From a virus: a stretch of 30,528 nucleotides of DNA. Shown here one piece after another: positions 1 through 30,528 of this stretch. The notes beneath the pieces were generated by a model. That model saw nothing but the letters and a program-made list of their open reading frames with translations. It did not search any database and had not been told where the DNA came from. The translations under genes and the position numbers were made by a program. The stretch spans positions 1 to 30,528 of the IMG/VR virus record IMGVR_UViG_3300034105_002222. The stretch is one strand, 5' to 3'. Every line of letters begins with the position of its first letter. Position 1 is the first letter of the stretch.

Positions 1-313
1 GCTCGAGAGCCCCGCCGGCAGCGGCCAGCACCAGGGCCCGAACCGCCGGCCGGGCCAAGATCCAGAAGGGCTGGAGGTAGATCGGGACCGCGAAGCCAGC
101 AACGGCGTCGAACAGGTTGCCGATCACACCGAGGGCCCAGGCCTTCTTTGCCGGGCCATCGGCCGGGATCTCCTCGAGGCCGGTCACGGCCAGGCGGAGG
201 AGCTCGACGACGAGGAAGCCGAACTCCGCCACGGTCAGACCGTTGGCGGCCTTCAGCCGGGCGCTTGCGACGAAGGCCAGGCAGGCGGCGGTGAGCTTCT
301 GTTCCGGGTTCAT
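1..313 (-). CDS. Small hydrophobic phage protein, truncated at window edge
   Basis: Reads from an ATG at 313 leftwards for 104 codons with no stop before the edge, so the C-terminus is missing. GGAG lies about 13 bases upstream of the start. The N-terminus is helical and polar (MNPEQKLTAACLAF). Hydrophobic stretches follow around residues 31-43, 58-87 and 90-102, which suggests a membrane-associated protein. It sits directly downstream of the prohead protease gene. A holin-like or other small membrane role is possible but unproven, since no family signature was recognised. If the window is a circularly permuted genome, this frame would continue into the fragment at 30445-30528. An exact end-to-end join puts the two pieces one phase apart. 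Confidence 0.7.
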   Translation of the reverse strand, partial: MNPEQKLTAACLAFVASARLKAANGLTVAEFGFLVVELLRLAVTGLEEIPADGPAKKAWALGVIGNLFDAVAGFAVPIYLQPFWILARPAVRALVLAAAGGALE

Positions 314-454
314 CTCTTGCGTCTCCAGATGTCTCGGGCCGGAACAGCCACGCGGGCAGCTGCCCCGCAGGTGCATCGCAGATACTGGACCGCGGAATCC
401 CCGCTCCGCTTCGATGTGCGGATCTTCATCCGTTCACCGCAGCGGCAGCGATGG

Positions 455-1189
455 TCAGAGGCCATTGGCTTTCATCCTCGCGAGGGCGGTGGCCGCTCGG
501 GCCCCGATCAGCGCGTCGAGCTTCTTCCGATCGGCGGCGGCCTTGCGGATCGCGTCGGCCTGGTCGTCGGCCTCACGCTCGACGATCTGCCGGCGCTCGG
601 CCTCGGTGAGGTTCGAGGCCGCGAACAGGTCACGCCGACGGAGGGCGACGGTGGACCGGGGGTAGGCCGGGCGAGTCACCACGGAAACGTCGTAGAGGCC
701 CGACACGCGGTGGATGGTGCGGGTGATGTTGCCACGCTCGTCGGTGGCCCACGATTCGTGCTTCGGGTCGGCTTTGACCGTGAAGGCGAACGAAGAACCG
801 GCGACGTATCCGCCCCGGATCAGGGTCAGGTACTCGTCGACACGGCCCGACGGCTGGGGCGGGCGGCCTCGGTAGTCGAGCCCTTTGTCTCCTTCGGCCA
901 GGTCGAGCGTCTTGTTTTTTGTCCGTCCGAGGGGGAAGGACTCGTCGTGATTCCACGCCAGGACGACATCGAGCGATCGGCTCTTGAGGACATCAGCGAA
1001 GGCCCCGCGGTCGAACTTCTCCCGGAAGCCGAGATCCTCGGACCAGGAATCCCACGGGGGGGCCATGCCGGAGATCGTCGGCGGGCCGTCCTCGCGCTCT
1101 TCCACGCCGACCGGGGCGAGGTCTGCCACGAGGAACCGCGTCTCGATCTCGTCACCGTCGGCGTCATGCGTCCGGTATTCGATGCTCAT
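455..1189 (-). CDS. HK97-family prohead protease
   Basis: This 244-residue protein should cleave the capsid scaffold domain during head maturation (peptidase U35 type). Visible family signs are the DRGAF box near residues 60-64, the catalytic His in WNHDE at residue 81 followed by PLGR, the catalytic Ser in GGYVAGSSFAF at 132/133, and the YDVSVVTRPAY strand at 166-176. The ATG overlaps the portal stop by four bases (ATGA) and AAGGGGG lies upstream, so the start is well supported. The C-terminal third is charged and helical. Gene order TerS-TerL-portal-protease is the usual one. The capsid gene that normally follows is instead found at the other end of the window. Confidence 0.93.
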   Translation of the reverse strand: MSIEYRTHDADGDEIETRFLVADLAPVGVEEREDGPPTISGMAPPWDSWSEDLGFREKFDRGAFADVLKSRSLDVVLAWNHDESFPLGRTKNKTLDLAEGDKGLDYRGRPPQPSGRVDEYLTLIRGGYVAGSSFAFTVKADPKHESWATDERGNITRTIHRVSGLYDVSVVTRPAYPRSTVALRRRDLFAASNLTEAERRQIVEREADDQADAIRKAAADRKKLDALIGARAATALARMKANGL

Positions 1190-2607
1190 GTGGTCCCCCT
1201 TGCGCCGGCGACAATGGTGGCCGCGGAATCGGACAGGGTCGGGTAGGCCGCGGCGATGACGGCCTCGGCCGCAGGGGCGGCCAGCGTCCCCGCGGAGACG
1301 GCGGCCAGGACGGCCAGGAGGCTGGAGACCTGGGCCTCGGAGAGCGAGGAGTCGGCCGCCTCACGGAGCGGGACGAAGCCGCTCTGGATGTAGGTTTCCT
1401 TGGCGGCGGGTTCGTCGAGCTCGGGGAAGTCCTCGAGGTCACGCATCTCCGCCGGGGTCATCGCGCCCCACTTGGCGAGGACGTCATACAGGGCCCCGCG
1501 GGCGGCGCTGTCACCGCGAAGCAGACCGCGATTGTCGACGCGGTATTTGCAGCCGGCGTACTGCGGGCCGCTGACCACCGGGGAAAGGATGGTCCGGTTG
1601 ACCGCTCCCTCGAGACGCATCTCCCAGGGGGTCAGGCACCACACCTGGGCCGACAGATGCTCTTGCTCGGTGGTGGCGTATTTCATCGCCTCGCGGACGC
1701 CGACCAGCGATCCGGGAACGCCGTAGATCGTGGCACACTCCGCGGTGACATCCCGCCGAAGTTGGCTGAACTCGGAGGCTTCGTTGCTGTTTGATTCGAT
1801 CGTCTTGAGTTGGGCCTTCTTTGGCAGGATCGCGGCCCCGCCGCGGTTCCTCGAGCCGCCGTAGATCTCCCGCCACTGGGCGCGGAATGCGTCGATGGCC
1901 GGCTGGTTCAGGCTCTCCTCGGTCTCGATCACAACGTCGGGACGCGCGCCGTTGCTCCAAAATGCCCGGGCCGCGATGTCTAACTCTCTCGCCAGGGCCA
2001 CGCTCGTGTTGCACAAGGTCGAGGGAACGAGGCCCTTAATCCCGTTGTCGGAGATCCATCGAACGTGGAGGATCTCGTCCTGGCTGAACGGAACCCAGCC
2101 GGTCTGGCCCTGCGGGCCTGAGCCGTTGGGATACAGGTAGCGGTAACCGATGCTCCCGTCGGACATCCGCCGCGGATCCATCCGGCTCGGGTGGAGGAGC
2201 TCGAGGGCGGAGCAGAAGCCACCGTCGACACCGGGGACGATCCGGGAGTACCCGTTGCCCCACAAGGCCGTGTGGTAGATCGTCGATTCAATCCATTCGT
2301 AGAGCGACTGTGTCGAGTTGGGCCGGTCGGTGAGAACGGAATAGCAGGGGAGGTCGACGGCCGCAGACTTCCGCCCGTCGGGCGTGGTGCGGATCACCCG
2401 CGGCGGCATCGACGCCACGGCCTGACTCAGGAACCGCACACACGACAGAATTGCCGTGGTCCTCACGGCAACCTCGGGCGTCACCGCGTCGGGCGAGATC
2501 CACGCCGACCAAGGCCCGGAGCCATCGGACAGACCGCGGAGCTCCACCGCCGGGGGCGTGGGCTGGGGCCGGGATCGCGCGAACGGAATGAGGTCGAATA
2601 GTCCCAT
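1186..2607 (-). CDS. Phage portal protein (HK97 type)
   Basis: This 473-residue protein forms the dodecameric ring at the unique capsid vertex through which DNA is packaged and the tail attached. It resembles the Phage_portal family of HK97 in length and features. These are an early MGLFDLIPF start, TAILSCVRFLSQAVASMP around 50-70, LPCYSVLTDRPNSTQSLYEW around 90-105, the ALWGNGYSRIV segment, and a C-terminal EQEHLSAQVWCLTPWEMRLE helix region typical of the clip/wing. It lies 36 bases downstream of TerL and overlaps the protease by four bases, so translation of the two is probably coupled. Confidence 0.94.
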   Translation of the reverse strand: MGLFDLIPFARSRPQPTPPAVELRGLSDGSGPWSAWISPDAVTPEVAVRTTAILSCVRFLSQAVASMPPRVIRTTPDGRKSAAVDLPCYSVLTDRPNSTQSLYEWIESTIYHTALWGNGYSRIVPGVDGGFCSALELLHPSRMDPRRMSDGSIGYRYLYPNGSGPQGQTGWVPFSQDEILHVRWISDNGIKGLVPSTLCNTSVALARELDIAARAFWSNGARPDVVIETEESLNQPAIDAFRAQWREIYGGSRNRGGAAILPKKAQLKTIESNSNEASEFSQLRRDVTAECATIYGVPGSLVGVREAMKYATTEQEHLSAQVWCLTPWEMRLEGAVNRTILSPVVSGPQYAGCKYRVDNRGLLRGDSAARGALYDVLAKWGAMTPAEMRDLEDFPELDEPAAKETYIQSGFVPLREAADSSLSEAQVSSLLAVLAAVSAGTLAAPAAEAVIAAAYPTLSDSAATIVAGARGTT

Positions 2608-2643
2608 GGCAGCATGGGACAGGGCGGGCCCGTGGCGGTGAAG

Positions 2644-4263
2644 TTACAGGGCCGTGAGGGCGAACGTCCCGCCCTCGGGCTCGGCGTCGGTGGAGGCCAG
2701 GGCGAGGGCGTTGATGAGGGCGAATATGGGGTCGACCTTCTCGGAACTCTTCGCCTTGTCGGGGCGGATGTTGCCGTTCATGTCCTCCCAGATACAGACA
2801 TTGTTCGATGCCCAGGACATGATCGGGGATCGGTAACGCAGTCGGCCGGTCTTCACGAGGTCTTCGAGCATCTTGGCGGGGCCTGTCAGGTAGCCGATCG
2901 ACTGCCTGACCTTGTGGACATCGAGACCGTCGGCCTGCATCCGCGTGGCGATCCAGTCGAGGTGCCACGGATCACCGCCGACCCCGCGGCACTCGTGGCC
3001 CTCGAGGAAAGCCATGATGTCGGAATGGACTCGCTCCTGGTCGATCCGGCTCCCCTCGGTGACGCGAAGCCAGCCATCCCGCACCCAGGAGGAATACGGG
3101 ACGTTGTCCCGCTTCTCTCGCTCGATCATCCCTTCCTCGGGAACCCACGCCAGGAGCTCGGCGTCGAAGCTGCCGTCGGCGGATCGGAACAGAAACACCG
3201 CCGCCGTCAGATCGTCGTGATCAGCCAGGTCGAGCCCGACCCAACAGGAGCGGCCCTCGAGGGGCTCGACCGGATCGGCTTGGCATTTGGTGAACTCGTC
3301 CCCGTGCCACCAGCGGGCGTCCTTTTCCGTCCAGCAATTCAAGGAATACCGAAGCCAGCGGCCCATCTTCCGCGGATCGGTCAAGGCGTCCTGATAGTCG
3401 GCCGCGAACTCGTCCTCTTGGAACGTCACACCCATCGACGGGTTGGCCTCGCGCCACACGGCGGGATCCCCGAACCCTCGCGGATCCTCGGGGTCGGCCG
3501 CGTAGATCACGCCCATGAAAGACGGGTTGGACTTCGGGTCGGCCAGGACGAGCTCGGCGTCCCGCCACCACTGGTAGCCAACGCTGTTCCGGTTGTCTCC
3601 AGCCGTCGAGATTGCCAGGATCACGCCGTTGGGTGTGGCGCGCGTGGCGTAGGTCAGGGCGCTGATCAGTTGGTCGGACTTGTGGGCGTGGATCTCGTCG
3701 ATGATCACGCTGCCGTTCAAGCCTTCGTTCCGGTATGCGTCGGCCGACAAACACCGCAAGACGTTCCCGTGATCGCGGTTCCTGATCAGGGACTTTGAGT
3801 CGATCACCTCGAGGAGCTTCGACAGCTGCGGGGAAGCGCTGATGAACTTGGCGACCACCCGGTAAATCTCTCGGGCCTGGAGCCGGTCGACGGCGGCGAG
3901 GTAAACGTCGGAGATCGGGGCATGACCACAGAGGATGTACTGGGCCACCGCCGCCATCAGGAAACTCTTCCCGTTTTTCTTCGGGACGAAGACACACCCG
4001 CGGCGGTAGCGGAGCCGACCGTCCTCCCGTTTCCATCCGAACAGGGGCCGGATGACTCGCTCCCTCTGCCACTCGATCAACCGCATGGGCTCGGCCGGTC
4101 CACCGTCTCGAGACGGGACGCGGCAGAGCGTCTCGACGAACTGGCAAGGGCGATCAGCGGCAGCGGCGTCGAAGTGGTAGCCCTCGACCCACTCGGGCCG
4201 GTCACGATCGCTTCGGGACGGTGAGGAGGCGGAGCGCGGCGTCCTCTTTGGACTCTTCGACAT
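2644..4263 (-). CDS. terL: Terminase large subunit (ATPase and nuclease)
   Basis: This is the packaging motor. Counting from the ATG at 4263 (539 residues), the Walker A loop is VPKKNGKS at about 93-100, Walker B is VIIDEIH at about 186-192, and the coupling motif AISTAGD is at 217-223. The RNase H-like nuclease domain begins at WVGLDLADHDD (first acidic residue about 345). Further acidic sites lie in VGGDPWHLDW and in KVDPIFALINAL near the C-terminus. An earlier ATG at 4290 is in frame but has no ribosome site. The ATG at 4263 has GCAGGAC upstream, so I prefer it. Even so, the start lies about 60 bases inside the TerS gene. Family: phage TerL of the HK97-like group. Confidence 0.94.
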   Translation of the reverse strand: MSKSPKRTPRSASSPSRSDRDRPEWVEGYHFDAAAADRPCQFVETLCRVPSRDGGPAEPMRLIEWQRERVIRPLFGWKREDGRLRYRRGCVFVPKKNGKSFLMAAVAQYILCGHAPISDVYLAAVDRLQAREIYRVVAKFISASPQLSKLLEVIDSKSLIRNRDHGNVLRCLSADAYRNEGLNGSVIIDEIHAHKSDQLISALTYATRATPNGVILAISTAGDNRNSVGYQWWRDAELVLADPKSNPSFMGVIYAADPEDPRGFGDPAVWREANPSMGVTFQEDEFAADYQDALTDPRKMGRWLRYSLNCWTEKDARWWHGDEFTKCQADPVEPLEGRSCWVGLDLADHDDLTAAVFLFRSADGSFDAELLAWVPEEGMIEREKRDNVPYSSWVRDGWLRVTEGSRIDQERVHSDIMAFLEGHECRGVGGDPWHLDWIATRMQADGLDVHKVRQSIGYLTGPAKMLEDLVKTGRLRYRSPIMSWASNNVCIWEDMNGNIRPDKAKSSEKVDPIFALINALALASTDAEPEGGTFALTAL

Positions 4264-4681
4264 CGGGGGCGTCCTGCGGAATGCGGGCATCGGATGCAGC
4301 GGTCATACCGAAGTCTCTCGCCAGGGCAAGCCAGTCGCGCCTCGTGTCTCTCAGGATCTTGACCAGAGGGTTGGCGTAGGCCCCCTTCTCCGTCGTGGTC
4401 GTCCGCTCCTGGGTGGAGAGCTCGACGGCCATGGCGTCCATCTCGGATTTCAGCAGGCAGCAGAGGCCGAAGGCTTCCGCCAAGTCGGGCCGCAACCGGC
4501 GCGCGGTGATCAGCGCCGGGGCGTGGGCCTTCCAGTAACCGGCGGCCACCCTGTCGGCCTTCACGCTTGCCGGCATCGCCACCGCGGTCGGCTTTGGCGC
4601 GCGGACCTTGCGGCGGAGGGTGTTCCGACCGATCGCGGAACGCTCACTTGACGGCTTTGGGGCAGGGCCACGCGATCCCAT
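4202..4681 (-). CDS. terS: Terminase small subunit, P27 family
   Basis: This 159-residue protein should recognise viral DNA and load TerL. Two classical P27-family signatures are visible: the N-terminus MGSRGPAPKP, and the C-terminal NPLVKILRDTRRDWLALARDFGMTAASDARI-type block (residues about 105-135), which ends in a charged tail. GGAGAGG lies upstream of the ATG. Its 3' end overlaps the TerL start in another frame by about 60 bases. Upstream, the usual neighbouring HNH gene is separated from it by an inserted larger zinc-finger HNH gene. Confidence 0.92.
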   Translation of the reverse strand: MGSRGPAPKPSSERSAIGRNTLRRKVRAPKPTAVAMPASVKADRVAAGYWKAHAPALITARRLRPDLAEAFGLCCLLKSEMDAMAVELSTQERTTTTEKGAYANPLVKILRDTRRDWLALARDFGMTAASDARIPQDAPDVEESKEDAALRLLTVPKRS

Positions 4682-4791
4682 CTGACCTCTCCAGGATTTT
4701 CAAAACCCGCAGGACGCACACGCAGGCAAGGCCTGGGGTTTTGGGCTGTTTTCAGGGGTTTCCCGAACGGTACCCTGGCTTTTTTGTAAGC

Positions 4792-5922
4792 CTAGAACAT
4801 CCGCCTCTGGGACACAGTTACTCGGTCTCGCTTCGTGTAGCAGTTGCAGCGACGGCACGCACACTGGACGTTGTCCCATGTGTTGCCTTTGGTCCGCCGC
4901 GAGAGCGGAGTGATGTGGTCCAACGTCGCTTCTCTCGGGTGAGGGTTGCTTGCGCTTGTGGCCTTGATCGTCTTGACTCCACAGATGGCGCAGATCCATC
5001 CGTCTCGATTGCAGACGGCAAGCCTAGTTACCTTGCTATCGAACTCGACGCCAAAGCGTTTGCATCGGGTGCGTAGCTTGCCGTTTTCCCTGCCTACCTT
5101 CTTCTTCCTGATCAATCGGCAACGACTGCACCTACGTTTCTCGCTGCCCCTGGGGCCACCGCAATCGGCACACTGCCGAAGAAGCCTGATCCGGTGCAGC
5201 CTTTTGGCTGAAGGAAATAGCATTTGCTCCAGGGCTATGGCGCGTGGATCGATCTCTTGCTGGCCCCACGCATGGAACCACGAACCAAGATCTTTCCAGG
5301 AAAGGAGAACCGCGTGTTCTGCTGACTTCTTTTCTCCTCGCGTTGCCCCAGCGCACTTCCGTGAGCAGTAGAGCCCCTTCATCTTCTGCCGTGGATTCCC
5401 CTGCATTGAACATTGCTTGCCACACCGGACGCACTCGTATCGGTGAGGGACGGCGTAGCGTGATCCGAGACCTCGGCACTCTCTCCCACAGAAGTGGCTC
5501 GGGCTCCTCGCGTGTTCCTTCGGTCCAATCCACAGCGTCTTCCCGCAGTGCCCGCATTCCGACTGAATCCTCCCAGGGACGAACGTAAACCGATCACTCC
5601 TGATCCGCTCCTCTGGCGTCTTCCTTACGCTCCATTGACAATGCCTGCTGCAAAAATGACGGCTGTGCTTGGCGTGTTTTCCTGGGCACAGCCACAGCGT
5701 CTTCCTGCAATGCCCGCACTCCGACTTGATTCTTCCTGGAAGGAACGTGAATTGGTCGCTCCTAATCCGCTCCCTGGTTGGTTTCCTTAGCCTGGGCTTC
5801 TTCGGGAGTGGCGGCCCGCCTGGTCGTCGTCGCCCGAGACACGGGCCGCACTTGATCGGGACAGGCCCGCGAGTCCCCGCATTGATCGATTCCCCGCAGC
5901 ACTGACAAGCCGAGACACGCAT
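4792..5922 (-). CDS. Multi-zinc-finger HNH endonuclease, likely free-standing homing type
   Basis: This 376-residue, Cys-rich protein (from the ATG at 5922; a GTG two codons earlier is possible) has a C-terminal HNH nuclease. Counting from the GTG, the nuclease has CAIC at 313-316, LDHITPLSRR at 336-345 (catalytic His 338), WDNVQC at 351-356 and CRRCN at 358-361. The N-terminal two thirds is an array of zinc-binding CxxC pairs. It includes a clear duplication, residues 52-98 and 106-152, each reading RIRSD.FTF.PGRI.SECGHC.KTLW and ending HFC...C. Base composition is about 57% G+C by hand count of a sample, lower than most neighbours, which suggests acquisition. It interrupts the common HNH-TerS junction. 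A site-specific mobile endonuclease is the best guess, but the target is unknown. Confidence 0.8.
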   Translation of the reverse strand: MRVSACQCCGESINAGTRGPVPIKCGPCLGRRRPGGPPLPKKPRLRKPTRERIRSDQFTFLPGRIKSECGHCRKTLWLCPGKHAKHSRHFCSRHCQWSVRKTPEERIRSDRFTFVPGRIQSECGHCGKTLWIGPKEHARSPSHFCGRECRGLGSRYAVPHRYECVRCGKQCSMQGNPRQKMKGLYCSRKCAGATRGEKKSAEHAVLLSWKDLGSWFHAWGQQEIDPRAIALEQMLFPSAKRLHRIRLLRQCADCGGPRGSEKRRCSRCRLIRKKKVGRENGKLRTRCKRFGVEFDSKVTRLAVCNRDGWICAICGVKTIKATSASNPHPREATLDHITPLSRRTKGNTWDNVQCACRRCNCYTKRDRVTVSQRRMF

Positions 5923-5944
5923 GGCCACCTCCTTGTGGGTGGCC
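5923..5944 (-). promoter_or_regulatory. Hairpin overlapping the ribosome binding site of the zinc-finger HNH gene
   Basis: On the minus strand a perfect 7-bp inverted repeat, GGCCACC / GGTGGCC with an 8-base loop, ends immediately before the ATG at 5922. The Shine-Dalgarno AAGGAGG spans the loop and the 3' stem arm, so folding would hide it. Phage homing endonuclease genes (for example I-TevI of T4) are known to use mRNA hairpins of this kind to limit translation. Application to this gene is inference. Confidence 0.5.
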
Positions 5945-5982
5945 GTTCTCTCTTCTTTTTCTCCGTGGGCAACTCGCTTTTT

Positions 5983-6294
5983 TCAGTTCACTCCCCTCCG
6001 CCTCTGCTCCGCTCTGGTCTTCCTCCCGTGGCAACGCTCGCACATCGTCCGGAGGTTGGCGTCGTCGTCCGTCCCGCCTTCCTCGAGCGGGATCAGGTGG
6101 TCGACGTGGGCTTGGCGTCCGCTCACGGCTCGGCGGCACTCGTGGCACCGCATCGCGTCCCGCAGCAGGATCCGCGTCCTTCGGGCTCGCCAATCCGAGG
6201 TTTGGTAGTGGGCGATCTCCTTCGTCGGCCTGGTCGTCACCGTCATCCGCTTGGGTCGCCAGGAGGGGATCTTTGATGGCATCACATCCCCCAC
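5983..6294 (-). CDS. HNH endonuclease adjacent to terminase
   Basis: This 103-residue protein is of the short phage HNH family that commonly lies beside the terminase and assists packaging cleavage (HK97 gp74 type). The motif set is complete: CHEC at 50-53, VDHLIPLEEGG at 64-74 with catalytic His 66, DANLRTMC at 78-85 with Asn 80, and CERCHGRKT at 85-93. The N-terminus WRARRTRILLRD is typical. It would normally be followed by TerS. Here the zinc-finger HNH gene lies between them. Confidence 0.92.
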   Translation of the reverse strand: MGDVMPSKIPSWRPKRMTVTTRPTKEIAHYQTSDWRARRTRILLRDAMRCHECRRAVSGRQAHVDHLIPLEEGGTDDDANLRTMCERCHGRKTRAEQRRRGVN

Positions 6295-6303
6295 GGCATA
6301 GGC

Positions 6304-7527
6304 TCAGAACGTAGCGTCCGCGATCTGCTGACCTGTCGTGGCGGTTGTCGCCACATCAGCCAGCCGACCGCTTGCAAACGCTGTCAGCGCCGACGAACAC
6401 GCCGACTGGATCGCCGCTGATGTGATCGCTGCCGTCCCGGTCGTCGCATCGACCGCGACCCCAGCGGCGACCAGCGAAGCGGCAGGAACCGCGAGCGTTC
6501 CGACGCGAGTCCCGCCAGCGTAAGAGGTGCCGCCGCGAACGTCTCCCGTTGCTGGATAGAAACCAGTCGAGATCGGGTCAACGAGCGTTTTCTTTGAACC
6601 TGCTGTTGATCCTCCGACCATTTGGACCAGAGCGACATTGGCTGTCGTCGCCGAAAACCTGATGATTCCAGAGGTGGGCGAAAATCCGTTATCTGCGTAT
6701 TCCACCTCAGTGAGTGTGACACCTGATCCGGTGCCTCCAGCAACTCCGACTTGCGTAGAGCTTCCCTTGGCCCTCGTCACAACAAATGTGCCTACGGCCC
6801 CGGCTGACAGGCCAACACCACCGACTCCACCAACTGCCGTCCCGTTGATAGTTATGGTTGGGGACGTTGCTGTTGCCGCGTTGACGCCAGCAGCAGATCC
6901 AGAACCGCCGGAAACCGTCCCGGTTATCGTGACATTTGCGGAGCCTGTATTAAAGCCGACACCAGGGCCAGTAGTTCCGCCAGTGACATCTCCAGTGATG
7001 TCGATCGCGCCGCTGCCGCCAGGGATAAAGATCGCACCGACGCCCGTCAATCCAGTGACATTGCCTGTCACGGTGAGAGCCGATGCGCCAACCCCAAAGC
7101 TAACCGCGCTGCCGTTGCCGGAAGCGCCAGAGGCTGACGACACGGCCCCAGTGATGTTAAGATTCCCTGCCGTTTGGCTGATACACGCTGCCGATCCGCT
7201 GCAAGTCACGGACCCATTTATGGTGTATGTCCCTGCGGAAGAGATCGACATCAATATGGTGTTCTGGGAGATCAGATTCGCGTTCAGCGTCACGCCAGAC
7301 GCCAGCGAAAACGCGCCGCCAGCCGTAGCAGTGTTGGTTCCGTCGTTGAAAGCGTCATTGCGAATCTGAGCGACGGTCGTGTTGACGTTGATGGCGATTG
7401 TTGAAATGCCATTCGCGCACAGAACGTCCGCTGCCGTAAACGTAGCGGTTGCCGCCGTTCCGGTTGGAGTCGTCGCCCAAATCGCGCCGTTGATGTTTCC
7501 GCTCGCGCGAGCGAAGTAGGTCGCCAT
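6304..7527 (-). CDS. Beta-repeat tail fibre-like structural protein
   Basis: A 407-residue protein very rich in Gly, Ser, Ala, Thr and Val. The middle (about residues 99-240) holds five or six degenerate repeats of about 24-28 residues around an xITGxVxG strand (TINGSV, NITGAV, TVTGNV, DITGDV, TITGTV, TINGTA), as expected of a beta-helix or beta-prism shaft. The N-terminus MATYFARASGNINGAIWATT may be the attachment domain. The C-terminus is Ala-rich and helical. G+C is lower than in neighbours (about 58% in a sampled line). It abuts the stop of the preceding gene (TGAATG). Context (collagen-like fibre upstream) suggests a fibre, spike or head decoration. No enzymatic motif was seen. Confidence 0.6.
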   Translation of the reverse strand: MATYFARASGNINGAIWATTPTGTAATATFTAADVLCANGISTIAINVNTTVAQIRNDAFNDGTNTATAGGAFSLASGVTLNANLISQNTILMSISSAGTYTINGSVTCSGSAACISQTAGNLNITGAVSSASGASGNGSAVSFGVGASALTVTGNVTGLTGVGAIFIPGGSGAIDITGDVTGGTTGPGVGFNTGSANVTITGTVSGGSGSAAGVNAATATSPTITINGTAVGGVGGVGLSAGAVGTFVVTRAKGSSTQVGVAGGTGSGVTLTEVEYADNGFSPTSGIIRFSATTANVALVQMVGGSTAGSKKTLVDPISTGFYPATGDVRGGTSYAGGTRVGTLAVPAASLVAAGVAVDATTGTAAITSAAIQSACSSALTAFASGRLADVATTATTGQQIADATF

Positions 7528-7824
7528 TCAAAGCCCCTTTGAGCGGAGGAAGTCCACCACGGCAGATTGCACAGCGAAAAACGCGGCCTGCTCTCGCGGG
7601 TCTGTTATCTCGCTCTCGCGTCCGCGCACGAACAGAACCGCAGCGCTATCGAGCGTCTCTCTTGCGCCATGATCGTTAATACGAACAGGCACACACTGGA
7701 GGCTGAACGAGATCGGTTCTGTTCCGTTTTCCTGGAGTCGCTGGGTGATTGCCAGCGACACATCCCAGGCCGGGTATGCCTTGCCGTCCGATTCGATGAT
7801 TGCGTTTGATTTCATGTCGCTCAC
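7528..7824 (-). CDS. Hypothetical protein of fibre operon
   Basis: A 98-residue soluble protein, not recognised as a family. It starts with [25 protein letters not shown] and ends in a helical segment, [19 protein letters not shown]. The middle contains alternating strand-like stretches ([20 protein letters not shown]). It overlaps the collagen-like gene by four bases (ATGA) and is directly followed by the beta-repeat fibre gene, so the three are almost certainly co-translated. A fibre assembly chaperone or a small fibre-associated subunit would fit the position, but no sequence evidence proves either. Confidence 0.65.
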
Positions 7825-8498
7825 GAATAAGAGGCGGTGGCGTAGTCATCCCATGCGACATTTGTCGCCGTGAGCGTTGCGGTGATCGCACCGGCGGCCG
7901 AAACCTGCGATCGCTTGATCGTCCACACCGATGCGGAGGTAGCGGAACTGGCGGCGGCGCGGCCGGAGTAGGAGTAAGGCGAAGCCCACGCGAAGCGGCG
8001 CGAGTATGAAGGCGCAGAAGCTCCGGCCGGACCAGTCGGGCCGGTGGCACCAGCGGCCCCGGCCACACCCGCAGGGCCTTGCGCGCCAGCCGCGCCGGTG
8101 CTTCCGGTGGCTCCAGCCACACCGGCCGGGCCAATCGCTCCAGCCGCGCCGGCGGGCCCCTGGATTCCTTGGGGGCCTTGCGATCCTGCCACACCAGGGG
8201 AGCCGGCGGGGCCGGCTACACCCTGGGGGCCGGCGGGCCCCGCAGGGCCCCGCACAGGGCCAATGTTTACCCATGCAAGCCCGTCCCACTGAGCGCCGTA
8301 ACCGGCCAGAAATCCGGCCGGTGTGCCGGCGGGGACGGGATCAGGGAGCGTGTAGATCCAGCCGGCGGTTGGCGTTGCCGTTGGCGGCCAGGCGGCGGCA
8401 ACACCCTTGAAGAACGACGAAGCCCCCGAGGGCCCGGGGGCGTTGCTGACGGACACCGAGACCGGATCGTCGCTGATCGAGACGCTGATGTCGGTCAC
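7821..8498 (-). CDS. Collagen-like tail fibre protein
   Basis: A 225-residue protein with 26 uninterrupted Gly-X-Y triplets (residues 84-161, rich in GPA, GVA, GAA and GPT). Such a run predicts a trimeric collagen-like rod, common in phage fibres. The N-terminal 80 residues ([20 protein letters not shown], then [14 protein letters not shown] and [14 protein letters not shown]) look like an attachment domain. The C-terminal 62 residues ([19 protein letters not shown], then [10 protein letters not shown] and [10 protein letters not shown]) resemble a small beta-rich terminal module seen in many prophage fibres. It overlaps both neighbouring genes by four bases. Likely role is host contact or fibre shaft. 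Confidence 0.82.
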
Positions 8499-8812
8499 CG
8501 GGTCACCTCACAGATGCCCTCAAGGAAGGTCCGCTGGATCGAGCCCGTGGCGATCCAGATGGCCCGCCAACCGTAGGTGCCGACGGCCAGCGTCCCGGTC
8601 TGGGCCTCGGTGATGATCAGGGCGACAGCGTGGGGCGGTGTCGAGAACGACAGGGAGCCCGAGAGCTTCACGCCGTCATCCCGGAGACCGTAGATCTCCC
8701 AGGTGAGCGTGTAGCCCGTGAGGTTGAGGTTGACCGTCAACACGCGGCGGAACTCGTCGCCACGGCGGAAGCCGAGGTCGACCGCGCCGGGAGTCTGGGA
8801 TGCGTCTGCCAT
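8495..8812 (-). CDS. Small beta-rich protein upstream of fibre gene
   Basis: A 105-residue protein with a strand-rich pattern: [31 protein letters not shown] near the start, then [26 protein letters not shown], then [11 protein letters not shown]. The RGD.F...V.....L.GYTLTWEI arrangement recalls the N-terminal domain of baseplate or receptor-binding scaffold proteins (BppU-like), a tentative fold-level comparison made by eye. A four-base overlap with the collagen-like gene indicates a shared operon. It may anchor the fibre to the tail tip. Confidence 0.6.
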
Positions 8813-8826
8813 GGTTCACACAGCGT

Positions 8827-9120
8827 CTACCAGCCCAGAGTGTCGGTGAAGTCCGAGGGCGGTGTGTGACCGTTGCGGTTCCTGATCTCCGCCTTCAGCC
8901 GCTCGATCTCCTCCTGGCTGGGATCGGCTCGGGCCTTGCGGCCGCGCCCCTGCCCCCAGTGGACGTCGGCCAGCTGGTCGGCCAGGCGGGTGACCAGGAG
9001 CCGTCGAGAGACTCCAGCCAGCCAGGCGGCGTCGTCCTGGGTCAGGCCCCGCGCGTGGGCGTCCCGGATGATCCGCTCCTGATCGGGCGTCAACCGGACG
9101 CGGTCACCTCGAGCGGCCAT
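8827..9120 (-). CDS. Small helix-turn-helix protein
   Basis: This 97-residue protein has a homeodomain-like HTH at about residues 11-50 (LTPDQERIIRDAHARGLTQD, then AAWLAGVSRRLLVTRLADQL). A basic GRGRKAR patch and a helix (EEIERLKAEIRNRNG) follow. It lies between the RusA gene, which it overlaps by 17 bases, and the start of the fibre/late block. That is a position where late-gene activators or antiterminators often occur. DNA binding is likely from sequence. The regulatory role is inferred from place alone. Confidence 0.65.
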   Translation of the reverse strand: MAARGDRVRLTPDQERIIRDAHARGLTQDDAAWLAGVSRRLLVTRLADQLADVHWGQGRGRKARADPSQEEIERLKAEIRNRNGHTPPSDFTDTLGW

Positions 9121-9538
9121 GGGGAACCTCCTCGATCGTGACCTCGGTCAGATCGGCATCGCCCCAAGCCTTCACGACACGATCGTCGAACACCCGCCGA
9201 TCGTCGACGTAGGCTAGGCCCTTGAGGGCGTCCTTGATCGCCTTCCCGATGTTGTCGGTGTCCCCGAGGTTCTGGCCTGGGATGTCGGGGGCGGATGTCC
9301 GGAGCTCGCCAGACTTCGTGAGGTGCGACTTTGGCCGGCGGAAGGTCACGGTGACCCAAACTCGGACGGGGTGTGTGGCCAGCTTGCACCCAGCGGCCTT
9401 CGCTGCGGCCCGGATGGCGGCCTTGAAGGCCACGACCCCGTTGTCGGGGGTGTAGTGGTGGCCGTTCCTTGCAGACCGCGTGCGCGGTTGCGGGACCGGC
9501 CTGCCGGGGATCTCGAGGTGGATGGACGTCGTGGGCAT
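9104..9538 (-). CDS. rusA: RusA-like Holliday junction resolvase
   Basis: This 144-residue nuclease should resolve recombination or replication junctions in phage DNA. The RusA core is evident: GDTDNIGKAIKDAL at 92-105, where Asp 93 and Asp 95 would bind metal and Lys 99/102 assist, then GLAYVDDRRV at 107-116 with further acids Asp 112/113. The N-terminus (HLEIPGRPVPQPRTR) is the typical beta strand followed by a basic loop. It fits with the Sak4-type ATPase and SSB-like genes in the same transcription unit, giving a small recombination set. Confidence 0.93.
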   Translation of the reverse strand: MPTTSIHLEIPGRPVPQPRTRSARNGHHYTPDNGVVAFKAAIRAAAKAAGCKLATHPVRVWVTVTFRRPKSHLTKSGELRTSAPDIPGQNLGDTDNIGKAIKDALKGLAYVDDRRVFDDRVVKAWGDADLTEVTIEEVPHGRSR

Positions 9539-9557
9539 TCGCCCACGGTACGGGTGA

Positions 9558-10355
9558 TCAGTCGGTGGGCAACTCGGGTTTTGCGGCTTGCGTCGAACCC
9601 TCCGGAGTTTCCGGACTGTTGCCGCCGCTCGCGGCCTCCAGTTCTCTCCGCAACCGCTGCACTTCGGCGTCTGCCTTCAGCCGCTGGATCTCCGATTTGA
9701 CAAGCGCACGACGCAACACCTCGGCGTCGGCATCCGACGATGGCTCGTCGCTGACGACGCGGACGGATTCTGCTTCGTCCTCCTCCCCAAGACCCCACGC
9801 CTTGAGGATGTCGTGCCACGGCCATCGGAGAACGTGCAGCCCGTCTCCGCGGACGATCTCAAGCGTGACCCGCTCCGTCCTCATCCCGCTTTGCCCTTCG
9901 CCCGTTTCGCTCACCGGCACTGAGCGTTCCGCGGCATCGGCAAAGGGGCTGGCAATCGCCTCGGCCCGGTAGTCCGCGGCCTGTTCGTCTCGTTTGGTCG
10001 CCATGCCGTCCCCCTTGTTTTCCTGCTCCACCGCCGATGATGCCGAAACACTTTTCGGTAACATCGCGGGGTAACGTGCCGCCAACAGTCCCTTGCCATA
10101 CCGCCACGCCTCGACCAACGCCTGGAGCCGATCAACGCCTTGCTCCAGCAGGTCACCGAGAACGCACCGGCAGTCCTTTTGCACATCTTCCGGCCACGAC
10201 TTCACCTCGTCGCAGGCACGTTGAGCGGAAGCCTTGTCGAAGCCGAAGGCGCGGACAATCGCCTCCCCCAGCGTCGGCAGCGGCCGATCCCGGCCGTCCT
10301 CGGCCGCTCGGATGGCGGCGTCCCTGTCGATGTCGTGGCACCATGCGTGGGTCAT
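9558..10355 (-). CDS. Hypothetical protein with C-terminal coiled coil
   Basis: A 265-residue protein that I do not recognise. Residues 1-95 are helical (CHDIDRDAAIRAAEDGRDRP, later LGDLLEQGVDRLQALVEAWRYG). Residues 105-170 are polar. A small beta segment then reads RVTLEIVRGDGLHVLRWPWHDIL. The end, about 210-245, is a predicted coiled coil (ALVKSEIQRLKADAEVQRLR) followed by a Pro/Ser/Thr tail. The start overlaps the upstream gene by four bases (ATGA). It may be a structural or scaffold-like adaptor, but no function can be assigned. Confidence 0.7.
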   Translation of the reverse strand: MTHAWCHDIDRDAAIRAAEDGRDRPLPTLGEAIVRAFGFDKASAQRACDEVKSWPEDVQKDCRCVLGDLLEQGVDRLQALVEAWRYGKGLLAARYPAMLPKSVSASSAVEQENKGDGMATKRDEQAADYRAEAIASPFADAAERSVPVSETGEGQSGMRTERVTLEIVRGDGLHVLRWPWHDILKAWGLGEEDEAESVRVVSDEPSSDADAEVLRRALVKSEIQRLKADAEVQRLRRELEAASGGNSPETPEGSTQAAKPELPTD

Positions 10356-10552
10356 TCGTCGTCCCCCATTTCGTCCAGGTTGTCGATGTCGTCTTGGGTG
10401 ATCTCTTTGAGGTAGGCGACGATCTTGAGCATGGCAGACGAAGCCTTGACGTTATCTCCGTCGTCGCAGCCAAGCCTGCTCTTCATGTCCTGAAACTCTG
10501 CGTTCAAGAGCTTCTCGACATCACACCGCAGCTTCCAGCAATCACCTGCCAT
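10352..10552 (-). CDS. Small acidic hypothetical protein
   Basis: The ATG at 10552 is chosen because a strong ribosome site (GGGAGG) lies seven bases upstream. An in-frame start 51 bases earlier has none as good. The 66-residue product (MAGDCWKLRCDVEKLLNAEF...) is helical and ends in a very acidic stretch, KEITQDDIDNLDEMGDDE. No family recognised. It overlaps the next gene by four bases. Small acidic early proteins of phages sometimes mimic DNA or bind host factors, but there is no direct evidence here. Confidence 0.6.
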   Translation of the reverse strand: MAGDCWKLRCDVEKLLNAEFQDMKSRLGCDDGDNVKASSAMLKIVAYLKEITQDDIDNLDEMGDDE

Positions 10553-10619
10553 GCTCACCCCTCCCGCGGTCTCGCCGCTTGAATAACACGATCCCTTATT
10601 CAACCTTCGGCCGGTTGCC

Positions 10620-10982
10620 TCACATCCCCGTCGCCGTCGTGCCGGGCTTGAATGGCCCGTTGCTGTAGCCCATGTCGATCTGCACCAGCCGGACCGTCGC
10701 CGCCCGCAACTCCGCTTGCGACAGCAGCCGCCAGGACGATCCGCTGCCGACGAACACCCATGTGGTCGGGTCGTTGGTCGGCACGGTGTCTGGAAAGCCG
10801 CGCCAGTCGGCGTAGCCGGGATAGGTCTGGCCGTTGATCGTCACCGTCACCCAGCCCCTGAACAGCGTCGTCCGTGGGATCACCGCCGGGACCGGAGCCT
10901 TCCGCGGAGCCATCGCCCCCTCGCCGGACGCACCAACGAGAGCCAGAGCCGCTACCGCTACCAACGTCGAGACGAAACGCAT
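10620..10982 (-). CDS. Secreted or periplasmic small protein
   Basis: The ATG at 10982 gives a 120-residue protein with a clear signal peptide: Arg at 2, then hydrophobic VSTLVAVAALALVGA at 4-18. GAAGGG precedes the start, which supports it over longer in-frame readings that run through the tRNA-like element. The mature part has an aromatic, Gly-rich beta pattern (RGWVTVTINGQTYPGYADWR, then TTWVFVGSGSSWRLLSQ) and ends GPFKPGTTATGM. No family recognised. An exported protein inside an early replication block is unusual and suggests a moron, for example for host-surface modification or superinfection exclusion (inference). Confidence 0.65.
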   Translation of the reverse strand: MRFVSTLVAVAALALVGASGEGAMAPRKAPVPAVIPRTTLFRGWVTVTINGQTYPGYADWRGFPDTVPTNDPTTWVFVGSGSSWRLLSQAELRAATVRLVQIDMGYSNGPFKPGTTATGM

Positions 10983-11038
10983 TTCAGAATCCCTTCGAGG
11001 AAAATCGTGGCCGCCGTCGTGACGCACCACACCGCTAG

Positions 11039-11117
11039 GACACCAAGAGGGGCTCGAACCCTCATTTCCCCGAAGGGATCCTGCCCGAGGGCCAATTGGC
11101 CTTGGATGATTGGCGTC
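11039..11117 (-). tRNA. tRNA-like element with non-canonical anticodon arm
   Basis: The minus strand carries a textbook T-arm: stem GAGGG/CCCTC with loop TTCGAGC (plus-strand 11047-11063). It is flanked by an acceptor stem of 8 bp (GACGCCAA at 11117-11110 with TTGGTGTC at 11046-11039, one G-U). A 4-bp D-like arm (CCAA/TTGG) follows the 5' acceptor. The remaining part can form a 7-bp arm with a 9-base loop, or a hairpin with a UUCG loop, so a standard 5-bp/7-base anticodon arm is not found. No CCA is encoded. It lies between two secreted-protein genes. It could be a degenerate tRNA, a tRNA mimic or an attachment-site relic. Anticodon not assignable. Confidence 0.35.
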
Positions 11118-11125
11118 GTTGTCGA

Positions 11126-11485
11126 TCACCGCTGGCTGTAGCGCCGGCAGGCATACCAGCGGCCATCCCGCCCCTGTGCCGTGCCCTCCTCGAGCACCGT
11201 CCCGCCGTTGTTGCAGCAGGCTCCGAGAGCCGCGGCCGGACTGCCACCGACGCCAACACCTTCGTAGGTCGCCCCGTGGCTTGCCGCATGCACCAGCGAG
11301 CCGCTGGCCGCCATCGCCTCGGCGTGGCCCTGAGCACCGCGGGTCACCGTCCGGGTCGAAGCCGTCGAGCAGTTGCCGCCGGTGCAGGTGCTCGCCCTGG
11401 TCGTCGTCACCGAGCGCTTCCAGGGGCCGGCGTGGGCCGAGGTGGCGATCAGGGACAGGGCTACCGCGATTACGATCCGTCGCAT
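11126..11485 (-). CDS. Secreted cysteine-containing protein with RWYAC motif
   Basis: This 119-residue protein has a clear signal peptide, MRRIVIAVALSLIATSAHA, with cleavage expected after Ala 19. A Ser/Thr-rich segment containing CTGGNC follows. The C-terminal domain reads ATYEGVGVGGSPAAALGACC, then NNGGTVLEEGTAQGRDGRWYACRRY. From memory, that domain (YxGVG....A...CC......GxA.G.DGxWYAC) is a recurring one in planctomycete genomes and their mobile elements, and is one reason for the host guess. The cysteines could form disulphides outside the cytoplasm. Function unknown. It pairs with the other exported protein at 10620-10982. Confidence 0.75.
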   Translation of the reverse strand: MRRIVIAVALSLIATSAHAGPWKRSVTTTRASTCTGGNCSTASTRTVTRGAQGHAEAMAASGSLVHAASHGATYEGVGVGGSPAAALGACCNNGGTVLEEGTAQGRDGRWYACRRYSQR

Positions 11486-11552
11486 GGGAAATCCTCCGTG
11501 GGGAAAGGGAACTGGGTCGAACGTAGCCGAGGGGGGGCGGTGGGCAACTCGG

Positions 11553-12410
11553 TCAGGGGCCAGCGCGGGCGGCCTCTCGCTGCCGCGTGGCGGCCAGCCG
11601 GGCCAAGTCCTCGTCGCTCCAGGTCTGGAGAGGTGCCGCGGCTGGAGCGGCCCCCTTGCGAGTCCCTCCGCGGTCCTGGGCGTTCCGGAACCAGGACGAC
11701 AGGAACTTCCGCCAGTTGGTCCGCTTCGCCCGATCCGGGTGGGCCTTCAGCCACACCCCAGCCGCCGCGAACTCCGCGTCGAGGTCGACAGCCGGGAAAG
11801 CCGATCGCCACTCCGAGCGGTCCTCGGGGGTGATCCCCTGCCATCCCGCTTGCGCAGCCCATCGAACCTGCTGTGGCAAGCCGGCGTCAGCCGGTCTGGC
11901 CACAGAAGAGGGAAGTGGAAGTGGAGAAGGGAAGTGGAGAAGGGAAGTAGTAGGAAGTTGGGCCTGTCTTGGCGCTCGCCCGGGCGCGCCGTCGTGCTCG
12001 CCAGGGCTTGTCTTGGCGCTCGCCAGGGCTTGCAATTCATGAACCTCACCGCATGTTGGGCCGGCCGTGTAATTTCCCGGCTTCGCTAACGGGATCGTAA
12101 GGTTCAGGGAAGGTTCCCTCGGGTGGGGGGACTGGTGGGCGGTGAACTTGGTGATCAAAAGCCACTCCGCGCCCTCGGCCTCGAACCGCTGGAGGAAGCC
12201 CCGGGCCTCGAGGTCACCGACCAGGGCGGCGACGTCGGCGTCGTCGAACGGGAGGATCTCCGCCTTCAGCCGGCGGGGCCGGTACTCGACGATCCCGTGG
12301 CGGTCGGCCTGGCACCAGAGACCAGCGAACAGGATCCGCCCCAGCGGGTGGACCTCCCCGAGGAGGTCATTGGTGAAGAACCCAGGCTTGATGCTTCTCG
12401 TCCTTGCCAT
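11553..12410 (-). CDS. Phage replication initiator with winged-helix N-terminus
   Basis: A 285-residue protein starting at the ATG at 12410, which overlaps the upstream stop by one base (TGATG). Residues 1-100 (MARTRSIKPGFFTNDLLGEV, then PLGRILFAGLWCQADRHGIVE) match the winged-helix start common to phage replisome organisers. Residues 120-190 form a low-complexity Pro/Ser/Ala linker encoded by repeated DNA. The C-terminal part (DRSEWRSAFPAVDLDAEF, then TNWRKFLSSWFRNAQD) resembles helicase-loader or DnaT-like terminal helices. The layout is like lambda O, with a DNA-binding domain, a linker containing the origin and a partner-binding domain. No phage helicase was seen, so the host helicase would be recruited (inference). 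Confidence 0.75.
   Translation of the reverse strand: MARTRSIKPGFFTNDLLGEVHPLGRILFAGLWCQADRHGIVEYRPRRLKAEILPFDDADVAALVGDLEARGFLQRFEAEGAEWLLITKFTAHQSPHPREPSLNLTIPLAKPGNYTAGPTCGEVHELQALASAKTSPGEHDGAPGRAPRQAQLPTTSLLHFPSPLPLPSSVARPADAGLPQQVRWAAQAGWQGITPEDRSEWRSAFPAVDLDAEFAAAGVWLKAHPDRAKRTNWRKFLSSWFRNAQDRGGTRKGAAPAAAPLQTWSDEDLARLAATRQREAARAGP
11921..11946. repeat. Two perfect tandem 13-bp purine-rich repeats
   Basis: GTGGAGAAGGGAA occurs at 11921-11933 and again at 11934-11946, inside a longer purine-only-like run (about 11905-11957). The unit length is not a multiple of three, so the two copies are read in different codon phases of the initiator gene. The conservation is therefore at the DNA level rather than the protein level. 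It directly adjoins the 22-bp repeats to its right. Confidence 0.75.
11952..12039. repeat. Four degenerate 22-bp iterons, candidate replication origin
   Basis: GCTCGCC recurs at 11974, 11996 and 12018, a spacing of exactly 22 bp. The second and third copies share 15 bases (GCTCGCCAGGGCTTG). The unit before (11952-11973) matches the right half of the second unit (GGGCcTGTCTTGGC), so a 16-base stretch repeats at 11965 and 12009. The period is about two helical turns and is not a multiple of three. The array lies in the linker region of the replication initiator gene next to a purine-rich tract, as in the lambda origin inside gene O. Origin function is inference. Confidence 0.5.
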
Positions 12411-12679
12411 CACTTCCCCCCGATCAGGTTCAAAGGAACAACGCTGCCATCTGCCATCACCCGGCTGATCCGCGGCCCGGGTCGGAGCCGTTGCTCGATC
12501 TCACACAGGAGCTTGTGGGCCGGCAGGGCCCCAAGCTTCCAGTCGTCCATCTTCTCGAGGATCAGGGCCTTGATGTCCGGCAGGGCCTCGTTGGCCGATG
12601 TCTGGATCAGGGCCGAGAAGTCCCGAAGGAGGGCCGCCTCCACATCAGGGTCGACCGGCTTGCCGTGGCGGATGTCCAT
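12410..12679 (-). CDS. Small helical hypothetical protein upstream of initiator
   Basis: An 89-residue protein, mostly helical: MDIRHGKPVDPDVEAALLRD, then FSALIQTSANEALPDIKALI and LEKMDDWKLGALPAHKLLCE. A short strand end reads SRVMADGSVVPLNLIGG. Its stop overlaps the initiator ATG by one base, so the two are translationally coupled. It also directly abuts the HTH gene upstream. No family recognised. A partner of the initiator is a reasonable guess from coupling only. Confidence 0.65.
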   Translation of the reverse strand: MDIRHGKPVDPDVEAALLRDFSALIQTSANEALPDIKALILEKMDDWKLGALPAHKLLCEIEQRLRPGPRISRVMADGSVVPLNLIGGK

Positions 12680-13009
12680 TCAGACCAGCCGCCATTCCAT
12701 CTCCGCCCGGCCTGCCGCCGACGGAACCTCTCGCCCCGTGGGGACGACCAGGCCATCGCGGACCAGATTCCTCATCCGCCGGATCACCTGTTGATCGGTG
12801 AGCCCACACAGGTGGGCAATCCGGGTCTTCCCGGCCGGGCCACACTCCAAGGCCACCAGGATCAGCCCCTCGTGTTCCGTCTTCATCCTGGGGGTGACGG
12901 CCCGCGCCGCCGCCACGCTCGTCGGCGGATCGCTCCGCCTGGCCGAGGCGAACAGCGGGAGCCCGCTGTCGTCCGGGGCCGGTCGGTAGTCGTCGATCGT
13001 CGTCCTCAT
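12680..13009 (-). CDS. Winged-helix DNA-binding protein
   Basis: The start is the ATG at 13009, which overlaps the upstream stop (ATGA) and sits about seven bases after GGGAGGGG. The ATG two codons earlier abuts that site and is less likely. In the 109-residue product, residues 14-35 (LFASARRSDPPTSVAAARAV) resemble the N-terminal helix common in phage regulators. Then comes a MarR/GntR-like winged helix (LILVALECGPAGKTRIAHLC, then GLTDQQVIRRMRNLVRDGLV). It probably regulates or assists early gene expression. Its DNA target is unknown. Confidence 0.7.
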   Translation of the reverse strand: MRTTIDDYRPAPDDSGLPLFASARRSDPPTSVAAARAVTPRMKTEHEGLILVALECGPAGKTRIAHLCGLTDQQVIRRMRNLVRDGLVVPTGREVPSAAGRAEMEWRLV

Positions 13010-13287
13010 CGGCATCCCCTCCCGTTCTCGATTGCCGCCCATGCGATCTCCCGGAGCAGCTGCTCCCGGTCGGTGGGCTGGTCGAACTCCACCGCCTCGA
13101 GCTCCTGCTGGAGCTCGTCCCACACGCTGCCGGCCGCGGCGGGCTCGGGATCCACCACCGGGCAGACCAGCCGCATCGCGGCCGATCCCCGGATCGAAGC
13201 CTGAATGCCGTGTGTCGAGCAATATCGACGCTCCCCGACTTCCCACCGGCCAGCCTGATCGCAACCGTTCTCCGTGCAATCGCTCAT
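13006..13287 (-). CDS. Small protein with N-terminal zinc-binding cysteines
   Basis: The ATG at 13287 is preceded by an excellent site (AAGGAGGGGG), giving 93 residues. An in-frame start far upstream would read through a non-coding hairpin region. The N-terminus MSDCTENGCDQAGRWEVGER, then RYCSTH, has Cys4, Cys9, Cys22 and His25, a plausible single zinc site. The C-terminal half is acidic and helical (SVWDELQQELEAVEFDQPTD). It overlaps the winged-helix gene by four bases. No specific family recognised. Confidence 0.65.
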   Translation of the reverse strand: MSDCTENGCDQAGRWEVGERRYCSTHGIQASIRGSAAMRLVCPVVDPEPAAAGSVWDELQQELEAVEFDQPTDREQLLREIAWAAIENGRGCR

Positions 13288-13426
13288 CGTCTCCCCCTCC
13301 TTGTGGTGTCGATCAACCCATCCCACCCCGGCCGCGTCGATCGGCCGCCGTGCCATTTCACGGGGGTGGTTGCCTCGGCTCGTCAGGATCACGACCGAGG
13401 CTGCCGGTGATCGGCCGTGCAAGTGC

Positions 13427-13479
13427 GGCCCCGCTCGTCCGGCTCACGGGCCCATTCCGCCACCGTGTGAGGCGGGGCC
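13427..13479. other. Long inverted repeat in non-coding gap
   Basis: The 200-base gap 13288-13488 has no supported gene. It contains GGCCCCGC (13427-13434) and its exact complement GCGGGGCC (13472-13479). Inside these arms, CTCAC and GTGAG can extend the pairing. The structure has no following U-tract on either strand, so it is not a standard intrinsic terminator. It could be an RNA structure, a processing site or a regulator site. Confidence 0.4.
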
Positions 13480-13488
13480 AGGGCTGGC

Positions 13489-13719
13489 CTATCGCTGAAT
13501 CGTCCGCTCGAGCTCCGCCGATTCCCGGACCCTCGACCGGATCGCCAGAAGCTGCGGCGATTGACAACACTCCATGCCGCCGCCCGTCCTCTCCCACCAG
13601 AGGTTCAACTCCTTCCGCAGCGCGGAAAGGCTGGCCTCGAACTGGGCGATTTGCTGCCGACGACCTTCCGAGTCGTGGACGGCCTGATAGGAGCGCGATG
13701 GGCTGCGGTGCTTAGCCAT
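13489..13719 (-). CDS. Small coiled-coil hypothetical protein
   Basis: A 76-residue basic protein, MAKHRSPSRSYQAVHDSEGR, then a helical segment RRQQIAQFEASLSALRKELN and a second helix RSRVRESAELERTIQR. AAAGG lies just upstream of the ATG. No family recognised. It is the last gene before the 200-base non-coding gap with a large inverted repeat, and follows the SSB-like gene with 14 bases between. It could be a small nucleic-acid or protein-binding helper of the recombination set. Confidence 0.6.
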   Translation of the reverse strand: MAKHRSPSRSYQAVHDSEGRRQQIAQFEASLSALRKELNLWWERTGGGMECCQSPQLLAIRSRVRESAELERTIQR

Positions 13720-13733
13720 GGGAACCTTTCAGG

Positions 13734-14252
13734 TCAGAACGGCACATCGTCGGAACCACCGGCCTCGTCGCCTCGGGCCGCAGCGACAGCCGCCGCAGGC
13801 GTCCGGGGCTTGCTCGCCTTCACCGGGGCCGGCTCTGCGGCCGGGGCCGGTGCAGCAGCGACGGCACCACCGCGGACCGTCCATGTCCCGCGGATCGAGT
13901 CGACGCCGACATTGGTGCGGGACTGGTCATCCACCCAGCGACGGGTCGACACCAGCACCCGCTTCCCGCGGAGCTCGCGGGGATCCAGGTCGAGCCCGTT
14001 GGAGCGGTCGATCTGGAGAGCGTCGGCCAGGGCCGCGCCGAACCGAATCCCCCGGGCCGTGTCGCTGATCTTCAGCACCGGCCAGGCGTAGACCTCCGCG
14101 CCCTTGATGGGCTGGAAGACCACCCGCAGGTTCGCAGTCCCGTCGTTGTCGAACTTGTCCTCCGCGCTCACGATGACGCACTCGTGCCGCCCGTCCTCGA
14201 GGGGCTCGGTGCCCTCGATGGCCTGTCCCGGCGTGTAACTGGTGAACTCCAT
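13734..14252 (-). CDS. SSB-like protein (DUF669 type) with acidic C-terminal tip
   Basis: A 172-residue protein with an N-terminal beta-rich domain (YTPGQAIEGTEPLEDGRHECVI-type start, then NLRVVFQPIKGAEVYAWPVLK, GIRFGAALADALQID, LRGKRVLVSTRRWVDD). It resembles the DUF669/OB-fold single-strand binding proteins that accompany phage ATPases. Residues 128-165 are an Ala/Pro-rich linker. The end is GGSDDVPF, very like the DDDIPF tip by which bacterial SSB recruits partners. GAGGAGGG precedes the start. Together with the Sak4-type ATPase gene just upstream it should coat and present single-stranded phage DNA. Confidence 0.75.
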   Translation of the reverse strand: MEFTSYTPGQAIEGTEPLEDGRHECVIVSAEDKFDNDGTANLRVVFQPIKGAEVYAWPVLKISDTARGIRFGAALADALQIDRSNGLDLDPRELRGKRVLVSTRRWVDDQSRTNVGVDSIRGTWTVRGGAVAAAPAPAAEPAPVKASKPRTPAAAVAAARGDEAGGSDDVPF

Positions 14253-14264
14253 CTCGATCCCTCC

Positions 14265-14630
14265 TCATCCCTCGACGACGGTGGCGGCCGGTTCAACCGG
14301 CTCCGAATCCCCCGCCGCGTGTTCGATCACTTGCTTCAGTTGGATCACCGCCCTGGCCAGCAGCTGGCAGCGGCGCGGGTTCCGCGACAGCCGCCATTCC
14401 TCGACTACTTGCCTCGCCCGTTGTGCGATCTCCTCCGCGTAGGCCACCGCCTGGAGCGTGTTCAGCGAGGGGATCGGCTTGTCGGCATAGGCCGCGGCGT
14501 CATCGGCTGCGTCCTTGGCCGAATCGATCCGCCGCCTCATGCGCTTGGCCATCTCGACGAGCGGGTCGGGGACCGGATCCTCCGCTTCGCGGTCCCAAAC
14601 TTCCCGCCATGTCCTCGGAGGGGCGTCCAT
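14265..14630 (-). CDS. Helical hypothetical protein between ATPase and SSB genes
   Basis: A 121-residue protein starting at the ATG at 14630, which overlaps the ATPase stop by one base (TGATG). It is strongly helical: DPVPDPLVEMAKRMRRRIDS, then AKDAADDAAAYADKPIPSLN and EEIAQRARQVVEEWRLSRNP. The repeated Ala pattern suggests coiled-coil or helical-bundle packing. No family recognised. Its place between the recombinase ATPase and the SSB-like gene suggests a recombination or replication accessory. Confidence 0.65.
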   Translation of the reverse strand: MDAPPRTWREVWDREAEDPVPDPLVEMAKRMRRRIDSAKDAADDAAAYADKPIPSLNTLQAVAYAEEIAQRARQVVEEWRLSRNPRRCQLLARAVIQLKQVIEHAAGDSEPVEPAATVVEG

Positions 14631-15529
14631 CACTCGGCCCCCGCCTCGACCGCGTCTTCGACGGCCAGGAGCTCCCGCCCGTGGGCGACGGCCTGGTCGA
14701 TGGCATCACTGCGGCTGATCCCCGAGTCGATCGCGGCCCGCATCACCGACCGGCAGGCGGCCTTCACCGAGTCCGGGAACTCTCCGATCTCGACGATCCT
14801 CGGATCGAGAGGGGGGGCGGCCGGCGGCGGGGGGGAAACCGCCGCCGGCTCGCCGTCGGCCAGCCAGAGGGCAAGCTGACTGCCGAACTCCTCATCGGGC
14901 TTGTCGATCAACTTGTCTTGGAATCGCCCGGTGCGGTCCTTGATCACGTTGGCGATGTGCTCGGTGGAGATCTCCAAGAGCAAGTCGAACTCGTACTCGA
15001 TGCCCTTGCCCTGCTCCGGGGCCATGCCGATCCGCTGGGGAACCTTCTTCCCGCGGCCGTCTTCCACCGTGGTCCATTCGGTCTTGCTGCGGATCGTGGC
15101 CAGGACATGGCCCGGGAAGTCCAGGATCGCGTTGACCAACTTCTTCTGTCGCGGCGTCCCCTCGGACCACGCCGACCATGTGTTGCCGCGGTACTTGGCC
15201 TTGGCCAACTTCTCGACCTCTTCGAGGAGCGATTGCCAGCCGTGGCTCAGGCTGTCGATGATCAAAACGTCGTAGCCGTGGGCCGACTTGATGGCCTCGA
15301 TGTAGCCATCGATCGAATAGTCGGTGAGATCCTGAACGTCGAAGTCGAAACGGTCGCTGTACTTCGATGCCGATCCACGCTCGGTGTCGATGAATGCGAT
15401 CGTCCCCGTCGGGCCCGCCAAGCCGCGGGCTATCCGAAGGACGGAGAACGTCTTCCCTCCACCGGACGGGCCCAGCACGGCCGCCCGGAGCCTTGCTTGT
15501 GCCTTCGTTGCCTTGCGAAATCCTGCCAT
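14630..15529 (-). CDS. RecA/Sak4-like phage recombination ATPase
   Basis: The ATG at 15529 is preceded by AAGGGGGAG and overlaps the upstream stop by one base. The product is 299 residues. The P-loop is GPSGGGKT at 20-27, followed by the FIDTERGSASKYSD strand and loop. Walker B is YDVLIIDSLSHGW at about 86-98, and later LDFPGHVLATIRSKTEW carries the sensor region. This is the RecA-fold AAA_24/Sak4 pattern of phage single-strand annealing ATPases, which work with an SSB partner (encoded two genes on). The C-terminus is a Pro-rich linker and a small helical domain. It should promote recombination-dependent replication or repair in the cytoplasm. Confidence 0.87.
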   Translation of the reverse strand: MAGFRKATKAQARLRAAVLGPSGGGKTFSVLRIARGLAGPTGTIAFIDTERGSASKYSDRFDFDVQDLTDYSIDGYIEAIKSAHGYDVLIIDSLSHGWQSLLEEVEKLAKAKYRGNTWSAWSEGTPRQKKLVNAILDFPGHVLATIRSKTEWTTVEDGRGKKVPQRIGMAPEQGKGIEYEFDLLLEISTEHIANVIKDRTGRFQDKLIDKPDEEFGSQLALWLADGEPAAVSPPPPAAPPLDPRIVEIGEFPDSVKAACRSVMRAAIDSGISRSDAIDQAVAHGRELLAVEDAVEAGAE

Positions 15530-15690
15530 CACACTCCCCCTTTTTTCTCTCGCCCCTTGCGTGGCGGGACGACCGAACTGCTCGGTCTCTTGATCCCCCG
15601 CCGCGCTGCATCCGCTTGATCCTCTGACCACGCTGCCCGGATCTCTTTCAAAGCCTTCCGGAGCTTCCTCGAGATCGTGATCGTGGCCAT
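15529..15690 (-). CDS. Small basic ribbon-helix-helix-like protein
   Basis: The ATG at 15690 follows GGAGGG with good spacing. The product is 53 residues: MATITISRKLRKALKEIRAA, then W..., a polar stretch and a basic tail (RKGREKKGGV). A short strand (TITIS) followed by an amphipathic helix looks like the N-terminal half of a ribbon-helix-helix DNA binder, though the second helix is not clear. It is coupled by one-base overlap to the ATPase gene. It may bind early-region DNA. Confidence 0.55.
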   Translation of the reverse strand: MATITISRKLRKALKEIRAAWSEDQADAARRGIKRPSSSVVPPRKGREKKGGV

Positions 15691-15794
15691 GCCTGCCCTC
15701 CGTGATCCCGCCGGCGGTTCCACCACCGACGGGCCGCTCCTGTGACTCCCGCTCCGCGGGCTCCCTGCCGAGGCCTCCAGCCCCGGCCCGTCCT

Positions 15795-15944
15795 TCACTC
15801 CAACTCGCTGGGGTCGAGGACCAGGAGGTCCATCGGGATACCCTCAGTCACCGGCTCGACGGGAGGAGCCCCGTAGACCTCGAGCATTCCCGCGATGGCC
15901 CCGGCCGCTTCCCGATCCCCTGGCTGTTCGTCGTTGCTTTGCAT
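15795..15944 (-). CDS. Very small acidic protein
   Basis: Reads from the ATG at 15944 (GAGGGG upstream) for 49 residues: MQSNDEQPGDREAAGAIAGM, then LEVYGAPPVEPVTEGIPMDL and LVLDPSELE. G+C-rich third positions make it look genuinely coded. Its first 97 bases overlap, in another frame, the 3' end of the HTH gene at 15848-16300. Either a true overlap or a frameshift between the two is possible. No family recognised. Confidence 0.5.
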   Translation of the reverse strand: MQSNDEQPGDREAAGAIAGMLEVYGAPPVEPVTEGIPMDLLVLDPSELE

Positions 15945-16300
15945 TGCGTTTCCCCTCGGTGAATCCGATCGCTCTGATGCCTGATGCCCCGGGCCGCCGC
16001 CAGAAAGACTTCCGGTGACCAGCCAGCCCGAATCTCTGCCGTGATCCGCTCGACGTCGGCCTCGGTCGGGTCGTCGTCGAGGGGGAGTCCGGTGAGGACT
16101 GACCACTCGTGTCGAACCTCCCCGACCGATCGCCCCATCACCCAAGCCGTCCGCTCGTTGCTCAGCCCGATCTGCCAGCAGAGGTGAGCCAGGCTCCGGT
16201 CGAACGGCAGAGCCGCGCCCCCGAATCGCCCTGGCTTCTTCCCCGCTGCCGCCTGCTTTGCCCTCTTCCTTGCCGTTGCCCTCGTCCCCGTGTCCGACAT
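15848..16300 (-). CDS. First gene of early operon, HTH-containing
   Basis: The ATG at 16300 is chosen for its ribosome site (GGGCGAGGGG), giving 150 residues. The N-terminus is basic (TRATARKRAKQAAAGKKPGR). Residues 33-70 (FDRSLAHLCWQIGLSNERTA, then WVMGRSVGEVRHEWSVLTGL) look like a helix-turn-helix. Then DDPTEADVERITAEIRAGWS follows. The final 35 or so residues (GKRPGPSRECSRSTG...) look like off-frame translation and overlap the next small gene, so a frameshift or a naturally long overlap is possible. As first gene after the operator-flanked promoter it is a candidate early regulator. Confidence 0.6.
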   Translation of the reverse strand: MSDTGTRATARKRAKQAAAGKKPGRFGGAALPFDRSLAHLCWQIGLSNERTAWVMGRSVGEVRHEWSVLTGLPLDDDPTEADVERITAEIRAGWSPEVFLAAARGIRHQSDRIHRGETQCKATTNSQGIGKRPGPSRECSRSTGLLPSSR

Positions 16301-16460
16301 CCCCTCGCCCCCGTTGGTGTTCTTCCGTTCAGTTAGTTCAGGGAAGATAGACCAGCCGGGGGCGGGATCAACCCACCCCAGACAGCCCAACTGTCCACCC
16401 TGGAAAACTCGGGGGAATCGGCTTGGACACTTGCCGTGAATGGGCTGCCGAGCCCGATCA

Positions 16461-16482
16461 ATCCTCCCGCATGCGGGAAGAT
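16461..16482. promoter_or_regulatory. Operator O1, palindrome near transcription start
   Basis: ATCCTCCCGC-AT-GCGGGAAGAT: two 10-base arms with one mismatch around a 2-base centre. The half-site ATCTTCCCGC is shared with O2. It starts eight bases after the -10 hexamer of the early promoter, so a bound protein would block initiation. The O1-O2 centre distance is 64 bp (about six turns), which allows looping by the same protein. Confidence 0.75.
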
Positions 16483-16490
16483 GAGGGCGA

Positions 16491-16520
16491 AAGATATGAA
16501 ACGCCCATCAAGCCTGTCAA
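16491..16520 (-). promoter_or_regulatory. Early leftward sigma-70-like promoter
   Basis: On the minus strand a perfect -35 hexamer TTGACA (16520-16515) is followed after 18 bases by TATCTT (16496-16491). It points into the early operon that begins at 16300. It is bracketed by the two palindromic operators: O2 five bases upstream of the -35, and O1 over the initiation region. No other match this good was noticed in the window. Confidence 0.75.
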
Positions 16521-16525
16521 GAGGA

Positions 16526-16545
16526 TCTTCCCGCGTGCGGGAAGA
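16526..16545. promoter_or_regulatory. Operator O2, palindrome upstream of -35
   Basis: TCTTCCCGC-GT-GCGGGAAGA is a perfect 9-base inverted repeat around a 2-base centre, with the same half-site as O1. It lies five bases upstream of the -35 hexamer and 31 bases downstream of the stop of the HTH gene at 16576-16806. A repressor of the early promoter, or a dual activator/repressor, is the expected ligand. Confidence 0.75.
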
Positions 16546-16575
16546 ATCGCAGAAACGGCCGAGAAATGGCCTGAA

Positions 16576-16806
16576 TCAGTTCTTTTTGAAACCTTGCCGA
16601 AGCCCGCCAACTGTGCGCGGCTTGGCGGCGTATCTGCGAACGTCCTTGTCTCGCAACGCTAGTTCGCGGCCGAACTTGGCCGCATAGATCTTGTCGGCGG
16701 CAACCAACTTGCGCACGCCCGAGGTGCTCATATTGAGCAACTTGGCCGCGTCAGCGGTGCAAAGCCAGTCGATGCCTTCCGGCCCTGGGAGTCCCATGCG
16801 TTTCAT
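16576..16806 (-). CDS. MerR/excisionase-like HTH protein
   Basis: A 76-residue protein from the ATG at 16806 (GGGG just upstream). Residues 13-60 (DWLCTADAAKLLNMSTSGVR, then KLVAADKIYAAKFGRELALR) are a typical helix-turn-helix of the excisionase/MerR type, with the wing residue pattern and a final basic tail (GGLRQGFKKN). It is divergent from the integrase (200 bases apart) and lies immediately upstream of the O2-promoter-O1 cluster. It could be the excisionase, the regulator that binds those operators, or both. No cI-type repressor gene was found elsewhere. Confidence 0.75.
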   Translation of the reverse strand: MKRMGLPGPEGIDWLCTADAAKLLNMSTSGVRKLVAADKIYAAKFGRELALRDKDVRRYAAKPRTVGGLRQGFKKN

Positions 16807-16864
16807 ATCCCCAGCATTGCCAGCGCTTCCGCCGTGGGCAACACGGGGAAACCGACAATTCACC

Positions 16865-16894
16865 GACGCTCTCCCTTGCGTAGGGTTGAGCGTC
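16865..16894. promoter_or_regulatory. Inverted repeat in integrase/HTH divergent region
   Basis: GACGCTC (16865-16871) pairs exactly with GAGCGTC (16888-16894), and inside them CCCT (16873-16876) pairs with AGGG (16882-16885). Other features of this 200-base gap are an AGGG-CTA-CCCT palindrome at 16955-16965 and a direct repeat GGATGCCAT at 16981-16989 and 17000-17008. The region is expected to hold divergent promoters and possibly integrase or excisionase arm sites. No clear promoter hexamers were found. Confidence 0.4.
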
Positions 16895-17006
16895 TGACCA
16901 AGTCCGAACGGAGAGGGCTCCGCTCGTACTGGCGGGGTTGTACCTATGTTCACTAGGGCTACCCTGAGCAAACACGGCATGGATGCCATTCACTTGAGGG
17001 GATGCC

Positions 17007-17933
17007 ATGCTTCTGCGTCAACTGCTGATCGACCGATACGCCCCGGTGAAGGGGCTCTCCGACCGAACCGTCGCGATCTACGGCTCGACCTTGGACAGGT
17101 TCCGGGACTTCCTGAAACGGGAGCCGACGGTCGACGACCTCGAGGAGGACATGATCGCCGCATTCCTGTCATGGAGGGCAAAGACGGTCCACAGCGAGAA
17201 ACGTGGCCTGCCCTCCCCGGGGACGATCGCGAAGGACCGGACACAGTTGCTCTGCCTCGCGCTCTATGCCTTCCGGAAAAGGTTGATCGCGGAGTTTCCC
17301 ATCGTGAAGCCGATTCGGAAGGCCCAGCGTCTCCCCCGCGGATTCACGGCCGAAGAGGTGGGGCGGATGATCATGGCGGCCAGGAAGCGCCAGCGGACCC
17401 TGGCGGGCCTGCCGGCAGGGTGGTGGTGGTCGACGTTGATCTACTCGGCTTGGTGTACGGGGGCCCGGATCGGTGAACTGATGGCGCTTCGCTGGAAGGA
17501 TGTCCGGGGGGAGGAGATCGTCTTCCTCGCGGGGACGCGGAAGGGCCACACGCGCGACATCGCCCGGAAGATCACGCCCGATCTCGCGGCCGAGCTCGAG
17601 CTCCACCGCCGATGCCCCGGCGATCTGGTCTGGCCATGGCCACACCGGCCGACGTCGATATACCACTCCATGAGAATCCTTTGTGATCAGGCCGGCGTAC
17701 CACAGAGGCGATTCCACGCTCTCCGGAAGGCATCGGCCAGCTACGTTGCCGCGGCCGGCGGGGATGCCGTGGGCCACCTCGACCACAGTGATGCGAACAT
17801 CACGAGGGACCACTACCTTGACGACCGGATCGTCGGGAAGGCGGCGGGGGTGGATTTCCTGCCACGGCTCGACCTGGGCGACAATGCCCCATTCGTGCCC
17901 GACCAGGCCCAATTCGTGCCGGACCCGGAATAG
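17007..17933 (+). CDS. int: Tyrosine recombinase integrase
   Basis: A 308-residue site-specific recombinase. The N-terminal SAM-like core-binding domain (RYAPVKGLSDRTVAIYGSTL, residues 10-100) is followed by the catalytic domain. Residues visible are Arg154 in TGARIGELMALRW, Lys179 in GTRKGHT, His237 and Arg240 in FHALRKAS, His260 in HLDHSDANIT, and the nucleophile Tyr270 in RDHYLDD. GAGGGG precedes the ATG. All catalytic positions are present, so the phage should be able to integrate. It is on the plus strand, opposite to nearly all other genes. No attP core could be identified with confidence. Confidence 0.95.
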   Translation: MLLRQLLIDRYAPVKGLSDRTVAIYGSTLDRFRDFLKREPTVDDLEEDMIAAFLSWRAKTVHSEKRGLPSPGTIAKDRTQLLCLALYAFRKRLIAEFPIVKPIRKAQRLPRGFTAEEVGRMIMAARKRQRTLAGLPAGWWWSTLIYSAWCTGARIGELMALRWKDVRGEEIVFLAGTRKGHTRDIARKITPDLAAELELHRRCPGDLVWPWPHRPTSIYHSMRILCDQAGVPQRRFHALRKASASYVAAAGGDAVGHLDHSDANITRDHYLDDRIVGKAAGVDFLPRLDLGDNAPFVPDQAQFVPDPE

Positions 17934-17971
17934 CCGGCGGCGTGGTACTATCCCAGCAGGAGGGCCGCTAG

Positions 17972-18310
17972 ATGAGCAAAGATACCGCACCAAAGGTGAG
18001 AGAGCCGGCGGGGTTTGTCGTCCTTGATTTGTCGGTGAAGGTTGCGACGAACGCTTGGACAGACTTCTCCGACAACAACGATTTCCGGAACGAGCGCGCG
18101 GCGTCCGACAAAACTCATTTTGAAGCCGCAGACCCAAACCACCTTGGATACGTCATTGGAATCCGTGCGACCGATTTGATCTGGAGCGTTCTCGAAGGAA
18201 GCGGAGATCGCGAATCGCTTCTCGGATTCCTCGAAGGCGTGAAAAGCAGGGTCGATGATCGCATCCGCGAGATGGACGCGGCCGACAGGGATTGGAAAGA
18301 TCCGCAGTGA
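17972..18310 (+). CDS. Hypothetical protein downstream of integrase
   Basis: A 112-residue, rather acidic protein preceded by AGGAGGG. It has a central segment AWTDFSDNNDFRNERAASDK, then HLGYVIGIRATDLIWSVLEG, and a charged C-terminal helix (LEGVKSRVDDRIREMDAADR). G+C is lower than in most of the window (about 58% in a sampled line). It is co-oriented with the integrase, 38 bases after its stop, so it may be expressed in the lysogen. No family and no DNA-binding motif recognised. A lysogenic-conversion or immunity role is possible but only from position. Confidence 0.65.
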   Translation: MSKDTAPKVREPAGFVVLDLSVKVATNAWTDFSDNNDFRNERAASDKTHFEAADPNHLGYVIGIRATDLIWSVLEGSGDRESLLGFLEGVKSRVDDRIREMDAADRDWKDPQ

Positions 18311-18312
18311 CC

Positions 18313-18390
18313 ATGACGGCCCGTCAGATCATCGCGTGGATGCCCATCACGATCCCGGTGGCCCTGCTGCTGCGGTGGCTGGTAGGGTGA
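18313..18390 (+). CDS. Tiny predicted membrane peptide
   Basis: Three bases after the preceding stop, an ATG opens a 25-codon frame: MTARQIIAWMPITIPVALLL then RWLVG. A single hydrophobic helix (IIAWMPITIPVALLL) is flanked by Arg residues, as in a small membrane peptide. No strong ribosome site is visible, so expression would depend on coupling to the gene before. Too short for homology to be decisive. Confidence 0.4.
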   Translation: MTARQIIAWMPITIPVALLLRWLVG

Positions 18391-18422
18391 ACTTTCGCAC
18401 GACACGAAACGAGGAACAACAG

Positions 18423-18647
18423 ATGGAATCGAAAGGCGAAATGGTTTTGCCGGTGGTCGGAGGGCCGATGGACGGACAACTACACCCCTGCTCCACGGAC
18501 TTCGTGAGCTTCGAGGAGTTGGCCGCAGACGGGTCGACCGTCGAGCACACCTACCGCCGTGAGTTGATGTGCGTCGGCGGGCCCTGGGTGCTTTCGTTCG
18601 TCCAGACAATCCCGCCGCCGAAGGATCTCAAGATCAGCGTCCCGTGA
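18423..18647 (+). CDS. Small GGPMDG-motif phage protein
   Basis: A 74-residue protein from the ATG at 18423 with GAGGAA upstream. It carries the LPVVGGPMDGQ motif at 9-19 and a strand with Tyr-Arg-Arg-Glu-Leu (VEHTYRRELMCVGGPWVLSF). Proteins with an N-terminal GGPxDG motif followed by YxxE/YRREL are widespread small phage and actinobacterial/planctomycete proteins without a known role. The 3' end overlaps the converging dNMP kinase gene by 14 bases. Confidence 0.65.
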   Translation: MESKGEMVLPVVGGPMDGQLHPCSTDFVSFEELAADGSTVEHTYRRELMCVGGPWVLSFVQTIPPPKDLKISVP

Positions 18648-19164
18648 ACGTCGCCACCACCCGCTCCCGCAGCTGGTCGACGGTCCCGTCGTTGACGATC
18701 AGGCGGTCGATCAACCGCAGCGGGAGCCCCGCCTCGGACTCGTGAGCGGCCACGGGCTCGACCCCGGGCCGATGGATCATCCAGACCTCTCCGCCCTCGG
18801 AGCGGATCTGCCGGGCCTCGTTGGGGAATCGGACATCGGGGACGACGATCACCCCAAGCCCGGCCGCGGCGGCCTGCTCCCACCGCCAGAAGGCGACACG
18901 GAGCCAGATGTCAGGGCAGATCATCTGCCGGCCCCACTCCGTCCCGAGGGTCTGGAGCAGTTGCCGAGGGGATGCCCCGAAGCCAGCGAGGGGCCGCTCC
19001 TTCGCGGAGCGGTCCCGGAGGACTCCCTCGGGGACGCCAAGCATGGCGGCCAGGCCCTGGTAGAGCGGGTCGGCAAATGCGATTCGGTGGCCCCCGGGGA
19101 TCATCGAGGCGGCGAGGTCTTTGCCGGCCCCGGCGGGGCCTGTGAATCCGATGATGTGTCGCAT
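18634..19164 (-). CDS. Deoxynucleoside monophosphate kinase
   Basis: A 176-residue P-loop kinase that would raise dNMPs to dNDPs for phage DNA synthesis. Motifs are GFTGPAGAGKD at 6-16, FADPLYQGLAAMLG around 30-43, the GTEWGRQMICPDIWLR lid/substrate region, and VIVVPDVRFPNEA around 105-117, as in T4 gene 1-type enzymes. GGAGGG precedes the start. It lies at the distal end of the leftward structural transcript and converges with the lysogeny segment. Confidence 0.87.
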   Translation of the reverse strand: MRHIIGFTGPAGAGKDLAASMIPGGHRIAFADPLYQGLAAMLGVPEGVLRDRSAKERPLAGFGASPRQLLQTLGTEWGRQMICPDIWLRVAFWRWEQAAAAGLGVIVVPDVRFPNEARQIRSEGGEVWMIHRPGVEPVAAHESEAGLPLRLIDRLIVNDGTVDQLRERVVATFTGR

Positions 19165-19194
19165 GCCCTCACCCTCCCGCGCTCTGCCCTCGGA

Positions 19195-20400
19195 TCAACC
19201 CCCGTCTGCCACCAGCATCCCGGCCAGCCCGCCGCCGGCCCGATAGAACCATGTCTCCATCGCCTGCCGACTGCCGATGAAGCCCTCCTGGGAATGCCAG
19301 TCATCGGGCGGGCACAGGGCGGGGGCGGTCCTGACGACCACACCGTCGACCGTGTCGATCCCATCGGAGTCGATCACCCGGCGGATCTTGCTGGCCTGCT
19401 TGTGGAGGTGGCCCGTGTGGATCTCCCGGTATCGGCACCGGGCCCACGCTTCGCGGGCCTCTAACGTCATCAGCGACGGGAGCTTGGCCCGGGCCTTGTC
19501 GCCATGAGCGAAGCCCAACAGGTTGCCTTGGTGCTCGAGGTACTGGCGATGGGTGTAGACGTTGTGGACCGTCACCCGGCGATCCTTCGCGAAGTGGGTC
19601 CGCAACAGCAACCGGAACCACGCGGTCATCGTCTCGTCGTGATTGCCGGGGACGATCACGCAGTCGGTCGGGGCGGTCTCGGCGGATCGCTCGACCAGGG
19701 CAACCAGGGCGGAGGAGCCCGTCTCGATCATCCGCTCGAGTCGGCCGTCTCGCTCCAGCTGTGTCCCGCGGGTCGTGGTCGCTGACGGCGTGTCGTAGTG
19801 AAACAGATCCCCGAGGAATGCAATCGTGCGACGACCAGGGCGGTGAGCGTCCCCGGCCTCGAGGAGCCCGAGCCCGGCGGAACGGACCAGCCGATCGGCG
19901 TGGTCGAGATCGTAGTCATCGCCCCCGGTGGTCTTATGCCAGGCGTACTTGGCAAAGTGGGTGTCGGCAACCACCAACACCTGCCACGGGCCGGGGCGGG
20001 CCTTCGCGGCCTTCGCCTTGGGGCGTCCGATGCCCCCGGCCTTCGCGGCCCCGGCGATCATCGCGGCGACGAGCTCCGCGACGGCTGGCCCACCGCGGGG
20101 GCGGAGCCGAACGAACACCCGGTGAAGGACTGTGACGACCGGCTTCCCGGTGTCGCGGTCGACGGTGGCCACCTCCCACTTCGTCGCCTCCGAGGCGGAC
20201 ACCTCGAAACGGGCCATGTCGGCCTCGATGTGGAGGAGCAGATCCTCGACGGTGCGGATCGTCCGGGAGGTCGAGCGGTACTCGAGGTCGGCCCCCTCGC
20301 GGCGCTCGGTCACCTGCTCCGCGTCGGGGGCGGGCTTCGTGGCGGCGGCGGCAACGGACTCGGCCACCGCGTGCTTCAGTCCTCGCGCTTGTTGAACCAT
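19195..20400 (-). CDS. Calcineurin-like metallophosphoesterase
   Basis: A 401-residue protein whose C-terminal 260 residues hold the whole metallophosphoesterase motif set: DTH at 146-148, GDLFHYD at 197-203, PGNHDE at 251-256, FAHGD at 298-301 and HTGHLHKQ at 328-335. The N-terminal 130 residues are helical and charged, with an Ala/Lys-rich linker (GRPKAKAAKARPGP). Such enzymes in phages are thought to act on DNA ends, nucleotides or RNA, and the exact substrate cannot be read from sequence. The start overlaps the previous gene by 25 bases, with GGAGGTG upstream. Confidence 0.87.
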   Translation of the reverse strand: MVQQARGLKHAVAESVAAAATKPAPDAEQVTERREGADLEYRSTSRTIRTVEDLLLHIEADMARFEVSASEATKWEVATVDRDTGKPVVTVLHRVFVRLRPRGGPAVAELVAAMIAGAAKAGGIGRPKAKAAKARPGPWQVLVVADTHFAKYAWHKTTGGDDYDLDHADRLVRSAGLGLLEAGDAHRPGRRTIAFLGDLFHYDTPSATTTRGTQLERDGRLERMIETGSSALVALVERSAETAPTDCVIVPGNHDETMTAWFRLLLRTHFAKDRRVTVHNVYTHRQYLEHQGNLLGFAHGDKARAKLPSLMTLEAREAWARCRYREIHTGHLHKQASKIRRVIDSDGIDTVDGVVVRTAPALCPPDDWHSQEGFIGSRQAMETWFYRAGGGLAGMLVADGG

Positions 20401-20639
20401 CTGAACACCTCCGCGCGGGTGACGGTGATCAGGCCGCGGGCCTTCAACACCCGGTGGATGGAGTCCGATACTGCCGTCTTCGATCCCTCGGTCCTGCCCT
20501 CGCGGAAGTCGGCCCGGATCTCGACGAGCTCGGCCTGGACGTCGGGGGCGATCTTGTCGAACCAGCCGCGCGGGCCTTTTTTGTTCTCGGTGATGCCGCG
20601 GATGATCTCGTCCTTCAGCGAGGGGGCTTTCGGGGGCAT
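20376..20639 (-). CDS. Small HTH-like hypothetical protein
   Basis: An 87-residue protein: MPPKAPSLKDEIIRGITENK, then GPRGWFDKIAPDVQAELVEI, and SDSIHRVLKARGLITVTRAE. The end VFRWFNKRED with the preceding helix looks like the recognition part of a helix-turn-helix. GGAG lies upstream of the ATG. It is tightly packed with overlapping neighbours on both sides. Likely DNA-binding, otherwise unrecognised. Confidence 0.65.
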   Translation of the reverse strand: MPPKAPSLKDEIIRGITENKKGPRGWFDKIAPDVQAELVEIRADFREGRTEGSKTAVSDSIHRVLKARGLITVTRAEVFRWFNKRED

Positions 20640-20803
20640 CGGCGGCGCTCCTTCTTCTCGGGCTGTTCCGTGGGCGGATCCTGGGACCGCCGGCCGAACT
20701 CGATCAGCTGGGAATCCTCTGCCTCGGCCTGGCCGGTGATGTCGTCTTCATCGAGCCCGGACCAGGTCTGGCCCGGCCCCTTCTTCGCCTTGCGCGATGC
20801 CAT
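20615..20803 (-). CDS. Small charged hypothetical protein
   Basis: The ATG at 20803 follows AAGGAGG with seven-base spacing and is preferred to an ATG two codons earlier. The 62-residue product is charged: MASRKAKKGPGQTWSGLDED, an acidic middle and a very basic end (KKERRRCPRKPPR). Probably disordered. No family recognised. It overlaps both neighbours in other frames by 25-56 bases. Confidence 0.55.
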   Translation of the reverse strand: MASRKAKKGPGQTWSGLDEDDITGQAEAEDSQLIEFGRRSQDPPTEQPEKKERRRCPRKPPR

Positions 20804-21248
20804 GGGCAACCTCCTTCCTTGCGGCCTCGATGGCCCGGGCTACCAGGATCCGGGCCGCGGTGGCGATGAACGGAAGGGACTTTTTCTCGGCGGCCTCCCG
20901 CAGGTGCGAGACGATCTCCTCGATCCGCCGCCAGCATTCATCCGGCCCCCAGGCGTCGAGCATCGCGGCATAGTCGGAGCAACCGCAGGAGCCGTCGTCC
21001 TTGATTCCCCACCATGCCAGGGAGCGTTTCAACTGGCATCCGGGGCCGCAGGCATGGAGGGCAAGTCGGCCGCCGAACTCACCCGGGGAGTAGGTGCGGA
21101 CCAGATCCCAGTAGGCCGCGTCGGGGATGTCGACCACCTCTCCGACATCGGGATCAAAGCGCCAAAAACCGCTCCCGAGGATCGCTTCGACGTACCCCGC
21201 GGGCCGCATGTGCGCGACGGCTTTGACAGCATCGAGGGAGACGAGCAT
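20748..21248 (-). CDS. Cysteine-containing planctomycete-phage type protein
   Basis: The ATG at 21248 overlaps the previous stop by two bases (TAATG) and gives 166 residues. The core CGPGCQLKRSLAWWGIKDDG, then SCGCSDYAAMLDAWGPDECW and IVSHLREAAEKKSLPFIATA, has five cysteines (67, 71, 88, 90, 105). It matches a recurring family I associate with planctomycete phages and mobile elements, where GPGTELK..L...GI...P.C.CN.RA..MD..GPDWC is conserved. The cysteines may bind zinc or form a redox centre. Function unknown to me. Useful as a host clue. Confidence 0.72.
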   Translation of the reverse strand: MLVSLDAVKAVAHMRPAGYVEAILGSGFWRFDPDVGEVVDIPDAAYWDLVRTYSPGEFGGRLALHACGPGCQLKRSLAWWGIKDDGSCGCSDYAAMLDAWGPDECWRRIEEIVSHLREAAEKKSLPFIATAARILVARAIEAARKEVAHGIAQGEEGAGPDLVRAR

Positions 21249-21682
21249 TACGGCGGGCTCCCGATCGGGGTGCATGCGGCGGCCTGGGTCGCGTTGTCGA
21301 TGGGAGTGATGTTCCACCCCTCACCGTTTGCGCCTCCACATCCTGTCGCTGACGGGAACCCAGGAGGCTGGGATCCCTCCGCCCATGGGGGATTGCTGAA
21401 AGCGTTGTTCGCCACGTTAAAGAACCAGCCGGCGGAGTTTGGTTGGCAAGGCGAATCACCCCATCCGCCGGGGACTCCGTCTGGAAAGACGATAACATTC
21501 AGGACAGGATTAAAATACGACTGGCGGTAGCACCGCACGAACCGAGAAACGGTTATCTGCCCGTAGTTGGCATACTGCCGAAAGCAGTAGCAGATTACGC
21601 CAGTGCAGCAGCAGGCTTTATTAGCGGCCAGCCCGCCACCCTTCAGGAGTAGCAGGCCGTTATAGGTTATGAGCCCTGCCAC
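21248..21682 (-). CDS. Cysteine-rich minor tail or surface protein
   Basis: A 144-residue protein with a GTG start at 21682, right after the stop of the preceding gene. The N-terminus MAGLITYNGLLLLKGGGLAA runs into NKACCCTGVICYCF, with five cysteines in 11 residues. The rest is aromatic and Gly/Pro-rich (GVPGGWGDSPCQPNSAGWFF), resembling a beta-rich surface domain. Repeated CCC in similar context is known to me from planctomycete prophage tail regions. Lower G+C than neighbours. Position after the minor tail genes suggests a virion component. Confidence 0.65.
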   Translation of the reverse strand: MAGLITYNGLLLLKGGGLAANKACCCTGVICYCFRQYANYGQITVSRFVRCYRQSYFNPVLNVIVFPDGVPGGWGDSPCQPNSAGWFFNVANNAFSNPPWAEGSQPPGFPSATGCGGANGEGWNITPIDNATQAAACTPIGSPP

Positions 21683-21683
21683 C

Positions 21684-22406
21684 TCAGTAGCCGCCTTGAT
21701 TGTTGCTGTACGGGGTGACGCACTCGGTCATTCCAATTTCGACCGGCGTCCCTTCCTCAATGGAGTGGACCCAGACCTTTTTCCGGCGGAATACCAGCTT
21801 CGATGTCGTGACACCCGAGGCTGTCGTCGACACGATCTCGGCGGTGTAGACCAACTCGACCTGATCGGACTCGGGCGCGATGAGGTAGTGTTGTCCTTCG
21901 GCGGTCTCTCCGATCATCACCCACTTTCCGGAGAGAACCTTGCCGAAGTTGTTGAAGGCGTTGAAGGTCTCGCCGGTCGCTGCCTCTGATCCAGGCGTCC
22001 CGCCGTAGACCACCAGGGAAGTCGTCGTGCCCTTCTCCCACACCGACGTTGTCCGTGAGAGCTTTACCGAGCCTCCGCCAGCGCCGACGACGTAGTAAAA
22101 GCCGTGGCGGTTCAATTGGACGGTGACGAAATCGCCCGACTTGAATGCTGCCACGCGGTTGTATGCCGTGAGCGTGACACCAGTGTTTGTCTCGCTGCCC
22201 GGCTCACCGGCCCAGACCTGGAGCGTGGCGGAGGAGTTCTTGGACCAGGCCGCGGTTGTCTTGCACAGGACCGAGTCGGCGTCGTCGCCGGATCCGTAGT
22301 CGGCAGGTTGCGAGGTGCCACCTCGGCCGCCGTTCTCCACCCCACGGACGGCGCGGGCGATCCGGCTCCATGTTTCGCGGGATGCCCCGACAATTCGCCT
22401 TGTCAT
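21684..22406 (-). CDS. Minor tail protein with internal duplication
   Basis: A 240-residue protein containing two similar domains of about 60 residues. Residues about 49-108 begin KTTAAWSKNSSATLQVWAG and end GFYYVVGA. Residues about 118-178 begin RTTSVWEKGTTTSLVVYGG and end QHYLIAPE. Shared features are a W-K-G/N-S/T-T strand, GxPGSEx.TG.T..A.N and a final hydrophobic strand. A C-terminal beta segment follows (LVYTAEIVSTTASGVTTSKL). It overlaps the upstream gene by four bases. Probably a tail-tip or minor structural protein built from a duplicated beta sandwich. Confidence 0.65.
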   Translation of the reverse strand: MTRRIVGASRETWSRIARAVRGVENGGRGGTSQPADYGSGDDADSVLCKTTAAWSKNSSATLQVWAGEPGSETNTGVTLTAYNRVAAFKSGDFVTVQLNRHGFYYVVGAGGGSVKLSRTTSVWEKGTTTSLVVYGGTPGSEAATGETFNAFNNFGKVLSGKWVMIGETAEGQHYLIAPESDQVELVYTAEIVSTTASGVTTSKLVFRRKKVWVHSIEEGTPVEIGMTECVTPYSNNQGGY

Positions 22407-23299
22407 GATGGGGTTCCGAACGCGGAGGTGAAGGAGATTTTTCCGTAGGGGTCGAAGTCGAGCGCCACGGGAGGCGTCCCCGGCGGGAGGGCGACACCGC
22501 TGGCCAGAGCGACAGCCTGTTTCACCGGCCGTCCTTCCCTGCCGAGGATGGCCCGCCTGTTTGTTCCGGTGCTCGTCGGCATTCCGGTGGCATCAACACG
22601 CTCGTTGAACCCCATGTCCCAGGGTTTGACGTGCCAGGTGTCTTCCTTGTAGTCGATCTCGAACGTGCCCTCCCAGTAGGCGGTTGCCGTTTGGGTTGCT
22701 CCGCTTTGGGTAACGATGATCCTCTTTTGAAGATTCCCGAAGGTGCATTTCCAGGTGTCGACCGCACTTGAACCAAGGCTCGGCCAGAGATCGTTGTTGG
22801 TCTTGTTCGACGATCCTTTGATCTGCGCGAACGCCGTGTTGATCGACGTATAGGAACGAGTCAGCGTCCACCCCATGTAGCAGATCTCGCGCTCCATCCC
22901 CTCGAGCGGATCGCCTGCGGAGTTGGCAAGGATGTTGTTGTTGCGGTCCTGGTAGAACGGCAGCGTTTGCGTCGTTCCGCGGGCTTGCCATGCGTCCATC
23001 GGCAGGCCGGTCATCGGGTCCACTTCGACGGTCGGAACGTAATATTGAACCGTCACCGACCACAGCAGCCCGGAGCCATCGGCCGCGGAGTAACTCCACT
23101 TCATCGCCTTGCAGGCGGCGAACGACGGGTGAGCAGTCCCGTAGGCCACGCCGGGGGCCGTGAGGATCGCGGCCACGCTGGTCGTCGGCGGCGGTGCATC
23201 GACACGCACCAGCCACGTTTCTGACAGGTTGTGCGACTGCCGAAACTCCCCGTCACCGGAGGCTTTGTTGGGCGTGTACTTGGTTGCGATGACGGCCAT
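22403..23299 (-). CDS. Tail structural protein after tape measure
   Basis: A 298-residue beta-rich protein, first gene after the tape measure. Visible segments: SHNLSETWLVRVDAPPPTTS, then AMKWSYSAADGSGLLWSVTV and FYQDRNNNILANSAGDPLEG. Aromatic strands and internal GWTLTRSYTSINTAF suggest a distal-tail or baseplate hub role by position (distal tail protein usually follows the tape measure). No family name recognised, though similar proteins occur in planctomycete prophages from memory. Confidence 0.65.
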   Translation of the reverse strand: MAVIATKYTPNKASGDGEFRQSHNLSETWLVRVDAPPPTTSVAAILTAPGVAYGTAHPSFAACKAMKWSYSAADGSGLLWSVTVQYYVPTVEVDPMTGLPMDAWQARGTTQTLPFYQDRNNNILANSAGDPLEGMEREICYMGWTLTRSYTSINTAFAQIKGSSNKTNNDLWPSLGSSAVDTWKCTFGNLQKRIIVTQSGATQTATAYWEGTFEIDYKEDTWHVKPWDMGFNERVDATGMPTSTGTNRRAILGREGRPVKQAVALASGVALPPGTPPVALDFDPYGKISFTSAFGTPS

Positions 23300-23302
23300 G
23301 AT

Positions 23303-24778
23303 TTATCCCGCGAAGGACAACTCCTCGATGTCGACACCCATGTCCTCGGTGTTGTCGGCAATCCTCTCGGTGGCCCGAGCCGTCCGCTCTGCCGCGTCTT
23401 CCGTCTCGCCACGCATCAAGCGGAACATTTCCGCTATGCCTTCCTTGGAGCGGGAGTCGACGGCCCGCAGCTCTTGGTTGGCGGCAGTGACGCCGGCGGC
23501 AACACCAGCGGCGACCCCGCCGCCGGCAATGGTCGTCTTGTTGGCAACGTCCATCTGCCCGGCCGACAGCCTCGACTTTGCCAGGGCCGCGTCGAGGGCT
23601 GCCGTCAGAGGGCCTGCCCCGCCGCCCCCGCCACCCGAGCCGAAGGCGTTGGAGAAGTTCTCGCCCGCCAGGGCAAAGTTTCCGCGGGCGCTGACGGCGA
23701 TCCTCTCGGAGAGCTCCTTCGCGGCGCTGGAGAACAAGCCGACGATTCCCACCGCCCCGGTCAACACCGTCTGGAACATCGCCGTCCAGGCTCGACCCAC
23801 GCCGGCCATGTAGGAGGCCGATCGGCTGATCATCTCCGCCACGTTGCCCCAGATGGCCCCGATGCTGCCGACGAACTCCCACACACCCGTGAGCCCGGAG
23901 ATCAGGAAATCGCCCACGCCGGCCATGTAGCGGGCGGCCTCGATGATGCCCTCCCCGATGGCTTGGCCGATGTTGGTTCCACCCATCGAGCCCACGAAGT
24001 CAGTGAACGTGGTGGCGATCGCCGTGATCGACGGGGCGAGGTATGCGGTGATCTGCTTGACGATGCCACCGATGGCCGCGTGGACCTTGCTGAACGAGTC
24101 GTTCATGGCCTCGACGTCCCGGCCCTGGGCCCCGGTGAGGGCCATCCCGAACCGCTGGGCCTCCTCGGTGGCCTCCCGGATTGATCCGGCCCCGCCGGCA
24201 AACAGGGGGAGCATCTCGGCACCGGCCCGGCCGAATAGCTTGACCGCAGCGGCGGCCCGCTCTGCTTCCGTCGGGAGCCCGGCAATGGCATCGGTGATCG
24301 CGGAGAATCGCTCAGCAGAGGACTTCCCCTGGAGATCGGCCAGCGAGAGCCCGATGGCCGCGAAGCCCGCCTGAGCCGTCGCGGATCCCTGGGCGGCCTT
24401 CACGAATGCCACATCGGCTTTGGTCGCGGCCTTCCCGATGACGTCCATCGAGACCCCGGCGAGGTCGCCAGCGTGGGCCAGACCGGCCAACTCCGAGTAG
24501 GTCATCCCGAGGCGGGCCGACATCTTGCTCGTCGAGTCGATCACCTCGGCCTGGGCCAGGCCAACACCCACCAGGGATCGGGCGTAGCTCATGGCGGTCG
24601 ACGCGACGGAGCCGAGCAGCTGGGCCCCGCTGATCGCGTTCAGCATCTGCATCCCGCCGCGGAGGCTGGCAACGTCCTTCTGGAGCCCCTTCAGGGAGGA
24701 GCTTGCCTTCGAGACGCCAGCCGACAGCCCGGCGCTCGAGGCGGTGAAGATCGCGGAGACTTTGCCGATGCCGGCCAT
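23303..24778 (-). CDS. Tail tape measure protein
   Basis: A 491-residue protein, short for the family. The N-terminus MAGIGKVSAIFTASSAGLSA, then GVSKASSSLKGLQKDVASLR, is the usual helical, Ala/Ser-rich pattern. Long amphipathic helices follow with hydrophobic segments near residues 260-360 (AYLAPSITAIATTFTDFVGS, SGLTGVWEFVGSIGAIWGNV, AMFQTVLTGAVGIVGLF). A Gly-rich break near 388-395 and a charged C-terminal helix (EDAAERTARATERIADNTED) complete it. At about 1.5 angstrom per residue it predicts a tail of roughly 70-75 nm (inference). It directly follows the frameshifted chaperone gene, the expected order in siphoviruses. Confidence 0.87.
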   Translation of the reverse strand: MAGIGKVSAIFTASSAGLSAGVSKASSSLKGLQKDVASLRGGMQMLNAISGAQLLGSVASTAMSYARSLVGVGLAQAEVIDSTSKMSARLGMTYSELAGLAHAGDLAGVSMDVIGKAATKADVAFVKAAQGSATAQAGFAAIGLSLADLQGKSSAERFSAITDAIAGLPTEAERAAAAVKLFGRAGAEMLPLFAGGAGSIREATEEAQRFGMALTGAQGRDVEAMNDSFSKVHAAIGGIVKQITAYLAPSITAIATTFTDFVGSMGGTNIGQAIGEGIIEAARYMAGVGDFLISGLTGVWEFVGSIGAIWGNVAEMISRSASYMAGVGRAWTAMFQTVLTGAVGIVGLFSSAAKELSERIAVSARGNFALAGENFSNAFGSGGGGGGAGPLTAALDAALAKSRLSAGQMDVANKTTIAGGGVAAGVAAGVTAANQELRAVDSRSKEGIAEMFRLMRGETEDAAERTARATERIADNTEDMGVDIEELSFAG

Positions 24779-24779
24779 A

Positions 24780-25453
24780 TCAGATTCCTTGGGCTTCCAT
24801 CTGGGCCGCGAAGAACGGGATCCGTCGCAGCTGGGCTTTCAACTCCTCTTCGGTCTGGACCGGAGAGCGGTAGCTCGGCAGGAACTTTTCCTCGAAGTCA
24901 GGCTCGACCTTGGCCCCCTGGGCCGCCGCCGTCACCGCGGCCAATTTCCCCGACCTTGCCCACTCATCACCGAAGGGCTCGACGCGCCAGAAGGCCATCC
25001 ACCATTTCAGCTGTCGGAGCGTGATCCGCTTCGACAGCGCCTCGACATCCCACTCGTCACACGCCAGGGCCAGCCTCCCGAGAAACAGGGTCAGGGGCTG
25101 GCCGCGGATTTTTCCGCCTCGGCTTCGATCTCCTTGTCGTCGACCTTGAGCAACTCGATCCCGACCTTCCACACCTCGAGGAGCCCGTCGGGCTTCCAGG
25201 CCGCCAGGGTCGGGACGTCGGCATCGGTGAACAGCCGCTTCCCCGCTTCGTCGCACAGGAGCAGACAGGCCACCTTCGCGCGCCACGGGGCCGGCTGGCC
25301 CTTGTTGGCCTCACAGAACAGCGCCCACTCGTCATAGGCCTGGGCGGTCGGATCGAGGAGGAAGACATCACCGCCCCACGCTGCGACATGGAGCCGCGTC
25401 GGGGGGGCAGTCTTGTTGGCCTCGAGGCCGAGGAGATCGTCTCGCGTGAGCAT
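24780..25453 (-). CDS. Predicted frameshift fusion of tail assembly chaperone (G-T type)
   Basis: The frame from 25453 ends at 25091, but a long open frame one base back (-1) overlaps it and continues to 24780 just before the tape measure. Coding-like sequence in that frame starts at about 25109: IRGQPLTLFLGRLALACDEW, then TLRQLKWWMAFWRVEPFGDE and SPVQTEEELKAQLRRIPFFA. It has no good start codon or ribosome site of its own. A -1 slip at the A-run (25109-25113) would give a 224-residue fusion (115 + 109). Lambda G/GT and many siphoviruses use this device between the tail tube and tape measure. Confidence 0.7.
25091..25453 (-). CDS. Tail assembly chaperone, short form (G type)
   Basis: A 120-residue protein from the ATG at 25453: MLTRDDLLGLEANKTAPPTR, then LHVAAWGGDVFLLDPTAQAY, a helical centre and an acidic end, LLKVDDKEIEAEAEKSAASP. 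This matches tail assembly chaperones in size, helical content and location between the tail tube-like genes and the tape measure. The end holds the A-run used for the predicted slip. It should bind the tape measure during tail assembly, in a set ratio with the longer form. Confidence 0.75.
   Translation of the reverse strand: MLTRDDLLGLEANKTAPPTRLHVAAWGGDVFLLDPTAQAYDEWALFCEANKGQPAPWRAKVACLLLCDEAGKRLFTDADVPTLAAWKPDGLLEVWKVGIELLKVDDKEIEAEAEKSAASP
25109..25115 (-). promoter_or_regulatory. Candidate -1 frameshift site, GGAAAAA
   Basis: Zero-frame codons GCG-GAA-AAA-TCC on the minus strand. A -1 slip re-reads AAA on AAA, so the A-site pairing is perfect, while the P-site Glu tRNA would pair with GGA and has a central mismatch. 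It is therefore not a perfect X XXY YYZ heptamer. No strong downstream structure was verified. The slip joins the two coding frames exactly where coding quality switches. Confidence 0.5.
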
Positions 25454-25455
25454 GG

Positions 25456-25836
25456 TTACCCCATGAACTGGAACTGGTAGGAACCTTGGATCAATTCACC
25501 GGCCGAGCCGACACGCTGGACGCTCGCCAGTTGGGCGGGCCAGCTCGTCGTGTTGCCAGCGATGGTGAAAGACAGCGTGGCCGAGAGGCCGATGTCGGAA
25601 CGGGCGAAGGGAGGGTTCCCCCAGCAACGAAACGCGATCGAGCCGGGCTCGATCATGGTGATCTCGACTTGGCGGATCACCCGCGTGTTCCCACCACTGC
25701 CGACGATCGTGGCCGTGGAGCCGGTGGTGTCAGTCGGGGACGCGGCGGAGTATTGCTCGTCGAATCCGATCAAGCCACCGAGCGCGACCCCGCCAAATGA
25801 AACGGAGACGTTTTGCGCGGATGGGATAGCGGTCAT
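25456..25836 (-). CDS. Tail tube-like protein 1
   Basis: A 126-residue beta-rich protein: VSVSFGGVALGGLIGFDEQY, then STATIVGSGGNTRVIRQVEI and SFTIAGNTTSWPAQLASVQR, ending GELIQGSYQFQFMG. The strand pattern (SVSFGGVALGG... / ITMIEPGSIAFRCWGNPPF / GSYQFQFMG) is like tail tube subunits or small tail Ig-like proteins. It sits between the next tube-like gene and the chaperone gene, the normal place for a tube subunit. Whether this or its neighbour is the main tube protein cannot be told. Confidence 0.65.
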   Translation of the reverse strand: MTAIPSAQNVSVSFGGVALGGLIGFDEQYSAASPTDTTGSTATIVGSGGNTRVIRQVEITMIEPGSIAFRCWGNPPFARSDIGLSATLSFTIAGNTTSWPAQLASVQRVGSAGELIQGSYQFQFMG

Positions 25837-25850
25837 GGACCGTCCCCCAT

Positions 25851-26204
25851 TCAGCCAGAGATCTTGAAGGTGGCCGTTCCCCTGACGTACTCACCGACAG
25901 CGCCACCCTCTTCGACATCCGTACAGAAGGCGTTGCCGGTGATCGCCAGACCGGAGCAGGAGATCGCGTACTTCGTGCCCTTGGTCGGGGGATTCTTCCC
26001 GAAGTATTCCAGGCTGATTTCGTCGCCGTCCTTGAGTGGCTCGGCCTGATAAATCCGCAGCGAGTCGGCGGCCTGGGAGCAGTCGGAGACATCGACAAGC
26101 GGGCGGGACTCTTTCCGCTTGATGTTCGTGGCGCGGAACTCGATGGAATTGAAGGAGAACGTGAGCCCTTGCATCGTGTCGATGACTGCGGGAAGTGCGG
26201 GCAT
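25851..26204 (-). CDS. Tail tube-like protein 2
   Basis: A 117-residue protein from the ATG at 26204. A GTG two codons earlier (26210), which overlaps the upstream stop (GTGA), is possible too. GGAGAG serves either. It has a strand pattern like the next gene: DTMQGLTFSFNSIEFRATNI, then RIYQAEPLKDGDEISLEYFG and GEYVRGTATFKISG. The final G-x-x-x-x-G-x-A-T-F-x-I-S-G resembles the end of the neighbouring protein (GELIQGSYQFQFMG), so the two may be diverged paralogues. Likely a tail tube or minor tail component. Confidence 0.65.
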   Translation of the reverse strand: MPALPAVIDTMQGLTFSFNSIEFRATNIKRKESRPLVDVSDCSQAADSLRIYQAEPLKDGDEISLEYFGKNPPTKGTKYAISCSGLAITGNAFCTDVEEGGAVGEYVRGTATFKISG

Positions 26205-26206
26205 TG

Positions 26207-26602
26207 TCACTCTCTCCAGCGGATGAAGATTTGCAGCTCGATCACGAAGTAGGACGGCAGATCCTGCCCATCGGTGAGGTAGACGGCCGTGCCGTCTCGA
26301 TCACTCCTGACGTGAACGTGGTCGATAATGGCCCCCTGCCCCGTGCCGGTGAAGTTCTGGACCGCGCCGACGATCGCGTCGGCCACAGTCCGGGCCGAGG
26401 TCCAGGTGGCCCCGCACACCTCGAGCGTGAACTCCCCCTCCGCGAAGCCCGTCAGGCCGCTGGTCTGGAGGGGCCGCTCGGTCGATTCCCGGGAGTAGAC
26501 GACGAAGGGCAGGGCCGCGGATTCCGACACGGCCACCGGCCAGGCCAGAGCCCCGGCGGTGGTCTCGATCGTGGCCTTGAGCCATGCCTCGGGGCTGCTC
26601 AT
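26207..26602 (-). CDS. Tail terminator/completion-like protein (DUF3168 type)
   Basis: A 131-residue protein: SPEAWLKATIETTAGALAWP, then VAVSESAALPFVVYSRESTE, TLEVCGATWTSARTVADAIV and DLPSYFVIELQIFIRWRE. The pattern (helix, alpha/beta mix, LPFVVY.....R, a helical ...A.AIV, then a final beta strand pair) and place after the HK97 gp10-like gene match tail terminator or completion proteins of the DUF3168 group. It should cap the tail tube and join it to the head connector. It overlaps the 46-residue gene by four bases. Confidence 0.72.
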   Translation of the reverse strand: MSSPEAWLKATIETTAGALAWPVAVSESAALPFVVYSRESTERPLQTSGLTGFAEGEFTLEVCGATWTSARTVADAIVGAVQNFTGTGQGAIIDHVHVRSDRDGTAVYLTDGQDLPSYFVIELQIFIRWRE

Positions 26603-26739
26603 TCAGCCTCCCCGGCCGGGTCGGCCTCGATCACGCCAGCGGCCAGGAGCTCGGCCAGCGTGGCGGCGTCGACGAAGAGGGCATCGCCCGGGAGGTAGTG
26701 GCCCCAGGGCTTCGTGAATCGGACGAGGACGGTTTCCAT
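26599..26739 (-). CDS. Small protein between gp10-like and terminator genes
   Basis: A 46-codon gene from the ATG at 26739: METVLVRFTKPWGHYLPGDA, then LFVDAATLAELLAAGVIEAD and PAGEAE. It overlaps the next ATG by four bases (ATGA). The RF.K.W..Y.PGD...F...A..L...G pattern is a common small phage type, also seen in the protein at 28288-28497. Base composition and tight packing support it as real despite its size. Confidence 0.65.
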   Translation of the reverse strand: METVLVRFTKPWGHYLPGDALFVDAATLAELLAAGVIEADPAGEAE

Positions 26740-26756
26740 GATGGATCTCCGGGGAG

Positions 26757-27311
26757 TCAGAGGGCGGCGCGGCGGGCTGCTTCCTGGGTGGCCCGCTCGA
26801 GGCTCACACCCATTTCGATTTCCATGTTCGACAGGATGCCTGACCGCTTGGCGGCGAGCGTGTCGCGCAACATATGTTTCGGGGGCATGGTCCCGGTGGA
26901 GCCCTGGCCAGCGCTGAAGGAGTTGCCTCGGATTCCCTTCCGGCGGCGCGGCTTGCTGCCGGCCTCGACCAGGACGGAGTGGTCCCCCTTCTGGTTCTTT
27001 TTCTTGCCCTTCCGGCTGAAGCCCACGATCCCGATGGCGGTTCCGCGGAAAGCCTCGTTGGCCCCGCGGGAAACCTTGGTGCCGAACTTCACCACGGTGA
27101 TGACCGATCGCCGTAGGTTGCCGGTTTTTCCGCGGGGTGTCGCGGCCTTGAGCGCCGGCGTGAATGGCTTGATCGACCGCCGGATCGCGGCCTTGAGGTG
27201 CTTCCGGGCCACTGAGCCGGGGAGCTTGGCATAGGCGCGGATCAGGTCATCGATGTCGCGATTGGACTTCTCAGAGAAGAACGCGGAGAAGAAGAGGCCC
27301 GGGGCGCTCAT
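26757..27311 (-). CDS. HK97 gp10-like head-tail protein
   Basis: A 184-residue basic protein: NRDIDDLIRAYAKLPGSVAR, then KHLKAAIRRSIKPFTPALKA and ATPRGKTGNLRRSVITVVKF, GSKPRRRKGIRGNSFSAGQG and the end LERATQEAARRAAL. The TP.GKTGNLRRS motif is the hallmark of the gp10-like tail completion family. It should close the head-tail joint. It overlaps the adaptor gene by four bases and has the usual order after the head-tail adaptor. Confidence 0.87.
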   Translation of the reverse strand: MSAPGLFFSAFFSEKSNRDIDDLIRAYAKLPGSVARKHLKAAIRRSIKPFTPALKAATPRGKTGNLRRSVITVVKFGTKVSRGANEAFRGTAIGIVGFSRKGKKKNQKGDHSVLVEAGSKPRRRKGIRGNSFSAGQGSTGTMPPKHMLRDTLAAKRSGILSNMEIEMGVSLERATQEAARRAAL

Positions 27312-27649
27312 GTCTTTTTCTCCGCGGCCTGGATTGTCTGCTCGGGATCGGCGTCGTCACCGACGACCGAGGAAACCACCAGGATCCGGCCGAGCCGGCT
27401 TTCCCAGATGATCCGGGATGAACCGTCGAGGCCTGGGACCGATGGCACCACGATCAGGTAGGAGGCCTGCCCGGATGTCTGGCCCTGGTCCTGGGTCTCG
27501 CTGTAGCCGATCTGCTCGATCGATCCCCGGCGGCGGGCGATCTTCACCCAGGAGATCGATGCCACCTCACCCACGGCGTTCCGCGTCTCGACGGGGCGCT
27601 CGAAACGGAAGGTATGGGTCTTGTTGCCGGCGGCGGTGCGGTCACCCAT
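27308..27649 (-). CDS. Head-tail adaptor
   Basis: A 113-residue beta-barrel protein of the Phage_H_T_join type: THTFRFERPVETRNAVGEVA, then SWVKIARRRGSIEQIGYSET, SYLIVVPSVPGLDGSSRIIW and RILVVSSVVGDDADPEQTIQ. The usual R...G.I marker and late strand before E are present. It connects the portal-bound adaptor with the tail. Its ATG overlaps the connector stop by one base (TGATG). Confidence 0.85.
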   Translation of the reverse strand: MGDRTAAGNKTHTFRFERPVETRNAVGEVASISWVKIARRRGSIEQIGYSETQDQGQTSGQASYLIVVPSVPGLDGSSRIIWESRLGRILVVSSVVGDDADPEQTIQAAEKKT

Positions 27650-28275
27650 CAGTAGGCTCCCGTGATCGAGATCGACGCCAAGAGCGTCTCGATGCCCATG
27701 GGGAGCTCGTTGGCAATCGTGCCGGTAACCACGCCCTCGCGGTTCTTGAATCCGTGGGCGACATACAGCAGGATCACGGACTCGGCGGCGGGCTCGATCC
27801 GGCCGCCAGCGGGGGGCCCTGCCCAGTAGGTCACCACGAGCGGGGCGTCATCGTCGAACGTCGGCCAGGCGGTGAACCGGATCACCGCTGGGGTCGAGTC
27901 GGAATCGATCGAGTAGGTGGCCGGGTTGACGGCCACCCCGCCCACGGTGATGGCCAGCGGGTGTGTCCCGTCCACCAGGAGCGGCGGGAGCGGGATCCGG
28001 ATCTCGTCCCGGTGGTGGTAGTGGTGATGCCAGAGGCCGTGATGATGGCCGTGGTTGTCGAGGTCACCGACGATGGTGGCCCTGAACTGCCGGGTTGCCA
28101 GCGTCGTCCCGAGGCGCTGCTCCACCAGCCGGCGGCCGGTGGAGATCAAGCGCAGCAGGAGAGCGTCGTCGTCGGACTGCTCCGGGAGTAAGCCCACCTG
28201 GCCCTTGGCAGAAGCCAGAGAGACGGGCTCGACCTCAGGCTCGGAGAGTTGCTTCAGGGAGCGGAGCTTCAGCAT
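27649..28275 (-). CDS. Head-tail connector with histidine-rich insert
   Basis: A 208-residue protein of the gp6-like connector family: EPVSLASAKGQVGLLPEQSD, then DDALLLRLISTGRRLVEQRL early, a beta middle (VGGVAVNPATYSIDSDSTPA) and a helical end (PAAESVILLYVAHGFKNREG). It should sit on the portal ring. Unusual is residues 75-88 (H, then HHH, LW, HHH, Y, HH): nine His in 14 residues, encoded at 28012-28053. Connectors of this family do not normally have this, so a loop that binds metal or forms a surface cluster is suggested. ATG follows no overlap. Confidence 0.8.
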   Translation of the reverse strand: MLKLRSLKQLSEPEVEPVSLASAKGQVGLLPEQSDDDALLLRLISTGRRLVEQRLGTTLATRQFRATIVGDLDNHGHHHGLWHHHYHHRDEIRIPLPPLLVDGTHPLAITVGGVAVNPATYSIDSDSTPAVIRFTAWPTFDDDAPLVVTYWAGPPAGGRIEPAAESVILLYVAHGFKNREGVVTGTIANELPMGIETLLASISITGAY

Positions 28276-28287
28276 GGGGCCCCCTGG

Positions 28288-28497
28288 TCACTTCGTGGCG
28301 CGTTGGACATTCTTCGCGGGACGGGCGTCGGCACGCTCGATGACGGGCTCGACGACGGGCTCGGGGGCGGCGACGAACGTGGCCAGGCCGCTGTCGACGA
28401 GGTGGCGGGCCATCCCCTCGGGGAACGACACGACGGCACCGGCCTGGTGATCGCCCCAATAGGAGCGGAACTTGATCGAGAGCGAAGGCATGGACAT
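28288..28497 (-). CDS. Small protein after capsid terminator
   Basis: A 69-residue protein: MSMPSLSIKFRSYWGDHQAG, then AVVSFPEGMARHLVDSGLAT. AGGAG precedes the ATG. It shares with the 46-residue protein at 26599 the pattern strand, W, G, then F.....A..L...G.A, a frequent small phage fold. The C-terminus is polar, Ala/Pro/Val-rich. Its ribosome site lies straight after the U-tract of the capsid terminator, so it is only expressed by readthrough or a promoter not seen here. Confidence 0.65.
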   Translation of the reverse strand: MSMPSLSIKFRSYWGDHQAGAVVSFPEGMARHLVDSGLATFVAAPEPVVEPVIERADARPAKNVQRATK

Positions 28498-28508
28498 CGG
28501 GGGCTCCT

Positions 28509-28550
28509 GAAAGAAAAACGGCCGGGCGAGGTTGGTTCCTCGCCCGGCCG
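28509..28550 (-). terminator. Strong intrinsic terminator after the capsid gene
   Basis: On the minus strand CGGCCGGGCGAGG, loop AACCAA, CCTCGCCCGGCCG: a perfect 13-bp stem followed by TTTTTCTTTC. It is the only textbook rho-independent terminator noticed in the window. Placed 31 bases after the major capsid stop and before the connector genes, it would limit transcription into the tail genes while keeping capsid mRNA high. Confidence 0.9.
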
Positions 28551-28581
28551 CGGAGAGTCACGGGCGGATGATGGGATGGGA

Positions 28582-29802
28582 TCAGCTGGTGGCCTGGACG
28601 ATCGCACCGGCGTACTCGGGGCCGTGGTTGCTCAGACCGAACCGGCCGTGAGCGAGGAAGACCGTCTGGTTTTCGCGGGCCTTGAGTTCGCGGAGCGGGG
28701 TGACCGAGAGCTCCTTCCGCATGGCCAGCGCGGTGGTCATGCGGTAGGCACCGTACACGGCGAGGACGTTGGCTGGCAGAGCGTCGGTCTTGAACACCGG
28801 AACTCCCCACACGCTCATCGTCGGAGCGCCACCGCCGACCATCGGCTGGACGAACCGCGTCCCCTCGAGGGCGAGGAGTTGGCCCCAGCCGGCGGCCGAA
28901 ACGACCCAGGCGAAGTCCCCCATCACCATCGGATCGATGGAGCCGATGACGGCTCCGACGTTGGCCGCGGAAATGTTTCCGCCGACGGCCACGGTCGCCT
29001 TCCGGCCGGCTGCGATGCCGGCGTAGAGCCCGGCGATCGAGTTGCCGGCATGGCCTGCCAGCCAGGTCGAATCGTAAAACTTGGCGTAGGCGTTGCCGAT
29101 GAACTGCGTGACGTAGCTGGCAACGTCGATGGGCGAATCGTCCAGCAGGTTGTTGCTGACATCGACCTCGGCCTTCGCGTCGTAGACGGTCAGCGTCACC
29201 TTCGAGGTCGTCGGATCCTGCGCGGTGGGCGCGGTGTTCTCGGCCACGAAGTCGGCAGTCACCGCCCCGAGCTTCGGGACGTCGACCGTCCGGCTGTTGG
29301 TGTTGAGCGTGAGCGCGAGTTGCGCCCCGATCGACTGCCGGTTGATGACGTTGACGATCTCGTTGTACAAGTCCACCGGCGGGTTGAACTCGGGGCCGGC
29401 ACCGGCGGAGCCGGTCTCGGACAGGGCCCGGGCGTTCACCGTGCCATCACGGAGGCCGCGGAGATACTGCGACACGCGGAGAAGGCGGGCCTCGTCGGAG
29501 TAGACCGTCCGGCCGAAGTTGGTCAGCTGCTGGGCCTGGGCCTGCTCGCCCTCGCCAGAGCCTCGGCGGTCGGCAGCGTTGCTGGCCGCGCGAGTCATCC
29601 GGGCGAGACGCGCGTCGGTGGCATTCTCCCGCTCGAGCTCCGCCGACACGGCATCGGCCCGGGCTTCGAGCTCACCAAGGCGGCCGAGGTTGTCGGCCTG
29701 CTCCTGGTCACTCTCGGGGGCGGCGGAGCGGAGGGCCTCGATGTCCCCGTGGATCTTCGATGCCTCGTCCTGGAGCTTGCGGCGGTTGCTGACGGGATTC
29801 AT
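28582..29802 (-). CDS. Major capsid protein (HK97 fold)
   Basis: A 406-residue protein with a coiled-coil N-terminal scaffold domain (residues 1-70: NRRKLQDEASKIHGDIEALR, then NLGRLGELEARADAVSAELE) that the protease should remove, then a linker (DRRGSGEGEQAQAQQLTNFG) and the HK97-type shell domain. In that domain LYNEIVNVINRQS, FIGNAYAKFYDSTWLAG, MGDFAWVVSAAGWGQLLALE and GVPVFKTDALPANVLAVYGAY, and the C-terminal FLAHGRFGLSNHGPEYAGAI, are typical in spacing. GGAG precedes the ATG. It is followed by a strong terminator. Confidence 0.93.
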   Translation of the reverse strand: MNPVSNRRKLQDEASKIHGDIEALRSAAPESDQEQADNLGRLGELEARADAVSAELERENATDARLARMTRAASNAADRRGSGEGEQAQAQQLTNFGRTVYSDEARLLRVSQYLRGLRDGTVNARALSETGSAGAGPEFNPPVDLYNEIVNVINRQSIGAQLALTLNTNSRTVDVPKLGAVTADFVAENTAPTAQDPTTSKVTLTVYDAKAEVDVSNNLLDDSPIDVASYVTQFIGNAYAKFYDSTWLAGHAGNSIAGLYAGIAAGRKATVAVGGNISAANVGAVIGSIDPMVMGDFAWVVSAAGWGQLLALEGTRFVQPMVGGGAPTMSVWGVPVFKTDALPANVLAVYGAYRMTTALAMRKELSVTPLRELKARENQTVFLAHGRFGLSNHGPEYAGAIVQATS

Positions 29803-29898
29803 CGGGGATCTCCGTGGGGCGGTGTGCGGTGTCGACGATGACGCACGATCACGGAGAAGCCGATGTCGGTGAAGTTTCGGTGGTAACGTACAACCGTC

Positions 29899-30162
29899 TT
29901 ACTTCCGGCAGCCGCAGGGGCAGTCCTTATCGCATCGCATCTCGATGCGTCCGTCCGGTCGATAGATGCCCGCCTGGCACTTCCCCGCACACCCACACTT
30001 CGCCGGTGCCGGTGCCGGGGGCGGCGTCGGTGCCGTCTCCGGGGCGAGCGAAGCGTAAGCCGCGGCGACGGCCGCGGCGGCGCGTGGGGGCTCGCGGTCG
30101 ATCTCCTGCGGGTCGGCGGAGAGGGAGGCCAACAGGGCGAGGATCGAGCGGTACAACGTCAT
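29899..30162 (-). CDS. Small Cys-rich protein with hydrophobic N-terminus
   Basis: Starts at the ATG at 30162, whose first base overlaps the stop of the gene before (TGATG). 87 residues: a hydrophobic N-terminus (TLYRSILALLASLSA), an Ala/Pro-rich middle (APETAPTPPPAPAPAK) and a cysteine-rich end (CGCAGKCQAGIYRPDGRIEM, then CDKDCPCGC). Signal-like or membrane-anchored, with possible metal binding or disulphides. It is located between the small membrane genes and the capsid gene. A spanin-like or virion-surface role is conceivable but not shown. Confidence 0.65.
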   Translation of the reverse strand: MTLYRSILALLASLSADPQEIDREPPRAAAAVAAAYASLAPETAPTPPPAPAPAKCGCAGKCQAGIYRPDGRIEMRCDKDCPCGCRK

Positions 30163-30437
30163 CACCAGCCCTCCCCGTGGTCAACGACCCGATGCCCCTC
30201 GGCGTCAACCGACGGCGCGTGGACAAGCTGCCGGCCGTCGGCCTGCGGCGGTGCGGGCTCGGCGGCCATCGCGGCCCACAAGCCCAGCCGGGCCGCGATC
30301 CGGGCCAGCCGGCCGACGGCGGCGAGGACCGGCCGTTGCGGCGTCGGGTTGATCGGTGACGACGGGCTGGAGCCGAGCCACCAGCCGAGGGCCAGGGCGA
30401 CGAGGACGGTGGAGACGAGCTTGCGGTCGACGATCAT
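30162..30437 (-). CDS. Small membrane protein near window seam
   Basis: A 91-residue protein: MIVDRKLVSTVLVALALGWW, then LGSSPSSPINPTPQRPVLAA, an Arg/Ala-rich helix (VGRLARIAARLGLWAAMA) and an end EGHRVVDHGEGW. Residues 8-24 form a membrane segment. A short membrane anchor, RPVL.A.GRLA..AARLGLW and a terminal VxxHGxGW are features I recall from planctomycete phage proteins. Role unknown, maybe in lysis. It overlaps the next gene by one base. Confidence 0.65.
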   Translation of the reverse strand: MIVDRKLVSTVLVALALGWWLGSSPSSPINPTPQRPVLAAVGRLARIAARLGLWAAMAAEPAPPQADGRQLVHAPSVDAEGHRVVDHGEGW

Positions 30438-30444
30438 GGCGGCC

Positions 30445-30528
30445 TCAGGGAGCGAGGGAGTAGGTATTGGCGACGGCCTCTGGTGCGGGCTGGAACCACT
30501 GGCCGTGATCGATCGGCACCGGCTCCCA
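30445..30528 (-). CDS. C-terminal fragment of a gene entering from the right edge
   Basis: On the minus strand the frame WEPVPIDHGQWFQPAPEAVA, then NTYSLAP and a stop at 30445, has G/C at most third codon positions (22 of 27), so it is coding. Its start lies beyond the window. If the two ends are joined, this could be the end of the small hydrophobic protein of 1-313, but an exact join leaves it out of phase by one frame. Two more bases at the seam would fuse them in frame into about 132 residues. Confidence 0.55.
   Translation of the reverse strand, partial: WEPVPIDHGQWFQPAPEAVANTYSLAP

Follow-up and report, generated by a model that had tools for sequence, protein, structure and literature searches.

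A very probable replication origin within the linker-coding part of a phage initiator gene

Does the phage represented by the window (the whole stretch of DNA analysed, 30,528 nucleotides) start its replication inside the gene of its own initiator? The earlier note on this DNA had proposed so, from two sets of short repeats within one gene. That an origin can lie inside an initiator gene is already established as a general idea. In the analysis reported here the segment 11905-12034 was found to be, very probably, the phage replication origin, situated in the linker-coding part of the initiator gene and acting by the mechanism proposed below.

The initiator and its gene neighborhood

The gene at 11553-12410 on the minus strand (ATG at 12410, 285 aa) encodes a phage replication initiator with a winged-helix N-domain, a disordered linker and a folded C-domain. 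The product matches PHROG 16167 'replication initiation protein' (E 5e-35), and a Pfam/NCBIfam search with it gave no match. Homologues are present in 59 phage records, among them phages of Pseudomonas, Vibrio, Bordetella, Acinetobacter, Escherichia, Hafnia and Myxococcus, and the family shares the N-terminal start MARxRNIKPGFF. In the AlphaFold2 model of the whole protein, residues of about 1-110 are ordered and are followed by the linker (111-175, pLDDT < 50) and the C-domain. The N-domain modelled alone (residues 1-105; 12096-12410, minus strand) had a mean pLDDT of 95, and the C-domain (residues about 181-250; 11661-11870, minus strand) reached about 89-96. The latter is presumed to contact the host replisome; it varies among family members, some of which match DnaD (TIGR01446), TIGR02220, Phg_2220_C or DnaB_2.

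A fold search with the N-domain returned 4pt7, 5kbj and 4pql as the top three PDB matches, with modest E values (0.003-0.009) and probabilities of 0.99-1.0. Their titles are 'Structure of initiator', 'Structure of Rep-DNA complex' and 'N-Terminal domain of DNA binding protein', respectively, and we take all three to be RepA_N plasmid initiators; the Pfam RepA_N domain itself did not match the N-domain. The two repeat arrays described below encode residues 125-169, which places them in the disordered linker of a winged-helix replication protein, as had been claimed. The disorder of this linker would leave the underlying codons free to accommodate an origin.

No helicase loader or helicase was recognized near the initiator among the genes tested in window positions 9104-11485. 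Many relatives have a helicase loader or DnaB-type helicase gene annotated beside the initiator; a downstream gene of this kind is the usual order and is not required for an origin. A recombination set without a recognized helicase loader lies at 9104-20400, with RusA (9104-9538), a weak SSB match (13734-14252), an AAA_24/Sak4-like ATPase (14630-15631) and an exonuclease (19195-20400). Tandem repeats also occur elsewhere in the window: 54-bp units at 8032-8152, in a reading frame (7821-8498, minus strand) with a collagen-like GxY product, and a 21-bp repeat at the 3' end of the integrase gene (17879-17925), the period of which is a multiple of three.

Two repeat arrays in the linker-coding DNA

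Array A (11958-12034, minus strand), the presumed initiator binding sites, comprises seven 11-bp units with a 22-bp super-period. The core GCTCGCC occurs at 11974-11980, 11996-12002 and 12018-12024 (strand not assigned), with the positions and the exact 22-bp spacing given in the earlier note. Tandem Repeats Finder (TRF) reported a 22-bp unit in 3.3 copies at 11960-12032 (score 90), and no other 73-bp stretch of the 30.5-kb window had a better self-match at lags of 8-30. Lag 22 gave 38 matches out of 63 in the gene segment nt 376-460, where synonymous-codon shuffles gave 25.6 ± 3.2 (p = 2e-4), and in the same control lag 44 gave p < 2e-4; the period thus exceeds what protein constraint accounts for. 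An 11-mer PWM was built from 78 other arrays of the family, leaving the window out, and both strands of the window were scanned. Array A was the top match for three units (12034-12002) and for seven (12034-11958, directly abutting array B), but not for four, five or six, for which the best matches lie elsewhere in the window, outside array A. The strong 11-bp units, at 12034 (TGCAAGCCCTG), 12012 (GACAAGCCCTG) and 11968 (GACAGGCCCAA), are 22 or 44 bp apart, which is why the period in the window is 22 bp; lag-7 and lag-11 signals in the window linker were not significant against synonymous shuffles. Judged from these sequence features, array A probably consists of initiator sites of 11 bp, every second one of which is strong.

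Array B (11905-11957, minus strand), the presumed unwinding or loading element, is made up of pyrimidine-rich ACTTCCC/TTCTCC repeats of 13 bp. Two perfect tandem 13-mers, previously described at 11921-11946, were found there (GTGGAGAAGGGAA twice); the same pair can be read in another register at 11917-11942, and a third copy is partial. Agreement at lag 13 also exceeded synonymous-codon shuffles (p = 0.013), so that this period, too, goes beyond protein constraint, as the earlier note had argued, with a signal weaker than that of the 22-bp array. On the coding strand, pyrimidines make up 89% of the stretch 11905-11958, and no other 54-mer in the window is as strand-biased. The stretch has a GC content of 50%, against 66% for the window; only 0.08% of the window 54-mers are as unstable. 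The asymmetric, easily melted stretch expected beside the repeats is therefore present, and array B probably is the strand-asymmetric unwinding or loading part. Cumulative GC skew, suggested as a further check, did not point to the locus: the curve has minima near 16.5 kb and 25 kb but none at 12 kb.

Layout in related phages and nearest relatives

Scans of viral and bacterial collections, together with named phages, gave a family set of 165 distinct genes. Loss of the repeats in relatives that keep the protein was to count against an origin; instead, linker arrays with a period other than that of codons were the rule, across many phyla. In the linker of 123 non-redundant relatives a two-part layout was found, in which tandem 11-bp units (consensus RACAAGCMCNG) are phase-locked to a downstream heptamer array, usually of CTGATTC. 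Against synonymous shuffles, the linker periodicity of these genes reached z = 9 (7 bp), 18 (11 bp), 6 (14 bp) and 14 (22 bp). The 11-bp units keep a constant register with the first heptamer, with excess agreement of 0.18, 0.14 and 0.17 at lags 11, 22 and 33 in 79 genes. By sequence comparison, this two-part DNA pattern written over protein code recurs in most of the related phages compared, whose hosts span many bacterial phyla.

At least two clustered exact copies of CTGATTC are present in 116 of the 165 genes, and at least two copies in 16 of 26 genes of a held-out set; in the named phages the arrays lie just past the winged helix of the homologous gene. Spacings are mostly 7, 14, 21, 8 and 15 bp. 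All 280 copies in 79 non-redundant genes fall in codon phase 0 or 1; phase 2, in which the heptamer would put a TGA in frame, is not used. Of 63 fourteen-bp intervals, 45 have CCTTAAC in the place of the forbidden copy and keep to the 7-bp register. Since the heptamers occupy two codon phases and the forbidden copy is swapped with the register retained, the DNA heptad is the conserved unit. When a 28-bp array probe was run against IMG/VR, all 80 loci fetched lay in this type of initiator gene; 78 have the N-domain detected upstream in the same orientation, and in the remaining two, truncated by the locus end, recognizable linker sequence continues up to that end. Of 43 genes lacking an exact CTGATTC array, a 7-bp signal was detected in 21, an 11-bp signal in 18 and a 22-bp signal in 14 (p <= 0.05).

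The window initiator belongs with the CTGATTC-type family by its homologous N-domain. Clustered CTGATTC copies are absent from the window, and about 30% of the family likewise has no exact array. Array B occupies the position at which relatives carry the CTGATTC array; the two may be equated on position, strand bias and stability. In 79 genes the composition of array A varied with N-domain distance (partial rho 0.42, permutation p = 0.003) but not with C-domain distance (partial rho -0.03, p = 0.80). Such covariation would be expected if the N-domain binds array A; array A adjoins the N-domain sequence, and linkage could mimic the effect.

Some initiator linkers contain endonuclease-type domains inserted between N-domain and array, namely HNH (L012:2501-3580 and L065:3001-4020) and, in phage Mx8, T5orf172 (L009:2501-3649). 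The initiators of phages SG_WM_Sew_P27 (L012) and JBD44 (L007) differ in their N-domains, and their genes have identical DNA from the first CTGATTC over the stretch compared, as if they had recombined at the array.

Matches were found in 13 of 392 planctomycete genomes scanned. The single close relative, and the closest cellular relative of the window, is a Planctomycetaceae MAG carrying contig L101, the initiator protein of which is 89% identical; the host of the virus is probably a planctomycete. A search for close phage DNA relatives of the window, itself an IMG/VR virus record, gave none. Between window and L101, synonymous changes affect 1 of 33 codons in array A, 23 of 103 in the N-domain (p = 0.009) and 4 of 78 after array B; the low divergence extends beyond array A and lends the origin weak support. 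The register of array B differs between the two. The initiator gene (window:11553-12413) is 100% DNA-identical in IMG/VR record L002, within a 7.4-kb aligned block of 95% identity; a contig of this record was the only IMG/VR match to the window's own 18-bp unit, and the comparison is uninformative because the genes are identical. Two relatives have, upstream of the initiator, G-rich stretches of GGCNN-type repeats about 300-400 bp long (L101:2230-2640 and L022:2640-2960). Their GGCAAGGCA and GGCATGGCA repeats do not occur on the plus strand of the window, and only one reverse-complement copy was found.

Proposed mechanism, alternatives and known systems

In the proposed mechanism the winged-helix N-domain would bind the 11/22-bp units of array A, each about one helical turn long. 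The resulting nucleoprotein complex would melt the adjacent pyrimidine-rich, low-stability array B, and the exposed strand together with the C-domain would then recruit a helicase or primase. The origin reading is well supported in silico by the two arrays, the family-wide layout, the phase rules and the covariation with the N-domain, all of them computed from sequence.

A tentative and rather doubtful extension is that array B acts as a strand-specific single-strand loading element like the DnaA-trio or the DnaD recognition element of oriC. Either a DnaD-like initiator or some conserved host factor might recognize the array, which would be kept across bacterial phyla; at the protein level it would be limited mainly by the need to avoid stop codons, and the window lineage would have swapped the element. 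Speculatively, the TnnT core of the DnaD recognition element is matched by TGAT on one strand of each CTGATTC.

Winged-helix proteins often bind tandem operators, and array A could be an operator, bound by the initiator to repress either the initiator gene itself or a different transcript, with the true origin elsewhere; covariation with the N-domain would fit this as well. The arrays, however, lie 375-505 bp inside the gene and not at a promoter, a conserved, low-stability, strand-asymmetric array comes next, and the closest folds and named precedents are origins, which makes an operator unlikely. Still less probably, the arrays are neutral minisatellites that slippage generated in a linker free of constraint. 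The disorder of the linker and the shifted register of array B in L101 would agree with slippage, but not the recurrence of one heptamer in different phyla, in two codon phases and with its third-phase copies replaced in register, the phase lock of the 11-bp units to the first heptamer, or the top PWM matches at array A. RNA structure or an overlapping reading frame might also impose constraint, and parts of the gene are also open in several other frames. Yet mRNA folding was no better than in shuffles (z = +0.84), the two other forward frames contain stops common to the window and L101, and the heptamers occur in two frames; this explanation is considered very improbable.

If 11905-12034 is the origin, a likely origin has been located by sequence alone for a large, mostly unannotated class of temperate phages and prophages. 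The simple grammar of 11-bp units followed by heptamers in two codon phases can be used to find origins and pair them with initiators, and it illustrates how signals in the DNA take precedence over codon choice where the linker is disordered. Phages of E. coli such as HK639 offer a tractable model. In the open-licence papers searched, neither the shared 11-bp and heptamer grammar nor its phylum-wide spread was found, and a search on CTGATTC arrays returned nothing relevant.

Among known systems, the BstA/aba DNA element, with CCCGCC repeats at the start of the gene, was considered and rejected as unrelated. Francisella phage KIRK is similar by description: a lambda-like origin with direct repeats was proposed inside its Phg_2220_C replication gene fhv_0043 (PMC7924643), a single in-silico proposal. 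In the pSK41 RepA_N system the Rep boxes bound by the winged-helix NTD lie within rep, the DNA that encodes the linker serves as the ori, the protein linker is dispensable and the CTD contacts the host replisome (PMC5703833). The RepA_N plasmids resemble the arrangement proposed for the window in having the ori inside rep, and the N-domain has its best fold matches, at modest E values, among initiators of this type; they differ in being plasmids rather than phages, in their repeats, and in the Pfam RepA_N match that the window N-domain lacks. Phage SPP1 has direct repeats and an unwinding element inside its replisome-organizer gene 38, at oriL (PMC6316719); the likeness drawn here is one of layout, and SPP1 has a second known origin, oriR. 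In lambdoid phages ori-lambda lies in the middle of the O gene, where an easily melted tract comes after a tandem set of initiator sites (PMC7466680). The lambda analogy drawn in the earlier note is thus apt, with SPP1 gene 38 and the RepA_N plasmids as further precedents; as in intragenic iteron origins of the lambda O and SPP1 38 kind, the window has tandem repeats beyond codon constraint, next to an easily melted, strand-asymmetric stretch, and the proposed origin shares with lambda O both the intragenic position and the order of presumed site array and melting tract. Lambda has iterons of the 18-20-bp class and an AT-rich tract, whereas the window family has 11/22-bp units, a heptamer or pyrimidine array and an initiator of another sequence family.
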